From Sphingosinicella sp. CPCC 101087 (GTDB taxonomy: Bacteria; Pseudomonadota; Alphaproteobacteria; Sphingomonadales; Sphingomonadaceae): a stretch of 64,000 bases of DNA. This document shows, piece after piece, positions 1-64,000 of the stretch (within the stretch, counting starts at the first letter, position 1; every line of letters starts with the position of its first letter). The notes under the pieces are model-generated. The model saw only the letters and a list, made by a program, of their open reading frames with translations, was not told where the DNA came from and made no database searches. The position numbers and the translations under genes were made by a program. Location: NCBI RefSeq assembly GCF_004151485.1, contig NZ_SBFF01000004.1, forward strand, positions 186,001-250,000, written 5' to 3'.

Positions 1-8
1 GAAGCCGC

Positions 9-566
9 TCAGGCGAGACGCCCGTTCAACTCGATCGCGTGCGTCATGTTGAAGAAACTGGGTGAACTGGCGATCACGGCGTCGTGAATCTCTCGATACT
101 GATCGGCCGTGCCGTCGCCCTCGAGATGGACGACGAACTCGATCCGGCGGTAGCCGGGGGGCACGTCGTCAACCAGGCCGAGGAACCCGCGTAGGTCGAG
201 CTCGCCCGCGGTTTCGATCCGAATGTCGTCGAGGGCAACGCCACGGACCGCCGCCTGGGCGACATAGCCGACGGTCATGCAGGCATTGAGCGCCGACAGG
301 AGCAGCTCCTGCGGATTGGGCGCCGAATTGTTGCCGAGCAGCTGGCTCGGCTCGTCGGCGACGATCTTGAACCGGCGGGCAATCTCCTTTCCGCCGATCC
401 GGCAAGACTCGATCCGTGATTCGGAGCGGGTGCGGCCCGTCCACTGCGTCTTCACCCGAAACTCGACAAGCCCCGCCGCCGGATCCCGGCGGATGGCCTC
501 GACCGTCTCCTCGAGCGCCTGGAGATCGATTCCGTTGAGGGTCATTCGCGTGAGAGTTTCAGTCAT
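9..566 (-). CDS. OsmC-like family protein, copy 1
   Basis: 185-residue OsmC/Ohr-fold protein. The family signature is the stretch around residues 85-107 (PNPQELLLSALNACM), which carries the first conserved cysteine, Cys96. At the place where peroxidase members have the second cysteine (SxxCPV type) this protein has SSPS (167-170), so thiol peroxidase activity by the usual two-cysteine route is unlikely. It is about 65% identical, without gaps, to the product at 2836-3393. It lies 75 bp downstream of a 50-residue peptide gene on the same strand, probably one transcript; GGAG lies 10 bp before the ATG. Fold is confident. The role (hydroperoxide or thiol handling, or ligand binding) is inference. 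Confidence 0.88.
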   Translation of the reverse strand: MTETLTRMTLNGIDLQALEETVEAIRRDPAAGLVEFRVKTQWTGRTRSESRIESCRIGGKEIARRFKIVADEPSQLLGNNSAPNPQELLLSALNACMTVGYVAQAAVRGVALDDIRIETAGELDLRGFLGLVDDVPPGYRRIEFVVHLEGDGTADQYREIHDAVIASSPSFFNMTHAIELNGRLA

Positions 567-641
567 CAGAAGGATCTCCGTCGGGAGGCTCGCGAGAAAG
601 GCAGCCGGTCCAGCCTCGTGTCCGCCCTTCTTTTCTCGCGT

Positions 642-794
642 TCAGATGGCGCGCGGGCCGGCGGCCTCGGCAGGCGCAGCGGCCAGCGACGCAAGGGCAC
701 CGCTGAGCGAGGCGGATCCCACTCCGAGCAGGGCGGCGGTCGCAAGCAAGGCTCGCAGCCTCCTGCGCCTGAGATCGAGTATCTGGCCAGTCAT
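642..794 (-). CDS. Small basic-hydrophobic peptide, copy 1 (50 aa)
   Basis: 50-residue peptide with an arginine-rich N-terminus (residues 9-14), a hydrophobic alanine/leucine stretch (15-40) and a short polar tail, resembling an uncleaved signal sequence or a small inner-membrane peptide. The start at 794 is favoured over the 893 start because GGAG sits about 8 bp before it. It shares a spaced core with the peptide at 4350-4496: RLRxLL, then LGxxSA, then SGALxxLA. Both peptides precede an OsmC-like gene on the same strand, which argues that they are real genes. No known family recognised. The alternative is a Tat/Sec signal remnant. Confidence 0.62.
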   Translation of the reverse strand: MTGQILDLRRRRLRALLATAALLGVGSASLSGALASLAAAPAEAAGPRAI

Positions 795-877
795 TCGTCT
801 TCTCCCATGCGCAGGCAGCGGCGCCGCGTCGGTGCCCGATCTCGCGCGCAGGCATGTGAGCGGGCGTGGGAATGAGC

Positions 878-887
878 GTGTTAATTG
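878..887. promoter_or_regulatory. Conserved upstream element GTGTTAATTG
   Basis: GTGTTAATTG lies 83 bp upstream of the copy-1 peptide start. An almost identical 10-mer (GTGTCAATTG, 4587-4596) lies 90 bp upstream of the copy-2 peptide start in the same orientation relative to that gene. Read on the minus strand it is CAATTRACAC, which resembles a -35 box (TTRACA). A second TAATT occurs at 908-912. It also lies in the 149-bp gap to the divergent SARP-hydrolase gene, so it may be a shared operator or a promoter core. Seen directly; function inferred. Confidence 0.4.
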
Positions 888-943
888 CCGCACGAGCGGG
901 GATCGGCTAATTTCAACGGCTCGACGCTCCGTCCGGCCGCCGG

Positions 944-2530
944 ATGCGAGAGGCGATGGAGGGCGAGACGCAAGGGTCCGGCCTGGAGCTGCGCCTGCTG
1001 GGCGAGCCGTCCCTGATCAGGGGCGGACAGGCGTGTCCGCTTCCCCCCTCGCGCAAGACGCGCGCGTTGCTCGCCTTCCTTGCAACCACCGGCAAGCCGC
1101 ATCGGCGCGACCGGCTCTGCAGCCTGCTATGGGACCTGCCAGACGACCCCAGAGGCGCGTTGCGCTGGAGCCTGAGCAAGCTGCGGTCCCTGGTCGACGA
1201 GCCGGACCGGCCGCGGCTGATCACCGACGGCGAGCATGTCTCGCTCGACCTGGCCGACGTCGCCGTCGACCTCCACGCATTGCGCGCCTGCGCCTCCGGC
1301 GCCGAACCGCCCGAACAAGGCTTCGATCCGCATTGGCTCAGCCCCTTCTGCGACGGGCTCGACCTGCGGCGCTGCGAGGAGTTCCAGGCCTGGTTCGCCA
1401 CGGAGCGCGAGAATGTCCGTCAGCTTCAGATCGCCTTGCTGCGGCGGGTCGCCGAAAAGGCGCCGCCGACAGACCGTGTAGCGCCGTTGCGCGGCCTCGT
1501 CGCGCTCGATCCGCTAAACGAGGCCGTGCGGCTGCGGCTCGTCGAGGCCCTGATGAGGGCCGGGAGGTGCGGCGAGGCCGAGGAGCAGCGCAAGCTGGCG
1601 CTCGCGACGCTGGAGGAGGCCGGAATCGGTGCGCCGGCGGCGCTGCGACGACCGGTCGGAGAGCGGAATGTCGAGCCCGGCTCCGCTACCGTGCAGCACA
1701 CCTTGTTCTGCACGGCGCGCGACGGCACCGGCATCGCTTACGCCTGCGCCGGGGAGGGCCCGGCGATCGTCAAGACCGCCAACTGGCTCAACCATATCGA
1801 ATATGAATGGGAGAGCCCCATCTGGCGGCATTGGCTGCGCGAGCTCACCCGCGAACACAAGCTTCTGCGCTATGACGAGCGCGGCAACGGCCTTTCCGAC
1901 TGGAAGGTCGCCGACCTGTCGTTCGAGGCGTTCGTCAACGACCTGGAGAGCGTCGTCGACGCGGCTGGGCTTGACCGGTTCGACCTGCTCGGCATCTCGC
2001 AAGGTTGCGCCGTCTCGATCGCTTACGCGGTGCGTCATCCCCATCGGGTAAAGCGCATGGTGCTGGTCGGCGGCTATGCCGCCGGATGGGCCGTGCGCGG
2101 CGATCCGGACGAGGTCGCCCGACGCGAAGCGATGATCACGCTCACGAAAGTTGGCTGGGGACAGGATAATCCCGCCTTCCGCCAGATCTTCACCACGCTC
2201 TATTTCCCCGGCGCCTCGCACGAGCAGGCCGACTGGTTCAACGAACTGCAGCGGGTCTCCGCCTCGCCGGAAGGCGCTCAGAGGCTGCAGCGGGCGTTGA
2301 GCGAAATCGACGTCCGGCCGCTGCTCGACCGGGTCGGGGTGCCGACCTTGATCATGCACAGTCGCGGGGATTCGGTGGTGCCCTTCTCCGCCGGGCGCGG
2401 GCTCGCGTCGCGAATTCCGGGTGCCCGGTTCGTCGCGCTCGACAGCGACAATCATCTGGTGCTCGACAGCGAGCCGGCCTGGCGGGTGCTGGTCGACAAC
2501 CTGCGCGACTTCCTGCGCGACCCGGACTAG
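944..2530 (+). CDS. SARP/BTAD transcriptional activator fused to alpha/beta hydrolase
   Basis: 528-residue fusion. Residues 14-105 form an OmpR/SARP-type winged helix (SRKTRALLAFLA, then RRDRLCSLLW, then RGALRWSLSKLR). Residues 110-235 form a bacterial transcriptional activator (BTAD) helical repeat. Residues 250-528 form an alpha/beta hydrolase with nucleophile elbow G350-I-S352-Q-G354, acid Asp476 (SRGD) and His504 (SDNH), so the triad looks complete. It is probably a one-component regulator whose hydrolase part binds or cleaves a small ester or lactone-like signal; that part is inference. It lies between the two OsmC/peptide cassettes and is divergent from copy 1. Starts at 944 and 956 are both possible; the Shine-Dalgarno is weak. 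Confidence 0.85.
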   Translation: MREAMEGETQGSGLELRLLGEPSLIRGGQACPLPPSRKTRALLAFLATTGKPHRRDRLCSLLWDLPDDPRGALRWSLSKLRSLVDEPDRPRLITDGEHVSLDLADVAVDLHALRACASGAEPPEQGFDPHWLSPFCDGLDLRRCEEFQAWFATERENVRQLQIALLRRVAEKAPPTDRVAPLRGLVALDPLNEAVRLRLVEALMRAGRCGEAEEQRKLALATLEEAGIGAPAALRRPVGERNVEPGSATVQHTLFCTARDGTGIAYACAGEGPAIVKTANWLNHIEYEWESPIWRHWLRELTREHKLLRYDERGNGLSDWKVADLSFEAFVNDLESVVDAAGLDRFDLLGISQGCAVSIAYAVRHPHRVKRMVLVGGYAAGWAVRGDPDEVARREAMITLTKVGWGQDNPAFRQIFTTLYFPGASHEQADWFNELQRVSASPEGAQRLQRALSEIDVRPLLDRVGVPTLIMHSRGDSVVPFSAGRGLASRIPGARFVALDSDNHLVLDSEPAWRVLVDNLRDFLRDPD

Positions 2531-2705
2531 ATCCCGGCCTTCGATTCCGAACCGCCGCTCGGCAGCCCGCTTCGCCCGAGATTCTTCCAGCATGGGCATC
2601 GTGAAGCTCATCCTGAGCAAAGGCGGTGCCTGTCGGAGGCCTTCGCGGCCGGACGGAAATGTCCAGGGCCTCGATCAATTCGCAGAATGCCCGCGCAAGA
2701 CGGTT

Positions 2706-2736
2706 GCGGCCCCGGCGAACATGTCGCCGGGGCCGC
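2706..2736. terminator. Strong hairpin between convergent genes; rest of 2531-2835 empty
   Basis: Perfect 13-bp GC-rich inverted repeat (2706-2718 and 2724-2736) with a 5-nt loop, in the 305-bp gap between the convergent SARP-hydrolase gene and OsmC copy 2. There is no T-run on either strand, so it is either a Rho-assisted or bidirectional terminator or a transcript-stabilising hairpin. I see no supported gene in the rest of 2531-2835. Confidence 0.5.
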
Positions 2737-2835
2737 GTTCTCCCCCGGATGGGCAGGAGGGAGACGCTCGCCGTCGCGCCGCCGCGGCTCAATACTCCGA
2801 GACCGCGAGGGAGACCGATCGGCGCGAAAAGACCT

Positions 2836-3393
2836 TCATGCCAAGCGCCCGCACATCTGCACGGGCTGGGCGAGATTGAAGTAATTGGGAGAGCTGGCCA
2901 TCACCGCCTGGTGAATCTCCTGATACTGCTCGGGCGTGCCATTGCCCCGGATATGGACCGTATAATTGATCCGCCGGTAGCCTGGCGGGATGTCCTCATC
3001 GAGGCCGAGGAAGCCAGCCAGGTCGAGTTCGCCTTCGGTCTCGATGCGGCATTCCTCCAGCTTCACGCCGCGCACGGCGGCCTGGGCAACATAACCGACC
3101 ATCATGCAGGCGTTCAGCGCCGACAGCAGCAGCTCCTGCGGATTGGGCGCGGTGTCGGTGCCGAGCAGTTCGCACGGCTCGTCGGCGACGATGGTAAAGC
3201 TGCGCGGGATCGGATCCCCGGCGCAGGTGAAGGATTCAACGGTGGACTCGGAGCGGGTCTGCCCCTTCCATTCCGTCTTCACCCGGAAGGCGGCGGCCCC
3301 GCAGGCGGGGTTGCCACGGACGGTCTCGATCATCTCGCCAAGTGCGTCGAGATCGATGCCGTTGAGGGTGTTGCGGGTGAGAATGTCGGTCAT
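2836..3393 (-). CDS. OsmC-like family protein, copy 2
   Basis: 185 residues, the same length as copy 1 at 9-566 and about 65% identical to it with no gaps. It keeps the central signature and Cys96 (LNACMMVGYVAQ), and again has SSPN instead of the second catalytic cysteine. Start chosen at 3393 because it matches copy 1 and lies 23 bp after the diiron gene; a longer in-frame reading to 3945 only runs antisense through that gene's frame. It is the third gene of a peptide-diiron-OsmC operon. The fold is confident; the biochemical role is unknown. Confidence 0.88.
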   Translation of the reverse strand: MTDILTRNTLNGIDLDALGEMIETVRGNPACGAAAFRVKTEWKGQTRSESTVESFTCAGDPIPRSFTIVADEPCELLGTDTAPNPQELLLSALNACMMVGYVAQAAVRGVKLEECRIETEGELDLAGFLGLDEDIPPGYRRINYTVHIRGNGTPEQYQEIHQAVMASSPNYFNLAQPVQMCGRLA

Positions 3394-3416
3394 GGTCGGG
3401 GTCTCCGTGCTGGAGG

Positions 3417-4340
3417 TCACGAGAAGGCCGGGGCAATTTCGGCGATACGATCGCGAGCGCTGGGTGAGATTGCGGCAAGGGTGCCGGTGAATCGCGGATG
3501 GATCATGCCCGAGCCCAGATAGGTCCAGCGCAGCGCCTGGTGCTGCTGGGCCTCGAGCTCTGCCCGCACCGGCTCCGCGAGCCGGCGCCCGGCTGCCCGC
3601 TCGAAGGCGTCGAGATTGAATCTCGCCTGGGCCCTCAGGCCCTTGTCGAGAAAGGTACCGATTTCGAGATACTCGCCGATCGCCGAATCGATGCGTTCCG
3701 GGTCGCGGCCGTCCGCCAGGGCCTCGACCATCAACGTGTCGAGCTTGGCGTGCTGCGCTTCCTCCATCCAGTGATGCTTCAGGAGGCTCTTGAAGAGCGG
3801 ATCGAGGGCCGCATCGTTCCGGACGGATCCGAGATAATGGCTCTGCGTCATCCACTCGACGTGGAGGATCAAGAGTGCGACCGCGAGAGGATCGTGGCGC
3901 AGCACCTCGGCGCCGATCGTCTCCGCCGGCCCGATCGTCTCGCACGGGGTGCCGAAGCTCTCGGTGAACAGCGCATGGAAGCGCCGGAACAGATGGATAT
4001 GCTTGGCTTCCTCGCCGGCGAACTGCAGCAAGGCGCGGACCCGGACGTCATCCCCGTTCAGTTGCGGGCGGGCATGGTCCAGCACGAAGGGGAGGATGAA
4101 CTCCTCGACCAGCCCGAACAGAACGAGATATTCGTGGCCGCGTATCTGGTTGAGCAGACGGCGCTCATCCGGAGAGAGGTACGGCACGCATTCGGTGCGG
4201 GCGAGAGTCTCGGGCATGAAGCAGCGGCCGAAATCGAGGACGGCCCCCTGGGGGAGCACGTCCTCGATCTGCCAGGCCGCACGGACCGACGAGGCCAGAA
4301 CGTCCCGAAAGTTGAAGTCGTGATGCACGGCATTCTCCAC
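3417..4340 (-). CDS. AurF-like ferritin-fold diiron oxygenase
   Basis: 307-residue helical protein. The residue pattern matches the seven ligands of AurF-type diiron N-oxygenases: Glu79/80, E111-x2-H114 (EEAKH), Glu162, and H190-x3-E194-x2-H197 (HWMEEAQH). AurF enzymes oxidise aryl amines, but the wider family is diverse, so the substrate here is unknown. The start is GTG at 4340, 9 bp after the stop of the upstream 48-residue peptide gene, with no clear Shine-Dalgarno, which suggests translational coupling. The OsmC copy 2 gene follows after 23 bp. Assignment to a diiron ferritin-like fold is strong; AurF membership is by motif only. Confidence 0.72.
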   Translation of the reverse strand: MENAVHHDFNFRDVLASSVRAAWQIEDVLPQGAVLDFGRCFMPETLARTECVPYLSPDERRLLNQIRGHEYLVLFGLVEEFILPFVLDHARPQLNGDDVRVRALLQFAGEEAKHIHLFRRFHALFTESFGTPCETIGPAETIGAEVLRHDPLAVALLILHVEWMTQSHYLGSVRNDAALDPLFKSLLKHHWMEEAQHAKLDTLMVEALADGRDPERIDSAIGEYLEIGTFLDKGLRAQARFNLDAFERAAGRRLAEPVRAELEAQQHQALRWTYLGSGMIHPRFTGTLAAISPSARDRIAEIAPAFS

Positions 4341-4349
4341 GCGTCGAGT

Positions 4350-4496
4350 TCAGGCGACTTCGGGTTGGCCGGCGATCGTCTGCTGGATGGCCAGGGCTCC
4401 GAGCGCGCCGCTCATGGTCGCGGAGCTCGCTCCAAGCGCCGCCGCGGCGATCAGCAGAAAACGCAGCCGGTTCTTCTTCTTGTTGCTCGTACTCAT
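4350..4496 (-). CDS. Small basic-hydrophobic peptide, copy 2 (48 aa)
   Basis: 48-residue peptide, paralogous to the product at 642-794: a lysine/arginine-rich head (residues 6-12), a hydrophobic segment (13-36) and a short polar tail. It shares the spaced core RLRxLL, LGxxSA, SGALxxLA. An AGGAG lies 7 bp before the ATG at 4496; another in-frame ATG at 4502 is too close to it. It is the first gene of the peptide-diiron-OsmC operon, ending 9 bp before the diiron GTG. Recurrence in both cassettes supports a real gene, perhaps a membrane-tethered peptide; no family recognised. Confidence 0.62.
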   Translation of the reverse strand: MSTSNKKKNRLRFLLIAAAALGASSATMSGALGALAIQQTIAGQPEVA

Positions 4497-4586
4497 CTTC
4501 ATTCTCCTCGTGACTCGAAAGGCGCGCCACGAGGGCCGTTCTGGACGAAGCCGGTTTCAGCCTGATGCCGTCGGGGAAGCAAATGT

Positions 4587-4612
4587 GTGTCAATTGTTAC
4601 GGCGAACCGTAA
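4587..4612. promoter_or_regulatory. Conserved 10-mer plus palindrome in divergent promoter region
   Basis: GTGTCAATTG (4587-4596) repeats, with one change, the element at 878-887 upstream of the other peptide gene. It is immediately followed by a perfect inverted repeat TTACGG-CGAA-CCGTAA (4597-4612). The site lies between the copy-2 peptide operon (minus) and the hybrid kinase gene (plus). The palindrome is a plausible operator and the 10-mer a plausible -35 region for the minus operon. Which regulator binds is unknown. Confidence 0.45.
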
Positions 4613-4700
4613 TGGGTTGAAGCGCGGCGGCTTTTCGCGCAGCCGCCGATGCTGCTATAGCGATTCGGGGGAGTCGCAGGCGTCCTGCGGGGAAGGGGCG

Positions 4701-6998
4701 ATGCTCAGAACAGCCGATCTCGAGCCGATCAAGGCAGCCGTCGTCAGCTCGTCGCTCGACGCGATCGTCGTCATCGACGACTCAGGCGCCGTGCTCGCCT
4801 GGAATCCGGCGGCCGAGACGCTGTTCGGCTATTCCCAGGAAGAGGCCGTTGGCCGGCCCGTCGCCGAGCTCATCGTCCCCGAGAATCTGCGCGGCGCCCA
4901 TAAGCAAGGATTCGAGGCTTATCTCGCCGGCCGCCCGGCCCGGGTGCTCGGCAAGAGGGTCGAGACGCAGGCCTCGTGCAAGGACGGCAGAATCATTCCC
5001 GTCGAGATCACCATATTGGAGATCGGCATCGACGATCGACGCATGTTCACGGCCAATATCCGCGACCGGTCCGACGATGCCGCCCGCGACGAGGAGCTCG
5101 AGGATACGCGCCGGCAGCTTCACCTCGCCGTTCAGGGCGCCGATCTGGGCGTGTGGACGTTCAACCCGACCAATGGTGCCTTGTGGTATTCGGAACGTTC
5201 CCGACAGTTGATCGGCCTCGGCCCGGACGACGTGCTCGACGTCCCGACCCTGCGGGCGAGAGTTCATCCCGACGACTGGGAGCGGCTGTCCGAGCCTTAC
5301 TATCAGGGCTTCCCGCACGAGACGCTCGCCATCGAGTATCGCGTCATCCGGCCGGACGGGGAGCTGCGCTGGATCTACGCGCTCGGCGCTGCGGAGCGGG
5401 ACGCGGCCGGGATAGCGCGCGAGGTCCATGGCATCCACCTGGACATTACGGAACGCAAGCGCGCCGAGGAGGAGCTTGAGAGTATCCGCCGTCATCTCGA
5501 GCTGGCGGTGGAAGGCGCGCAGCTCGGGGTCTGGTCGTACAATCCGGTCACCCGCTCCGCCTGGTTCTCGGATCGGTCCCGCGACCTGCTCGGGCTCAAG
5601 GACAATTTCCTCCCCGACGCGACGTCGGTGCGCGAGTGCATCCACCCCGACGACTGGGAGCGGCTGGTCGGCCCCCAATTCCGGCATTTTCCCGACCAGC
5701 CAGTCGGGATCGAATATCGCACCTTGCGGCCGGACGGCGAGGAGCGCTGGGTCTATTCACTTGGCGCGGCCGCGCTGGACGAGGCCGGAACCATGCAGTC
5801 GGTGCACGGCATTCACTTCGACATCACCGATCGCAAGCGCGCCGAGGAAGAGCTCGCCCGTTCGCGCGACGCCCTGGTCCAGTCCGAGAAACTGGCTGCG
5901 CTCGGCGCGCTGCTCGCCGGGGTCAGCCACGAGCTCAACAATCCGCTCGCCGCGATCGTGGGCCAGGCCGAGATGCTTGCCGAGGATGCCCAGGGCACGC
6001 CGATGGAGCAGCGCGCCAACCGGATCAGCGCCGCTGCCGAGCGCTGCGCACGGATCGTCCAGACCTTCCTTGCCATGGCGCGGCAGCGGGAGCGTCAGCT
6101 CGGCCAAGTCAACCTCAACGACATCATCGCTTCCGCGCTCGAGCTGACCGACTATAGCCTGCGCACCTCGGGAATCGCCGTCCGGGTCAATTTCGGCAGC
6201 GGCCTGCCCCCGGTCGAGGGCGACCGCGACCAGCTGCATCAGGTGCTCGTCAATCTCATCGTCAACGCCCAGCAGGCGATGGAGAAAGGCGAAGCCTTCG
6301 AGAAGGTGCTGACCATCCGCACCTCGGTGAACCAGGCGGGGCGAGTCCTGGTCGACGTCACCGACACCGGACCGGGCGTTCCGGAAGCGATGCGCCGACG
6401 CATCTTCGAGCCCTTCTTCACCACCAAGCGCCAAGGTCAGGGCGGCGGAGGAACGGGGATCGGGCTTTCCTTCTCGCAGGGCATCGTCGAGGCGCATGGC
6501 GGCACGATCAGCGTGCAGCCCAGCCGGCGCGGAGCCCATTTCCGGATCGAGCTTCCGGCCGCCGCCGGCCAGCCGGTCACCGTCGTGCCGCAGATGGAGG
6601 TGGTCATAGCCGAAGCGGCGCCGAGCTTGCGCCGATGCCTGATCGTGGAGGACGAGCCGGACGTCGCCGACACGCTACGCGAGCTGATCGCGCGCGAAGG
6701 GTTCGAGGTCACGGTCGCGGCGAACGGGAGCGAAGCCCTTCACGCCATCGACCGCAACGCCTTCGACGTGCTGCTGTCGGATCTGAGGATGCCGCAGCTC
6801 AGCGGCGCCGAGCTCCACGAGCGCCTGTCGGAGACCCACCCGGAGCTGGTACAGCGGATGGCCTTCGTCACCGGCGACACGATGGGCGACCGGATGGGCG
6901 AGTTCGCGCGCAGCTGCAGCCGTCCGGTGCTGGAGAAGCCTTTCACCCGCGCCGGGGTACGCGCGCTCCTCGCCGCCCTGATCAATCCCGGAGCTTGA
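4701..6998 (+). CDS. Hybrid sensor histidine kinase with three PAS domains
   Basis: 765 residues. PAS 1 at about 10-125, then two similar PAS domains (about 140-255 and 265-380) each ending in a PAC-like tail (DITERKRAEEE, DITDRKRAEEE). HisKA has the phospho-His410 in GVSHELNNPL; the ATPase domain has an N-box (VNAQQAM), DTGPGVP and GGGGTGIGLS; a C-terminal receiver (645-765) has Asp694 and Lys746. There is no membrane segment, so it is a cytoplasmic sensor. Start 4701 chosen for the purine-rich GGAAGGGG ahead of it; the upstream GTG at 4587 lies in the promoter. The response regulator starts one base after its stop. Confidence 0.92.
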   Translation: MLRTADLEPIKAAVVSSSLDAIVVIDDSGAVLAWNPAAETLFGYSQEEAVGRPVAELIVPENLRGAHKQGFEAYLAGRPARVLGKRVETQASCKDGRIIPVEITILEIGIDDRRMFTANIRDRSDDAARDEELEDTRRQLHLAVQGADLGVWTFNPTNGALWYSERSRQLIGLGPDDVLDVPTLRARVHPDDWERLSEPYYQGFPHETLAIEYRVIRPDGELRWIYALGAAERDAAGIAREVHGIHLDITERKRAEEELESIRRHLELAVEGAQLGVWSYNPVTRSAWFSDRSRDLLGLKDNFLPDATSVRECIHPDDWERLVGPQFRHFPDQPVGIEYRTLRPDGEERWVYSLGAAALDEAGTMQSVHGIHFDITDRKRAEEELARSRDALVQSEKLAALGALLAGVSHELNNPLAAIVGQAEMLAEDAQGTPMEQRANRISAAAERCARIVQTFLAMARQRERQLGQVNLNDIIASALELTDYSLRTSGIAVRVNFGSGLPPVEGDRDQLHQVLVNLIVNAQQAMEKGEAFEKVLTIRTSVNQAGRVLVDVTDTGPGVPEAMRRRIFEPFFTTKRQGQGGGGTGIGLSFSQGIVEAHGGTISVQPSRRGAHFRIELPAAAGQPVTVVPQMEVVIAEAAPSLRRCLIVEDEPDVADTLRELIAREGFEVTVAANGSEALHAIDRNAFDVLLSDLRMPQLSGAELHERLSETHPELVQRMAFVTGDTMGDRMGEFARSCSRPVLEKPFTRAGVRALLAALINPGA

Positions 6999-6999
6999 G

Positions 7000-7719
7000 A
7001 TGAGCGAAGCGGCGCACATTGTGGTGGTCGACGACGATGCCGACGTCCGCGAGACGGTCGCGGAGTATCTGCGGCGCAACGGCTTCGCAGTGAGCGAGGC
7101 CGACGGCGGCGACGCTCTGCGAGGGGTGATGAGCACCCGCCCGATCGACCTCGCGTTACTCGACATCAACATGCCCGGCGACGACGGCCTGACCCTGGCG
7201 CGCGAAATAAGGGCGTCCGGGCCGGCCGGAATCATCATGCTGACCGCGAACAATGACGATCTCGACAAGATCGTCGGGCTGGAAGTCGGCGCCGACGATT
7301 ATGTCACCAAGCCCTATAATCCGCGTGAGCTGCTGGCCCGGGTCAAGGCGGTACTGCGCCGGGCGAAGGGGGCCGGCGGCGGCAGCGCCGCGACCTTGGG
7401 CCGCGAGGTGCAGATGGGCCGGTGCCGACTGAACCTGGACACGCGCAAGTTGTTCGAGCCCGACGGCAGCGAGGTGGCGCTGACCGCGATGGAATATGAC
7501 CTGCTGCGCACCTTCGCGGAGAATCCGCGTCGGGTCCTGAGCCGCGATCAGCTGCTCGACCTTGCCCACAGCAAGGAGATGGAACCGTTCGACCGCTCCA
7601 TCGACACGCGAATCGCCCGGATCCGCCGCAAGATCGAAGCCGACCCGTCCAAGCCGGACTGCCTGCGAACGGTGCGCGGCGCCGGCTATGTCTACAATCC
7701 GGATTGTCGGACGGCTTGA
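7000..7719 (+). CDS. OmpR/PhoB-family response regulator
   Basis: 239 residues. The receiver (1-120) has the acidic cluster VVVDDDAD, phospho-Asp55 (LALLDINMPG) and Lys in VTKPYNP. The winged-helix DNA-binding domain (about 135-235) includes LTAMEYDLL and the C-terminal VRGAGYVY hairpin. It begins one base after the hybrid kinase stop (TGAGATG), so the two are translationally coupled and probably a cognate pair, with the kinase's own receiver acting as an extra relay or as feedback. Targets are not visible; the adjacent peptide-diiron-OsmC operon is a natural candidate. Confidence 0.94.
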   Translation: MSEAAHIVVVDDDADVRETVAEYLRRNGFAVSEADGGDALRGVMSTRPIDLALLDINMPGDDGLTLAREIRASGPAGIIMLTANNDDLDKIVGLEVGADDYVTKPYNPRELLARVKAVLRRAKGAGGGSAATLGREVQMGRCRLNLDTRKLFEPDGSEVALTAMEYDLLRTFAENPRRVLSRDQLLDLAHSKEMEPFDRSIDTRIARIRRKIEADPSKPDCLRTVRGAGYVYNPDCRTA

Positions 7720-7742
7720 TATCCAACGACCCACATTCTCAC

Positions 7743-7769
7743 GTCATCCCATCCCGAGCTGGGATCCAG
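7743..7769. repeat. REP-like hairpin sequence
   Basis: A GTCATCCCA...TGGGATCCAG sequence with an ATCCCA/TGGGAT inverted repeat (7746-7751, 7760-7765). It resembles the short intergenic repeats common in proteobacterial genomes and lies just after the response regulator gene, where it could also end the transcript. Only one copy was found in the window, so repeat status is inference. Confidence 0.35.
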
Positions 7770-7883
7770 GTCGGGCTCGGTCGGACCGCCGCCAGCGAGC
7801 AAGCCTGGGGCCTCGGACTTGGGTGAGATGGCTCGGTTTCCTCACGTCGAATATTGGACCATAGAAGCCGTAGAGGGGCGAAC

Positions 7884-9041
7884 GTGCTTGATCGAATTCT
7901 CTTCCTCTTCCTCCTTGTTTCGCTCTTGCCGGTGACCGCCGAAGCGAGCGCCCGTCCCCGCGCCCGCGAGGCCGGAATTGCGATCGGCATCCTCCCGACC
8001 GGCCCCTTGAACGCGATCACCGACGTCGCCGGCGTTCGCGTCGGCCACGTCACGCTGATCGAAGGCGATTCGATCCGGACCGGAGTCACCGCGATCCTGC
8101 CGCACGGCGGCAACCTCTATGCGGACAAGGTGCTCGCCGGTTTCGCGGTGGCGAACGGCTACGGCAAGTTCATGGGCTCGACCCAGATCGAGGAGCTGGG
8201 CGAGATCGAATCGCCGATCCTCCTCACCAACACGCTGAACGTGCCGGAAGCGGCCGCCGCGGCGATCGGCTGGACGCTGCGCCAGCCGGGAAACGAAGAA
8301 GTGCGATCGGTCAACGCCGTGGTCGGCGAGACCAATGACGGCTTCCTCAACGACATCCGCAAGCGTGTCGTCACGAGCGATCACGGCCTGGCCGCCATCG
8401 AGGCCGCGCGCGAAGGGCCGCTAGCCGAGGGATCGGTCGGGGCGGGGACCGGAACTGTGGCATTCGGCTGGAAGGGCGGGATCGGCACCAGCTCACGCCG
8501 CTTGCCCGAGCGGCTCGGCGGCTGGACCATCGGGGTCCTCGTCCAGGCGAATTATGGCGGCGTGCTCACCATCGACGGCGCGCGCGTCGGCGAAGCACTG
8601 GACCGCTATTTCCTGCGCGACGCCCTGCAGTCCGGATCGGGCGACGGATCGGTGATCATCGTCATCGCCACCGACGCGCCGCTCTCCGACCGCAATCTGG
8701 AGCGGCTGGCGCGCCGGTCCTTCCTCGGAATCGGCCGGACGGGATCGCCGATCACCAACGGATCGGGTGATTATGCGGTCGCTTTTTCGACTCACGAGGG
8801 CGTGCGGCGAACTTCGGCGCGGCGTGCGGCGCCGTCGAGCATCGAAGAGCTACCCAATGAAGCCGTCTCCCCGCTCTTCCAGGCAGTCGTCGAGGCCACT
8901 GAGGAGTCGGTGATCAACGCCTTGTTCGCGGCCGAGACGATGGACGGACATCAGGGCAGGATCGAAGCGCTTCCGATCGAATCGGTGGCCCGCCTCCTCG
9001 GCGGACCTGCCCGTGAGGACCCGAATACCCAATCGCCCTAG
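7884..9041 (+). CDS. Secreted P1-family (DmpA/BapA-like) aminopeptidase
   Basis: 385 residues with a signal peptide (about 1-20). P1 (S58) peptidases self-cleave to release an N-terminal serine nucleophile. The matching site is G255/S256 in GDGSVIIVIATDAP, and the downstream NGSGDY motif (about 292-297) fits the active-site region. Members cleave N-terminal D-, L- or beta-amino acids from peptides; BapA was described in sphingomonads. GTG at 7884 chosen because GAGGGG precedes it and it begins the signal peptide; the 7854 ATG adds a charged leader with no ribosome site. Specificity cannot be told from sequence. Confidence 0.9.
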   Translation: MLDRILFLFLLVSLLPVTAEASARPRAREAGIAIGILPTGPLNAITDVAGVRVGHVTLIEGDSIRTGVTAILPHGGNLYADKVLAGFAVANGYGKFMGSTQIEELGEIESPILLTNTLNVPEAAAAAIGWTLRQPGNEEVRSVNAVVGETNDGFLNDIRKRVVTSDHGLAAIEAAREGPLAEGSVGAGTGTVAFGWKGGIGTSSRRLPERLGGWTIGVLVQANYGGVLTIDGARVGEALDRYFLRDALQSGSGDGSVIIVIATDAPLSDRNLERLARRSFLGIGRTGSPITNGSGDYAVAFSTHEGVRRTSARRAAPSSIEELPNEAVSPLFQAVVEATEESVINALFAAETMDGHQGRIEALPIESVARLLGGPAREDPNTQSP

Positions 9042-9160
9042 TGCAGGCCGGACGGCTTCCGCCCCAGGACACGCGACCGCAACGTCTCCCTTCGGGTTCA
9101 TTCGTCGTTCATGCCGCGCCATGTGATAGTGTAACATCGATTTCGACCATGGAGGTGACG

Positions 9161-11035
9161 ATGCGTGCGCTGATCCTGGCTTCGATGACCGCTCTGGTGG
9201 TGACTGGCGTGCCACCCGCCCCCATCGCGCCTCTTCCCGCCCAGGCGCCCGAGCGCCGAACCGCGGCGGTCGATCCCGACGCAATCTGCGCGCCCTATAT
9301 CCAGGGCTTCCACAATCTGCATGGCGGCGGCCGCCGCCTTGTCCGGCAGCAGGCCGGAACGGTGCGGACGTCGCCCCAGCCGCATGTCATGGTGCCGACC
9401 TCCCCGCTTCCTCCGCCTCCGCCTCCGCCTCCGCCGCCGCCTCCGCCCCCGCCTCCAGCGCCCCCTCCGCCCGTCACCGGACAGGCCGCCAGGGAGGACG
9501 CATCCGACCTCACAGTGACGGGGAGCCGCGCGACGTCCGCCCCGCAATATAGCGCCCAATCCCCGACGACCGTGATCGGACCTCCTGGGCGTCCCTTCCA
9601 GCCGATGCCGCGCGAGGATCGCGAGCGCTATGCAGGCGAGGATGTCGCCCTGGTCCAGGCGGTCGCCGATGCGCCGGTGTCCACCTTCGGAGTCGATGTC
9701 GACACCGGCAGCTATGCGAATGTCCGGCGGATGCTGACCCAAGGGTCAATGCCGCCCCAGGCGGCGGTCCGCACCGAGGAGATGCTGAATTACTTCCGCT
9801 ACGATTATCCGCGCCCGGAGGATCGCAGCCGGCCGTTCAGCATCACCACCGACATGACGACGACACCGTGGAACGAGAATACGCGGCTGCTCCGCGTCGG
9901 CTTGCGCGGCTACGACCTGCCGCGTCGCGAGCGGCCGTCGGCCAACCTCGTCTTCCTGGTCGACGTGTCGGGATCCATGGCGAGCGTCGACAAGTTGCCG
10001 CTCGTGCAATGCTCGCTAGCCTTGCTCGCCGAGCGGCTGAACCCGCGCGATCGGGTGTCGATCGTCGTCTATGCCGGCGCCGCCGGCCTGGTGCTGGCGC
10101 CGACGTCGAGCCGCGGGGAGATCGTCGCTTCGCTCAAGCGGCTGATGGCGGGCGGATCGACCGCCGGCGCAGCCGGCATCCAACTGGCTTACCGGATCGC
10201 GCGCCAGAACATGATCGAGGGCGGGGTGAACCGGATCATCCTTGCCACGGACGGCGACTTCAACGTCGGCATCACCAACGACGAGACCTTGATCGACATG
10301 GTCGAGCGCGAACGCGCGGCAGGGATAACGCTGACCACTCTCGGCTTCGGCACCGGCAACTACAACGAAGCGATGATGGAGCAGATCGCCGACCACGGAA
10401 ATGGCAATTACGCCTATATCGACTCGCCGCGCGAGGCACAGAAGGTACTCGACCAGGAGCTCGCCTCGACCCTCTTCACCATCGCCCAGGACGTGAAGAT
10501 GCAGGTCGAATTCAACCCCGCCTATGTCAGCGAGTATCGACTGATCGGCTACGAGAACCGGCTGCTCGCCGAGCAGGATTTCGACAATGATGCGGTCGAT
10601 GCCGGCGACATCGGCGCCGGCCACCAAGTGACGGCACTCTACGAGCTCGTTCCGGCCGGAAGCCCGGGTTGGCTGCCCGACCGGCGCTATCCGGCAAACC
10701 GGCGCCAAGCGGCGGGAAGCGCCAATGAGGAGCTCGCGTTCCTGCGCCTCAGGTACAAGCTGCCGGGCGAAGACGAATCGCGGCGACTGATCGAGCGGCC
10801 GGTCCGGGCGGGCCTCGTCCGCAGCGCCCGGGCGCCGAACGGCGATACTGCCTTCGTTGCTGCCGTGGCGGCCTACGGCCAGCTGCTTCGCGGCGACACA
10901 AATCTCGGCACCTTCACCTTCGCCGACGTGCGCAATCTCGTCCAACGCGCAAGCATTGACGATTACTGGCGTCGCGAGTTCGTGCAGCTCACCGAACTGG
11001 CGGAGCGCCGTCGGCTCGCCGGCGGGGGAGAATGA
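9161..11035 (+). CDS. YfbK-type von Willebrand factor A protein with polyproline linker
   Basis: 624 residues: a signal peptide (about 1-28), an uninterrupted run of 16 prolines followed by A and four more (about 84-104), a short segment with DLTVTGSR recalling the start of TonB-dependent receptor plugs, a vWF N-terminal domain (about 165-250), a vWA domain with MIDAS DVSGS near 268-272 and TDGDFNVG, and a C-terminal DUF3520-like region. The architecture matches the YfbK family of exported metal-dependent adhesion proteins of unclear role. Start at 9161 set by GGAGGTGA ahead of the ATG. The polyproline may span peptidoglycan. Confidence 0.88.
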   Translation: MRALILASMTALVVTGVPPAPIAPLPAQAPERRTAAVDPDAICAPYIQGFHNLHGGGRRLVRQQAGTVRTSPQPHVMVPTSPLPPPPPPPPPPPPPPPPAPPPPVTGQAAREDASDLTVTGSRATSAPQYSAQSPTTVIGPPGRPFQPMPREDRERYAGEDVALVQAVADAPVSTFGVDVDTGSYANVRRMLTQGSMPPQAAVRTEEMLNYFRYDYPRPEDRSRPFSITTDMTTTPWNENTRLLRVGLRGYDLPRRERPSANLVFLVDVSGSMASVDKLPLVQCSLALLAERLNPRDRVSIVVYAGAAGLVLAPTSSRGEIVASLKRLMAGGSTAGAAGIQLAYRIARQNMIEGGVNRIILATDGDFNVGITNDETLIDMVERERAAGITLTTLGFGTGNYNEAMMEQIADHGNGNYAYIDSPREAQKVLDQELASTLFTIAQDVKMQVEFNPAYVSEYRLIGYENRLLAEQDFDNDAVDAGDIGAGHQVTALYELVPAGSPGWLPDRRYPANRRQAAGSANEELAFLRLRYKLPGEDESRRLIERPVRAGLVRSARAPNGDTAFVAAVAAYGQLLRGDTNLGTFTFADVRNLVQRASIDDYWRREFVQLTELAERRRLAGGGE

Positions 11036-11084
11036 GAGGACGGCCGCTTCCCCGTGGCCCGGGCCGCTCTCTCGCAGGCGGAGG

Positions 11085-11906
11085 CTAGCGGGCGGGCGGC
11101 TTTCTGAAGCGCATGACGAACTGGTCGGTGCGGCCGCGTATAGCCGGATCGAAGACGGTGACGGCGTGGTCATCGCCCGGATTGCTCAGCACGTCGCTGG
11201 ACCCGACATATTCGAAGCCGGCTTGCTCGACCTGACGCCGGACAATCTGCGGATCGATTCGGTGGAGACGTTCGGCGTCGCGCAGACCCGATCCCGGTTC
11301 GGCCGCATGATCGATGATGAACCAGGTCCCGCCGGGCTTCAGCATGTCGAATACGGCGCGGTTGAGCTGGGCCGGATCCGTCCGCCCCATGAACTCCGCC
11401 GGATAGTCATGATAGTTCTGCGAGGTCCACACCATGTCGAGCGGCTCGGGCGCCGTGAGGATCGGCGTGGGCTGCACCTGAACGGTGACGTTCGAATAGG
11501 CGTCCGAGGTTGCCATCTGCTCGAGCTCGGCGACGTTGCCGCGAGCGAAGCGCGCATAATGTTCCGGCCAGACCGCATAGACCCGGCCCTCGGGACCGAC
11601 GATCCGGCTGAAGATCCGGGTCCAGTAGCCATTGCCCGGGATGAGATCGAGGACGCGGTCGCCGGGCTTCAGGCCCGAGAGCGTGACCAGCGCGCCAGGC
11701 TTGCGACGTTCGTCGGCGCCGCGTTGCGCCGCCCGCCCCGTATCGTCGAGCGCGGCCTGGACGTAGGCCGGCACGTTGGCGGGGTCCGGAAGCGCCGGAA
11801 TCGCGGCCGCCGCCTTATTTGCGTCCGTGCCCGCCGTCTCTCCGCAGCTCGAGAGCATTGCCGCCGCGGCAAGCAAGGCCGCCGCCCATCTACCCGCTCC
11901 GGCCAT
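11085..11906 (-). CDS. Putative lipoprotein with class I methyltransferase fold
   Basis: 273 residues. The N-terminus is a lipoprotein signal with a lipobox-like LSSC (cysteine about residue 21). Residues 75-240 form a SAM-methyltransferase-like Rossmann domain: motif I region RVLDLIPGNGYWT, later DMVWTSQNYHD and LKPGGTWFIID. The glycine motif reads DLIPGNG rather than the usual DxGxGxG. An exported methyltransferase is odd because SAM is cytoplasmic, so it may be a repurposed ligand-binding fold, or the signal may be a membrane anchor. Convergent with the vWA gene; GAGGAGG precedes the start. Confidence 0.8.
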   Translation of the reverse strand: MAGAGRWAAALLAAAAMLSSCGETAGTDANKAAAAIPALPDPANVPAYVQAALDDTGRAAQRGADERRKPGALVTLSGLKPGDRVLDLIPGNGYWTRIFSRIVGPEGRVYAVWPEHYARFARGNVAELEQMATSDAYSNVTVQVQPTPILTAPEPLDMVWTSQNYHDYPAEFMGRTDPAQLNRAVFDMLKPGGTWFIIDHAAEPGSGLRDAERLHRIDPQIVRRQVEQAGFEYVGSSDVLSNPGDDHAVTVFDPAIRGRTDQFVMRFRKPPAR

Positions 11907-12068
11907 TCCGCCTCCTCTTCCCCGTCATGAGGATCGCCGCTCCACTGCTGCCTTGCTCCGGCATTTCGATCAATCCGGCTCAGAATTCGACGAGCGGTCA
12001 CGACGCGTCGCGGCTTTACGCGCCGCCGCAGGCTGGGGCATGAGCGGACGATCAGGGAGGATGCCGCA

Positions 12069-12773
12069 ATGAGTGACGAGCCTTCGATCCAGGCCAGGCT
12101 CGCCCGCCTGGAAGCGCAGGCCGGCAAAGCTTCGCCAGCGCCTTCCTCGAACTTCGACAGGGTGGCGAAATATCTGCCCTGGCTGGCCTTCGCCCATGTC
12201 GCGATCGGCGCGCCGACCCTCCTCCTCACTCTGGTCCTCGCCTACGCCACCTTCGTCCAGGCCGATGCGACCAGGAAGATGCAGGTCGGCGGTGCCTTGC
12301 CTTACGTCGCCTACGGCACGAGCAATGCGAACGAGGAGGGCGAGGAAGAGATTTCGCTCAACCTGTCCAACGATGGCGTCGGGCCGGCGCTGCTTGGACC
12401 GATCGAGATACGATATGACGGCCAAGCCATGCGCGACGCACAGGAGCTGCTCGCGCGTTGCTGCGGGCTGCAGGCGGGGCAGGGTCAATCCTTCTCGGTG
12501 GCGCCGGCCAGCAGCATAGCGCTTCGGCCGGGAGAAAGGGTGGACGTTCTCCGCATAACGCGGACGCCCGCCAATGCAGCGGTCTGGGACCGGCTCGATT
12601 CCGAACGGTGGAGGCTCCGCGTCCGGTCCTGTTACTGCTCGATCTTCGACGATTGCTGGACCATCGACGGGACGCAAAGCCAGCCGCAGCCGGTCGAGGG
12701 CTGCCCGACAGACTGGACCGTCTACTCGGTGCGGCTGCAAGGCCAGGCGGAGGAAACTCCACCCGTTTCCTGA
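12069..12773 (+). CDS. Single-pass membrane protein of unknown function
   Basis: 234 residues. An N-terminal helix (about 5-20) is followed by one transmembrane segment (about 36-63) and a C-terminal domain rich in beta strand and cysteine (LARCCG, SCYCSIFDDCW). The cysteines suggest a domain outside the cytoplasm with disulfides, but topology is not certain. GGGAGG lies 8 bp before the ATG. The final 52 bp overlap, tail to tail, the end of the GFA-like gene on the other strand. I do not recognise the family. Confidence 0.75.
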   Translation: MSDEPSIQARLARLEAQAGKASPAPSSNFDRVAKYLPWLAFAHVAIGAPTLLLTLVLAYATFVQADATRKMQVGGALPYVAYGTSNANEEGEEEISLNLSNDGVGPALLGPIEIRYDGQAMRDAQELLARCCGLQAGQGQSFSVAPASSIALRPGERVDVLRITRTPANAAVWDRLDSERWRLRVRSCYCSIFDDCWTIDGTQSQPQPVEGCPTDWTVYSVRLQGQAEETPPVS

Positions 12774-13171
12774 ACCGCCGCCGGAGTCCAGCGGCTCTTT
12801 CGGCGAGCCCGCTTCTCGGCGAGGGTCTCGCCCTCATAGGAAACCGGAACAGCCGCCAGGTCGGGGCGCGGGTCGTCGAAGGCGTTGAGGTTCAGGGTGG
12901 CGCAGAGCGCGCCGCCAATCTCGGCTACCGCGCCCAGATAGACGCCGCAGCGACCGCAGAGGATATAATCGCTGGATCGGGTTCCGAAGCGGTAGCGCCA
13001 AGCTTCCGGCCCAAGGAGCAGGTGCGCCATCCCTTGCGGATCGGTGACCGTCCGCGCGCCATGCCTGCGGCAGAAACCACACTGGCATGCGCGCGGCGCA
13101 AGCGGCGCAGCCGTGACCAGTTGGAGCCGATTGGCGCCACAATGGCAGCGGCCGGTCAGACTCGGGTCCAT
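12722..13171 (-). CDS. GFA/CENP-V-like zinc protein
   Basis: 149 residues with the cysteine pattern of the GFA (glutathione-dependent formaldehyde-activating enzyme-like) fold: CHCG near residue 9, CQCGFC near 29 and CGRC near 72, which hold structural and catalytic zinc. Family members are mostly uncharacterised and formaldehyde chemistry should not be assumed. Its start overlaps the end of the SnoaL-like gene by 16 bp, so the two form an operon divergent from the GlxA-type regulator. The C-terminus overlaps the 12069-12773 gene on the opposite strand by 52 bp. Confidence 0.8.
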   Translation of the reverse strand: MDPSLTGRCHCGANRLQLVTAAPLAPRACQCGFCRRHGARTVTDPQGMAHLLLGPEAWRYRFGTRSSDYILCGRCGVYLGAVAEIGGALCATLNLNAFDDPRPDLAAVPVSYEGETLAEKRARRKSRWTPAAVQETGGVSSAWPCSRTE

Positions 13172-13620
13172 GCGCCCTGGTCTTGCCGGCCAGCCGTGGA
13201 CGGTGTCGGAAAGCGGTAGAGCGCCCGTATCCGCTCACCGTCCAGCAACGCGAAGTCGATTCCGGTGGCGAGCGACGGCCGGCCCGGCGGACCGAAGGTC
13301 CAGGCCAGGCAGGCCATCTCATTATGCGCGGCGACGCTCCCGGAAGGTCTGAAGGTCCAGGAGCTGTGCCCCGCCAGAAGCTGCTCGGCCCACCGATCGA
13401 TCGCGCGGCGCCCTTTCAGTCCCACTCCGGGCTCGACCAACAGGCAGTCCTCGGTGAACAGCAGGTCGACGGCCCGACGGCGCCGATCGGGCCGGTCCTC
13501 GCCGAGGACATGGTCGATCCAGTCATGCATGATCGCCACGGCCGTCCAGCCGGCAATGTCCGAACGGCGCAGGAGGTCGGCATCATCGATGGAAGCGAGC
13601 AGCCGGTCGAACGACAGCAT
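13156..13620 (-). CDS. SnoaL-like (NTF2-fold) protein
   Basis: 154 residues with the layout of NTF2/SnoaL-like proteins: an N-terminal helix with a dimer-like motif (WIDHVLGEDRPDRRRRAVDL), FTEDCLLVEPGVGLKGRRAI, then beta strands ending in GIDFALLDGERIRALY. Start 13620 chosen over 13662 because GGAG lies 8 bp before it. Overlaps the GFA-like gene by 16 bp. The divergent GlxA-type regulator 98 bp away may control this pair. Function cannot be assigned; such folds serve as small enzymes or binding proteins. Confidence 0.75.
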   Translation of the reverse strand: MLSFDRLLASIDDADLLRRSDIAGWTAVAIMHDWIDHVLGEDRPDRRRRAVDLLFTEDCLLVEPGVGLKGRRAIDRWAEQLLAGHSSWTFRPSGSVAAHNEMACLAWTFGPPGRPSLATGIDFALLDGERIRALYRFPTPSTAGRQDQGAWTRV

Positions 13621-13672
13621 TGTAGGTCTCCGCAAGGCGTTGTCTTGGCCGTACCCAATCATGTATGACGCA

Positions 13673-13686
13673 TGTCAACAATGACA
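13673..13686. promoter_or_regulatory. Inverted repeat TGTCA-ACAA-TGACA
   Basis: A 5-bp perfect inverted repeat with a 4-bp spacer in the 98-bp divergent gap between the SnoaL/GFA operon and the GlxA-type regulator. It is placed where an autoregulatory operator would be expected. Short palindromes arise by chance, so confidence is limited. Confidence 0.35.
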
Positions 13687-13718
13687 ATCTTCCCTGATTT
13701 TCGGCCAATAGGCCTGTC

Positions 13719-14726
13719 GTGACGCGCAAGGATCGCCTTGTCCTCTTCGTCGCGTTCGACACGGTTTCCGCGCTGGACCTGTCGGGACCGCTCAGCGTGT
13801 TCGCCGGCGCGTCGGCCTTCCTCAAGGAAGACGGGAAGACCGGCTATGACTGCCGGATCGTGTCGATCGACGGCGGACCGGTCCGGACCGATCTCGGCGC
13901 CGCCTTCCTGAGCGAACCCGTGGACGCCTTCCGCGACTCGATCCTCGACATGGTGATCGTTCCCGGCTCGGTCTCGATGGACAGAGCGCTTGGGGACCAG
14001 CGCCTCATCGACTGGATAAGGATACAAGGCGCGCGCGCGCGCCGAACCTGCTCGGTCTGCGCCGGAACCTATGTCCTGGCGGAAGCGGGCCTGCTCGACG
14101 GCCGTCGAGCTGCCACCCACTGGGCGCACTGCGATGCGCTTCAGCGGCGCTATCCCTCCGTCAAGGTCGAGCGGGATCCCATCTTCGTGCAGGACGGACC
14201 GATCTGGTCGTCGGCCGGCGTGACGGCAGGCATCGACCTCGCTCTTGCGCTGGTCGAGGAAGATCATGGCCGCGAGCTCGCCATGCTGCTCGCCCGACAG
14301 CATGTCGTGTTCCTCAAGCGGCCGGGCGGACAGTCGCAGTTCAGCATGCTCCTCGAGAGCCAGTCGATGGAAGGCGAAGCCTTCTCCGATCTGCACAAGT
14401 GGATCATGGAGCGGCTTGACGACGCCGAAGCAAACCTGACGATCGAGCGACTGGCCGAACGCGTCGGCATGAGCCCACGCAATTTCTCGCGAGTCTATAA
14501 GGCGAAGACGGGCCGAACGCCCGCAAAGGCGATCGAGCTTTTCCGCCTGGAAGTGGCGAGGCGGCTGCTCGAGGAGACGGACGAGCGGGTCCAGAGCGTA
14601 GCGCACCGGACCGGCTTCGGCGACGAGGAACGGATGCGCACCACCTTCCATCGTCATCTCGGCGTCAGCCCGCGCGAATATCGGGACCGCTTCGGGCCGC
14701 GCGTCTCGCTCAGGCTGGCGTCCTGA
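13719..14726 (+). CDS. GlxA-type AraC-family transcriptional regulator
   Basis: 335 residues. Residues 1-185 form a DJ-1/PfpI amidotransferase-like domain (LFVAFDTVSALDLSGPLSVF, then CSVCAGTYVLAEAGLLDGR, THWAHCD). Residues 230-330 form an AraC double helix-turn-helix (LTIERLAERVGMSPRNFSRVYK, then VQSVAHRTGFGDEERMRTTFHRHLG). GlxA-type regulators pair a sensor DJ-1 fold with AraC DNA binding; the ligand is unknown. The start is GTG at 13719. Divergent from the SnoaL/GFA operon, the probable target. Convergent with gyrB, separated by 30 bp with only a weak GGCCG/CGGCC hairpin (14730-14743). Confidence 0.92.
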   Translation: MTRKDRLVLFVAFDTVSALDLSGPLSVFAGASAFLKEDGKTGYDCRIVSIDGGPVRTDLGAAFLSEPVDAFRDSILDMVIVPGSVSMDRALGDQRLIDWIRIQGARARRTCSVCAGTYVLAEAGLLDGRRAATHWAHCDALQRRYPSVKVERDPIFVQDGPIWSSAGVTAGIDLALALVEEDHGRELAMLLARQHVVFLKRPGGQSQFSMLLESQSMEGEAFSDLHKWIMERLDDAEANLTIERLAERVGMSPRNFSRVYKAKTGRTPAKAIELFRLEVARRLLEETDERVQSVAHRTGFGDEERMRTTFHRHLGVSPREYRDRFGPRVSLRLAS

Positions 14727-14756
14727 GAAGGCCGAAAGCGGCCCCCCGGCAATGCC

Positions 14757-17363
<2,607 letters not shown>

Positions 17364-18527
17364 TCAGGCGGGGCGGACGACCCCATCCCTGACTTCCAGC
17401 CAGCTCGCACCATCACCTATTCCGACGAACAGCCCGGGCTCGGTTCCGGTCATCCAGACCTGGCCGCCGGCCGCCTCGAGCCTCTCGAACAAGGCGGCCC
17501 GTCGGACCGGATCGAGATGGGCCGCGATCTCGTCAAGAAGCAGGATCGGGCGGCGTCCGGCCCGTTCCGCCACCAGCTCGGCATGGGCCAATACGAGGCC
17601 GATGAGCAGGGCCTTCTGCTCACCCGTCGAGCAGAGCGAGGCGGGCTGGCCGCCCTCGCCCCCGACCGGCAGCGATCCCGCGGGACCGCTCAGGGCCGGC
17701 TTGCCGAGATGGCTGACGATGAGGTCGGCGCGATGAGGGCCGTCGAGCGCGCGCCCCGCCGCGGCATCGCGCTCGCGCCCGGCGGCGAGACGGCGGGCGA
17801 GATCGCCGGCGCCACCGCCCGTCAGCGCCAGGCCGGCACGGGCGAACGGGCCTTCCGGCGCATCCGCCAGTCGGTCGGCAAGCAGGGCCACCGTCGTGGC
17901 GCGGGCCTCGGCCAGAGCAGCGCCATGCTCGGCCATCCGGGCTTCGAGCGCGGCGAGCCAAGCCTCGTCGCGCGGGGGTGGCTCGGCCAGCAGCTTATTG
18001 CGTGCGCGCATCGCGGCGTCGTAGCGGGTCGCCTGCGCCGCGTGGCCGGGGTGGAGCGCGAGAACAAGCCGGTCGAGGAAGCGGCGGCGCGCCGAGGCGC
18101 CTTCGACGAACAGGCGGTCCATCGCCGGCGTGAGCCAGAGCACCGACAGCCATTCGGACAGGGAGTTGGCGGCGGCGGGCGCGCCGTTGATCCGCACCTG
18201 GCGGCGGTCGGGGGCGGCAGCGGTCGTGCCCGTGCCGATGTCGATCTCGGCGGAACCGGGGCTTTCCCGAGTCCCGACCTGCTCCCCTGAATCGGCCGGA
18301 GAGATCCGGGCCGCGACGGCGAAGCCACCGGGACCGCCGCGCCGTGCCATTTCCGCAAGGGTGGCGCCCCTGAGCCCGCGGCCCGGGGCGAGCAGCGAGA
18401 CCGCCTCCAGGAGGTTGGTCTTCCCGGCGCCATTCTCCCCGCTCAGGATGACGAATCCGGGGCCCGGAGCGACGACGGCGTCGGGATAGGAACGAAACTG
18501 GCTGAGGCTGAGGCGGCGGACGGCCAT
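17364..18527 (-). CDS. recF: DNA replication/repair protein RecF
   Basis: 387 residues. SMC-like ABC ATPase that helps load RecA at gaps. Walker [10 protein letters not shown] near residues 31-39, the signature-like [17 protein letters not shown], and Walker [14 protein letters not shown] are all visible. The N-terminal LSLSQFRSY is typical. It sits directly upstream of gyrB on the same strand, the order common near replication origins, but dnaA and dnaN are not in this stretch. Confidence 0.96.
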
Positions 18528-18632
18528 GCGCCCTCCCTATCGGCAATGACGCGCAATCGCCATGCGGGCACTAGAGCCTGAGAACGCCGCGCCGCTTTTC
18601 GCCGCCCTCGCGTCCGTCTAAGCCCGCAGGCG

Positions 18633-19811
18633 ATGCATGCGACGACCCCCCCTACGGTGGAGGAGCCGATCACGGTCGCGGGCAACCGTCTGACCCTGCT
18701 CGCCGACGGTCCGGACCGCCTGGAAGCGCTGATCGCGCTGATCGAGGGCGCCAAGGAATCGCTGCGGGTCCTCTATTACATATGGGAGGATGACGACACG
18801 GGGCGACGGGTCCGGGACGCGCTCGTCGCCGCGCTGGGGCGCGGCGTCTGCGTGTCGCTGCTCGTCGACGGGTTCGGCGCGGCGAACGCGACCGAGGCCT
18901 TCTTCCAGCCGCTGATCGACGCAAAGTGCCGGTTCTGCCGGTTCGCGCCGCGGTTCGGCCGGCGCTACCTGCTGCGCAATCACCAGAAGCTCGCGCTCGC
19001 CGACGAGCGGCGGGTCATCATTGGCGGGTTCAACATCGCCGACGAATATTTCGGAACGATCGAAAGCGGGGCCTGGCGCGATCTCGGCCTGCTGGTGGAG
19101 GGCGAAAGCGTCTCCTGCCTCGCTCCCTATTTCGACGACCTGTTTAGCTGGGCGTCGAAGCCGGATCCGCGCATCCGGCAGCTTCGCCGGATCCTCAGCC
19201 GGCGGAGCCACACAGACGGCGCGCTCCACTGGCTATTCGGCGGGCCGACCCGGCGGCTGAGCCCGTGGGCACGCGCGGTGCGGCGCGACCTCCGGGCGGC
19301 AAGGCGGCTCGACCTCGTTGCCGCTTATTTCGCGCCCGGGCCGGCGCTGCTCCGGCGAAGCGGGAATGTCGCGCGGCGAAGGGGCGAAGTGCGTCTGATC
19401 ACCGCCGCTAAATCGGACAATGGAGCGACGGTCAGCGCCGCCCGCCACACCTATTGGCTGCTGCTCAAACGGGGCGTGAGGATATTCGAGTATCAGCCGA
19501 CGAAGATGCACACGAAGCTGTTCGTGCTCGACGACGTCGTCCATATCGGATCGGCCAATTTCGACATGCGCAGCCTCTATCTCAACCTGGAGATGATGCT
19601 TCGAATCGAGGATCCCGGCTTTGCCGGCGCGATGCGGCGCTTCGTCGACGGTGAGGTCGCGCAATCCGTCGAGATCACGCTGGACACGCACAGCCGGCAG
19701 CGCACCTTGTTCAACCGGCTGCGCTGGGGATTCGCCTATTTCCTGCTGGCGATCGCCGACTATCGCATCTCGCACCGGCTCAACTTCCGCAACGAACCCT
19801 TGGCGGGATAA
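18633..19811 (+). CDS. Phospholipase D-family protein, cardiolipin synthase-like
   Basis: 392 residues with two HKD motifs: H117-x-K119-x4-D124 (HQKLALAD, then GGFN) and a second HTKLFVLDD followed by GSANFDMRS. Two HKD motifs make one active site using a phospho-histidine intermediate. The layout fits bacterial cardiolipin synthases of the Cls type, but no N-terminal transmembrane helices are present, so it may be a ClsB/C-like or other phosphatidyltransferase. Divergent from recF, convergent with the PmtA-like gene. Confidence 0.88.
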   Translation: MHATTPPTVEEPITVAGNRLTLLADGPDRLEALIALIEGAKESLRVLYYIWEDDDTGRRVRDALVAALGRGVCVSLLVDGFGAANATEAFFQPLIDAKCRFCRFAPRFGRRYLLRNHQKLALADERRVIIGGFNIADEYFGTIESGAWRDLGLLVEGESVSCLAPYFDDLFSWASKPDPRIRQLRRILSRRSHTDGALHWLFGGPTRRLSPWARAVRRDLRAARRLDLVAAYFAPGPALLRRSGNVARRRGEVRLITAAKSDNGATVSAARHTYWLLLKRGVRIFEYQPTKMHTKLFVLDDVVHIGSANFDMRSLYLNLEMMLRIEDPGFAGAMRRFVDGEVAQSVEITLDTHSRQRTLFNRLRWGFAYFLLAIADYRISHRLNFRNEPLAG

Positions 19812-19883
19812 GCCATCGGCCCAGGCGAGCCGATCACGCGACCACCCGTCGACCCGTCATGCCAGTTCAGGAAAGTTGCGCTC

Positions 19884-19908
19884 GGGTGCCGGCTTTCCGC
19901 CGGTACCC
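19884..19908. terminator. Hairpin between convergent genes
   Basis: A 10-bp stem (GGGTGCCGGC with GCCGGTACCC, one G-U pair) with a 5-nt loop, in the 118-bp gap between the cardiolipin synthase-like and PmtA-like genes. No T-run follows. A plausible shared terminator. Confidence 0.45.
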
Positions 19909-19929
19909 AGGAAGCCCCTTGCGTGCCGC

Positions 19930-20547
19930 TCAGTCCCTCCAGGCCCAGAAAAGCTGGGCGGGCGGGATGTTGACCCATTCGAAACCGCGATCGATCCGGT
20001 CGAAATAAGGGGCCAGGAACTCCCGCACCTTGGGCGAGAATTGATAGACCAGGAACGCGCCGCCGGGACGCAACGCCTCGGCCGTCTCCTCCGCGATCTT
20101 GGGCCCGAGACCCGGGGGCAAGGTCGAGAAAGGCAGTCCGGAAAGGACGTAGTCGGCCTGCTCGAAGCCGCAATCGGACATGATCTGGCGCACGTCGGCG
20201 GCCGAGCCGGTCACGGCGAACAGCCGGCTGTCGGCAAACTTGCGCCGAAGAAAGCTGGTGAAGTCGGCGTTGGTATCGATCGCGATCAGCGTCGCGTCGG
20301 GCGCCAGGCGCTGCAACAGATGTTCGGTGAAGGTGCCGACACCGGGACCATATTCGACGAACAGCTTGCAAGACGCCCAATCGACCGGCTCGAGCATCCT
20401 GTCGATCAAGGCCTTGGACGAAGGGATCACCGATCCCACCATCACCGGATGCTTGATGAATCCGCGCAGGAAGTGCCACAGGGGGCCGCCGCTCAGATCG
20501 CGCGCCAGGCGGCTATCGCGCCGCGCTTCGTCCCAGGATGCCGACAT
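19930..20547 (-). CDS. PmtA-like class I SAM methyltransferase
   Basis: 205 residues. The N-terminal helix ends in KHPVMVGSVIPSS, typical of short phospholipid N-methyltransferases (PmtA type). SAM motif I is LFVEYGPGVGTFT, with an acidic residue after beta 2 (IAIDTN). PmtA converts phosphatidylethanolamine towards phosphatidylcholine in alphaproteobacteria; the nearby cardiolipin synthase-like gene fits a lipid role, but substrate assignment is inference. Start at 20547 has GGAAGG a few bases upstream and removes a spurious 31-residue leader. Confidence 0.75.
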   Translation of the reverse strand: MSASWDEARRDSRLARDLSGGPLWHFLRGFIKHPVMVGSVIPSSKALIDRMLEPVDWASCKLFVEYGPGVGTFTEHLLQRLAPDATLIAIDTNADFTSFLRRKFADSRLFAVTGSAADVRQIMSDCGFEQADYVLSGLPFSTLPPGLGPKIAEETAEALRPGGAFLVYQFSPKVREFLAPYFDRIDRGFEWVNIPPAQLFWAWRD

Positions 20548-20676
20548 GCTGCCTTCCAGAATGTTACGGAAAGATGATGCGTTGGCAAATCGCCGACCGG
20601 TTGGCAAGAAGCAAGCCATCCTTCCCCGTTTCACCATCAACCTCGCTCCCGGAGAAAGGCTCCCTGTCTCGTCGAG

Positions 20677-21972
20677 GTGGCGAAAGAAAAACTCAAGCTT
20701 GTGAACGGGTTCGGCCTATCGCGTGAACGCTTCGCTGTGCTGTTCTCCGTGATGCTGGTCGCCGCGGCCGGCAATACGGCGATGCAGTCGCTGCTCCCGG
20801 CCATCGGCCGCGACCTCGGCGTCGCCGATATCTGGGTGGCCATCGCCTTCAGCCTGTCCGCGGTGCTGTGGGTGGTGACGGCGCCTTATTGGGCGCACCG
20901 CGCCGACCGGCGGGGCCGGCGGGCGCTGATGCGCCTCGGCCTCTACGGCTTCATCATATCGATGCTGATCTGCGGTGCTGCCCTGGCTGCCGGGCTGCAG
21001 GGCGGCCTCGGACCGATGGCGGTGTTCGTCATCTTCATGCTCGGCCGGACGATCTACGGCGCATTCGGATCGGCTTCGCCGCCCGCCGTGCAGGCCTATG
21101 TCGCCGCGCGCACCGAGGGGCAGCAGCGCACGAGCGGCCTTGCGGCGATCGCCTCCTCCTTCGGCCTCGGAACGATCATCGGGCCCGCCATCGCTCCCTT
21201 GTTCATCTTCGAGCCGCTCGGCCTATCGGCTCCCCTGTTCGCCTTCGCGGCCATCGGTGTGCTGGTGCTCGCCGCTTTGGCCCTGCGGCTTCCGGACGAC
21301 ACGCCTCGCGCGGAGGCGCGCGGGCCGATCGTCTCCTACCCCTCGATCGGTGGCGGCGGCGCGTCGGTTCGGGAGGAGGCCGGCACGCCGGCCAAGCTTG
21401 CATGGCGCGATCCGCGGGTCTTGCCCTGGCATGTGATCGGGGCCGTCGGGGGACATGGCCATGCCGCGCTGCTGGGCGTTATCGGCTTCCTGGTCATCGA
21501 TCGGCTGAACCTGCCGCTGGATCACGCCCAGCAATGGATCGCGATCGTGCTCATCGCCGGCGCGGCGGCGTCGCTGCTGGCGCAATGGTGGTTGATCCCG
21601 CAGCTTGGACTGGAACCGCGCCAGCTCGTCGTGTGGGGATGCGTGCTCGCCGCCGGCGGCCTTGCCATGACGGGATTTTCCCAAGGGATCTACGGGATCA
21701 CGATGGGATTCGCGCTTGCGTCGCTCGGTTTCGGCTTTTTCCGGCCCGGCTTTACCAGCGGCGCCTCGCTCGCCGTCGCCCCGCACGAGCAGAACGCGGT
21801 TGCCGGCATGGTCACGTCGGTCAACGGAGTCGCGTTCATCGCCGCCCCGGCGCTCGGCGTGGCACTCTACACGGTCGCGATCCCGCTTCCCTTCCTCGCC
21901 ACGGCCGCGCTCATGCTCGGCCTTGCCGCCTGGACCGGCCTTGCCTTCAGGCCTGCGCGCCTGGAGGAGTGA
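20677..21972 (+). CDS. MFS transporter
   Basis: 431-residue inner-membrane carrier with about 12 hydrophobic segments. Between segments 2 and 3 it has the MFS loop motif as HRADRRGRRALMRLG. The sequence GTIIGPAIAPLF in the first half is typical of drug-efflux-type members. Starts at GTG 20677 without a strong ribosome site. Substrate unknown. Convergent with the CDC48-like gene, only 16 bp between stops. Confidence 0.88.
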   Translation: MAKEKLKLVNGFGLSRERFAVLFSVMLVAAAGNTAMQSLLPAIGRDLGVADIWVAIAFSLSAVLWVVTAPYWAHRADRRGRRALMRLGLYGFIISMLICGAALAAGLQGGLGPMAVFVIFMLGRTIYGAFGSASPPAVQAYVAARTEGQQRTSGLAAIASSFGLGTIIGPAIAPLFIFEPLGLSAPLFAFAAIGVLVLAALALRLPDDTPRAEARGPIVSYPSIGGGGASVREEAGTPAKLAWRDPRVLPWHVIGAVGGHGHAALLGVIGFLVIDRLNLPLDHAQQWIAIVLIAGAAASLLAQWWLIPQLGLEPRQLVVWGCVLAAGGLAMTGFSQGIYGITMGFALASLGFGFFRPGFTSGASLAVAPHEQNAVAGMVTSVNGVAFIAAPALGVALYTVAIPLPFLATAALMLGLAAWTGLAFRPARLEE

Positions 21973-21988
21973 AGCCTGGACGGCCTAG

Positions 21989-24292
21989 CTATTCCTTTCC
22001 GCCGGGACGAGGCGTGAGCATGCCTGGATGGATGAATCCGATGCCGCCGGATCCGACGCTGCGTGCGTCCTGTTTCAGGTGCGCCTGGATCTGTTCGTAG
22101 TCGCGCTCCATTTCGGGCGTGACCGAAGCCCGCGTTTCGGCGAGCGCTCGTTCGAACTCCGCCATCGACACGACTCCCGCCTCGATCGAGGCCCTGAGCG
22201 CGAACAGGCCGGCACGCCGGACCAGATCTTCCAGATCGGCACCGGTAAAGCGCTCGGCCCGCGCAGCGATCGAATCGAGGTCGACATCGTCCGCTAGCGG
22301 CATGCCCTTGGTGTGGATTCCGAGAATGTGGCGACGGCCGGCCTCGTCGGGCACCGTGACGTAGATGAGCTCGTCGAACCGGCCCGGCCGCAGCAGCGCC
22401 GGATCGATCAGATTGGGCCTGTTGGTGGCCCCGATAACGACCACCGACTGAAGCTCCTCGAGCCCGTCCATCTCGGCCAGGATCGTGTTGACCACCCGCT
22501 CGGTCACCTGAGGCTCGCCAAGGCCGCCGCCGCGGGCCGGAACCAGGCTGTCCAGCTCGTCGATGAAGATGACGGTCGGCGCGACCTGGCGGGCGCGGGC
22601 GAAGAGCCTTGCGATCTGCTGCTCGCTCTCGCCATACCATTTGGACAGGAGGTCCGACGACTTGGTCGCGATGAAGTTCGCTTCCGCCTCACGAGCCGTC
22701 GCCTTGGCGAGCAGCGTCTTGCCGGTGCCCGGCGGTCCGTAGAGCAGGAATCCCTTGGCCGGACGGATGCCGAGCCGCCGAAACGCGTCGGGATGCTTCA
22801 ACGGCAGCTCGACGCCTTCGCGCAGCCGCTCGCGCGCCTCGTCGACCCCGCCGACATCCTCCCAGCGCACCGTCGGCATCTGCACCATCACTTCGCGCAT
22901 TGCGGAAGGCTGGACCCGCTTCAGCGCCTCGTCGAAATCCTTGCGAGTGACCGATAGCCCGTCGAGCACCTCGGGCGGGATCGTCCCGTCCTCCAGGTTG
23001 AGCTTCGGCATAATGCGCCGCACCGACTCGATCGCCGCCTCGCGGGTGAGAGCGGCGAGGTCGGCACCGACGAATCCGTAGGTCTTGCGCGCCAGCTCCT
23101 TGAGATCGACCCCGTCCCCGAGCGGCATGCCGCGGGTATGGATGGCGAGGATCTCCCGCCGGCCGCTCTCGTCGGGCACGCCGATGACGATCTCGCGGTC
23201 GAACCGGCCAGGCCGGCGAAGTGCCTCGTCGATCGCTTCGGGCCGGTTGGTAGCGGCGATGACGACGAGATTCTGGCGCGGCTCGAGCCCGTCCATCAGC
23301 GACAGAAGCTGTGCGACCAGGCGCTTCTCGGTCTCTCCGGTCACCTGGCCGCGCTTGGGCGCGATCGAATCTATCTCGTCGATGAAGATGATCGACGGCG
23401 CGGCGTTGCCGGCTTCTTCGAACAGCTCGCGAAGCTTCTTCTCGCTCTCGCCGTAGGCCGAACCCATGATCTCGGGCCCGGCAATGTGAAAGAAGCTGGC
23501 ATCGCTTTCATTGGCAACCGCGCGCGCCAGCCGGGTCTTGCCGGTACCGGGAGGCCCGTGCAGCAGCACGCCCTTGGGGGGATCGACGCCGAGCCGCTCG
23601 AAAATTTCGGGATAGCGCAGCGGCAGCTCGACCATCTCGCGCAGCTGATCGATCGTCGAGCCGATGCCGCCGATATCGTCATAGGTGACGTCGGCGCGGC
23701 GGGTTTCCTTGGCTTCGGTATATTCGGGTCGGAGTTCGACCTCGGTATTGGCGTCGATGAGGACGATTCCCTTGGGAACGGTCGAGACGACGACCAGCCG
23801 GATCTCCTGCAGCGCATAAGCCGGCGCGGTGAGCATCTGCCTGAGCTCGGGCGGGATGTCGCCACGCATGATCTGCTGCTGTCCCGTCGTGGCAACCACG
23901 TCGCCGGCGGTGAGCGGCTTCATGCCGAAGCTGCGCTTGAGCGCATGAGCGGAGCCGTGCAACCGCAGGTTCTTCTGAGCCGGCGCAAAGACGACGCGCT
24001 GCGCCGGCTTCGCCTCGGCCTTGCGGACCTCGATGAAGTCGCCCGACCCGATCTCGGCATTGGCGCGCTGGAGGCCGTCGAGCCGGATGATCTCCAGGCC
24101 CTCGTCCTCCGCATAGGGGCCGACCGCCCGGGCCGGAGTGGTTCGCTTCCCGATCAGTTCGACCACATCGCCTTCGGCGAGGCCGAGCTCCGTCATCAGC
24201 GCACGCGGCAGTCGCGCAATACCGCGCCCGCTGTCGTCAGGTCGCATGGTTGCGACCTGGAGTCGCCGGGGTTTCCGTTCTTCGTCGGCCAT
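21989..24292 (-). CDS. CDC48/VAT-type double AAA+ ATPase
   Basis: 767 residues. An N-terminal double-psi barrel plus second lobe (about 5-190) and two AAA modules: D1 Walker [12 protein letters not shown] and Walker [11 protein letters not shown]2 Walker [12 protein letters not shown] and Walker [10 protein letters not shown], each followed by GATNRP/AATNRP sensor 1 and RRPGRFD-type arginine fingers. Archaeal VAT and eukaryotic CDC48/p97 unfold proteins in front of a protease; bacterial copies are less studied. The C-terminus lacks the HbYX proteasome-docking motif (it ends PGGKE). No protease gene adjoins it. Confidence 0.95.
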
Positions 24293-24398
24293 CAGCTATC
24301 GCCCTCCATCGGAACCCCACATAGGCACGGAGAACGGATGGTCCAGACGAGGGTTCAAAAAAGGGCGACCAGCGGCCGGTCGCAGAATAGAAATTGAC

Positions 24399-24430
24399 AA
24401 AAAAGGGCCGGCCCCGAAGGACCGGCCTTT
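24399..24430 (-). terminator. Intrinsic terminator upstream of CDC48 gene; 24293-24617 gap
   Basis: Read on the minus strand, a GC-rich stem (about 9 pairs with one bulge) with a UUCG-containing loop is followed directly by six Ts (24404-24399). On the plus strand it is followed, four bases on, by five Ts (24435-24439). It lies 107 bp upstream of the CDC48-like start on its own strand, so it is either a leader attenuator or the end of a small RNA transcribed from about 24540. The rest of the 325-bp gap holds only the LysR promoter region. Confidence 0.55.
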
Positions 24431-24477
24431 GAAGTTTTTAGGAGAGGATGCCTGAAAGGCGAGGTCCTTTTCGCGCC

Positions 24478-24590
24478 TGCACACTTATTGTGCAAGTGCG
24501 AAGAAAGTTGCTAGAGATGCAGAAAATGCACGCACTCTTCCTTAGATGCACTCCGTCGGTGGGTCGAGCGGCCTTGTGTGCACCGCACAA
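24478..24590. promoter_or_regulatory. Two palindromes upstream of LysR gene
   Basis: TGCACA-N5-TGTGCA (24478-24494) and TTGTG-N7-CACAA (24574-24590) are both perfect inverted repeats, and ATGCA recurs three times between them. LysR regulators usually bind such T-N11-A-like palindromes near their own promoter, and the second site ends 27 bp before the ATG. Likely autoregulatory sites; not proven. Confidence 0.45.
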
Positions 24591-24617
24591 AAGGTACGAC
24601 CTAAAGGGGGCAGGCCG

Positions 24618-25496
24618 ATGAAGCGCCTGCCGCCTTTGTCGGCGTTGGAGGCCTTCGTCCACGCCGCCCGGACGGGTTCGGTCAAGGCGGCCGCCGAGGC
24701 GCTGGCTTTGTCGTCGCCGGCGCTCACGCGACGAATCCAGGCCCTCGAGCGCCATGTCGGCCATCCCCTGTTCGAACGGCGGCACCAATCGATTCACCTC
24801 AACGAGGCGGGCGAGCGCCTGCTCGGCGACGTCGGGCCGGCGCTTGACGCGATCGGAGTGGCAATCGAGCGCGCGTCCGGCAAGGGCGAGCTGATGCGCC
24901 TCAAGCTGGCGGTGCTGCCGCTGTTCGCCTCCTATCAGCTGATGCCGCGCCTTTCGAAGCTCCGCGAGATCGAGCCGGACCTCCACATAGACATTGACAC
25001 GCGCCCGCACGCACTTGCGCGGCTCGACGAGGGTCTTGACGTCGCGATCACTCTGACCCGTGAGGTCGAGCCGCCGCTCTATGCCAGACGTCTGGGCGCG
25101 AATCGCGTGGTGGCGATCGGCGCGCGCCACCTCGCAGAAGGGCCGCGGGCGCTCACCGCTCCAGCGCAGCTTCGCGAAGCGACGGTGCTGCTCCACCGCG
25201 ACCTGCCCGACGCGTTCGACGCCTGGCGCGAGGCGGTCGGCCTTCCCGGCCTCGAACCCGCGGCGATCGACATGTTCGATTCGGGGCAGCTCATCCTGAA
25301 CGCCGCGGCCGAAGGGCTGGGCGTCGCGTTCATGTTCGAAATGCATCTTGAAGGGGCGCAGGATCCGCGCCTGGCGCGGCTGTTCGACGTCGCGGTCGAG
25401 AGCCCCTATTGCTACTGGTTCGCCTGTCGGCGCTCGGCGCTGAACCGCCGACCGGTGCGCCTTTTCCACGATTGGCTGATCAGCGAGCTGGGCTAG
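24618..25496 (+). CDS. LysR-family transcriptional regulator, GcvA-like
   Basis: 292 residues. N-terminal winged helix starts KRLPPLSALEAFVHAARTGS, with the recognition helix in SSPALTRRIQALERHVG and LFERRHQSIHLNEAG. Residues 95-290 form a periplasmic-binding-type effector domain. The opening PPLSALEAF is typical of the GcvA/AmpR subgroup. Start 24618 chosen because the family begins there; an upstream in-frame ATG at 24546 adds a low-complexity leader. A divergent target may be the CDC48-like gene, 325 bp away. Confidence 0.9.
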   Translation: MKRLPPLSALEAFVHAARTGSVKAAAEALALSSPALTRRIQALERHVGHPLFERRHQSIHLNEAGERLLGDVGPALDAIGVAIERASGKGELMRLKLAVLPLFASYQLMPRLSKLREIEPDLHIDIDTRPHALARLDEGLDVAITLTREVEPPLYARRLGANRVVAIGARHLAEGPRALTAPAQLREATVLLHRDLPDAFDAWREAVGLPGLEPAAIDMFDSGQLILNAAAEGLGVAFMFEMHLEGAQDPRLARLFDVAVESPYCYWFACRRSALNRRPVRLFHDWLISELG

Positions 25497-25574
25497 AGGT
25501 CATCGGCCCGCCGCGAATTCCGGCACGCCAGATATTCAGGGCCGGCCTCAGAAAGCCGCGCGTCCGAAACCAAG

Positions 25575-26333
25575 TCAGCCCTGCAACCGCGCGACGATCC
25601 GGCGCAGCAGTGCGCGCGGGACGAAGCGGGTGGCCTGCGCCGTGGCCTTGTTGAGCAGCCCCGGCACGACCACCGCCCGATTTCGGTCCAGCCCCTTCAG
25701 GCCGGCCGCGGCGACGGTGGCGGCATCGGCGAGGAAGCCATCGAAGCGGCCGTCCCGATAACCGGCGACGGTGCCGAATTCCGTGGCGGTCGGGCCGGGG
25801 CACAGCGCCGATACCTTGATGCCGCTCCCCTTCAGCTCCTGGTGAAGCGCCTCGGTGAAGGACAGCATATAGGCCTTGCTGGCGAAGTAGACGGCGAACC
25901 CCGGACCGGCCTGGAAGGCGGCGGTCGAGGCGAGATTGAGGATCGCACCGTGGCCGCGCTCAAGCATCGGCGGGAGCACCAGTCGGCACAACTCGGTCGG
26001 CGTCCGCACGTTCAGATCCACCATCTCCCGCTGCCGATCGAGTGACAGCTGCCCGAAGCGGCCGACCAGCCCGAAGCCGGCATTGTTGATCAGTACGTCG
26101 ACGGTGAGCCCTTCCGCCTCCACCTGATCGATCAGGCTTGCCGCCGCATCGGGAAGTGAAAGGTCGGCGACAAGGACATGAACGCGCCCGCCGAGTTCGA
26201 CCGCAAGAGAGTCCAGCCGGTCGCGCCGCCGGGCGACCAGGACCAGCTCGTCGCCGCGGCCGCCGCATTGCCGGGCGAACTCGGCGCCCAGTCCCGCCGA
26301 CGCTCCGGTGATCAGGGTCACGGGACGGGCCAC
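25575..26333 (-). CDS. Short-chain dehydrogenase/reductase
   Basis: 252 residues. Classical SDR: NAD(P)-binding TGASAGLG near residues 9-16, NNAG near 86, catalytic serine in LNLASTAA, YFASK catalytic Tyr/Lys, then LCPGPTATEF. The early arginines after beta 2 (ARRRDRL) favour NADPH. The start is GTG at 26333, 26 bp after the cyclophilin stop; the upstream ATG would read back through that gene. Substrate unknown. Confidence 0.9.
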   Translation of the reverse strand: MARPVTLITGASAGLGAEFARQCGGRGDELVLVARRRDRLDSLAVELGGRVHVLVADLSLPDAAASLIDQVEAEGLTVDVLINNAGFGLVGRFGQLSLDRQREMVDLNVRTPTELCRLVLPPMLERGHGAILNLASTAAFQAGPGFAVYFASKAYMLSFTEALHQELKGSGIKVSALCPGPTATEFGTVAGYRDGRFDGFLADAATVAAAGLKGLDRNRAVVVPGLLNKATAQATRFVPRALLRRIVARLQG

Positions 26334-26359
26334 GGGCTCCGGACCCGCCGAGCCGCGCC

Positions 26360-26821
26360 TCAGGCTCGCAAGCTGGCCTTCACGATCTTGCCCGGCGTGG
26401 CGGGCGGCTCGCCCTTCGGCAAGGCGTCCACATGTTCCATGCCTTCGATCACCTCGCCCCAGACCGTATATTGCCCGTCGAGGAAGCGACAATCGTCGAA
26501 GCAGATGAAGAACTGGCTGTTGGCGCTGTTCGGATCGTTGGTACGCGCCATCGAGGCGGTCCCCCGAACATGCGGCTCGCGACTGAACTCCGCCTTCAGG
26601 TTCGCCTTGGACGAACCGCCGCCGCCGGTGCCGGTCGGATCGCCGCCTTGGGCCATGAAGCCGTCTATGACCCGGTGGAAGACCACGCCGTCGTAGAAAC
26701 CTTCTTCGGTCAGATCCCTGATCCGCTCGACGTGGCCGGGCGCGAGGTCCGGACGCAGTCGGATGACGACGTCGCCGCCGCTGTCGAGGCTGAGCACCAG
26801 GGTGTTGCGTTCGTCCGCCAT
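26360..26821 (-). CDS. ppiB: Peptidyl-prolyl cis-trans isomerase, cyclophilin type
   Basis: 153 residues, one cyclophilin domain without signal peptide, so cytosolic. Catalytic arginine region FHRVIDGFMAQGGDPTGTG, then GTASMAR and NSQFFICF, are all present. It speeds proline isomerisation in folding. AAGGAG lies about 8 bp before the start. Transcribed ahead of the SDR gene, divergent from mgtE. Confidence 0.95.
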   Translation of the reverse strand: MADERNTLVLSLDSGGDVVIRLRPDLAPGHVERIRDLTEEGFYDGVVFHRVIDGFMAQGGDPTGTGGGGSSKANLKAEFSREPHVRGTASMARTNDPNSANSQFFICFDDCRFLDGQYTVWGEVIEGMEHVDALPKGEPPATPGKIVKASLRA

Positions 26822-27068
26822 GTTCCGACTCCTTCGGTTCCGTTCCTCCGCGCGGCCTTAGGGCCGGCGCGGCCGTTGCGCCAGCCCGGCGCGACGCGTT
26901 CCCTGTGCCTTTCCTCCGACACCATCAGCCACTAGATGGATTCGGGCGAGAGGCTCCCGGCCTGCGCGCATGACCCTTAGATGCAACGATCTTCCGAGTC
27001 GGTGGACGATTCCCTTCGGCTCGGAATCCCTTTAGAAAGCGGCGCTTCCAGGCGCCGGGAGGAGCGGG

Positions 27069-28496
27069 ATGAGCGACAGCGACCTCGAAGCTCCCGATGG
27101 TGCCTCGCCGACCGAAGCGCCGGCGGCGGAAAGCCGACACGACGAGGACGACCGTCTGAGGCCTGAGTTCGTCCGCTCGGTGGTCGAGCGGGTCCAGGCC
27201 GGCGACGCCGAAGGCGCCCGCCTGCTCGTTGAGCCACTGCATCCGGCCGACATCGCCGACCTTCTCGAGCTGGTCGATCGCGACGACCGGCGCTCGCTCG
27301 CCGCCGCGCTGGCAGGGCTGCTCGACGGCGATGTCCTCGCCGAGATGAACGACTGGGTGCGCGACGAGCTGCTCGAGGCGCTCGAGCCCCACCAGGTCGC
27401 CGAGATCGCCGGCGAGCTCGAGACCGACGATGCGGTCGCGATCATCGAGGACATGGAGGAGGAGGATCAGCGCGCGGTGCTGCGGGCGCTCGATCCCGAC
27501 GACCGCGCAGCGATCGAGGAAGCGCTGTCCCACCCGGAAGATTCTGCGGGCCGGCTGATGCGCCGCGACGTGGTCGCGGTGCCGGAGCATTGGACCGTGG
27601 GGCAGGTGATCGACTTCCTAAGGGCGGACGAGACGCTCGCCACCGATTTCTTCGAGATATTCGTCGTCGATCCGGCCCACCGGCCGGTGGGCACCTGCCT
27701 GCTCTCGTGGGTCCTGCGGACCCCGCGACAGGTCGCCGTCGCCGACGTGATGCAGCGCGAGCAGACCCTGATCCCTGTCGACATGGACCAGGAGGAAGTG
27801 GCGCTTCGCTTTCAGAAATATGCCCTGGTTTCGGCCGCGGTGGTCGACCATGCGGGCCGGCTGGTCGGGATGATCACCGTCGACGACGTGGTCCACATCA
27901 TCCAGGAGGAAGCGAGCGAGGACGCCTTCCTGCTCTCCGGCGCGGGCATCGAGGGCGACATCAACGAGCCGGTGCGCGACAGCTACAAAGCGCGGGTACG
28001 ATGGCTGATCACCAACCTAGCCACAGCTCTCGTCAGCGCGACCATCATCCTGCAGTTCGGCGTTGCGATAGAGCAGATGGTGGCGCTCGCCGCCCTAGGG
28101 CCGATCGTCGCATCGATCGGCGGCAATGCCGGAACGCAGACGATGGCCGTGGCGGTCCGGGCACTGGCCCTTAACCAGCTTACCCGCTCCAACACCTGGC
28201 GTGCGATCTGGCGGGAGCTGCGGGTGGCATTGCTCAACGGCTTCACCATCGCCCTGCTGCTCGGCCTTGGAGCAGGGCTCGTATTCGGGGATCCGCAACT
28301 GGGGAGCGTCATCGCCGCCGCCGTCCTGATCAACATCGTCATCGCCGGCCTCTCCGGAGTGGCCGTGCCGATCATTCTGGAGCGGCTTGGCCAGGATCCG
28401 GCCGTCGCCTCATCGGTGTTCCTGACGATGATCACCGATTCGATGGGCTTTCTGATCTTCCTCGGCCTCGCCGTCGCCTCCGGCCTCGTCGGCTAG
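27069..28496 (+). CDS. mgtE: Magnesium transporter MgtE
   Basis: 475 residues. An N-terminal helical MgtE_N domain (about 30-140) with runs of acidic residues, two CBS domains (about 145-270) that gate by Mg binding, and a C-terminal membrane domain with about five hydrophobic segments, including PIVASIGGNAGTQTMAVAVRA at the pore. Conducts Mg2+ into the cell. GGAGGAG ahead of the ATG decides the start. Divergent from ppiB across 247 bp in which I see no gene. Confidence 0.95.
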   Translation: MSDSDLEAPDGASPTEAPAAESRHDEDDRLRPEFVRSVVERVQAGDAEGARLLVEPLHPADIADLLELVDRDDRRSLAAALAGLLDGDVLAEMNDWVRDELLEALEPHQVAEIAGELETDDAVAIIEDMEEEDQRAVLRALDPDDRAAIEEALSHPEDSAGRLMRRDVVAVPEHWTVGQVIDFLRADETLATDFFEIFVVDPAHRPVGTCLLSWVLRTPRQVAVADVMQREQTLIPVDMDQEEVALRFQKYALVSAAVVDHAGRLVGMITVDDVVHIIQEEASEDAFLLSGAGIEGDINEPVRDSYKARVRWLITNLATALVSATIILQFGVAIEQMVALAALGPIVASIGGNAGTQTMAVAVRALALNQLTRSNTWRAIWRELRVALLNGFTIALLLGLGAGLVFGDPQLGSVIAAAVLINIVIAGLSGVAVPIILERLGQDPAVASSVFLTMITDSMGFLIFLGLAVASGLVG

Positions 28497-28539
28497 CCAA
28501 GCCCTTGATTTGGCGCGCTTCGGCCGGCACAGCCCGGCC

Positions 28540-28947
28540 ATGGCCCGGCTTCACATCAGCAAGGTTGCGGTCGGCTGCGGCAGTGTCGACGCACTGCGGT
28601 TGCGCCAGCAGTCGCGGCTGCAAGGCGACCATGTGCCTATCACGACCCGGTTCCGGCCGAAGCGGGCCGAAGAGCTGATCGGCGGATCGATCTACTGGAT
28701 CGTCAAGCACCGGCTCGCGGTGCGCCAGACAATCCTCGGATTTGCCGAAAGCGAGGGCGACCGCCGTACGATCATCCGTCTCGATCCGACCCTGGTGCCG
28801 GTCCGAGGGCAACCGAAGCGCGCCCATCAGGGCTGGCGCTACCTTGGACCCGAGGACGTTCCGCCCGACCTGGGCGGAGACGGCGACGGCGTCGAGGCGC
28901 TGCCGCCACAACTCGCCGAGCGGCTAGCGGTGCTGGCTCTGATCTAG
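28540..28947 (+). CDS. DUF1489-family protein
   Basis: 135 residues matching the alphaproteobacterial DUF1489 pattern: HISKVAVGCGSVDAL, TTRFRPKRAEELIGGSIYWIVK, AVRQTILGF, and RAHQGWRYL. The function is unknown. Start 28540 chosen because the family begins MxxLHIxKVAVG. Its last 24 bp overlap the end of the DUF2807 gene on the other strand. Confidence 0.85.
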   Translation: MARLHISKVAVGCGSVDALRLRQQSRLQGDHVPITTRFRPKRAEELIGGSIYWIVKHRLAVRQTILGFAESEGDRRTIIRLDPTLVPVRGQPKRAHQGWRYLGPEDVPPDLGGDGDGVEALPPQLAERLAVLALI

Positions 28948-29652
28948 ACGCCCCGATCCGCAGCGGACGAGATCGCTGTTCGGGCCGCGCAGCGTGCAGG
29001 CGGCCGTTCCCGCTATCTCTACCGTGCCTAGGCCCAGCGCCGTCACCGTCGCGGCTCGCCGTGCCTCCACCGCGATCGCACCACTGGTGACCGAAGTGAT
29101 CGCGGCGGTCTCGACGCGCAGGCCCGAAGCCTCCAGATCGCCGCTGCCCTGCACATTGGCGTTCATCACCTCGGCGGTGCCCGCCAGTTCGACCCGGCCG
29201 GCGCCGGCGAGGCCGACCGACAGATTGTCGGCCTGCAGCTGCGCGACGCGTAACCGCCCGCTGCCTTCGACCGACAGATCGACCTTCAGGCCCTCGATGC
29301 GGTCTATGTCCAGCCTGGCGGGACCGAGCAGACGGGCCGAGCGCAGGCTGCGCGTTCCGAGTTCGACCGTCACCGTTCCTTCCTGAGCTCCCGGATTGCC
29401 GCCCCAATGATGTCGATTGCGCCTGATGCGCAGCATCCGACCAGTGACGTCGATCGCGACGCGGTCGAGCGCGGCCTGGCTGCCCGACGCGACCGCCGTG
29501 GACGGACCGCCGACGGTCAAGCGGACAATGTACGGGCCTTCGACCACCACCCGATCGAAGTCGGTGACCGCGTAGCGGCGGTCCGCCGCCACGGCAGGCG
29601 ATGTCGTCGAAACTGCAACGAGGCCGGCGACGAGAAGAAGGGTTCGGATCAT
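28924..29652 (-). CDS. Exported DUF2807 (GIN-domain) protein, copy A
   Basis: 242 residues: a signal peptide (about 1-21) and a DUF2807 beta-helix-like domain with repeated strands and GSGxL/GAGxV turns (VEGSGRLRV, LAGAGRVEL, VQGSGDLEA). Members are exported, of unknown function. Start 29652 sets the signal peptide. Follows a related gene (29714-30469) on the same strand by 61 bp, so they form a tandem pair. Confidence 0.85.
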   Translation of the reverse strand: MIRTLLLVAGLVAVSTTSPAVAADRRYAVTDFDRVVVEGPYIVRLTVGGPSTAVASGSQAALDRVAIDVTGRMLRIRRNRHHWGGNPGAQEGTVTVELGTRSLRSARLLGPARLDIDRIEGLKVDLSVEGSGRLRVAQLQADNLSVGLAGAGRVELAGTAEVMNANVQGSGDLEASGLRVETAAITSVTSGAIAVEARRAATVTALGLGTVEIAGTAACTLRGPNSDLVRCGSGRLDQSQHR

Positions 29653-29713
29653 CCGGCAACCATGCCCGGAATTGGTTAACCATCCATGGGGACGGCGGCT
29701 CGAAAACCGGGAC

Positions 29714-30469
29714 TCAGTCGCCGCAGCGTATCTCGCCCGAACCCATCTTGGTGACCGAACAGCGGGCGGCCCCGCGAACCGTGACGTGGCCGGACCCCAT
29801 GATCGAGCCGTCGACCGCCTCGCTCGCCTGAATGGCCACGTCGCCCGAGCCGGCGATCGACACCGACGCCCGGCGCACCTGCAGCGAATCGAGCTCGACG
29901 CTGCCGGATCCCGCAATGCTTATCTCGGCCTCCTCGGCTGCGCCCGACGCGCGAATGTCGCCGGAACCCGTGACCGAAAACTCGACACGCCGGGCCTGGA
30001 GCGTCCCGATCTCGAGGTCGCCCGAGCCGGAGATCGAGCTTTCGAACGCCTCCGCCTGGACGCGGTCGATCCGCATGTCGCCGGAACCGCCGATGGAAGC
30101 GCCATTCAGCGATGGGGCCGTGACGTGAACCGTGACGGAGCCCCGACTTCCCCCGGAGAACCAGGAGTCGCGGCGGGTTTCGAGCCGGAGCACGCCGCCT
30201 TCGACCCGCACCTCGAGGCGCTCGAGCGCTTCGGCATTGCCCTCGGCGCGCACCGACGGAGGCCCGCCTACCGTCACGATCACGTCGTGCGCGCCCGCCA
30301 GACTGACCGACTGAAAGGCGCCGACGTCGAAGTTGCGCTGCCCGGCCGAGCCGGTCTGAACCCCCTCGCTTCCGCCGCTTGTGCTGTTGCCGCCGTTGCC
30401 GCTCTCGTTCCCGTTGGCCGAAGTGCAGGCGCTGGCCGCGATAAGCGCGCCGATGATCGCCAGACGCAT
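29714..30469 (-). CDS. Exported DUF2807 (GIN-domain) protein, copy B, probable lipoprotein
   Basis: 251 residues: a signal with a weak lipobox (ASAC, cysteine about residue 15), a glycine/serine/asparagine-rich linker (about 17-45), then a DUF2807 beta-helix with many GSGD-type turns at regular spacing (GGSGDMRI, SGSGDLEI, TGSGDIRA, AGSGSVEL). AGGAGG lies 5 bp before the ATG at 30469. The palindrome at 30489-30508 sits at its promoter. Paralogous to the next gene downstream. Confidence 0.85.
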   Translation of the reverse strand: MRLAIIGALIAASACTSANGNESGNGGNSTSGGSEGVQTGSAGQRNFDVGAFQSVSLAGAHDVIVTVGGPPSVRAEGNAEALERLEVRVEGGVLRLETRRDSWFSGGSRGSVTVHVTAPSLNGASIGGSGDMRIDRVQAEAFESSISGSGDLEIGTLQARRVEFSVTGSGDIRASGAAEEAEISIAGSGSVELDSLQVRRASVSIAGSGDVAIQASEAVDGSIMGSGHVTVRGAARCSVTKMGSGEIRCGD

Positions 30470-30488
30470 CCATTCCTCCTGTCTCTGC

Positions 30489-30508
30489 TGTATTATAGAC
30501 ATAATACA
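30489..30508 (-). promoter_or_regulatory. Perfect palindrome over a -10 box
   Basis: TGTATTAT-N4-ATAATACA, 8-bp arms with no mismatch, 20 bp upstream of the DUF2807 copy B start. On the minus strand it contains TATAAT (30497-30492), a good -10 with the start site near 30485 and a very short leader. A repressor bound here would block transcription. The AT-rich arms stand out from the GC-rich surroundings. The regulator is not identified; no candidate adjoins it. Confidence 0.6.
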
Positions 30509-30532
30509 GATGGTGTATGTCGGCCGCAACAG

Positions 30533-30563
30533 AAAAAGGCGGCCCGTCTCCGGGCCGCCCTTT
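30533..30563 (-). terminator. Intrinsic terminator after carD
   Basis: A 9-bp perfect GC stem (30538-30546 with 30551-30559), 4-nt loop, followed on the minus strand by five Ts. It lies 25 bp past the carD stop. Confidence 0.75.
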
Positions 30564-30587
30564 CCGAGCCATCGCCGCTTTGGCGGC

Positions 30588-31130
30588 CTACTCTTCTTCC
30601 TCTTCTTCGCGCACCTTGTTGTGGGCGGCGGCCGCCGTGTTCAGAATGTCGAGGATCTTCTCGAGCGCCCTCTTTTCGTCGACCTCCTCCATTGCACCAA
30701 GCTCGCGTGCGAGGCGGGTGGAAGCGGCCTCGAAGATCTGGCGTTCGGAATAGCTCTGCTCCGGCGCGTCGTCGGGCCGGAACAAGTCGCGGACCACCTC
30801 GGCGATCGAAACGAGATCGCCCGAATTGATCTTCGCTTCATATTCCTGAGCGCGGCGCGACCACATGGTGCGCTTCACCTTCGGCTTGCCCTTCAAGGTG
30901 GCGAGCGCCTCCTGCATCGTCTTGTCGGACGAGAGCTTGCGCATGCCGACGCTTTCCGCCTTGTTGGTCGGGACGCGGAGCGTCATCTTTTCCTTCTCGA
31001 AGCGCAGAACGTAGAGTTCGAGCTGCATTCCAGCGATGTCCGTGCTCTGCAGGTCGATGACACGGCCGACGCCGTGCTTGGGGTAAACGACATAATCGCC
31101 AACGTCGAAGCTCAAGGCTTTCGTTGCCAT
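30588..31130 (-). CDS. carD: CarD-family transcription factor
   Basis: 180 residues. The N-terminal CarD/TRCF RNA-polymerase-interacting domain starts FDVGDYVVYPKHGVGRVIDL; the C-terminal helical domain includes KRTMWSRRAQEYEAKINSGDL and FEAASTRLARELG. CarD binds RNA polymerase beta and stabilises open complexes at housekeeping promoters. A glutamate-rich tail ends the protein. ATG at 31130 chosen over 31148 to match the family. A strong terminator follows; the 244-bp upstream gap carries no other gene. Confidence 0.93.
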   Translation of the reverse strand: MATKALSFDVGDYVVYPKHGVGRVIDLQSTDIAGMQLELYVLRFEKEKMTLRVPTNKAESVGMRKLSSDKTMQEALATLKGKPKVKRTMWSRRAQEYEAKINSGDLVSIAEVVRDLFRPDDAPEQSYSERQIFEAASTRLARELGAMEEVDEKRALEKILDILNTAAAAHNKVREEEEEE

Positions 31131-31374
31131 CAATATGGACCTTCCCATGGAAATGGCCGCAATGAACCGGTCTAGCCTCGCATCCGTCCCAAGAGACGCA
31201 ATTGCTGGTTCCGGTTGTGCGGCAATTCGCTGTGATCACCGTCTGCGGGTGCGGTGGCATCCGCTTCGATGACAAGCATATAGCATCAAATGCGCCGGAA
31301 ATCCAGCCATTCGAGATCGCTGCGCGCACGAATCGTGCCAAGGCGCCCCCGCGGGGGACCGAGCATGGAGGAGA

Positions 31375-31713
31375 TCAGTCGCCTTCGCCGGGCTCCGCCG
31401 AGAAGTATTTCTCGAACTTGCCTTCTTCGCCCTTATGCTCGTCAGCGTCGGGCGGCGAATCCTTCTTGCGCGTGATGTTGGGCCATTCGGCGGAGTAGGT
31501 CGTGTTGAGCTCCAGCCACTTCTCAAGACCGCTCTCGGTGTCCGGCAGGATCGCCTCGGCCGGGCATTCGGGCTCGCAAACGCCGCAGTCGATACACTCG
31601 CTCGGATTGATCACGAGCATATTCTCGCCCTCGTAGAAGCAGTCCACCGGGCAGACTTCCACGCAGTCCATATATTTGCAGCGGATGCAGGCATCGGTGA
31701 CGACGTAGGTCAT
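31375..31713 (-). CDS. fdxA: Seven-iron ferredoxin
   Basis: 112 residues. [17 protein letters not shown] and [12 protein letters not shown] supply a [3Fe-4S] and a [4Fe-4S] cluster, as in FdxA of alphaproteobacteria. The C-terminal extension (about 60-112) is acidic and typical of this subgroup. Soluble electron carrier. Directly downstream (23 bp) of the S4-domain gene. Confidence 0.95.
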
Positions 31714-31736
31714 GAACGGCTTCTCCCGCGCCGTCC

Positions 31737-32030
31737 CTAAGCTTGGCCCCCTTCGCTCGTCAATTCACAATAAAGGAGCCGGGCCGCAGCCGGCGGCCCG
31801 CGGCGCTGCGGAAGCGCTTCGACCTTGAGTACCCGCACCCTCCCGTGCTGCGCAAAGCTCAGCACGTCTCCGACCCGGACGGGCGCATGAGCGCGGTCGA
31901 TCACCCGTCCGCCCACCCGGATCCGGCCTTGTTCGGCCAAGGCCTGCGCAGCGCTGCGCGTCTTGACGATCCGGGCAAACCAGAGAAATTTGTCGAGCCT
32001 TAGGCTCTCCGCCGGCCGATTCAGCGTCAA
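31737..32030 (-). CDS. S4-domain RNA-binding protein, Hsp15-like
   Basis: 97 residues: an S4 domain ([26 protein letters not shown], then RVGGRVI) with a basic tail. Hsp15 (HslR) binds stalled 50S subunits with attached peptidyl-tRNA in heat shock; this protein fits that size and layout. Ends 23 bp before fdxA and starts 9 bp after the helicase stop, so helicase-S4-fdxA may be one transcript. Confidence 0.88.
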
Positions 32031-32039
32031 GGACCGGGC

Positions 32040-34577
32040 CTACCTTCCGGATCCCGGAGGGGCGCGCAGCTCCGCCAGCGCGGCGAAGGCGTGGGAGCCG
32101 CCCGCCTCCCTCGTGCGGGGCCGTCGCGCCCGGCCCCGCCAGACCCAGCCGGCGTCACCGGCCGCCGGCCGGAACCCGATATCGCGCATCAGCCTGGCCA
32201 CAGCGGAAGGCTGAAGTCCGAGCGAGGTGACGAGCGCCTCGTCGACGATCGGGCCTTCCTTGCCGCCCTTCACCTCATGGGCGTGACGTGCGAGGCGCTC
32301 GGCCATGTCGACACGGATCATCTGCGGGCCCGCGGGGCGAAAGCCAAGCCGCGCCAGCGAAGCGAGGACCGGCGGCGCCGGCGCTGGCAGCACGACACTC
32401 GACGGCGGCGGGAGCTCCGGCATCGGCTCGCCGCCCGCGGCAGCGCGAAGCGCGCTGCGCCAGCGCATCGCCTCGGGCTTCAGCACAGCTGGCATGAACA
32501 AGTCGAGCGCACCGATCCGCACGCCCAGGCTGGTGACGGCGCGACGCTGCTCCCGATCGAGCGCGGCGAGCGGCTCGGCCACCCGCTCGCGGGCGACGAT
32601 GCCGCCCTCGTCGACCAGCATCGCGAGCAACGAGCGGATAGCCGCCGGCGAGACGGGATCGCGGGCAGCGGTGCCGGCCGCGCGCAAGGGCCCAAGTGTG
32701 CGCTCGACCTGGCCGCGGATCCAGCCGTGCAACCGCTCGATCACCGCGTCGCGTCCACGCGGCGAGACGGAATCGATTCGCCGGTCGAGCTGGATGCGCG
32801 GCGAGAGCAGGTTCTTGCCGGGACCGAGCTTCGCCACCTCGTGGCCGCGCCACAAGAGGGCGACCGGGGTTCCAGGAACGGTGCGCAACGAGAAATGATC
32901 GTCGCTGTCGGCGACCAAGGCAGCCGCCCTTTTCTCATATTCGCCCGCGAGCCGCCGCTCGGCGGTGGCCAGCAGCATCTTGCGGTCGGCGTGGCGTGCC
33001 GCCGGATCCACCTCGAAGGTGAAGCCCTGCAGCCGCCCGATCGCATAGGCGCCGACGCTCACCTCGCCCTGATCGTCGATCAGCACCGGGAACTCGCCTG
33101 CGTCCTTGCGGCCCAGATCCCGCATCAGAACCGACGTGCGGCGATCGACGAAGCGCTGCGTGAGACGGTCGTGCAGCGCCTCGGACAACTTCTCCTCGAC
33201 CGCCATCGCCCGTTCGGCCATCGCTGCCGGTTCGGCCAGCCAGTCGGCGCGATGGGCGATATAGGCCCAGGTCCGCACGCCGGCGAGCCGGTCGGCAAGC
33301 GTCTCGATGTCACCCTGCACATTGTCGAGCCGGGCGACCTCGGCGGCATACCAGGCCTGCGGTATGTGGCCCTTTCCCTCACTCAGATGGCCGAAGATGC
33401 GGGCGACGAGGCGTGCATGATGTTCTGGACCGGTCTTGCGGAAGTCGGGCAGGCCGCAGGCCGCCCACAGCCGGCGCACATTGCCGCCACGCGTGCGCGC
33501 CAGGATGTCGGCATCGCCGGCGAGCAGCTTCAGCACGGCGAGATCGATCGCCTCCGGCGCTGCGCGAAGCCCCGGACGCGTCGGCCGGCGCTCAAGCGAG
33601 CGGATCAGAGGCTCGATCCCATCGAAGTCGATGTCGCTGGCCCGCCAATAGAGGAAGTCGAGCGGCGCGAAGCGATGCTCCTCGATCGCCTCGATCTCCT
33701 CCGGCCGGAACTCGGCGAGCGCCTCCCCTTCCAGGGTCAGAGAGCCGAATGTGCCGTCGCGCTGGTGCCGTCCGGCCCTTCCGGCGATCTGCGCCATCTC
33801 GGCTAGGGTCAGGCGGCGGCGGCGGCGGCCGTCGAATTTGCTCAGGCCCGCGAACGCGACATGGCTGACGTCCATGTTGAGGCCCATGCCGACGGCGTCG
33901 GTGGCGACCAGATAATCGACCTCGCCAGCCTGATACATCTCGACTTGTGCATTGCGGGTGCGTGGGCTCAGCGCGCCCATCACCACCGCGGCGCCGCCGC
34001 GCATCCGGCGCAGCATTTCGGCGACGGCATAGACCTGCTCGGCCGAGAAGGCGACGATAGCCGACCGGGGCGGCAGCCGCGACAGCTTGGCCGGGCCGGC
34101 ATAGGTCAGCGTCGAGAAGCGGGGCCGGCCGACGATCTCGGCGTCCGGCAGCAGGCTGCGGACCATCGGCGCCAGGCTCTCCGAGCCCAGGATCATGGTT
34201 TCCTCGCGACCGCGAGCGTGCAGCATCCGGTCGGTGAAGACATGTCCGCGCTCGGGATCCGCGCCGAGCTGCGCCTCGTCCACGGCGACGAAGGCGAAGT
34301 CCCGGCCTCCATCATCTCCACGGCCAATGACGGGCATGGATTCGGCCGTGCACAGGAACCAACGCGCCTGCGGAGGAAGGATCTTCTCCTCGCCGGTGAG
34401 CAAGGCGACCTGGCTTTCGCCCTTCAAGCGGACGACGCGGTCATAGACTTCCCGCGCAAGCAGCCGCAGCGGAAAGCCGATCATGCCCGAGGAATGCCCA
34501 CACATGCGCTCGACCGCCAGATGCGTCTTGCCGGTGTTGGTCGGGCCCAGAATGGCCTTGAGCGGCTGATCGCGCAT
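32040..34577 (-). CDS. SUV3-type superfamily 2 RNA helicase
   Basis: 845 residues. Walker A-like GPTNTGKTH near residue 11, DEAQ box (VDEAQLGADPERG), and motif VI QIAGRAGRHQRDG in the second RecA domain. The start KAILGPTNTGKTHLAVERM is that of the mitochondrial SUV3/bacterial homologues. The C-terminal half is a long helical and zinc-less extension ending in an Arg-rich stretch. Probably acts in RNA decay. First gene of a likely run with the S4 protein and fdxA. Confidence 0.92.
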   Translation of the reverse strand: MRDQPLKAILGPTNTGKTHLAVERMCGHSSGMIGFPLRLLAREVYDRVVRLKGESQVALLTGEEKILPPQARWFLCTAESMPVIGRGDDGGRDFAFVAVDEAQLGADPERGHVFTDRMLHARGREETMILGSESLAPMVRSLLPDAEIVGRPRFSTLTYAGPAKLSRLPPRSAIVAFSAEQVYAVAEMLRRMRGGAAVVMGALSPRTRNAQVEMYQAGEVDYLVATDAVGMGLNMDVSHVAFAGLSKFDGRRRRRLTLAEMAQIAGRAGRHQRDGTFGSLTLEGEALAEFRPEEIEAIEEHRFAPLDFLYWRASDIDFDGIEPLIRSLERRPTRPGLRAAPEAIDLAVLKLLAGDADILARTRGGNVRRLWAACGLPDFRKTGPEHHARLVARIFGHLSEGKGHIPQAWYAAEVARLDNVQGDIETLADRLAGVRTWAYIAHRADWLAEPAAMAERAMAVEEKLSEALHDRLTQRFVDRRTSVLMRDLGRKDAGEFPVLIDDQGEVSVGAYAIGRLQGFTFEVDPAARHADRKMLLATAERRLAGEYEKRAAALVADSDDHFSLRTVPGTPVALLWRGHEVAKLGPGKNLLSPRIQLDRRIDSVSPRGRDAVIERLHGWIRGQVERTLGPLRAAGTAARDPVSPAAIRSLLAMLVDEGGIVARERVAEPLAALDREQRRAVTSLGVRIGALDLFMPAVLKPEAMRWRSALRAAAGGEPMPELPPPSSVVLPAPAPPVLASLARLGFRPAGPQMIRVDMAERLARHAHEVKGGKEGPIVDEALVTSLGLQPSAVARLMRDIGFRPAAGDAGWVWRGRARRPRTREAGGSHAFAALAELRAPPGSGR

Positions 34578-34788
34578 ATGAGCTAGATTGTTTCATCGCT
34601 GCCAAAGCGCAACCATTTCCGACGTTTGGAACAAGGCACCGCTCGCCCGGCCACACCTTCGCTTCGTCGCATGGACGAGTCCGTCCGCCGTTCCGTAATT
34701 TGACTTTAACCTCTTTTCTTCACAACCGTGCAGGCCTGCCGAGCGGGGTGCGCGGCGGGGGTGATGGGCGCGCGGGGGTTCTCCTGCA

Positions 34789-36333
34789 TTGTATCGATTC
34801 AACGACATAGGCGGAGCGCCAGGAAGCGGAACGGCCGCGCTCGCACTCGACGGAGGCGCGCTTCGTCCGCCCGTCGCGCGGCCGGGCTTCGGGCAGAAGA
34901 GCGCAATCTCGTCTCGTGCTGCCGGCTTCGACCTCGTCGTCGACCTTGGCCAGCGTATCGGCTCGCGCGAATGGTTCCGCGGCTTTGCGACCTGTTCCGC
35001 CCTTTGCTATGCGGCATGGTCGCTGGCCCCGACGCTGGCACCACTGCCCGGCGCGTCCCCGGCGCCTCTCCCCGAAGCCCAGTTCGAGGAAGTGCGGACC
35101 CTCGCAATCGCACCGCTCGCCTTCGGCGCCGACACCGGCCGCCGCATGGCGCCGACCGATGCGGTCGAGCCACTCGCCGACACGCCCGAACGCCCGGTGA
35201 TCGAGCTGCGCGCCACCTTGGGGCGCGGCGACGGTCTGGCCCGGATGCTGCAACGCGCCGGCGTCGCCGGTCCCGAAGCCGACCGCGTCGCCACGCTGAT
35301 CGGAGAGGCCGTGCCGATCGACGAGATCCGGCCCGGCACCGTGATGGACCTGATGTTGGGCCGGCGCCCGAACCGCCTGGTGCCCCGGCCGCTGGACGCG
35401 CTCGCCTTCCGCGCCCGATTCGACCTGCGGATCGAGATCGAGCGGGTCGACGGCGCGTTGGTGCTGAAGCAGGTTCCGATCGCGGTCGACGACACGCCCC
35501 TGCGGATCCAGGGCCGTGTCGGTGCGAGCTTGTACCGCTCTGCGCGCGCCGCGGGCGTGCCGGCGCGTCACGTCGAATCCTATATCCGAGCTCTTACGAC
35601 GCAAATCAGCGTGCCTTCCGGCCTCAATTCCGACGACCGCTTCGACATCATCATCGAGCATCGGCGCGCCGCGACCGGGGAGACCGAGACGGGGCAGCTG
35701 CTTTATGCCGGCCTGAACCGCGCCAGCGGCCGCGACTTGCAGCTGATGCAATGGACCAGCGACGGCCGGAGCCAATGGTTCGAGGCGTCCGGCGTCGGCC
35801 GCGAAAGCGGTACGTTCCAGCAGCCGGTGCCGGGCCGGATCACGTCGAATTACGGGCTCAGGATGCACCCGATCCTGCGCTATTCCCGCATGCACCGCGG
35901 CATCGACTTCCGCGCGTCGCACGGCACGCCGATCCTTGCCGCCGCGGACGGCCGGGTCACCCGCGCAGGCTGGGCAGGGGGCTATGGCCGTCAGGTGCGC
36001 CTCGACCATCCAGGCGGAATCGCGACCTCCTATTCTCACATGAGCCGGATCGCGGTGAGCTCGGGCACTCGGGTGCGCCGCGGCCAGGTGATCGGCTATG
36101 TCGGCTCCACGGGCCTGTCTACCGGTCCGCACCTTCACTACGAGATGTATCGTAACGGCCGCCACGTGAACCCGCGCTCGGTGCGCTTCACCAGCCGCGC
36201 CCAGCTTTCCGGCAGCGAGCTGGCCAGCTTCCGGAGCCGCCTGCGCGGTCTGCTCACGACACCGGTCGGCGCAGCGCGGAGGCAGGAGCAGGCCGAGGCC
36301 CCGGCCGGCGGCTCTGCCAGCGGAGCACGCTAG
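34789..36333 (+). CDS. M23-family metallopeptidase, membrane-anchored
   Basis: 514 residues. A short hydrophobic stretch (about 67-83) follows an N-terminal cytoplasmic-like head (DIGGAPGSGTAAL), then a linker and the M23 (LytM) domain with zinc ligands HRGIDFRA, YSHMSRI and HLHYEMY. Cuts peptidoglycan cross-links; the active site appears complete. The start is TTG at 34789; no ATG precedes it in frame, so the start is uncertain. Convergent with the HerA-like gene. Confidence 0.85.
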   Translation: MYRFNDIGGAPGSGTAALALDGGALRPPVARPGFGQKSAISSRAAGFDLVVDLGQRIGSREWFRGFATCSALCYAAWSLAPTLAPLPGASPAPLPEAQFEEVRTLAIAPLAFGADTGRRMAPTDAVEPLADTPERPVIELRATLGRGDGLARMLQRAGVAGPEADRVATLIGEAVPIDEIRPGTVMDLMLGRRPNRLVPRPLDALAFRARFDLRIEIERVDGALVLKQVPIAVDDTPLRIQGRVGASLYRSARAAGVPARHVESYIRALTTQISVPSGLNSDDRFDIIIEHRRAATGETETGQLLYAGLNRASGRDLQLMQWTSDGRSQWFEASGVGRESGTFQQPVPGRITSNYGLRMHPILRYSRMHRGIDFRASHGTPILAAADGRVTRAGWAGGYGRQVRLDHPGGIATSYSHMSRIAVSSGTRVRRGQVIGYVGSTGLSTGPHLHYEMYRNGRHVNPRSVRFTSRAQLSGSELASFRSRLRGLLTTPVGAARRQEQAEAPAGGSASGAR

Positions 36334-36470
36334 GACGCAAAGGCGGTCGCCGTCTCCGCAGCGGGCCCGTCGATCTTCTTAGCCGTCCTGAGCCGGGATA
36401 TCGACAGCTTCGCATTTGCGTCAGTACCGCGTGAAGCGGGCAGGGATGGTCGCAGGTAGCGAAGCCGCGA

Positions 36471-38159
36471 CTAGCGCCCTTGAGCGCGCCAGCGCTTCAC
36501 GACGCGGGCGACCATCGCCTCCTCTTCTCCGCTCTGCCGCCAAAGCTCCGAAAAGAGCGGGTCGGACGAAGCCGGACGGCGATCGCGCTCGAGATCGTCA
36601 AAGGCGACGCGGATCGGGATCGATACGCCTTCGCCGCAGACGATGCACTCGCGGTTGCGAAGCGCCGGTATGACGTCGAGGAACCCGCGCGACCCTTCCG
36701 GCATCGCGCTCTTCACGAACTGCTGGTCGCGGTCGTTGTTGAGACGCATGGCGATGATGGTGCCGCATTGCGAAAGCACGCCCTCGGCCAGATCCGACGG
36801 ACGCTGGGTGATGAGACCAAGCGAGACGCCATATTTGCGGCCTTCCTTGGCGATCCGTTCGAGCACCTTGCGCACCGCCTGGCCGCCGCCGGTCCTGTCG
36901 GCGGGCACATAGCGATGGGCCTCTTCGCAGACCAGCAGGACGGGCCGCTGGACCTCGCTGCGCGACCAGATCGCATAATCGAAGACGAGCCGCGAGAGCA
37001 CTGCGACGACAACCGAGACGATGTCGGAAGGAACGCCCGACACGTCGATGATCGAGATGGGCTTTCCCTTTGCGGGGAGCCGAAAGATCCGGCTGATGAA
37101 GGTGCCCATCGAATCGGCGACCAGCATGCCGGAGAACATGAACTGATATCGCGGATCGGACTTCAGCTCGTCGATCTTGCCCCTGAGGCGCATGAAGGGC
37201 GCCGTGTCGGTGGCTTTGTTGAGCAAGCCCATTTCGTGCGTGATGGCGCCGGTAAGGTCCGAGAGGGTGTACGGAATCGGCGAGTCCACGGTGAGCTTCG
37301 AGAGCCCTTCGGCCGCACGATTCCTCGCCCGCGCCTGGAGCAGGCACTTGGCCAGGATATCGGTGTCGCGCTGGCGATCGGCGCCCGACGAGGTGACGAA
37401 CACCTCGCAATGCTCCTCGAAGTTCATGAGCCAGTAGGGCATGGCGAGATTGTCGACGTTGAACAGCTCGCCATGGCCCTTGAACGCCGCCGAATATTCC
37501 CCGTGCGGGTCGATCATCACGATATGGCCCTCGGGGGACTGATCGCAGATGCGGTGCATGATCAAGGCGGCTGCGGTCGACTTGCCGGTGCCGGTCGAGC
37601 CGAGCAAAGCGAAATGCTTGCCCAGGAACGGATCGACGTAAAGGGCGGCGCGCACGTCCTTGGTCGGATAGACGGTGCCGATCTCGATATGGGCGCGCTC
37701 GTCGGCGGCGAACATCTGCTTCAGGTCGGAGGCGGTGACCGGATAGACCTTGCTTCCGGGGATCGGATAAGCGGTGATGCCGCGCTTGAAATTGACGAGC
37801 TTGCCGCTGTGCGGATCCTCGTCCCCCTCTCCGAGGAAGTCGATATCGGCCAGAACCACGCCCGCCTCGGCATCGGCGACCTTGAGGCGGCGGACGTTGG
37901 CGAGCAGCCAGCGCCGGCCGGAATCGATCTTGATCTGGCTGCCGACCTGGCCCGACATGGCGACGCTGGGATCGGGATCGCCGGCCAGCTCGAGGAGCCG
38001 GCGGCCGACGATTTCGACACTCGCGCCGCTGCCGGCAATCTCCACCACCTGCCCGATCGCCTCATGGCGAGAGACGAGCCGGCGCTGCGTCGTGCCGCGC
38101 TCGGGCTCGGGCTCGTCGCCGGAGGTCGGAAAAGCGTGGAAGTTCATCGCATCGGTCAT
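36471..38159 (-). CDS. HerA-like DNA-translocating ATPase
   Basis: 562 residues. A HAS-barrel-like N-terminal domain (about 15-150), then a HerA/DUF87 ATPase: Walker A LLGSTGTGKSTA near 185, MIDPHGEY, Walker B LLVCEEAHRY, and the C-terminal GLITQRPSDLAEGVLSQCGT. HerA hexamers translocate DNA with the nuclease NurA; no nurA gene is visible next to it. Start 38159 or 38147. 137 bp gap to the convergent M23 gene holds nothing clear. Confidence 0.9.
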   Translation of the reverse strand: MTDAMNFHAFPTSGDEPEPERGTTQRRLVSRHEAIGQVVEIAGSGASVEIVGRRLLELAGDPDPSVAMSGQVGSQIKIDSGRRWLLANVRRLKVADAEAGVVLADIDFLGEGDEDPHSGKLVNFKRGITAYPIPGSKVYPVTASDLKQMFAADERAHIEIGTVYPTKDVRAALYVDPFLGKHFALLGSTGTGKSTAAALIMHRICDQSPEGHIVMIDPHGEYSAAFKGHGELFNVDNLAMPYWLMNFEEHCEVFVTSSGADRQRDTDILAKCLLQARARNRAAEGLSKLTVDSPIPYTLSDLTGAITHEMGLLNKATDTAPFMRLRGKIDELKSDPRYQFMFSGMLVADSMGTFISRIFRLPAKGKPISIIDVSGVPSDIVSVVVAVLSRLVFDYAIWSRSEVQRPVLLVCEEAHRYVPADRTGGGQAVRKVLERIAKEGRKYGVSLGLITQRPSDLAEGVLSQCGTIIAMRLNNDRDQQFVKSAMPEGSRGFLDVIPALRNRECIVCGEGVSIPIRVAFDDLERDRRPASSDPLFSELWRQSGEEEAMVARVVKRWRAQGR

Positions 38160-38271
38160 CGGGCGTCGGTCCCTGATTGTTTCGATCCGGACTAGCCCAA
38201 TCGGGTAAACAAGTGATTTGCAGCACTTTCAGGGGTTTCCGCGCCCGCCCGACATCGGACCGCGGCGGCGG

Positions 38272-39054
38272 TCACCCGTAGCGGCGGCGGAAAGCGGCAC
38301 TGGCGCCCCAGCCGAGCAGCAGCGACAGGGCGACGGCGCTAATGCCGTAGGTGACCGACCAACGCTCGGCCGCCCGCGCGACGAAGCCTTCGAATCCCAG
38401 CTTCTCGATGAGGATCTCGCGCGCGGCGCCGGCGACGACGCGGCCGTCGCGGATCAGGAAGGTTTCGGCGGTGTAGGTGCCTACGGGCACGCGCGCCGGT
38501 ATGTTGATGCGGGCGCGATAGAGGACGCCCTCGCTGATTTCCACGCCGCGGGGATATTCGGCAAAGAGCTGGTTGCGCATCCTGAGGTCGATCAGGCCGT
38601 GCTCGAAACGGCGCAGCACTTCGGCGGAATGGCCACCACCGGGCGAGAGCTGGAGGTTATCGACCCCGAGTTCGTATATGGCGGCGATCCGCTCGTCGAT
38701 GAGCTGTGGAAGCGGCCGAGACGAGGCGACGGCATAGAAGGACGGCGCCGAACGGAAGCGAACCCGTCCCACATTCATCCAGATGCCCGCCACCTTCTGC
38801 TTCTCGCGAACGACGATCCGTTCGAGGGGCCCTTTCAAGACGACGGCGATATCGGTCTGGCCCTCCGGCGGGCGGCCGTCCGGATAGATGATCGCCCCGA
38901 ACAGCAGCAGCTCGGCGCCGGCGAAGCTGTAGCGTATCTCGATGTTGCGGTCCGAAACGTCCGGGACGAGATGCGGCTCGGCCTGGCCGAGAGCCAAGGG
39001 TGCCAGCATTGCCAGGCCGAGCGCCCGCCATTGACGCTCCGCAACCCTGATCAC
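38272..39054 (-). CDS. TIGR02186-family membrane protein
   Basis: 260 residues. An N-terminal signal (about 1-24), a beta-rich domain (VSDRNIEIRYSFAGAELLLFGAI, VGTYTAETFLIRDG), and a C-terminal transmembrane anchor (about 238-256). Matches the alphaproteobacterial TIGR02186 family, usually encoded beside a TauE/SafE permease. Its start overlaps the stop of the TauE/SafE gene by 4 bp, so the pair is coupled. Function unknown. Confidence 0.82.
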   Translation of the reverse strand: MIRVAERQWRALGLAMLAPLALGQAEPHLVPDVSDRNIEIRYSFAGAELLLFGAIIYPDGRPPEGQTDIAVVLKGPLERIVVREKQKVAGIWMNVGRVRFRSAPSFYAVASSRPLPQLIDERIAAIYELGVDNLQLSPGGGHSAEVLRRFEHGLIDLRMRNQLFAEYPRGVEISEGVLYRARINIPARVPVGTYTAETFLIRDGRVVAGAAREILIEKLGFEGFVARAAERWSVTYGISAVALSLLLGWGASAAFRRRYG

Positions 39055-39968
39055 AGCATCTGCACCGTGTAGATCTCCTCCGGCCGCCAGCCGAGCTGGA
39101 GCGCCATGCGGAAGGCCACGGCGAGGACCACGATGGCCAGGATCATGCGCAGAAGTTCGGGCTTCATCGTCTGCGCGAGACGCGCGCCATATTGTGCCCC
39201 GATGACGGAGCCGATGAGCAGGAGCCCGGCAAGCACGATATCGACCGAACGGGTGGTGGTGGCGTGGACCATCGTCGTCGCGGCGGTCACGAACAGGATC
39301 TGGAGCAGAGACGTGCCGACCACGACCTGTGCCGACATGCCGAGCAGGTAAATCATCGCCGGAACCATGATGAAGCCGCCGCCGATACCGAGCAGGACGG
39401 TCAGCAGCCCCGAAACGAAGCCAAGCCCGAGCGGCGCCAGCGGCGAGATGTAGAGGCCGGAGCGATAGAAGCGCCAGCGCATCGGTAGCGCGGCGATCAG
39501 CGGGTTGTGGCGCCGCGGCGGCCGATCGCCCTTGCGTTGCGACGGCTTGATGATCTCGAGCGCCGTGGCCGCCTCCTTGGCCATCAGGATGCCGATGCTG
39601 CCGAGCAGGATGACATAGAGCAGGGAGATGACGGTATCGATCTGGCCCATGTCCTGGAGCAGACGGAAGACGAGCCCGCCGACGATCGATCCGGCGATGC
39701 CGCCCGCGATGATCACGGCCCCCATACGCATGTCGACGCCGCGGCGCCGACGGTGGGCAAGCACGCCGGAAATGCTGGTGCCGGTGATCTGCGTCGTGGC
39801 GGAAGCCACTGCGACTGCGGGCGGGATTCCGTAGAAGATGAGGATCGGTGTGGTGAGGAAGCCGCCGCCGACCCCTACCATGCCGGTGAGCAACCCGACG
39901 AGGCCACCGAGGCCAACGATCACCAGCGCATTTACGGAGAGGCCAGCGATCGGCAGGTAGATGTCCAT
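39051..39968 (-). CDS. TauE/SafE-family sulfite exporter-like permease
   Basis: 305 residues with about eight hydrophobic segments in two repeats (GLGGLVGLLTGMVGVGGGFLTTP and LGFVSGLLTVLLGIGGGFIMVPAMI). TauE/SafE proteins move sulfite or other sulfur oxyanions or organic acids. The C-terminus overlaps the TIGR02186 gene by 4 bp. Substrate unknown. Confidence 0.92.
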   Translation of the reverse strand: MDIYLPIAGLSVNALVIVGLGGLVGLLTGMVGVGGGFLTTPILIFYGIPPAVAVASATTQITGTSISGVLAHRRRRGVDMRMGAVIIAGGIAGSIVGGLVFRLLQDMGQIDTVISLLYVILLGSIGILMAKEAATALEIIKPSQRKGDRPPRRHNPLIAALPMRWRFYRSGLYISPLAPLGLGFVSGLLTVLLGIGGGFIMVPAMIYLLGMSAQVVVGTSLLQILFVTAATTMVHATTTRSVDIVLAGLLLIGSVIGAQYGARLAQTMKPELLRMILAIVVLAVAFRMALQLGWRPEEIYTVQML

Positions 39969-40051
39969 GGGCCGGTGACCCTAGCGATTAAAGTCGGACG
40001 GCGGAAGCGCGGCCCAGGTCGGATTCCGCTCGTGCCGGCGTAACCGGGGGC

Positions 40052-41052
<1,001 letters not shown>

Positions 41053-41053
<1 letters not shown>

Positions 41054-42354
41054 CAGTGCGCGCGGACCAGATCCGACGGAAGCGTCGGCTCCGACAGGAT
41101 CCGCCGCATCGCCGCCCAGCGCGCGGCCGGATCCGCCCCTGCCGCCTCGACATGCCGAGCGACCATGTCGCGGCCGAGGCCGTAATTGATCACATAGGCC
41201 CGGTACTGGTCGGTGAACGCGACCGATTGCTCGGCGCGACGCTCCGACACGAGCTGATAGCGTTCGGTGAGGGCGATCGCCTGATCGCGGCTGATCCGCC
41301 CCTCGAGATAGTCGCGCGCGATGGTGAAGCGAGCTCCGGACAGCGCCTGCAGAGCCTCCTGGAGCGCGATATAGTCCGCGGCCTGGTCGATCGGCAGGCC
41401 GGCAAGCGGGTAGAGGGTCTGCGTTTCGAAGGCGAGCCGCTCGTCACCGGGAAAAGCGAGCTCGATCCCGTAATTGGCCGAGCCCTCGGCGATGAAGGAT
41501 TGCGGCGAATAGAGTGGATAGACCTGATATTCGACCCAGCCGCGGCCGCGCGCCAGGTCCCGCTCGAGCAGGACGTTATAGGCATGATGGCCGGGATAGC
41601 CTTCGTGGCAGCCGAGATCGACCGCTCGGCTGAGCCGGACCGGCAGGTCGGTGTTGACCTGGATGAGGCTCCGATAGCCGCCCTGATACCAGTTGTAGCC
41701 GGACCAGCTTCGGTCCGTCACGAACTCCAGCGTGAAGCTCTCGGCCTCGGGCAAGGGGATGTGAGCCAGGGTGCGGCGGCGGCATTCGTCGATCGCCGCG
41801 CGCATGACCGGCTCGAGCCGGTCGGCGGGAACGACGAATCGGTTCTGGAACGCCTCGACGCGGTCGGCAAGAGGGCCCGAGCCGGGGACCAGGGTGTCGA
41901 TACGCCCGAGGATCGGATCATAATGTTCGAGCGGCAGGATCTCCGGATCGACCCCGTACAGGCCACGCGCCTCCTCGGCGAAACTCAGCCGCTCGCCGCC
42001 CGCCATCCTGAGGCGCGTGCGGGCCGCGGTCAGCTGGGCGAGGAGGAAGTCGCGGCGCGCGGCGACGAGCGGATCGGTTGGAACGGAGAGGGCGGTGAGG
42101 CGGGCATGAAGCGATGCCGCCGCCTGTGCGAGCTCGGCCACTGTCCTGGGATTGGCCTGGGCCGCCTCACGCCATTCGGCGGGGCCGTAATAGGCGTCGA
42201 CATACCCCTCCTCACGCTCGCCGATCTCGAGCGTGAGCTGGACATAATCGCGGGCAACGGCGTCGAGGCTATCGGCCGCTTGCGTGGACGTCGCTGCCGT
42301 TGCGCATCCGCCAAGCAGGATCGCGACCACCACCGCCTGAAACCATCCGGCCAT
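41053..42354 (-). CDS. DUF885-like lipoprotein with HExxxHH zinc motif
   Basis: 433 residues. Lipoprotein signal with lipobox LGGC (Cys17). Zinc-peptidase-like motif H250-E251-G-Y-P-G-H256-H257, then a later glutamate in AEGSANYGIEL, as in the DUF885 group related to M3/M32 peptidases. Envelope-anchored, probably a peptidase. GGAGGGG before the 42354 ATG decides the start. Coupled to the downstream acetylpolyamine amidohydrolase. Confidence 0.8.
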
Positions 42355-42530
42355 TCGCCCCTCCGCTCCTGTCTGCGAAGCCTCTAGCGCGGCGAATCGG
42401 TCAAGTGAACCGCCGTAGCCGCGGGGCGCCGCTGGCGGCCGCACCGGCCGACAGACACCGTGCGCTTCTGCCGATGAGGTTCCAGCCGGAGCGCCCAACA
42501 CGCGGGAATGTGCGCCCGCCCTCGGGTCGT

Positions 42531-43460
42531 TCAGAGCTTCTCGGTGAGCTCCGGGACGATCTTGAACAGGTCGCCGACGAGGCCGAGGTCGGCGACCTGG
42601 AAGATGGGGGCGTCCTCGTCCTTGTTGATCGCGACGATCAACTTGGAATCCTTCATGCCGGCGAGGTGCTGGATGGCGCCGGAGATGCCGATCGCGACAT
42701 AGAGCTCGGGCGCGACCACCTTGCCGGTCTGGCCGACCTGGTAATCGTTGGGGACATAGCCCGCATCGACCGCGGCGCGGGATGCGCCGACGGCCGCGCC
42801 GAGCTTGTCGGCGAGGGGCTCGATATACTGATGGAAGGCCTCGGAAGAACCGAGCGCGCGGCCGCCCGAGACGATGATCTTGGCGCTGGTGAGCTCGGGA
42901 CGCTCCGAATGGGCGATCTCGGCGCCGACGAAGCTGGAAAGGCCGGCATCGCCGGTGCCGGCGACCGGCTCGACTGCTGCGGAGCCGCCCTCGCGCGCCG
43001 CCTTCTCGAAGGCCGTGGTGCGGACCGTGATCACCTTCTTCGCATCGGCGCTCTTCACGGTCGCGACGGCATTGCCGGCATAGATGGGACGGGTGAAGGT
43101 GTCCTCGCCCTCGACCGAGAGGATGTCGGAGATCTGCATGACGTCGAGCAAGGCGGCAACGCGCGGCGCGATATTCTTGCCGGTCGTCGTCGCCGGCGCG
43201 AGAAAGGCGTCATAGCCTTCCATCAGCTTGGCGACGAGCGGCGCCACATTCTCGGCCAGGCCGTTCGCATAAGCGCCATCGTCGGCGAGAAGGACCTTCT
43301 CGACGCCGGCCACCTTTGCGGCTTCGTCGGCGGCCGGGCCGACGCCGGAGCCGGCGACGATCAGGTGGACTTCACCCAGCCTGGCGGCGGCGGTGACGAC
43401 GGGAAGGGTCGCGTCGCGAAGCTTGCCTTCCTCATGCTCGGCCCAGACCAGCACCTTCAT
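42531..43460 (-). CDS. etfA: Electron transfer flavoprotein alpha subunit
   Basis: 309 residues. The N-terminal half resembles the beta-subunit fold; the C-terminal FAD-binding part has [31 protein letters not shown] and [10 protein letters not shown]. With EtfB it passes electrons from acyl-CoA dehydrogenases to ETF-ubiquinone oxidoreductase. Start overlaps the EtfB stop by 4 bp. Followed by a 176-bp gap with no gene. Confidence 0.97.
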
Positions 43461-44209
43461 CCGATCACTCCCGTTTCCCTGATCTTGTCGATGAGTTCCT
43501 CGACGCTGGCGACCTTGACCCCGGCCTGGCGCCTCGGCGGCTCGGCAACCTTCAGCGTCGTCAGCCGCGGCGTGGTGTCGACGCCGTAATCGGCCGGCGT
43601 CTTCTGCGCCAAGGGCTTGGACTTGGCCTTCATGATATTGGGCAGGCTGGCATAACGCGGCTCGTTCAGGCGAAGGTCGGTGGTCACCACCGCCGGAAGC
43701 TTCAGCTTCACCGTCTCGAGGCCGCCATCGACCTCGCGGGTGACGGCGACGCTCTCGCTGCCCTCAACCTCGACCTTGGAAGCGAAGGTGCCCTGGCCCC
43801 AGCCGAGCAGAGCGGCCAGCATCTGGCCGGTCTGGTTGCTGTCGTCGTCGATCGCCTGCTTGCCCAGGACGAACAGACCCGGCTGCTCCTCTTCGGCCAC
43901 CTTGGCGAGGAGCTTGGCCACGGCGAGAGGCTCGAGCTCGTCGTCGCTTTGGATGAGGATTGCCCGGTCGGCGCCCATCGCCAGCGCCGTCCTCAGCGTC
44001 TCCTGCGCCTTGGCCGGGCCGATCGAGACGGCGACGATCTCGGTCGCGACGCCCTTCTCCTTCAAGCGAATCGCTTCCTCGACCGCGATCTCGTCGAACG
44101 GGTTCATGCTCATCTTGACGTTGGCGAGATCGACCCCGGTCCCGTCCGCCTTCACCCGCGGCTTGACGTTGAAATCGATCACCCGCTTCACGGCGACCAG
44201 AAGCTTCAT
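43457..44209 (-). CDS. etfB: Electron transfer flavoprotein beta subunit
   Basis: 250 residues, beginning [19 protein letters not shown] and holding the AMP-binding loop (about 120-135) and the signature [29 protein letters not shown] as [21 protein letters not shown] precedes the start. Upstream of etfA with a 4-bp overlap; downstream of sucC by about 50 bp on the same strand. Confidence 0.97.
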
Positions 44210-44260
44210 GCTCTTCCTCCGATATGTCGCGATCCCACTGGCCCGCGCCTTACGTTAACG

Positions 44261-45460
44261 TCAAGCGGCTTCCTTCACCTGCGCGACGATCTTGCGCGCG
44301 GCGTCACCGAGATCGTCGGCAGGAACGATGGCGAGGCCGCTGTCGGCGAGGATGGCCTTGCCCTCCTCGACATTGGTGCCCTCCAGGCGGACGACGAGCG
44401 GCACGTCGAGGCTGACCTCCTTCGCCGCCGCGACGATGCCTTCGGCAATGATGTCGCAGCGCATTATCCCGCCGAAGATGTTGACCAATATGCCCTTCAC
44501 CGACGGATCGGAAAGGATGATCTTGAAAGCGGACGTGACCTTCTCCTTCGAAGCGCCACCGCCGACGTCGAGGAAATTGGCGGGTTCGGCGCCATTCAGC
44601 TTGATGATGTCCATCGTCGCCATGGCGAGCCCGGCGCCGTTGACCATGCAGCCGATATTGCCGTCGAGCTTGATGTAGGCGAGGTCGTGCCGCGAGGCCT
44701 CGAGCTCCATCGGATCCTCCTCACTCTCGTCGCGAAGCGTTTCGAGATCTGGATGACGGAACTCGGCGTTGGAGTCGAAGCCGACCTTGGCGTCGAGGAC
44801 GAGCAGTCGCCCGTCGTCGGTCACCGCGAGCGGATTGATTTCGATCTGCGAGGCGTCGGTGCCGAGGAAGGCGTCGTAGAGCAAGGCGGCGACCTTCTGG
44901 GCCTGCTTGGCCAGATCACCCTCGAGCCCGAGCGCGTAAGCGACGGCGCGGCCGTGGTGCGGCATGAAGCCCGTCGCCGGGTCGACGGTGAAGGTGCGGA
45001 TCTTCTCAGGCGTATCGTGAGCGACGTCCTCGATGTTCATGCCGCCCTCCGTCGAGACGACGAAGGCGACGCGGCCGCTCTTGCGGTCGACCAGCAGCGC
45101 CAGATAATATTCCCGGGCAATGTCGACACCGTCCGTGACGTAGAGGCGGTTGACCTGCTTGCCCGCCGGCCCGGTCTGCACCGTGACGAGCGTGTTGCCG
45201 AGCATCTCCGCGGCGGCGGCGCGGACCTCCTCCGAGCTGCGGGCGAGGCGGACTCCGCCCTTGGCGTCGGGCCCGAGCTCCTTGAACTTGCCCTTGCCGC
45301 GGCCGCCGGCATGGATCTGCGCCTTGACGACGTAGAGCGGCCCGGGGAGCTTCGATGCGGCGGCGACGGCTTCCTCGACGCTCATCGCGGCATGGCCGGC
45401 GGGCACCGGCACGCCATATTTCGCAAGCAGTTCCTTGGCCTGATATTCGTGGATGTTCAT
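44261..45460 (-). CDS. sucC: Succinyl-CoA synthetase beta subunit
   Basis: 399 residues. ATP-grasp domain (about 1-240) starting [49 protein letters not shown] and the C-terminal [10 protein letters not shown] and [13 protein letters not shown]. Makes ATP or GTP from succinyl-CoA in the TCA cycle with SucD, which is not in this window. Start fixed by the family N-terminus; the longer upstream reading is wrong. Confidence 0.97.
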
Positions 45461-45560
45461 TGTCGGGAAAAGCCTTTCGGCGGGGAGGAAGGATGGAGTC
45501 GCCGGGGCTAAAGCATAGACTCGCCCCGATGAAAAGCGTCGGGGCCCGGGCAGACGGCCG

Positions 45561-47126
45561 TCAGGGGCTGTCGAACGATTCGAAGCGGGCGGTCGCCTCG
45601 GCTGCGGGCAGCGGGAGCCGGACCAGCTCGCCGAAGTGGGCGCGCACGCCGCAGCTCGCATAATGGATGGCTCGGGGATCGACGCCTTCGACGCCGGCAT
45701 GGGGATGGCCATGGCGATAGACTTCGCCGCGATCGTCCCAGAAGAGCATGACCGGGACCGGCCGGCCGCGCCATTCCGGCGGATCGGTGGCCTCGGCCGC
45801 GGCTTCGCGGGTGGCCGAATACCAGCCCGAGGACGGGTCCGGCCGGAGCCGGTCGGCGGCCAGCGAGCAGCTATGGGCATTCGCGCCGATCGCGTCGCCG
45901 CGCACATCCAGGCTGCCGTCGCCATTGACCCGCACCGCCACCTGGGCCCAGGCGGCCCGCTCGAACACCGGCAGAAGCCGCCGGAAAAGCGGATGGTCGC
46001 GAAAGGTCTCTTCGAAATCGACCACCGGCACGACGAACAAGGCGGCCGCGCCGGGCCGCGCCCAAGCGGGCGCCCCGATGCCGGCGATCAGCTGCTCGCG
46101 GCGCTCGACATAAGCTTTCTCGACGCAGGTCCAACCGGCATCCGCATCATCCGCGCAGCGGTCACGCTCGCGCAGCCAGGAACGCTGCGCGGCGGCTATG
46201 CCGGGGTCGGCCGCGGCGGCGCGGGCGTAGAGACCGGCCACCACCCGGTCGAGCGCACGCAGACGCCCACCTTGATCGCCGCAGATCAGCCGCTCGACCG
46301 GCCCCGACGCCCGCGTGCAGTCGAAGGATGGCGCCGCCTCCTCCTCATCGGGACGAAGTCGAGCGACCAGAGCCCGGTGTTCGGCGGCGGAGAGCTCCGC
46401 CGTCGCGTCGCCGCCGCGCACGAGCAGGGGCCCAGCGAACTCTGCGCCGGTGAGATCGTTGATCTGGTGGAGCCCAACGACCGTTCGGTCGATGCGTGCG
46501 CCCGTCCAGTCATCTCCGCCTTCGCCCCAGTAGGTGTGAAGGCTGGCCTCGGTCAGATCCGCCCCGCGAAAGCTGATCGCCCGTTCGAGCGGACAGCCGT
46601 CGCCCAGGGAGATCCCGCAATCGAACTGGAAACCGCGAAGGTTCGCGCGATCGAGGCGGAGATTATCGAGGCTGCCATCCCAGCCGCCGTCGATCCGGCC
46701 ACCGGACAGATCGGCGCCCGAAGCATCGACATCCTTCATCACCGGCCGGCGCAGCAGGACGCGCGGCATGCGGGCCCCCGTCAGCCGGGCCCCGGTCAGG
46801 TCGGCGCGGACGAAGCCGATTCCGGTCGCGTCGGCGCCGCGCCAGTCGCTGCCGGCGAGGCCGGTATCGAGGAAGCAGACATTGTGGAGCCGGGCACCGC
46901 GGAAATCGGCCCCGGCGAAATCACCGCCCTTGACCACGATCAGGGCGTCGCCGCGCGCCGCGCGCAAGGCAATGAGCGCCCCCGCATCGAGCGTTGCGCC
47001 CTCGAACTGTCCAGAAAGGGCGGACTCCTCCGCGCCCTCGTAAATAGGGCCCAGCGCCGTCTGGCAGTCCTGGCCCACGGCGGCCGCGGCCGCCAGCGAA
47101 GCCGCGGCAAGCCAGGTCAGCGCCAC
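45561..47126 (-). CDS. Exported pentapeptide-repeat protein with LprI-like domain
   Basis: 521 residues: a signal peptide (about 1-19), pentapeptide-type repeats (about 60-150, such as [26 protein letters not shown]), a DUF1311/LprI-like helical domain near 270-350 ([27 protein letters not shown]), and a C-terminal domain of unknown type. Some LprI proteins inhibit lysozymes. Start at GTG 47126 is favoured because AAAGGA precedes it and the signal then begins at residue 1; TTG 47153 is the alternative. Transcribed with the genes upstream is possible. Confidence 0.72.
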
Positions 47127-47142
47127 GGGCCGTCCTTTCCAT

Positions 47143-47460
47143 TCATCCGGCAAGGCCCGTCGCGCAGACGGCGGCCGAGCCGGCCGTGACGCTCAGTATC
47201 TCGGAATCGCGCAAGGAACGGACGCGATGGAGAAACTGGTCGACGGAGTCCGATCTGCCGGCTTGGCCGAGGTCCCTTAGCCGGTACAATTGCGCGAGGG
47301 AAAGGCGATCGGCCATCCGGCCCGCCATGCAGGCGGCGAGCGGCTCGGAGAGCCCTGTCTCGACCAATGCGACCCTGAGTCGCGTCTCCGGAGTCGCGCA
47401 GCCGGCCAGCAGCAAGGCGAATCCGAGCCATGACGCTCCCCGCGCCGCGCGCAAGGTCAC
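47143..47460 (-). CDS. Small lipoprotein coupled to rpoN
   Basis: 105 residues: a signal with lipobox LAGC (Cys21) and a helical domain with two cysteines (ACMAGRMADRLS, VCATG). The start is GTG overlapping the rpoN stop by the GTGA overlap, so it is translated after RpoN from the same message. No known family named; looks like a sphingomonad lipoprotein. The alternative is read-through noise, but the lipobox and regular helix pattern argue against this. Confidence 0.72.
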   Translation of the reverse strand: MTLRAARGASWLGFALLLAGCATPETRLRVALVETGLSEPLAACMAGRMADRLSLAQLYRLRDLGQAGRSDSVDQFLHRVRSLRDSEILSVTAGSAAVCATGLAG

Positions 47461-48980
47461 GCCGCCGCCCGGCCGATCGCCTTCTGGCGACGGCGCTGCA
47501 CCGAGGAGCCGATTCCCAGCGCCTCGCGATATTTGGCGACCGTGCGGCGTGCCAGATCGAAGCCCTCGGCCTTGAGCAAGTCGACGAGCTGGTCGTCGGA
47601 CAGGATTCGGTTCGGCTCCTCGGCGCCGATCAGCGCCTTGATGCGGCTCTTTACCGCCTCGGAGGAGACCGCTTCGCCCCCCTCGGCCGCGTCGGTGGCC
47701 CTGACCCCGCTCGTGAAGAAATATTTGAGCTCGAACAGGCCGCGCTCGCAGGCGAGATATTTGTTCGAAGTGACCCGGCTCACCGTCGATTCGTGCATGC
47801 CGATCGCTTCCGCCACCGCCCGCAGGGTCAGCGGCTTCAGCTGCGACACGCCGTGCCTGAAGAAGCCTTCCTGCTGCGTTACGATCTCGCTCGCTACCTT
47901 GACGATGGTTCGGGCACGTTGGTCGAGCGCCTTCATCAGCCAGTTGGCGCTCTGCAGGCACTCGGAGAGCCACGCTTTGGACTGGCGGTCCTGCGCACCG
48001 CCAGAAAGCTCGGCATAATAGGTCCGGTTGACGAGCAATCGGGGCAGGGTCGCGCTATTGAGCTCGACCGCCCAGCCACCGCCGCGGCGAGCGATGAATA
48101 TGTCGGGGACGATGGCGTCCACCCGTTCGGTAGAGGCAAAGCGGCAGCCGGGCTTGGGATCGTAGGCGCGCAGCTCGCGTATCATGTCGCCGAGATCCTC
48201 GTCGTCAATCCCGCAGATCCGCCGCAATGCCGCCAGGTTGCCCTTGGCGAGATAATCGAGATTGTCGATCAGGCGGGCCATCGCCGGATCGTAGCGATTC
48301 GCGTCCTTCGCCTGAAGGGCGAGGCATTCGGCAAGGCTGCGTGCCCCGACTCCGGCCGGGTCGAAGGTCTGGATCACGGCGAGTACCCGCTCGACCTCGT
48401 GGAGCGGGGCACCGAGACGCTGGGCGATGTCGAGCAGGGAAGCGAGGAACCAGCCCGTCTCCTCGATCTGCTCGATGATCTGGTCGGCAATGGCGAGATC
48501 CATGCCGTCGAGGCACATACCGGCCTGCCGGCGCAGATGGTCGTGAAGCGAGACCTGCTCGCTGGCGAAGCTGTCGAAATCGACGCCCTCGTCGCCGGTG
48601 CCGCCGGCCGAGGACGCCCCGCCGCCGGAAAGCCCGAGTCCGCCGTCCAGGCCCATCGTCGCGTCGGCGGCGCTGTCCTGGTGGAAGTCCTCGCTGTTGA
48701 GATCGACGTCGAGCGGTGCATCCGCAATGGCGTCGCCACCCGTCACCAACTCATCCACCGTCGCCGCTTCACTGCGCTCGACCGCAGGGTCGGCAGGCTC
48801 CCCCGGCGTCTCAGCCTCGCCGCCCGCGGATTCGAGCAACGGATTGCGCTCGATCTCCTCTGCGATGAAGCTCTCGACCTCCAGATTGGACAGCGCCAGC
48901 AGCCGAATGGCTTGCTGGAGCTGCGGAGTCATCACCAGCGACTGCGACTGGCGGAGATCGAGACGGGGACCCAGCGCCAT
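47457..48980 (-). CDS. rpoN: RNA polymerase sigma-54 factor
   Basis: 507 residues. The glutamine-rich N-terminal activator-contact region (RLDLRQSQSLVMTPQLQQAIRLL) leads, then an acidic insert (about 75-120), core-binding region, and the RpoN box ARRTVAKYREALGI at the C-terminus with the HTH before it. Needs AAA activators to open promoters. GAGGG precedes the start. Downstream of lptB, the usual lpt-rpoN order. Confidence 0.97.
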   Translation of the reverse strand: MALGPRLDLRQSQSLVMTPQLQQAIRLLALSNLEVESFIAEEIERNPLLESAGGEAETPGEPADPAVERSEAATVDELVTGGDAIADAPLDVDLNSEDFHQDSAADATMGLDGGLGLSGGGASSAGGTGDEGVDFDSFASEQVSLHDHLRRQAGMCLDGMDLAIADQIIEQIEETGWFLASLLDIAQRLGAPLHEVERVLAVIQTFDPAGVGARSLAECLALQAKDANRYDPAMARLIDNLDYLAKGNLAALRRICGIDDEDLGDMIRELRAYDPKPGCRFASTERVDAIVPDIFIARRGGGWAVELNSATLPRLLVNRTYYAELSGGAQDRQSKAWLSECLQSANWLMKALDQRARTIVKVASEIVTQQEGFFRHGVSQLKPLTLRAVAEAIGMHESTVSRVTSNKYLACERGLFELKYFFTSGVRATDAAEGGEAVSSEAVKSRIKALIGAEEPNRILSDDQLVDLLKAEGFDLARRTVAKYREALGIGSSVQRRRQKAIGRAAA

Positions 48981-49049
48981 CAGTCTGCCCTCAGATCGCG
49001 ATCTTTCGGGCGCGACGGGCCCCGGGCGGCGCTGGGGCTCGGCGAAACG

Positions 49050-49829
49050 TCACAGCTCGAAGCTTTCGCCAAGATACAGGCGGCGGACATTCGGGTCCTT
49101 GACCAGATCCTCCGGACTGCCGGCGAACAGCACCTGTCCGCCATAGATGATGCAGGCACGGTCGACGATGTCGAGCGTCTCGCGGACATTATGGTCGGTG
49201 ATGAGAACGCCGATGTCGCGCTTCTTGAGTTCACCGATCAAGTCGCGAATATCCTGGATGGAGATCGGGTCAATGCCCGCGAACGGTTCGTCGAGCAGCA
49301 TGATCGACGGATTGGCGGCGAGCGCCCGGGCGATCTCGCAGCGGCGCCGCTCACCGCCCGAAAGCGCCATGGCCGGTGCGTCGCGCAAGGCCTCGAGATG
49401 GAATTCGGCGAGCAGCTGCTCGAGCCGTTCGGCGCGAGCGGCCTTGTCGGGCTCGGCCACCTCGAGCACCGCCAGGATGTTCTGGGAGACCGAAAGTCCG
49501 CGGAAGATGGAGGTTTCCTGCGGGAGATAGCCAAGGCCGAGGATGGCGCGGCGATACATGGGCAGGCCGGTTATATCCTCGCCGTCGAGCAGGATACGGC
49601 CGCTGTCCGGCTTCACCAGCCCCATGATGGAATAGAAGCAGGTCGTCTTGCCGGCGCCGTTGGGGCCGAGCAGGCCCATCACCTCGCCGCGGTCGACGCC
49701 GAGCGAAACGTCGGTCAGCACGGCTTTCTTGTCGTAGGACTTGGCGATCGAGATGACCGACAGTCCGCGCGAGACGTCGCCGACCGCCGCCTTCACGTCG
49801 GGCCGCTCGATGGCGAGGCTCTCGTTCAT
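49050..49829 (-). CDS. lptB: Lipopolysaccharide export ABC ATPase
   Basis: 259 residues. Walker A GPNGAGKTT near 56, LSGGERRRCEIARAL signature, Walker B IMLLDEPFAGIDP. Powers LPS transport with LptFG. A 30-residue N-terminal extension precedes the ABC core. GGAG lies 5 bp before the start. Follows lptA by 213 bp in which I see no gene. Confidence 0.95.
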   Translation of the reverse strand: MNESLAIERPDVKAAVGDVSRGLSVISIAKSYDKKAVLTDVSLGVDRGEVMGLLGPNGAGKTTCFYSIMGLVKPDSGRILLDGEDITGLPMYRRAILGLGYLPQETSIFRGLSVSQNILAVLEVAEPDKAARAERLEQLLAEFHLEALRDAPAMALSGGERRRCEIARALAANPSIMLLDEPFAGIDPISIQDIRDLIGELKKRDIGVLITDHNVRETLDIVDRACIIYGGQVLFAGSPEDLVKDPNVRRLYLGESFEL

Positions 49830-50042
49830 TCGCTCTCCGCGGAGCCGCCGGCCGACGGGTCGATCGGCCTCCCCACTCCAGATTGTCGTTTCGTCACTGC
49901 TCCGCCCAAGCCGAAAGGCCGGTGGACGCCGTGCCCAGTCCCACTGCGTAGTTAGGTGATTGAGAGCGCGGCCTCAACCGGCAAGAGTCTTGCATGCGGG
50001 CCAGCCGCATCGCGCGGGCTCGCGCGACGGGCATCCTGCCGA

Positions 50043-50579
50043 TCAATCCTGCCGCTGAGGTACGGTGAAGCGGCCGGTCACACGCCCGCCGGAATTCTCC
50101 GCGCCCGGAGCGCCTGCGGCTCCGCCGTCCATGACGGCACGGCCGCTGTCGAGGTCCAGCACCAGGCGCCCGCCCTGCACGTTCGACTCGCCGCGCGTGA
50201 GTGTGACGCTGCCTATCATCGTTACCAGCCGCCGGTTGAGGTCATAGATGGCGAACTGGCTGCGCGCGGTTTCGGACGGGCTGCGCAGCACGACGCCGCC
50301 GCTCGCCTCGAGCCGCTCGATCTCGATTCCGCCCGCACTGGCATAAGCTACGGTGAGGCGGGCCGTGTCGAGCTGCAGATTGCCTTGCCGTACCTCGACA
50401 TTTCCGGTGAAGATGGCCCTGTCCGCGCGATCCTGAACCTCGATCCGATCCGCCGCGACGTCGACCGGCGCGTCGGTATCATGGCCCTTGAGCGCGGAGC
50501 CCGCGCCCTGTCCGAGCGCAGCCTGGGCGCCGATCGCGAGGAGGAAGGCGGCCATGCCGACGGCGAGGCTGCGGCTCAT
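50043..50579 (-). CDS. lptA: Lipopolysaccharide transport periplasmic protein LptA
   Basis: 178 residues: signal peptide (about 1-23), then an OstA beta-jellyroll (DVAADRIEVQDRADRAIFTGNVEVRQGNLQLD). Bridges the periplasm for LPS. Start overlaps the LptC stop by 4 bp (ATGA). Confidence 0.93.
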   Translation of the reverse strand: MSRSLAVGMAAFLLAIGAQAALGQGAGSALKGHDTDAPVDVAADRIEVQDRADRAIFTGNVEVRQGNLQLDTARLTVAYASAGGIEIERLEASGGVVLRSPSETARSQFAIYDLNRRLVTMIGSVTLTRGESNVQGGRLVLDLDSGRAVMDGGAAGAPGAENSGGRVTGRFTVPQRQD

Positions 50580-51214
50580 CCGACCCCTCCCTGTACGATG
50601 TGCAGGCGTGCGTTCCCTTCCAGCACGGCGCGCCGTGCCGGAAGATCCACCTGGAGCCGATCCGCCGAGAAGCGCCCGAGCGGCATCTGGCCGTTGACCG
50701 CGCCGCGGCTGGCGAGCGTACGCCCGCGCAGGTCGACGGTTACGTCTCGCGTCGCCAGACGATAGCCGTCCGCGGCGGTAAACAGGATCGGACCGCGCAC
50801 GTCGACATGATCCACCTCCATGTCGTAGCGCGCCTCCCGAGCCACCAGGCGCGCCGGTCCGTCGTCGAGCAGGATCTGCGCGGTCATGTCGCGTATGTCG
50901 ACGATCGGCACCGCCGAGCTCTGCTGCAGCGCCGAGCGGGCGTTGAGGATGAAGGGCCGCCCGCGGCTGTCCTGCCCGCGATATTGCGCGGCCTCGACCC
51001 GCATCCTTTCCTCGGCATGTTCGACCTTGTTCTTGTCGAGCAGGAAGCTGACCTCCTGCTTCTCCTCGAGCGGCGAGAAAGCAAGAAAGGCGAGCACGAC
51101 TCCGATCGCCCCGGGCAGGGCGATCTTCATCAGGCGGATGACATGATCGTGGACGCCGCCAGGCGACGCCCAGCCGCGCTTGATCACCCGTTCGCGTTCG
51201 GCGAGCTCAGACAT
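50576..51214 (-). CDS. lptC: LPS export protein LptC
   Basis: 212 residues: one N-terminal transmembrane helix (about 27-45), then an LptC/OstA-like jellyroll periplasmic domain. Takes LPS from LptFG to LptA. Start at 51214 overlaps the RNase D stop by 8 bp; a longer start at 51331 reads through RNase D and is rejected. Confidence 0.88.
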   Translation of the reverse strand: MSELAERERVIKRGWASPGGVHDHVIRLMKIALPGAIGVVLAFLAFSPLEEKQEVSFLLDKNKVEHAEERMRVEAAQYRGQDSRGRPFILNARSALQQSSAVPIVDIRDMTAQILLDDGPARLVAREARYDMEVDHVDVRGPILFTAADGYRLATRDVTVDLRGRTLASRGAVNGQMPLGRFSADRLQVDLPARRAVLEGNARLHIVQGGVG

Positions 51215-51824
51215 GCGCGAAGATGTCCTGATCCGCCCAGCCGGCAAGGTCCAGGATCGCGCGATGGGGCAGGAAGTCGAAGCAGGCCTGGGCGAGCGCC
51301 GCCCGGCCCTCCCGTTCGAGCCGCTCGTCAAGCTTCTCTCTCAGGGCATGGAGATAGCGCACATCCGATGCGGCATAGTCCTTCTGCGCGTCCGACAGCT
51401 CCGGACCGCCCCAGTCGGTCTGCTGCTGCTGCTTCGAGATCTCCTGACCGAGCAGCTCCTTCACCAGATCCTTGAGACCGTGCCGGTCGGTATAGGTCCG
51501 CACCAGCCGCGAAGCGGTCTTGGTGCAATAGGCCGGGGCGGCGACGATGCCGAGATAGGCGCGGATGGAAGCGAGGTCGAAGCGCGCGAAATGATAGAGC
51601 TTCAGCCGCTCCGGGTCGGTCAGCACCGCCTTGAGGTTGGGCGCGTCGAAGCGGCTCCGCGGGCCGAAGCGGACGAGATGTTCGTCGCCGCCGCCGTCGG
51701 AGATCTGCACCACGCAAAGGCGGTCGCGGCCGAGCTGCAGCCCCATCGTCTCGGTGTCGACGGCGACCGCCCCGGGGCCGAGCACGCCCGCGGGCAGATC
51801 CTCTTCGTGGAAGTGAACACTCAT
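51207..51824 (-). CDS. rnd: Ribonuclease D
   Basis: 205 residues, 3'-5' exonuclease domain only, without the HRDC domains of long RNase D. DEDD residues in VAVDTETMGL, and the third and fourth motif in DYAASDVRYLHALREKL. Trims tRNA 3' ends. ATG at 51824 begins the core. Overlaps lptC by 8 bp and ends the lpt operon's 5' side; 31 bp from the TerC stop. Confidence 0.9.
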   Translation of the reverse strand: MSVHFHEEDLPAGVLGPGAVAVDTETMGLQLGRDRLCVVQISDGGGDEHLVRFGPRSRFDAPNLKAVLTDPERLKLYHFARFDLASIRAYLGIVAAPAYCTKTASRLVRTYTDRHGLKDLVKELLGQEISKQQQQTDWGGPELSDAQKDYAASDVRYLHALREKLDERLEREGRAALAQACFDFLPHRAILDLAGWADQDIFAHV

Positions 51825-51855
51825 TGGTCGCAGATAAGGCGAAGCGGATGAACGC

Positions 51856-52674
51856 TCAATGGCCTCTCTCGGCCTCCGGCGGCTCCGCCGCCCGCAAAGC
51901 CTCCTTGCGCTTTCGGGCATTGCGCGCCGCCATGTTGAGCCCCTCGACCAGCGCCGAGAACGCCATTGCCGCATAGATATAGCCCTTGGGCACATGCACG
52001 CCGAAGCCGTCCGCGATGAGGATGGCGCCAATCATCAGCAGGAATCCGAGCGCCAGCATCACGACCGTCGGGTTGCGGTTGATGAAATTGGCGAGCGGTG
52101 TGGCCGCCACCATCATCACGCCGACCGCGAAGATCACTGCGATCACCATGACCACCAGATGCTCGGTCATCCCGACCGCCGTCAGGATCGAGTCGATCGA
52201 AAACACGATGTCGAGCATCAGGATCTGGACGATCACGGCGCCGAAGCCGACCGTCGCCTTGGTCGTGTCGAACATGTCGTCGGTCGGGCTCGGATCGACG
52301 GTGTGATGGATCTCCTTGGTGGCTTTCCAAACCAGGAACAGGCCGCCGGCGATCAGGATCAGGTCACGCCAGGAAAAGAGGGTCTCGAAAGCCGGCGCGC
52401 CATGCTCGTTCAGCGGACCTTGAATGCCGAGGTCGAAGACGGGCGCCGTCAGGCCGACCAGCCAGGCGATGACCGAAAGCAGCGCCAGGCGCATGATCAG
52501 GGCGAGGCTGATGCCGATACGGCGCGCTCTTGCGCGCTGCGCCTCGGGGAGCTTGTTCGACAAGATCGAAATGAAGATCAGATTGTCGATGCCGAGCACG
52601 ACTTCCATCACCATCAGGGTGATGAGGGCAGCCAGCGCTTCTGGCTGCGCAAGGATGGCAAGAGCGTCGATCAT
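51856..52674 (-). CDS. TerC-family integral membrane protein
   Basis: 272 residues with about seven membrane segments. Starts [21 protein letters not shown], and carries the second acidic motif [15 protein letters not shown], as in YoaE/TerC-type metal ion transporters. The cytoplasmic tail is basic (NARKRKEAL). The start is set at 52674 by GGGGA ahead; an upstream start at 52734 adds an N-terminal leader. Linked by some work to manganese or tellurite handling. Confidence 0.9.
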
Positions 52675-52914
52675 GAGGTCCCCGAACCGTGAAGGCGTGG
52701 CATCCGCAATGCATGAACTGTTGCACCGGAGCAATGCGGCGCGGTGAAGTAGCCGACGAGACCCGGGGGGTCAGCCAAAATCTCTCGCAGGTGCACTATT
52801 TTTCCGCTATAGCGCTTGCCGGCGCGCCAATTTTCAGGCGCGAAGGCCTTTACGCGTTCTGCCCAGCGCGATGGTTCTGACAGGGGATTGGGCGCTGGAA
52901 AGTACTTGAATCAG

Positions 52915-53676
52915 ATGGGTTTCGATAGAGGGCGGCGCGGCGAGCGCGGCGGACGCGGCAGAGACAAGCGCGATTTCATCGGAGAAGAAGGCCCGAGCCA
53001 GGAGCGCAGCTACGGCGGTGACCGATTCGGCGGCGGCGGTGACCGATTCGGCGGCGGCGGCGACCGATTCGGCGGCGGCGGTGGGGGCTATGGCGGCCCG
53101 CGCGGCGGCGGCGGCGGTTATGGCGGCCCGCGTGGCGGCGGGGGTGGCGGTTTCGGCAGCCCGCGCGGCGGCGGCGGAATGCCTCCCCAGGTCGTCGGCG
53201 AGGGCAAGGGAATCGTCAAGTTCTTCAACTCGCAGAAAGGCTTCGGCTTCATCGTGCGAGACGATGGCGGGGAGGACGTGTTCGTCCATATTTCCGCGGT
53301 GGAACAGGCCGGCCTGACCGGCCTTGCCGAAGGACAGCCGCTCGAGTTCACGCTCGTCGATCGCGGCGGGCGGGTCTCGGCCACCGATCTGAAGATCGAG
53401 GGCGATCCGTTGCCGGTCGAGGAAGCGCCGCGCGAGCGCGGGCCTCAGCGCCAGCTGACCGGAGAGAAAGCCACGGGCACGGTCAAGTTCTTCAATGCGA
53501 CCAAGGGGTTCGGCTTCATCACGCGCGACGACGGACAGCCCGACGCGTTCGTCCACATCTCGGCCGTCGAGCGTGCCGGAATGATCTCCCTCAACGAAGG
53601 CGACCGGATCGAGTTCGAGCTGGAGGTGGACCGGCGCGGCAAGACCGCCGCGGTCAATCTCACGCCGATACAGTAA
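52915..53676 (+). CDS. Double cold-shock domain protein with RGG-rich head
   Basis: 253 residues. The N-terminal 95 residues are basic and glycine-rich: RGRRGERGGRGRDKRD, three GDRFGGG units, and GGPRGGGGG units, recalling RGG-box RNA-binding domains. Two cold-shock domains follow (about 100-165 and 185-250), each with KFFNSQKGFGFI or KFFNATKGFGFI and VFVHISAVE RNP motifs. Likely an RNA chaperone. Start at 52915 (TTG at 52906 possible); the ribosome site is weak. A clean terminator follows. The 240-bp 5' gap has no gene. Confidence 0.9.
   Translation: MGFDRGRRGERGGRGRDKRDFIGEEGPSQERSYGGDRFGGGGDRFGGGGDRFGGGGGGYGGPRGGGGGYGGPRGGGGGGFGSPRGGGGMPPQVVGEGKGIVKFFNSQKGFGFIVRDDGGEDVFVHISAVEQAGLTGLAEGQPLEFTLVDRGGRVSATDLKIEGDPLPVEEAPRERGPQRQLTGEKATGTVKFFNATKGFGFITRDDGQPDAFVHISAVERAGMISLNEGDRIEFELEVDRRGKTAAVNLTPIQ
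53017..53079 (+). repeat. 21-bp tandem repeat, three copies, inside cold-shock gene
   Basis: Three head-to-tail 21-bp units (starts 53017, 53038, 53059), nearly identical, encoding GDRFGGG. The in-frame period can expand or shrink by slippage and so vary the RGG-like head. Seen directly. Confidence 0.8.
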
Positions 53677-53691
53677 CAAGGCTACGACGCG

Positions 53692-53724
53692 AAAAGGGGC
53701 CGGCAGCAATGCCGGCCCCTTTTT
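53692..53724 (+). terminator. Intrinsic terminator of cold-shock gene
   Basis: A 9-bp GC stem (53696-53704 with 53711-53719) plus AAAA/TTTT, 6-nt loop, then five Ts (53720-53724). Sits 16 bp after the stop. Confidence 0.85.
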
Positions 53725-53843
53725 CCTGCCTGGTTCGGCGACCGCCCTCGGCGGGAACAGGCTCGCGCTGGCGACTTTCAAGCCACGCTCCTGCTCGACC
53801 CGCCGTGGCATTTTCCGAACCCGTAGCTCCGGCGTTCGCGCGA

Positions 53844-55427
53844 TCAGGTAGCCAGGCGCTGGAGCGCTTCGATCGTGTCGGCCTCGTGTGCAGGCTTGTC
53901 GCGGCGGATTCGGGAAATTCGCGGGAAGCGCATCGCCAGGCCCGATTTGTGGCGCTTGCTGACGTGGATCGAATCGAAGGCGACCTCGAGGACGAGGCTT
54001 TTTTCGACCTCCCGCACCGGGCCGAATCGCTGGACGGTGTGGCTGCGCACGAAACGGTCGAGCCACATCAATTCCTCGTCGGTGAACCCGAAATAGGCCT
54101 TTCCGACGGGGAGCAGTTCGCCTTCGGCGTTCCAGCATCCGAAGGTGTAATCGGAATAATAAGACGAGCGCTTGCCGCTGCCTCGGGCCGCGTACATCAG
54201 CACGCAATCGGCGACGAGCGGGTCGCGTTTCCATTTATACCAGAGGCCGGTGCGGCGGCCGGGCACATAGAGGCTGTCCCGGCGCTTCAGCATAACGCCC
54301 TCGATCGCCGCGTCCCGGGTGCCGGCCCGGATCCGCTCGAGCGCGTCGAAATCCCTCGCCTCGATCAGGGGCGAGACGTCGAACCGCTGGGGATCGAGGG
54401 CCGTGGCGAAGCCTTCGAGCCGCCGACGCCGCTCGATCCAGGGAAGGCCACGAAGATCCTCCTTTCCCTCGATCAATATGTCGTAGAGCCGCACGAAGGC
54501 AGGAAAGTCGGCGAGCATTCGCGCCGACACCGTCTTACGTCCGAGACGTTGTTGGAGGGCGTTGAAGCTTCCCGCCTGGCCGCCCTGGAACTCGCCACGA
54601 ACCAGCATCTCGCCGTCGAGCACGCCTTCGGTCCGGAAGGCCTCGGCGACGTCGGGAAAGCTACGGGAGATGTCGTCACCGGCGCGGCTGTAGAGGCGGC
54701 TCTCGCCGCCGGCCCGCACGACCTGGACGCGGATCCCGTCCCACTTCCATTCGGCGGCGAACTCGTCCATCGAGACGCGCAGGTCTTCCAGCGGATGCGC
54801 GAGCATGAACGGCCGGAAGACAGGTACGTCGTCGACGGTCGGCTGGGCGCTGCGCCCCTCTGCCCAGTCGAACAAGGGCAGATACGGCGCACCGATGCCA
54901 TGCCACACCTCCTCCACCGCATCGACGTCGAGATCGAAGGCCTGAGCAAGCGCGACCTTGGCCAAACGGGCGGAGATTCCGATCCTGAGCTCGCCGGTCG
55001 CCAGTTTGAGCAAGGCGAAGCGCCCGCTCGCATCAAGGTGGTCCAGCATCGCCGCCAGAGCTCCCGGCGCTTCGGCGCGACCCATTCCGGCCAGACGCTC
55101 GACGACGTTGGCGATGCGAAGCGTGCCGTCGTCGAGATCGGCGGGCTGAGCCTCCGACTTCGGCCAGAGCAAGGCGGCGGTCTCGGCCAGGTCGCCGACA
55201 TAGTCCCAGCTCATGTTGAAAAGGGTGGGATCGACCCTTTCCTCGACGATCGCCCGAATCGCTGCGGCCTTGACCGCCGGAAGGTTGAGTTCGCCGGTGA
55301 GCGCCGCGAGCGCGTAGCCGCGGTCAGGATCGGGCGTCCGCCGGAGATAGTCGCCGATCAGCTTCAGCTTGGCGCTGCGCGAGCGCGTGTAGACGAGCGC
55401 GTCCAGAAGCTGGGAGAAATCTCTCAT
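53844..55427 (-). CDS. ATP-dependent DNA ligase
   Basis: 527 residues. Adenylation motif I K228-W-D-G (AEWKWDGIRVQVV), SRAGDDISRSFP, DGEMLV and the OB-fold-type end KRHKSGLAMRFPRISRIRRDKP. An N-terminal helical DNA-binding domain (about 1-200) leads. The length and layout fit the bacterial ligases that usually accompany an Lhr-like helicase and MBL-fold exonuclease, but those are not adjacent here. Seals nicks with ATP, beside the essential NAD ligase elsewhere. Divergent from the phosphoesterase by 41 bp. Confidence 0.9.
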   Translation of the reverse strand: MRDFSQLLDALVYTRSRSAKLKLIGDYLRRTPDPDRGYALAALTGELNLPAVKAAAIRAIVEERVDPTLFNMSWDYVGDLAETAALLWPKSEAQPADLDDGTLRIANVVERLAGMGRAEAPGALAAMLDHLDASGRFALLKLATGELRIGISARLAKVALAQAFDLDVDAVEEVWHGIGAPYLPLFDWAEGRSAQPTVDDVPVFRPFMLAHPLEDLRVSMDEFAAEWKWDGIRVQVVRAGGESRLYSRAGDDISRSFPDVAEAFRTEGVLDGEMLVRGEFQGGQAGSFNALQQRLGRKTVSARMLADFPAFVRLYDILIEGKEDLRGLPWIERRRRLEGFATALDPQRFDVSPLIEARDFDALERIRAGTRDAAIEGVMLKRRDSLYVPGRRTGLWYKWKRDPLVADCVLMYAARGSGKRSSYYSDYTFGCWNAEGELLPVGKAYFGFTDEELMWLDRFVRSHTVQRFGPVREVEKSLVLEVAFDSIHVSKRHKSGLAMRFPRISRIRRDKPAHEADTIEALQRLAT

Positions 55428-55468
55428 CCGGCGGCTATTCTCCCGTTCCTCCCCATCGCAGGCAAGCC

Positions 55469-56314
55469 ATGACGCTTTACCGCTCCTTCCTGTTCCTCCT
55501 GCTGGTCGGCTTAGCCCTGCTCGCCTGGAGCTACCGCACCGCCGTTTCGGATCCGATCGTGCGCGAGGCCGAGGTTGCGCTTGCCGGATGGCCACCCGGC
55601 GTGCCTCCGGTCCGCGCGCTGCTCGTGTCGGACATTCACGTCGCCGGTCCCGACATGCCGCCGTCGCGGCTCGAGCGGATCGTCGAGCAGATCAATGGGC
55701 TTCGGCCCGATCTGGTGCTGATCGCCGGCGACCTGGTGAGCGACAAGCTATGGTCGACCCGCGCCTACACTCTGACCGAGGCGGTGGAGCCGCTCGCCCG
55801 GCTTCGGCCGCGGCTCGGCGTGTTCGCCGTGCTCGGCAATCACGACCATTGGCGCGATGCCGGCGAAGCGCGGCGGGCGCTGGAGGCGGCCGGAATTGCC
55901 GTGCTCGACAATGAGGCTGCTCGAGCGGGTCCGCTCGTCATCGGCGGGCTCGACGACGCCTTCACCGGCCGACACGACATGCCGGCGACGATGACGGCGA
56001 TGGAGCGGATGGAGGGTCCGGGCCTGTTGCTCAGCCACAGCCCGGATCCCTTTCCGTCGGTTCCCCCGGCGACAGGCCTGATGCTCGCCGGGCATACCCA
56101 CTGCGGCCAGATTCGACTGCCGCTGGTCGGCGCCCTGTCGACCATGTCGGAGCATGGCGACCGCTATGCCTGCGGACGGATCGACGAGGCCGGCAAGTCA
56201 CTGATCGTGACGGCCGGAATAGGCACAAGCCTCCTGCCGTTGCGCCTGGGTGCGCGGCCGGACATGTGGCTGGTGGAGATCGGCCCGGAACGCCTTCGAC
56301 CGCACGGTCGTTGA
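55469..56314 (+). CDS. Membrane-anchored metallophosphoesterase
   Basis: 281 residues: an N-terminal transmembrane anchor (about 5-22), then a calcineurin-like domain with SDIHVAGPD, AGDLVSD, GNHDHW, LSHSPD and AGHTHCG metal motifs. The layout fits YkuE/LpxG-type enzymes, which cleave UDP-2,3-diacylglucosamine-like or other phosphoesters, not the small PdeM nuclease that often sits beside such ligases. Substrate not known. Confidence 0.85.
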   Translation: MTLYRSFLFLLLVGLALLAWSYRTAVSDPIVREAEVALAGWPPGVPPVRALLVSDIHVAGPDMPPSRLERIVEQINGLRPDLVLIAGDLVSDKLWSTRAYTLTEAVEPLARLRPRLGVFAVLGNHDHWRDAGEARRALEAAGIAVLDNEAARAGPLVIGGLDDAFTGRHDMPATMTAMERMEGPGLLLSHSPDPFPSVPPATGLMLAGHTHCGQIRLPLVGALSTMSEHGDRYACGRIDEAGKSLIVTAGIGTSLLPLRLGARPDMWLVEIGPERLRPHGR

Positions 56315-56341
56315 CCGCGCGTAACGGCAGAGGAGGCCTGC

Positions 56342-56428
56342 ATGCTCCGCTTCATCGGATGCGTCGTACTGATTGCAATCCTGCTGGCAGTGTTGATCCT
56401 GTTCGGCATTATCGACCTCGTCTTCTGA
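56342..56428 (+). CDS. 28-residue transmembrane microprotein
   Basis: A 28-codon gene: MLRF head, then a nearly unbroken hydrophobic helix (about 5-24), and a short IIDLVF end. It has a perfect AGGAGG (56331-56336) 5 bp before the ATG, and stops at TGA 56426-56428. It sits between the phosphoesterase (27 bp upstream) and the convergent GDT1-like gene. No known family named. The strong ribosome site and clean single helix support a real membrane microprotein. Confidence 0.65.
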   Translation: MLRFIGCVVLIAILLAVLILFGIIDLVF

Positions 56429-56453
56429 TCGTCACGGGCCCGGCCCTTGGCGC

Positions 56454-57017
56454 TCAGGAAAGCTGCAGTGCCTTCAGCGCGACGACGAATCCGGTGATCA
56501 GGAACAGGAAGGCGCCGACGATCCGGATGGCGCGGATCGGGACCGTCGTCGCGAAGCTGCGCCCCAGAAGTGCGGCCGGAACAGCGGCCCCCAGGATCCC
56601 GGCGATTGCCCCCGCGGCGGCGAGGGAGGGCGAATCGAACCGGCCGGAGAGCGCGAAAGTGATGAATTGCGTTCGGTCGCCCATCTGCGCGGCGAGACAC
56701 AGGATCGCCGCCGCGAGGATTGCGGGCGTTCTTGGCGACCCTAGGGCAGGGGGGCCCCGGCGGACCAGTCCGGCGACTCCTGCGAACAGAAGCGCCAGCG
56801 CCACCAACAGGCTCATGGCGCGTATCGTGATGGTCCCGCCGATCAGCGTCCCGGCGAAGGCGGCGGCGGCACTGCTCAGGATCGCGGCCGCCAGCGCTCC
56901 GGCCAGGACCAGGCCGGGGCGTCCGGAGCGCGCAGCGAGAAGGGCGACGAGGAGCTGGCTCTTGTCGCCCCATTCGGCGAGGCTCGCCGCGACGAAGGCG
57001 GTGACGAGGGCGTCCAT
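56454..57017 (-). CDS. GDT1/TMEM165 (UPF0016)-family transporter
   Basis: 187 residues, about six membrane segments in two repeats. Each has an acidic motif: AEWGDKSQ near 14-21 and AQMGDRTQ near 111-118 (normally ExGDK/R(S/T), here Gln-Met replaces the usual E-x in the second). GDT1 proteins move calcium or manganese. Start 57017; 24 bp after the neighbour gene's stop on the same strand. Confidence 0.88.
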   Translation of the reverse strand: MDALVTAFVAASLAEWGDKSQLLVALLAARSGRPGLVLAGALAAAILSSAAAAFAGTLIGGTITIRAMSLLVALALLFAGVAGLVRRGPPALGSPRTPAILAAAILCLAAQMGDRTQFITFALSGRFDSPSLAAAGAIAGILGAAVPAALLGRSFATTVPIRAIRIVGAFLFLITGFVVALKALQLS

Positions 57018-57041
57018 GACGTGTCGATCGGGCGCGTCGGC

Positions 57042-57380
57042 TCAATCGCCGAAGCGGACCGACACCGAGGCGAGCAGGGCCTCGCTGGCCTGCGGGTCGA
57101 TCCGCTCGCAGCCGATCGCGTCCCGGAGCCGGTCGAAATAGAGTCCGGCCGGGCAGCCGCGCGGCTGGGCCTGCACGGCGCGCGAGAGCGCTTCGGCGAG
57201 GCTCACCACCGGCGCCAATCCGTAGGCTGCCGCAAGCGTCCGGATCGTTCCGATCCCTCCCATGAGATCGCGCACGCTCATCCGCTCCGCGGCCCCCTGC
57301 AGCCGATCGAGCCGGTCGCAAAGCTCCGCCCGTACCAGGAGCATTCCGTCATGATCGCGTCGCATCGGCCTGTTCCCCAT
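57042..57380 (-). CDS. Small helical protein of unknown function
   Basis: 112 residues, all-helical, including RAELCDRLDRLQGAAERMSVRDLMGGIGTIRTLAAAYG and a final SEALLASVSVRFGD. It resembles hypothetical proteins of other sphingomonads as I recall them, but I know no family. Start 57380 or 57365. Upstream of the GDT1-like gene on the same strand by 24 bp. Confidence 0.7.
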   Translation of the reverse strand: MGNRPMRRDHDGMLLVRAELCDRLDRLQGAAERMSVRDLMGGIGTIRTLAAAYGLAPVVSLAEALSRAVQAQPRGCPAGLYFDRLRDAIGCERIDPQASEALLASVSVRFGD

Positions 57381-57499
57381 GGCCCATCATCCGGACGGAA
57401 TGCGCCTTTTTAATTACAGCCCGGTTAAGCGGGCGGCGGCCCAAGGACGGCCGGCCTTGACAGAATCAGCGCTTCAGGGCAGAGGCGGCGCGCGACAGG

Positions 57500-57525
57500 G
57501 CGGCGGAAGCGCCGCTTTATTTTTT
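57500..57525 (+). promoter_or_regulatory. Terminator-like hairpin in the rpmG leader
   Basis: A 6-bp stem GCGGCG/CGCCGC (57500-57505, 57510-57515) with a GAAG loop, followed by TTTATTTTTT, 29 bp before the rpmG ATG and after a TTGACA (57457-57462) that may be its -35. No plus-strand gene lies upstream for it to end, so it may be an attenuator or a leader hairpin. A weak -10 makes the promoter uncertain. Confidence 0.45.
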
Positions 57526-57554
57526 CGTGCATCCAGTTTTTGAAAGAGGCTGTC

Positions 57555-57722
57555 ATGGCCAAGCCGACCACGGTGAAGATCAAGCTCGTCAGCACCGCCG
57601 ACACGGGCTTCTATTATGTCACCAAGAAGAATCCTCGGAACATCACCGAGAAGATGACCTTTCGCAAATATGATCCCGTCGTGCGCAAGCACGTCGAGTT
57701 CAAGGAAGCCAAGATCAAGTAA
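57555..57722 (+). CDS. rpmG: 50S ribosomal protein L33
   Basis: 55 residues, starting [18 protein letters not shown] and containing [14 protein letters not shown] and [19 protein letters not shown]. It lacks the CxxC pairs of zinc-binding (C+) L33, so it is the zinc-independent form. AGAGG precedes the ATG at 57555. Confidence 0.97.
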
Positions 57723-57752
57723 TCCATGGCCGCGAGGCCACGGCATGATGCG

Positions 57753-58334
57753 CTAGGCCGGCCCCGAATCGGGCGCCGGCCTTTCCAATTCAGACTGGCC
57801 CTCCTCCGGCTCGCGGGCCGGCGCGGCGGGACCTTCGCCGGTCCACCCCCTGGCGCCCTCCTCAGCCGCCTCCGCATTTTCGATCGGGTCGTAGGGCTGC
57901 CCGCCTTGGGCCGCCGGCTCCGGTCCCTCCGGAGCGGCCGGCTCGGCGTCGGCAGGCCGAGCCGCGGCGGCTTCGAGCATGCCGGCCACCGCCTCGACGA
58001 ACTTCAGTACCGAAATGGGCTTGGAGACATAGCCTTCGGCCCCAGCGTCGCGAATCCGCTCCTCATCGCCTTTGGCGGCATAAGCCGTGACCGCCATGAT
58101 CGGGGTTCGCCTGAGGCCGACGTCCGACTTCATCTGCTCGATCAGCTCAAGGCCGCTAACATAGGGCATCTGAATGTCCATCACGACGAGGTCGGGCACG
58201 AAGGCGCGGGCGCGATCGACCGCCTCGCGCCCGTCGCGCACCGCCTCGGTCTCGTAACCGTGAGCGCGCAGCAGGTCGCAGAACAGCTTCAGGTTGAGCT
58301 CGTTGTCCTCGACAACCAGAATCTTTTGTCCCAC
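57753..58334 (-). CDS. DivK-like response regulator with long disordered tail
   Basis: 193 residues. The receiver (1-120) is a DivK/PleD type: ILVVEDNELNLKLFCDLLRAHGYE, phospho-Asp in VVMDIQMPYVSG, Lys in VSKPISVLKFVE. A tail of about 70 residues, rich in Pro, Ala and Glu (PADAEPAAPEGPEPA), has no recognisable domain. DivK proteins usually stop near 125 residues, so the tail is unusual. The start is GTG at 58334, 16 bp from the divergent DUF3572 start. Cell-cycle role is inferred from the family. Confidence 0.82.
   Translation of the reverse strand: MGQKILVVEDNELNLKLFCDLLRAHGYETEAVRDGREAVDRARAFVPDLVVMDIQMPYVSGLELIEQMKSDVGLRRTPIMAVTAYAAKGDEERIRDAGAEGYVSKPISVLKFVEAVAGMLEAAAARPADAEPAAPEGPEPAAQGGQPYDPIENAEAAEEGARGWTGEGPAAPAREPEEGQSELERPAPDSGPA
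57756..57784 (+). terminator. Terminator after rpmG, overlapping end of receiver gene
   Basis: GC-rich stem GGCCGGC/GCCGGCC with an inner CCCGA/TCGGG helix (57756-57781), then TTT. Serves rpmG on the plus strand and lies over the end of the minus-strand receiver gene (stop 57753). Confidence 0.55.
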
Positions 58335-58350
58335 CGGGGCGCTGTAGGCG

Positions 58351-58620
58351 ATGCGGGATGAACAGACAAATGACGCCGCGACGGCTTTGCGCGCGCTAGG
58401 CTGGACGCTGAGCGAAGATGCGCGCGCCGAGCGCCTGCTGGCGCTGACCGGACTCACGCCCGACGGCTTGCGCGCGCGGGTTGGCGAACCGGCGCTGCTC
58501 GCCGCCAGTCTGCGCTTTCTCGAGGCGCACGAGCCCGACCTCGTCGCCTGCGCCGAGGCGCTCGGCCTCACACCATTGCAGCTGGTCGAGACCCGCCGCA
58601 GACTAGAGATGGGGAGCTGA
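58351..58620 (+). CDS. DUF3572-family protein
   Basis: 89 residues, helical, with ALRALGWTLSEDARAERLLALTGLTPDGLR and FLEAHEPDLVACAEALGLTPLQL as in alphaproteobacterial DUF3572 proteins. Function unknown. Starts 16 bp from the receiver gene and ends 4 bp before the HAD gene, so it leads the next operon. Confidence 0.82.
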   Translation: MRDEQTNDAATALRALGWTLSEDARAERLLALTGLTPDGLRARVGEPALLAASLRFLEAHEPDLVACAEALGLTPLQLVETRRRLEMGS

Positions 58621-58624
58621 AGCC

Positions 58625-59260
58625 ATGCCGCAGTCCGTTCCGCCCGCTCAAGGCAGGCCCTTGCTGATCAGCGACTGCGACGAGGTCATTCTCCATTTCG
58701 TTAGCCATTTCGCCGATTGGGTGGAGGAGGCAGCCGACCTCAACTTCACGCTCGACTCGCCGGGGTTCGTCGGGGCCTTGCGCAACCGCGACGGGCAGGT
58801 CGTGCCCGAAGAGCGGGTCTGGCCCTTGCTCGACCTGTTCTTCGAGCGCGAGATGCATCGGCAGAACATCGTGCCCGGCGCGGCCGAGGCCCTGACGGAA
58901 ATCGGCCGCCACGCCGACATCGTCATCCTCACCAATATCGGCAACGATTATCAGGCGAATCGCGTGGCCCAGCTCGAAGCGTTCGACATCCGCCACCGGG
59001 TGCTGTGCAACCGCGGCGGCAAGGGCCGGCCGGTTCAGGAATTGGTCGCCGAGATGAAGCCGAGCAGGACGGTCTTCGTCGACGACCTGTCGGTCCACCA
59101 CGAGTCGGTTGCGAAGCACGCCCCCAACGTCTGGCGGCTCCACATGATCGCCGAGCCTCGGCTGGCGGCGCCGACCCCACCGTCGCCCCACGCTCATGCC
59201 CGCATCGACGATTGGGGCGCCGCGCTCCCGTGGATCCTGGATCGGCTGGGGGCGCGATAG
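58625..59260 (+). CDS. HAD-family hydrolase
   Basis: 211 residues. HAD motif I is LLISDCDEVILHF (DxDxV type), motif II ILTNIGND, Lys in KGRPVQELVAEMKPS, motif IV FVDDLSVH. Probably a small-molecule phosphatase. Begins 4 bp after the DUF3572 stop. Substrate unknown. Confidence 0.85.
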   Translation: MPQSVPPAQGRPLLISDCDEVILHFVSHFADWVEEAADLNFTLDSPGFVGALRNRDGQVVPEERVWPLLDLFFEREMHRQNIVPGAAEALTEIGRHADIVILTNIGNDYQANRVAQLEAFDIRHRVLCNRGGKGRPVQELVAEMKPSRTVFVDDLSVHHESVAKHAPNVWRLHMIAEPRLAAPTPPSPHAHARIDDWGAALPWILDRLGAR

Positions 59261-59316
59261 GCCTCGCTTTTCGTCCGCTCTTGACCCGCACGGGTGGCCG
59301 GTGCTTACCGCAAGTC

Positions 59317-59784
59317 ATGACCGACACCATCGCAAACCGCCTCGCCGAGCTCGGCATCGAGCTTCCCGAACCCGCAGCACCGGTGGCCGCTTACGTGCCG
59401 GCGGTGGAAGTGAACGGGCTGCTCCACATTTCGGGTCAGCTCCCGTTCGACGAAGGCGAATTGATGGTCGGCCGCCTTGGCGAGAATCGAGACCTCGACT
59501 TCGGGCAGCGGGCGGCGCGGCGTTGCGGCGTCATGCTGCTGGCGCAGATGCGCGCAGCCCTGGGCTCGCTCGACCGGGTGGAACGGGTCGTGAAGCTCAA
59601 CGTGTTCGTGAACAGCGCCGGAAGCTTCACCGAGCAGCCAAAGGTGGCGAACGGCGCTTCGGAGCTGATGGAGCAGGTGTTCGGCGAAGGCGGTCGCCAT
59701 GCGCGCAGCGCCGTGGGCGTGCCGGTGCTCCCGCTCGGCGCAGTCGTCGAGATCGACGCGGTCGTGGCCGTGCGGGCCGGTTGA
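59317..59784 (+). CDS. RidA-family (YjgF/UK114) protein
   Basis: 155 residues. Signature HISGQLPFDEGELMVGRLG and VVKLNVFVNSAGSF, VGVPVLPLGAVVEIDAVVAV. It lies nearer the YjgH-like RidA subgroups than to true RidA, since the usual catalytic Arg within the RSAVGV-type end is present as ARSAVGV. Deaminates imine intermediates in some members. Followed 30 bp on by the GDPD gene. Confidence 0.88.
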   Translation: MTDTIANRLAELGIELPEPAAPVAAYVPAVEVNGLLHISGQLPFDEGELMVGRLGENRDLDFGQRAARRCGVMLLAQMRAALGSLDRVERVVKLNVFVNSAGSFTEQPKVANGASELMEQVFGEGGRHARSAVGVPVLPLGAVVEIDAVVAVRAG

Positions 59785-59813
59785 ATTCGAAGCGACGATC
59801 CGCTGACGGCGCC

Positions 59814-60560
59814 ATGGCGCGTCGCGAGCGGCTCGCTCGGCTGATCGCGCGGCCGTTCGCGCATCGGGGGCTGCATGGAAAGGGCCGGGTCGAGAATAGC
59901 CGCGCCGCGTTCGATGCGGCGATCGCCGCAGGATTCGGAATCGAACTCGATGTGCAGGCGAGCGCCGACGGCGAGGCGATCGTCTTCCACGACTACGACC
60001 TTGAGCGGCTCACCGAGAGCAGGGGCCTCGTCGCTGCCTTTACGGCCGATTCCCTGGCCCGGGTCCGCCTGCGGGGAACTGCGGAAGCGATCTCGACGCT
60101 TCCTGAGGTCCTCGACCTGATCGGCGGACGCACGCCGCTGCTGATCGAGCTCAAATCGCCGGGCCGCCGCGTCGCCGCGCTGAGCGGAGCGGTGCAGCGC
60201 GCGCTGGAGCGCTATGATGGTCCGGTGGCGGTGATGTCGTTCAATCCCGAGATCGGGCGCTGGTTCGCACGCAATGCTCCGGGCCTGCTGCGTGGCCTCG
60301 TGGTCACCGAGGCGGGCCGCCGCTGGCGCGGCGGTGTGGCGCGGCAGATCGCCTTCTGGCGCTCCAGGCCCGATTTCCTCGCCTACGACATACGCGACCT
60401 GCCATCCCGGTTCGCCGCGCGCCAGCGGTCGCGGGGACATGTGGTGCTGACCTGGACCTGCCGTAGCGAGGACGAGAAGAAGCGGGCGGGGCGCCATGCC
60501 GATCAGGTCATCTTCGAAGAAGCCGAAGCTGCTGCGCCGGCGGAAAGTCGTCCGGCATGA
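59814..60560 (+). CDS. Glycerophosphodiester phosphodiesterase
   Basis: 248 residues, TIM-barrel GDPD domain without signal: HRGLHG, ENSRAAFDAAIAAGFGIELDVQ, VFHDYDLERLT, LLIELKSP and VMSFNPEIGRWF. Releases glycerol 3-phosphate from phospholipid breakdown products. Its stop overlaps the FemAB-like gene start by 4 bp. Confidence 0.92.
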   Translation: MARRERLARLIARPFAHRGLHGKGRVENSRAAFDAAIAAGFGIELDVQASADGEAIVFHDYDLERLTESRGLVAAFTADSLARVRLRGTAEAISTLPEVLDLIGGRTPLLIELKSPGRRVAALSGAVQRALERYDGPVAVMSFNPEIGRWFARNAPGLLRGLVVTEAGRRWRGGVARQIAFWRSRPDFLAYDIRDLPSRFAARQRSRGHVVLTWTCRSEDEKKRAGRHADQVIFEEAEAAAPAESRPA

Positions 60561-61693
60561 GCGGCGAGCCGATCGTCGCTCGCCTCGCGCCGGGCATCGC
60601 CACGTTCAGCCACTCCGACTGGGACCGCTGCGCCGGGCACGACGATCCCTTCGTTGGTCACGCCTTTCTTTCGGCGCTGGAGGAATCGGGCAGCGCCAAC
60701 GCATCTACCGGCTGGCAGCCGGCGCCCATCGCAATCGACGGTCCGGACGGACGGCCCGATGCCGTCATGCCGGCTTATGTGAAGAGTCACAGCCTCGGCG
60801 AATATGTCTTCGATCATGGCTGGGCCGACGCCTATGAGCGGGCTGGAGGCAGCTATTATCCCAAGCTGCAAATCGCGGTTCCGTTCACGCCGGTTCCCGG
60901 CCGGCGGCTGCTGGCCCGCCGGCCGGCGCTCGCACCGGTGCTGATTGCCGCCGCCGAGCGGGTGGTCGCCTCGCACCGGCTTTCCTCGGCCCACGCAACG
61001 TTCATCGCCAACGAAGAGGTGCCGTTGTTCGAACAAGCCGGATGGCTGATCAGGACGGACAGCCAGTTTCACTGGCTGAACGAGGGCTATGCCAGTTTCG
61101 AGGACTTCCTCGCCTCCCTATCGTCGCGCAAGCGCAAGATGATCCGCAAGGAGCGCGTTCTCGCGCTGGAAGGCCTGGAGGTCGCCCACGTCACCGGCGA
61201 AGCGATCGAGGAGGCGCATTGGGACGCCTTCTGGACCTTCTACCAGGACACCGGGGCCCGCAAGTGGGGGGGCCCTTATCTCACCCGCCATTTCTTCTCG
61301 CTGCTCGGCGAGCGGCTGGCGGACCGGATCCTGCTGGTGCTTGCGTTTCGCGACGGCCGCCCGATTGCCGGCGCGTTGAACCTGATCGGCACCCATGCGC
61401 TCTACGGTCGCTATTGGGGCGCGATCGAGGAGGTGCCGCACCTCCACTTCGAGATCTGCTACTATCAAGCGATCGAGGCGGCGATTTCCCGCGGGCTGGA
61501 GCGGGTCGAGGCCGGCGCGCAGGGCGCGCACAAGCTCGCCCGCGGCTACCGCCCCGTACCGACTTTCTCGGCTCATCACATCGCCGATCCCAATCTCAGG
61601 GGTGCAGTCGCGGCCTATCTCGCCACCGAGCGCCGCGCCGTGTCCCGAGAGATCGAGGCACTCGAGGATTTCACGCCTTTTCGGCGGGCGTGA
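60557..61693 (+). CDS. DUF482/FemAB-like GNAT N-acyltransferase
   Basis: 378 residues of the DUF482 (peptidogalycan biosynthesis/FemAB-like) GNAT-fold family: DHGWADAYERAGG, SSRKRKMIRKERVLA, FYQDTGARKWGGPYLTRHFF, and YYQAIEAAISRGLERVEAGAQG with GYRPVPTFSAHH at the end. Probably transfers an acyl or aminoacyl group. Coupled to the GDPD gene by a 4-bp overlap. Confidence 0.85.
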   Translation: MSGEPIVARLAPGIATFSHSDWDRCAGHDDPFVGHAFLSALEESGSANASTGWQPAPIAIDGPDGRPDAVMPAYVKSHSLGEYVFDHGWADAYERAGGSYYPKLQIAVPFTPVPGRRLLARRPALAPVLIAAAERVVASHRLSSAHATFIANEEVPLFEQAGWLIRTDSQFHWLNEGYASFEDFLASLSSRKRKMIRKERVLALEGLEVAHVTGEAIEEAHWDAFWTFYQDTGARKWGGPYLTRHFFSLLGERLADRILLVLAFRDGRPIAGALNLIGTHALYGRYWGAIEEVPHLHFEICYYQAIEAAISRGLERVEAGAQGAHKLARGYRPVPTFSAHHIADPNLRGAVAAYLATERRAVSREIEALEDFTPFRRA

Positions 61694-61769
61694 GGGATTG
61701 CCCGGGCGGGTCGACGCCTTATGGTCGCGGATCGAAGAAGCCCGCGGGTAAGCAGGGGGAACCGATCGC

Positions 61770-63887
61770 ATGCTGAAGAAAGTCTGGGCCGTGGCCTCGC
61801 TGCTCGCCCTCGCGCCGGCGCAGGCGCAAGTGCCGGAAGGGCCCGAGCGGCATTTCGTCGCCCGCGACCTGTTCGGACTCGAAGTGGCCGCCGATCCTCA
61901 GATCAGCCCCGACGGGCGCTGGATCGCCTATGTCCGCCGCTCCGGCGACATCATGACCGACCGGTTCCGCCCGTCCATCTGGCTGATCGACACGCGAAGC
62001 GGCGAGCAGCGGCCGCTGGCAGCGGGGCCGGGCGCGCACAGCCAGCCGCGCTGGTCTCCGGACGGCGAGCGGCTCGCCTTTATTTCAACCGCCGAAGCCG
62101 AGCGGCCGCAGCTGTTCGTGCGCTGGATGGAGAGCGGCGAGACGGCACGGATCACCGGCCTTCCCGAGGCGCCGAGCAGCATCGCCTGGTCTCCGGACGG
62201 GAGCCAGATCGCTTTTTCCATGTTCGTTCCGGACCAGGGAATGAAGCTCGGGACTCCGCCGACGCGCCCGGAAGGCGCGCAATGGGCGGAACCGCTCGAG
62301 ATCATCACGGCGGTCAGTTACCGGGCCGACGGCCAAGGCTATCTGCGGCCCGGCTACGAACAGATCTTCCTGGTTCCGGCCGAAGGGGGAACGCCACAGC
62401 AGCTGAGCTTCGGTCCCTACAATCATGGCGGCCCGGTCTCCTGGATGCCGGACGGGCGCACGATCCTGTTCAGCAGCAACCGTTCGGAGGATTGGGAGCG
62501 CGAAGCGGTGAACAGCGAGGTTTATTCGCTCGACCTCGCCACCAATACGATCCGCGCCCTCACCGAGCGGGAGGGTCCCGACGGCTCGCCTGCGGTGTCG
62601 CCGGACGGGCGGCTGATCGCCTATACCGGCTTCGACGACCGCCGCCGGGGCTACGAAAACTCCATTCTCTACGTGATGAACGCGGACGGGACCAACCGCC
62701 GTGCGCTCACCGAGTCGCTCGATCGCAGCGTCGATTCGCCGACCTGGGCGGCCAACGGCCGCGCGATTTACGTCTCCTATGACGATCAGGGCGAGACGCG
62801 CGTCGCGCGCGTCGGGCTCGACGGGTCGATACGAACCGTTGCCGACGGGCTGAGCGGCGCCAGTCTCGACCGTCCCTATAGCGGGGGCAGCTTCAGCGTC
62901 GCCCGAGACGGCACCGTCGCCTTCACCGGCGGCAGCGCAACCCGGCCGGCGGACGTGATGATCGCCCGCGGCGGCGAGCGGCGGCAGCTCACGCGGCTCA
63001 ACGCCGAACTGCTCGGCGGCAAGACGCTCGGCGAGGTGCGGCCGATCGAAACCGCATCCAGTTTCGATGGCCGGCCGGTGCAGGCGTGGCTGACGCTCCC
63101 CCCGGGCCATGCCGAGGGGCAGCGCCACCCCCTGATCCTCGAGATACATGGCGGTCCCTTCGCCGCCTACGGCCCGCACTTTTCGACCGACAACCAGCTC
63201 TATGCGGCGGCAGGCTACGCCGTGCTGTCGGTCAATCCCCGTGGCTCGACCTCCTATGGCGCCGAGTTTGCCAACCTCATTCATCACGCCTATCCGGGCA
63301 ACGACTATGACGATTTGATCAGCGCCGTCGACGCAGCGATCGCCCAGGGCGTCGTCGATCCGGAGCAGCTCTACGTTACCGGCGGATCGGGCGGGGGCGT
63401 GCTCACCGCCTGGATCATAGGCAAGACCAACCGGTTCCGTGCCGCGGCGGTCCAGAAGCCGGTGATCGACTGGTCGAGCTTCGCGCTCACCGCCGACAAT
63501 CCGGCCTATTTCTCGCGCTACTGGTTCGGAGCCTATCCGTGGGAGGATCCCGAGGCGTTCTGGCGGCGCTCACCGCTGTCGCTGGTCGGCAACGTCCAAA
63601 CACCGACCCTGGTCGTGGTGGGGAGCGAGGATTACCGAACGCCGGTCAGCGAATCCGAACAATATTATACGGCGCTGCAGCTGCGCGACGTGCCGACGGC
63701 TCTGGTGAAGGTGCCCGGTGCCAGCCATGGCGGCATCGCGGCGCGGCCGTCGCAGAGCGGCGCCAAGGCGGCGGCGATCCTGGCCTGGTTCGAACGGTAT
63801 CGGGACGGAACGCCGCGGGCGGCTCAAACGGCGGCGGGCTCTGCGCCTGCGCCGGGCGGACAGGCGTCGGGGTCGGCGACGGAATGA
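61770..63887 (+). CDS. S9-family prolyl oligopeptidase-type peptidase
   Basis: 705 residues: a signal peptide (about 1-18), a WD40-like PD40 propeller (about 30-400, with repeats such as RWSPDGERLAF, AWSPDGSQIAF and AVSPDGRLIAY), and a C-terminal alpha/beta hydrolase: HGGPFAAYGPHF, GGSGGGVLTAW (nucleophile Ser), SEDYRTPVSES (Asp) and PGASHGG (His). Exported serine peptidase acting on peptides, perhaps a dipeptidyl peptidase. A GC-rich Gly/Ala/Ser tail ends it. Confidence 0.92.
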   Translation: MLKKVWAVASLLALAPAQAQVPEGPERHFVARDLFGLEVAADPQISPDGRWIAYVRRSGDIMTDRFRPSIWLIDTRSGEQRPLAAGPGAHSQPRWSPDGERLAFISTAEAERPQLFVRWMESGETARITGLPEAPSSIAWSPDGSQIAFSMFVPDQGMKLGTPPTRPEGAQWAEPLEIITAVSYRADGQGYLRPGYEQIFLVPAEGGTPQQLSFGPYNHGGPVSWMPDGRTILFSSNRSEDWEREAVNSEVYSLDLATNTIRALTEREGPDGSPAVSPDGRLIAYTGFDDRRRGYENSILYVMNADGTNRRALTESLDRSVDSPTWAANGRAIYVSYDDQGETRVARVGLDGSIRTVADGLSGASLDRPYSGGSFSVARDGTVAFTGGSATRPADVMIARGGERRQLTRLNAELLGGKTLGEVRPIETASSFDGRPVQAWLTLPPGHAEGQRHPLILEIHGGPFAAYGPHFSTDNQLYAAAGYAVLSVNPRGSTSYGAEFANLIHHAYPGNDYDDLISAVDAAIAQGVVDPEQLYVTGGSGGGVLTAWIIGKTNRFRAAAVQKPVIDWSSFALTADNPAYFSRYWFGAYPWEDPEAFWRRSPLSLVGNVQTPTLVVVGSEDYRTPVSESEQYYTALQLRDVPTALVKVPGASHGGIAARPSQSGAKAAAILAWFERYRDGTPRAAQTAAGSAPAPGGQASGSATE

Positions 63888-63919
63888 TCCTCTCCCCCAG
63901 CGCGAGGGAGTGGAAGTTG

Positions 63920-64000
63920 GATCAGGCGGCGCGCCTCTCCGGGCTGACATCGGCGAGCCAGGCCCGCGCCTGGCGCTGAGCTTCGGCGATCTCGCGCGCA
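63920..64000 (-). CDS. Partial C-terminus of an unidentified gene
   Basis: The last 26 codons of a minus-strand frame running in from the right edge: an amphipathic helix (AREIAEAQRQARAWLADV) and TGA at 63920-63922, 32 bp after the convergent S9 gene. Too short to identify. No start is visible. Confidence 0.45.

Follow-up and report, generated by a model that had tools for sequence, protein, structure and literature searches.

DII is a diiron protein encountered repeatedly in Alphaproteobacteria, in many cases next to an OsmC-like protein with one conserved cysteine and a regulator whose DNA-binding part is exchangeable. The locus described here, which lies in a 64,000-nucleotide stretch of DNA from Sphingosinicella sp. 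CPCC 101087 (the window), is one local copy of this conserved system. Conservation of the module, its operator, the exchange of domains and the translation of its small peptides are established by sequence comparison. The components belong to known families, and their recurring combination across Alphaproteobacteria is apparently undescribed, as no description of the system was found in a literature search that sampled part of the work on hydrolase sensors. The system may be a small-molecule-inducible operon for oxidation or detoxification, with a hydrolase-sensor activator and with DII and OsmC acting on reactive organosulfur compounds, a reading to which we give a little less than an even chance.

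Two cassettes around one regulator

The open reading frames are present at all coordinates given earlier, and the identities first proposed for the OsmC proteins, the diiron protein and the SARP-hydrolase agree with Pfam (Table 1). The ATG retained as start of peptide 2 has a better-spaced AGGAG. The host is a soil-type bacterium. Two cassettes flanking a single regulator are found only in the window and in Sphingosinicella terrae (L005). Loss of DII from the first cassette of the window was considered and set aside because the two DII proteins of L005 are mutual nearest relatives, so that a recent duplication or conversion in that locus is as likely. The hybrid kinase had been suggested to be linked to the system; it adjoins in only 2 of 61 loci, L005 and the metagenome-assembled L065, so its adjacency may be plain synteny.

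Table 1. Features of the locus, with positions in the window
Feature	Position	Strand	Basis
OsmC1, one-Cys OsmC-like protein	9..566	-	PF02566 53.5 bits; invariant Cys aligned with C96 of OsmC2
Peptide 1, small single-helix protein, probably membrane-bound	642..794	-	KD19 1.67; resembles peptide 2
Predicted operator of SARP-like regulator, direct repeats TTAACACG-N4-TTCCCACG	865..884	-	Repeat pattern by comparison
Inverted repeat copy TTTCAACG, toward regulator gene	911..918	+	CGTnGAA comparison
Regulator, SARP-like part (winged helix + BTAD)	944..1678	+	BTAD; profile matches to EmbR and AfsR
Regulator, alpha/beta-hydrolase domain, triad S352-D476-H504	1679..2530	+	
OsmC2	2836..3393	-	PF02566 61.4 bits; solved relative 2opl
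DII, AurF/CmlI-fold diiron protein	3417..4340	-	PF11583
Peptide 2, small single-helix protein, probably membrane-bound	4350..4496	-	KD19 1.59; homologues in L005 and L065
Element A, TAACAATTGACACAC, before second cassette	4585..4599	-	Also in L005 and L069; looser in L065
Hybrid PAS histidine kinase, neighbour	4701..6998 (likely start 4701; ORF from 4587)	+	Pfam PAS, HisKA, HATPase, receiver
OmpR-type response regulator, neighbour	7000..7719	+	Pfam receiver + Trans_reg_C

The genes of the module are not scattered independently. DII is found at an identity of at least 47% in 9 of 147 genomes of the order; in eight of these it co-occurs with OsmC and likewise in eight with the hydrolase-regulator (Fisher 3e-10 in both cases). 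Note that the count leaves out five genomes of one group (g42), whose DII relatives are 30-34% identical and are not accompanied by such an OsmC. The hydrolase-regulator adjoins DII in just five of the nine genomes, the matches elsewhere being a cyclase fusion (G010, G017) or lying on another contig (G014). DII adjoins OsmC in 15 of 61 OsmC loci, to which one DII remnant is added, and for 12 of the 26 DII genes of 385 genomes of the class, both of which count in favour of the main explanation; the 14 DII genes of the class without OsmC count against it. On the DII tree, the association with OsmC needs nine changes, four of them forced by well-supported branches (loci with OsmC and MddA were merged with those with OsmC in the labels).

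The regulator and its predicted operator

The regulator (944-2530, plus strand) scores 28.0-29.6 bits against BTAD (cut-off 22.1) and 74.5 bits against Abhydrolase_1. It has the amino-terminal winged helix and BTAD domain of SARPs. Among ten SARP-like members, BTAD is detected at E<=0.01 in five and Trans_reg_C in two; in a profile search this part matches EmbR (2fez, 7.8e-8) and AfsR (8hvr, 1.5e-4) nearly end to end. The SARP activators AfsR and PimR, and EmbR, have in common with it the winged helix, BTAD and a tandem direct-repeat operator, as reported in PMC10936776 and PMC5930380, but the present regulator is proteobacterial and carries a hydrolase in place of their ATPase/TPR parts.

The hydrolase domain has the alpha/beta-hydrolase fold and an invariant Ser-Asp-His triad, features that are not specific for receptors. 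RsbQ and the strigolactone receptors D14/KAI2 are also alpha/beta-hydrolases, while the domain in the window is fused to a DNA-binding part; many ordinary esterases score against it as high as or higher than these receptors. It reaches 86.6 bits against the LipJ-type hydrolase-cyclase fusions (NF058673), far under their cut-off of 800 bits. The output of the LipJ type is a cyclase, and the hydrolase relatives in L095 and L096 are also cyclase-hydrolase proteins, with the cyclase assigned by look. Hydrolases of this kind are joined to five kinds of partner (SARP-like, AraC-cupin, OmpR-type, cyclase and TIR) whose labels are intermixed on the hydrolase tree, which counts for the main explanation. 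Such interchangeable partners are as expected if the hydrolase is an input domain.

TTnCCACG direct repeats with a 12-bp period form an operator pattern common to the cassettes with SARP-like regulators. Across 1.47 Mb, 12 of the 13 distinct sites precede such cassettes, and the pattern is present in 10 of 11 SARP-like regions compared with none of 13 others. The window site is the only one in the 4.7-Mb genome, in which a reversed control pattern likewise gave one. The operator is confined to SARP-like regulators, among them L133 with its AAA_16 ATPase; it is looser in L134 and in the TPR type L129. An inverted copy accompanies it in 8 of 10 regions (mean of shuffled sequences 0.6, maximum 4). 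The repeats of SARPs have a period of 11 or 22 bp; the period here is 12 bp and the regulator is therefore named SARP-like. The spacing of SARP repeats is not absolute, since the second operator of PimR has a 3-nt spacer according to PMC5930380.

The original prediction had singled out near-identical 10-mers, CAATTAACAC and CAATTGACAC, upstream of the two cassettes. They are present and alike at nine of ten positions, but by themselves prove nothing because about 0.7 such pairs are expected by chance (own estimate for two 150-bp regions at equal base composition); only the first sits within the repeat array supported by comparison. As a SARP site common to both cassettes they were rejected for the second, before which no repeat array is found and the different, conserved Element A takes its place (single site in its own genome, control 0). 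By comparison, the regulator is tied to the adjacent cassette. The proposal of a signal-responsive oxidation or detoxification module is supported in part, as regards the conserved module and the operator that regulator and cassette share; control of the second cassette, which lacks the array, is no more than possible. Riboswitch control was rejected, as no Rfam family reached its gathering score at the cassettes of the window and 28 loci; the lack of a SAM riboswitch among them counts against the sulfur reading. Two RNA elements were seen farther off, each over 3 kb away from the cassettes: sul1 in L009 and a TPP switch in L005.

Diiron protein, OsmC proteins and peptides

DII scores 29.8 bits against the AurF family PF11583, barely above the cut-off of 29.6, and 18 of 19 DII members match this family at E<=0.01. 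A fold search gives CmlI and AurF as the closest solved folds, to which the identity is 12-15%. A PDB sequence search with the DII profile gave a ribonucleotide reductase as best match (6qrz, E 0.0087) and no diiron N-oxygenase. Seven metal-ligand positions, including the third His, are invariant in all 19 members (E79, E111, H114, E162, H190, E194, H197), equated with those of AurF by spacing rather than by superposition. The fold and the homology of the regulator to AfsR would suit tailoring of a secondary metabolite, in which DII would N-oxygenate an amine like AurF and CmlI, OsmC would protect the producer and the SARP-like regulator would activate the pathway. In G019, the neighbours of a related SARP-hydrolase point in the same direction, being a LanM-like fragment and a DUF4915 gene with the same operator. 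We find this unlikely: inspection of the ORFs beside the cassettes and 18 kb upstream recognised no biosynthetic cluster, and the gene layouts of relatives show by look no constant set of further enzymes. AurF acts on arylamines and is not known to act on sulfur, which counts against the sulfur-oxidation reading; the same holds for CmlI, whose arylamine substrate is taken from the name of its structure entry.

The resemblance first noted between OsmC1 and OsmC2 is confirmed, with 65% identity (120/185) and no gaps. Both exceed the PF02566 cut-off of 27.5 bits and belong to the OsmC-like family, whose profile matches 2opl at E 6.6e-41; in the whole genome they are the sole close copies, the third match being weak (E 5e-4). 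This membership would fit a defence against organic hydroperoxides by a classical thiol peroxidase, with DII removing O2 or peroxide. OsmC/Ohr chemistry uses two redox cysteines, whereas across 26 OsmC sequences C96 (OsmC2 numbering) is the one invariant or nearly invariant cysteine and no second one is even nearly so; the regulators found are moreover not of the OhrR (MarR) kind, and such a defence is distinctly improbable. As context only, OsmC of SAR11 is strongly induced under sulfur limitation, as reported in PMC5069961.

The likeness proposed for the two peptides is real: their local score of 81 is reached by none of 5000 shuffles and none of 5000 pattern-keeping shuffles. Peptide 2 is slightly below the KD19 line of 1.6 that we set for hydrophobic-helix ORFs. 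The 30-50 aa peptides are, judged from sequence, translated single-helix proteins. A small hydrophobic-helix gene opens 14 of the 15 cassettes at the order's loci with a hydrolase-regulator, and also L135; a comparable ORF precedes none of 58 control genes. In a further reading, the peptides would give rise to a modified signal (RiPP or pheromone) that DII oxidises and the regulator detects. This would agree with their position and with purifying selection in two pairs (pN/pS ~0.13 and ~0.28), but is highly improbable given the unconserved residues outside the helix, a pN/pS of ~0.65 for the W2/L005 pair, the peptide without DII in cassette 1, the DII without peptide in the second L005 cassette and the DUF1127 protein that occupies the peptide position elsewhere.

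A possible organosulfur link and the proposed mechanism

The organosulfur reading draws on the methanethiol methyltransferase MddA, which adjoins DII or OsmC in several lineages. It stands beside 5 of 6 DII genes in the five g42 genomes. Of the 61 OsmC loci, three (L016, L018, L043) have it as a neighbour, all above cut-off, compared with 13 of 190 class genomes having it above cut-off anywhere; both associations count in favour. Against them count that the five genomes are a single genus and that MddA is not found in the genome of the window. MddA and DII are on different contigs in all four genomes of the class that have the two genes (G189, G238, G258, G267), which makes the sulfur link lineage-limited.

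The cassette OsmC proteins are 47-49% identical to those of the allicin-resistance islands of Pseudomonas fluorescens PfAR-1 and P. salomonii. Four loci (L038, L039, L047, L061) show the order osmC-sdr-tetR-dsbA-trx given in PMC7119367, with partners identified by inspection and from the names used in that paper (no NCBIfam model matches the DsbA-like protein). These islands have neither the diiron protein nor a SARP-like regulator, and their OsmC partners differ from those in the window, which does not show the cluster of osmC with sdr, tetR, dsbA, trx and kef; the L038 partners gave no tblastn match at 1e-3 in the window or in the 19-kb upstream locus L004. The allicin study (PMC7119367) recovered no transposon insertion in osmC and obtained no lines that overexpress the gene, which counts against the reading. 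The main text of PMC12306174 contains neither "sphingo" nor "diiron". From the adjacency of MddA and the kinship of OsmC with the allicin islands, we infer small reactive organosulfur compounds as the likeliest substrates.

Activation of the operon and the type of its ligand are likewise inferred. The hydrolase domain would bind an ester- or lactone-like signal, perhaps hydrolysing it slowly, and binding would alter the attached SARP-like part. The latter would bind the direct repeats and activate the divergent operon; by way of the inverted copy it would probably also activate the gene of the regulator itself. The first product would be a tiny membrane protein acting as anchor or modulator; full versions of the operon add the diiron oxygenase and the one-Cys OsmC. 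DII would oxidise small reactive organosulfur compounds (thiols such as methanethiol, thiosulfinates), and the single cysteine of OsmC would take up the reactive sulfur product.

More broadly, these proteins could represent an unrecognised class of one-component receptors, with a hydrolase as receptor and an output of the SARP-like, AraC, OmpR-type, cyclase or TIR kind. One of their main tasks in Alphaproteobacteria would be to induce a pathway of a new diiron S-oxygenase and one-Cys OsmC that handles organosulfur compounds of a volatile or reactive nature. This proposal, rather unlikely as a whole, would follow the hydrolase-as-receptor logic of D14/KAI2 and RsbQ. The system offers a specific predicted operator and target genes to ask whether a hydrolase domain can be a transcriptional sensor. 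It supplies a context for one-Cys OsmC proteins, including those of allicin-resistance islands, and DII is a candidate diiron step for organosulfur handling.

Organization and conservation of the diiron-OsmC cassettes

The six ORFs of the original prediction were all found at their places, and its duplications were borne out: OsmC1 and OsmC2 align without gaps at 65% identity, and the similarity of the two peptides is above chance, their score being reached in none of 5000 shuffles. Pfam matches are OsmC, BTAD plus alpha/beta hydrolase in the SARP-hydrolase (a DNA-binding part fused to a hydrolase) and, marginally, AurF in the diiron protein (DII). The window covers positions 186001-250000 of its contig; the 4.7-Mb assembly holds no other close OsmC copy, and no biosynthetic cluster was recognized by inspection of ORFs in the 18 kb upstream of the window.

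Features of the window and of related loci (L, loci of relatives; G, genomes)
Feature	Locus	Position	Strand	Remark
OsmC1	window	9-566	-	cassette 1
Peptide 1	window	642-794	-	cassette 1
Predicted repeat operator	window	865-884		
SARP-hydrolase	window	944-2530	+	divergent from OsmC1 and peptide 1
OsmC2	window	2836-3393	-	cassette 2, after SARP-hydrolase
DII	window	3417-4340	-	cassette 2
Peptide 2	window	4350-4496	-	cassette 2
Element A	window	4585-4599	-	
Palindrome TTACGG-TTCG-CCGTAA	window	4597-4612		overlaps edge of element A
Hybrid kinase, response regulator	window		+	beyond peptide 2
664-aa ORF	window	9041-11035		long proline run near N terminus
sRNA, suhB/mmgR type	window	24391-24467		Rfam RF00519, 45.3 bits
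DII, two genes	L005 (S. terrae)	6973-7977; 10434-11459		nearly identical
DII remnant, 40 aa	L065 (MAG)	3235-3357		last ~36 DII residues, between peptide and OsmC
sul1 RNA	L009	11798-11853		RF03058, 77.6 bits; ~3 kb from cassette
TIR-hydrolase fusion	L080 (G103)	1159-2406		same hydrolase; TIR_2 88.7 bits
SARP-hydrolase locus	L093 (G019)	5757-10774		without DII

One search of genome contigs with OsmC2 gave 61 loci, 15 of which have DII next to OsmC. In nine of these a hydrolase-regulator diverges from a cassette, of SARP-like type in L005, L007, L009, L010, L011 and L013 and of AraC-cupin type in L016, L017 and L024. The L065 remnant reflects either a deletion or an assembly fault. A second sample of 147 Sphingomonadales genomes, overlapping the first (G120 and G112 carry the L008 and L016 loci), has DII (at least 47% identity) in nine genomes, OsmC in 11 and the hydrolase-regulator in 11, the DII count excluding relatives at 30-34% in G032, G060, G084, G086 and G092. 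The predicted co-occurrence stands at genome level, each pair having eight genomes in common (Fisher 3e-10, 3e-10 and 6e-9), but the regulator adjoins DII in only five of the nine DII genomes (G000, G025, G112, G120, G141). It is a cyclase fusion away from DII in G010 and G017 and lies on a different contig in G014. In G057, the sole DII genome without OsmC at threshold, a more distant OsmC adjoins DII.

Among 385 alphaproteobacterial genomes, 24 carry 26 DII genes; OsmC lies within ~1 kb of 12 of them, upstream of DII in two. The OsmC link requires nine changes on a 48-row DII tree, four forced by well-supported branches, and the pairing is thus recurrent rather than a single inherited neighbourhood. 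The near-identity of the L005 DII genes, despite their differing OsmC neighbours, suggests recent duplication or gene conversion.

Predicted operator of the SARP-like regulators

Two or three TTnCCACG direct repeats with a 12-bp period lie between SARP-like regulator and cassette. The strict pattern is present in 10 of 11 SARP-like regions (counting L069, whose regulator is on another contig) and in none of 13 others, two of which (L008, L068) are identical in sequence; over block shuffles the mean was 0.002 and the maximum 1. The exception, the second L005 cassette, has a single repeat. In 145 loci totalling 1.47 Mb (overlapping loci included), 30 strict matches fall at 13 distinct loci. Twelve of these precede cassettes of this type, and in the remaining one (L079 = L093) the site is in front of a DUF4915 gene next to a further SARP-hydrolase. 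That locus also holds a 2-oxoglutarate-type hydroxylase-like gene (by inspection) and a fragment resembling the LanM C-terminal part. Other families of the class bear the pattern strictly (L135, SARP-hydrolase; L133, ATPase type) or in a looser form (L134, L129); neither form occurs in L132. In L134 the looser repeat precedes the DII operon although the regulator gene is downstream of DII. No repeat operator was found in the AraC and winged-helix regions examined (L015, L016, L017, L021, L024, L091, L127, L130, L136, L139). Pattern and reversed control each occur once in the window's genome; the evidence rests on comparison between loci. On the side of the regulator gene, 8 of 10 regions have an inverted copy, CGTnGAA (after shuffling, 0.6 on average and at most 4), which would fit self-control. 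The 12-bp period deviates from the 11 or 22 bp given for SARP repeats in the AfsR paper (PMC10936776).

Cassette 2 bears element A instead of the array. This element is common to the window, L005 and L069, looser in L065, and has a single site in the genome (control, 0); the response regulator of the neighbouring hybrid kinase is a candidate binder.

The modular hydrolase-regulator and the small peptides

Judged from its sequence, the regulator is modular, its hydrolase domain being carried on exchangeable partners. These are, in a 23-row tree, SARP-like (13), OmpR-type winged helix (4), AraC-cupin (3), cyclase (2, by inspection) and TIR (1), intermixed with seven changes against a minimum of four, 10 of 20 inner branches being open. 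S352, D476 and H504 are invariant in 16/16 hydrolase domains. The domain has the fold of small esterases, enol-lactonase, an AHL lactonase, RsbQ and D14, the 50 matches listed all lying within 3 Z units. The SARP-like part aligns with EmbR and AfsR across nearly its entire length, but just five of the 10 members match BTAD at E 0.01 or better. Further regulators near DII are SARP-like proteins that carry an AAA_16 ATPase (L132, L133, L134) or TPRs (L129), stand-alone AraC-cupin proteins (L136 according to Pfam; L137, L142, L143, L144 by inspection) and other winged-helix regulators (L008, L091).

A co-directional ORF (26-62 codons, KD19 at least 1.6) precedes the start of DII or OsmC in 12 of 59 cases but none of the 58 control genes, with a slight bias favouring the targets (330 bp searched, against intergenic stretches of up to 330 bp). 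The line is narrowly missed by peptide 2 (1.59) and by its homologue in L005 (1.45); with both included, a peptide comes first in 14 of 15 cassettes of Sphingomonadales loci with a hydrolase-regulator. None starts the order's DII operons that lack an adjacent hydrolase-regulator (L008, L019, L022, L028, L069). L015 and L021 have peptides with an AraC regulator without hydrolase; there a conserved 58-65-aa ORF, which ends in IGCQLQSRWARAT.ADPRFR at both loci, lies between peptide and OsmC. Outside the order, a DUF1127 protein occupies the peptide position in L131, L132 and L134, and L135 has a hydrophobic ORF of 29 aa, identified by eye and excluded from the counts. Substitutions show that the peptides are translated: two pairs have pN/pS near 0.13 and 0.28, with their other frames trending oppositely, and a third has 0.36, though the ratio between peptide 2 and its L005 homologue is as high as 0.65. 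Our reading is that they are small membrane proteins.

Sulfur hints and overall reading

Three hints point toward sulfur chemistry. Among the OsmC relatives at 47-49% identity, three copies from PfAR-1 and a single one from P. salomonii lie in the order osmC-sdr-tetR-dsbA-trx, described for allicin resistance (PMC7119367). The methanethiol methyltransferase MddA is directly downstream of a DII gene in all five DII genomes of one Sphingomonadales genus (5/6 DII genes), the curated cut-off being passed in L092 and failed in L091. MddA genes above the cut-off are also found no more than 1.3 kb from OsmC in L016 (Sphingomonas alba, with DII), L018 (a Phycisphaera MAG) and L043 (Aeoliella); 13 of 190 alphaproteobacterial genomes have such an MddA anywhere. 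Against this, the window's genome has no MddA, DII and MddA are on separate contigs in four genomes of the class, and no osmC phenotype is documented in the allicin paper. The sulfur part is tentative, and somewhat less likely than not.

The regulatory part very probably holds. The regulated diiron-OsmC system is real and conserved, assembled from known families and apparently as yet undescribed; its hydrolase-regulator is plausibly a new sensor type, and its operator is a testable prediction.
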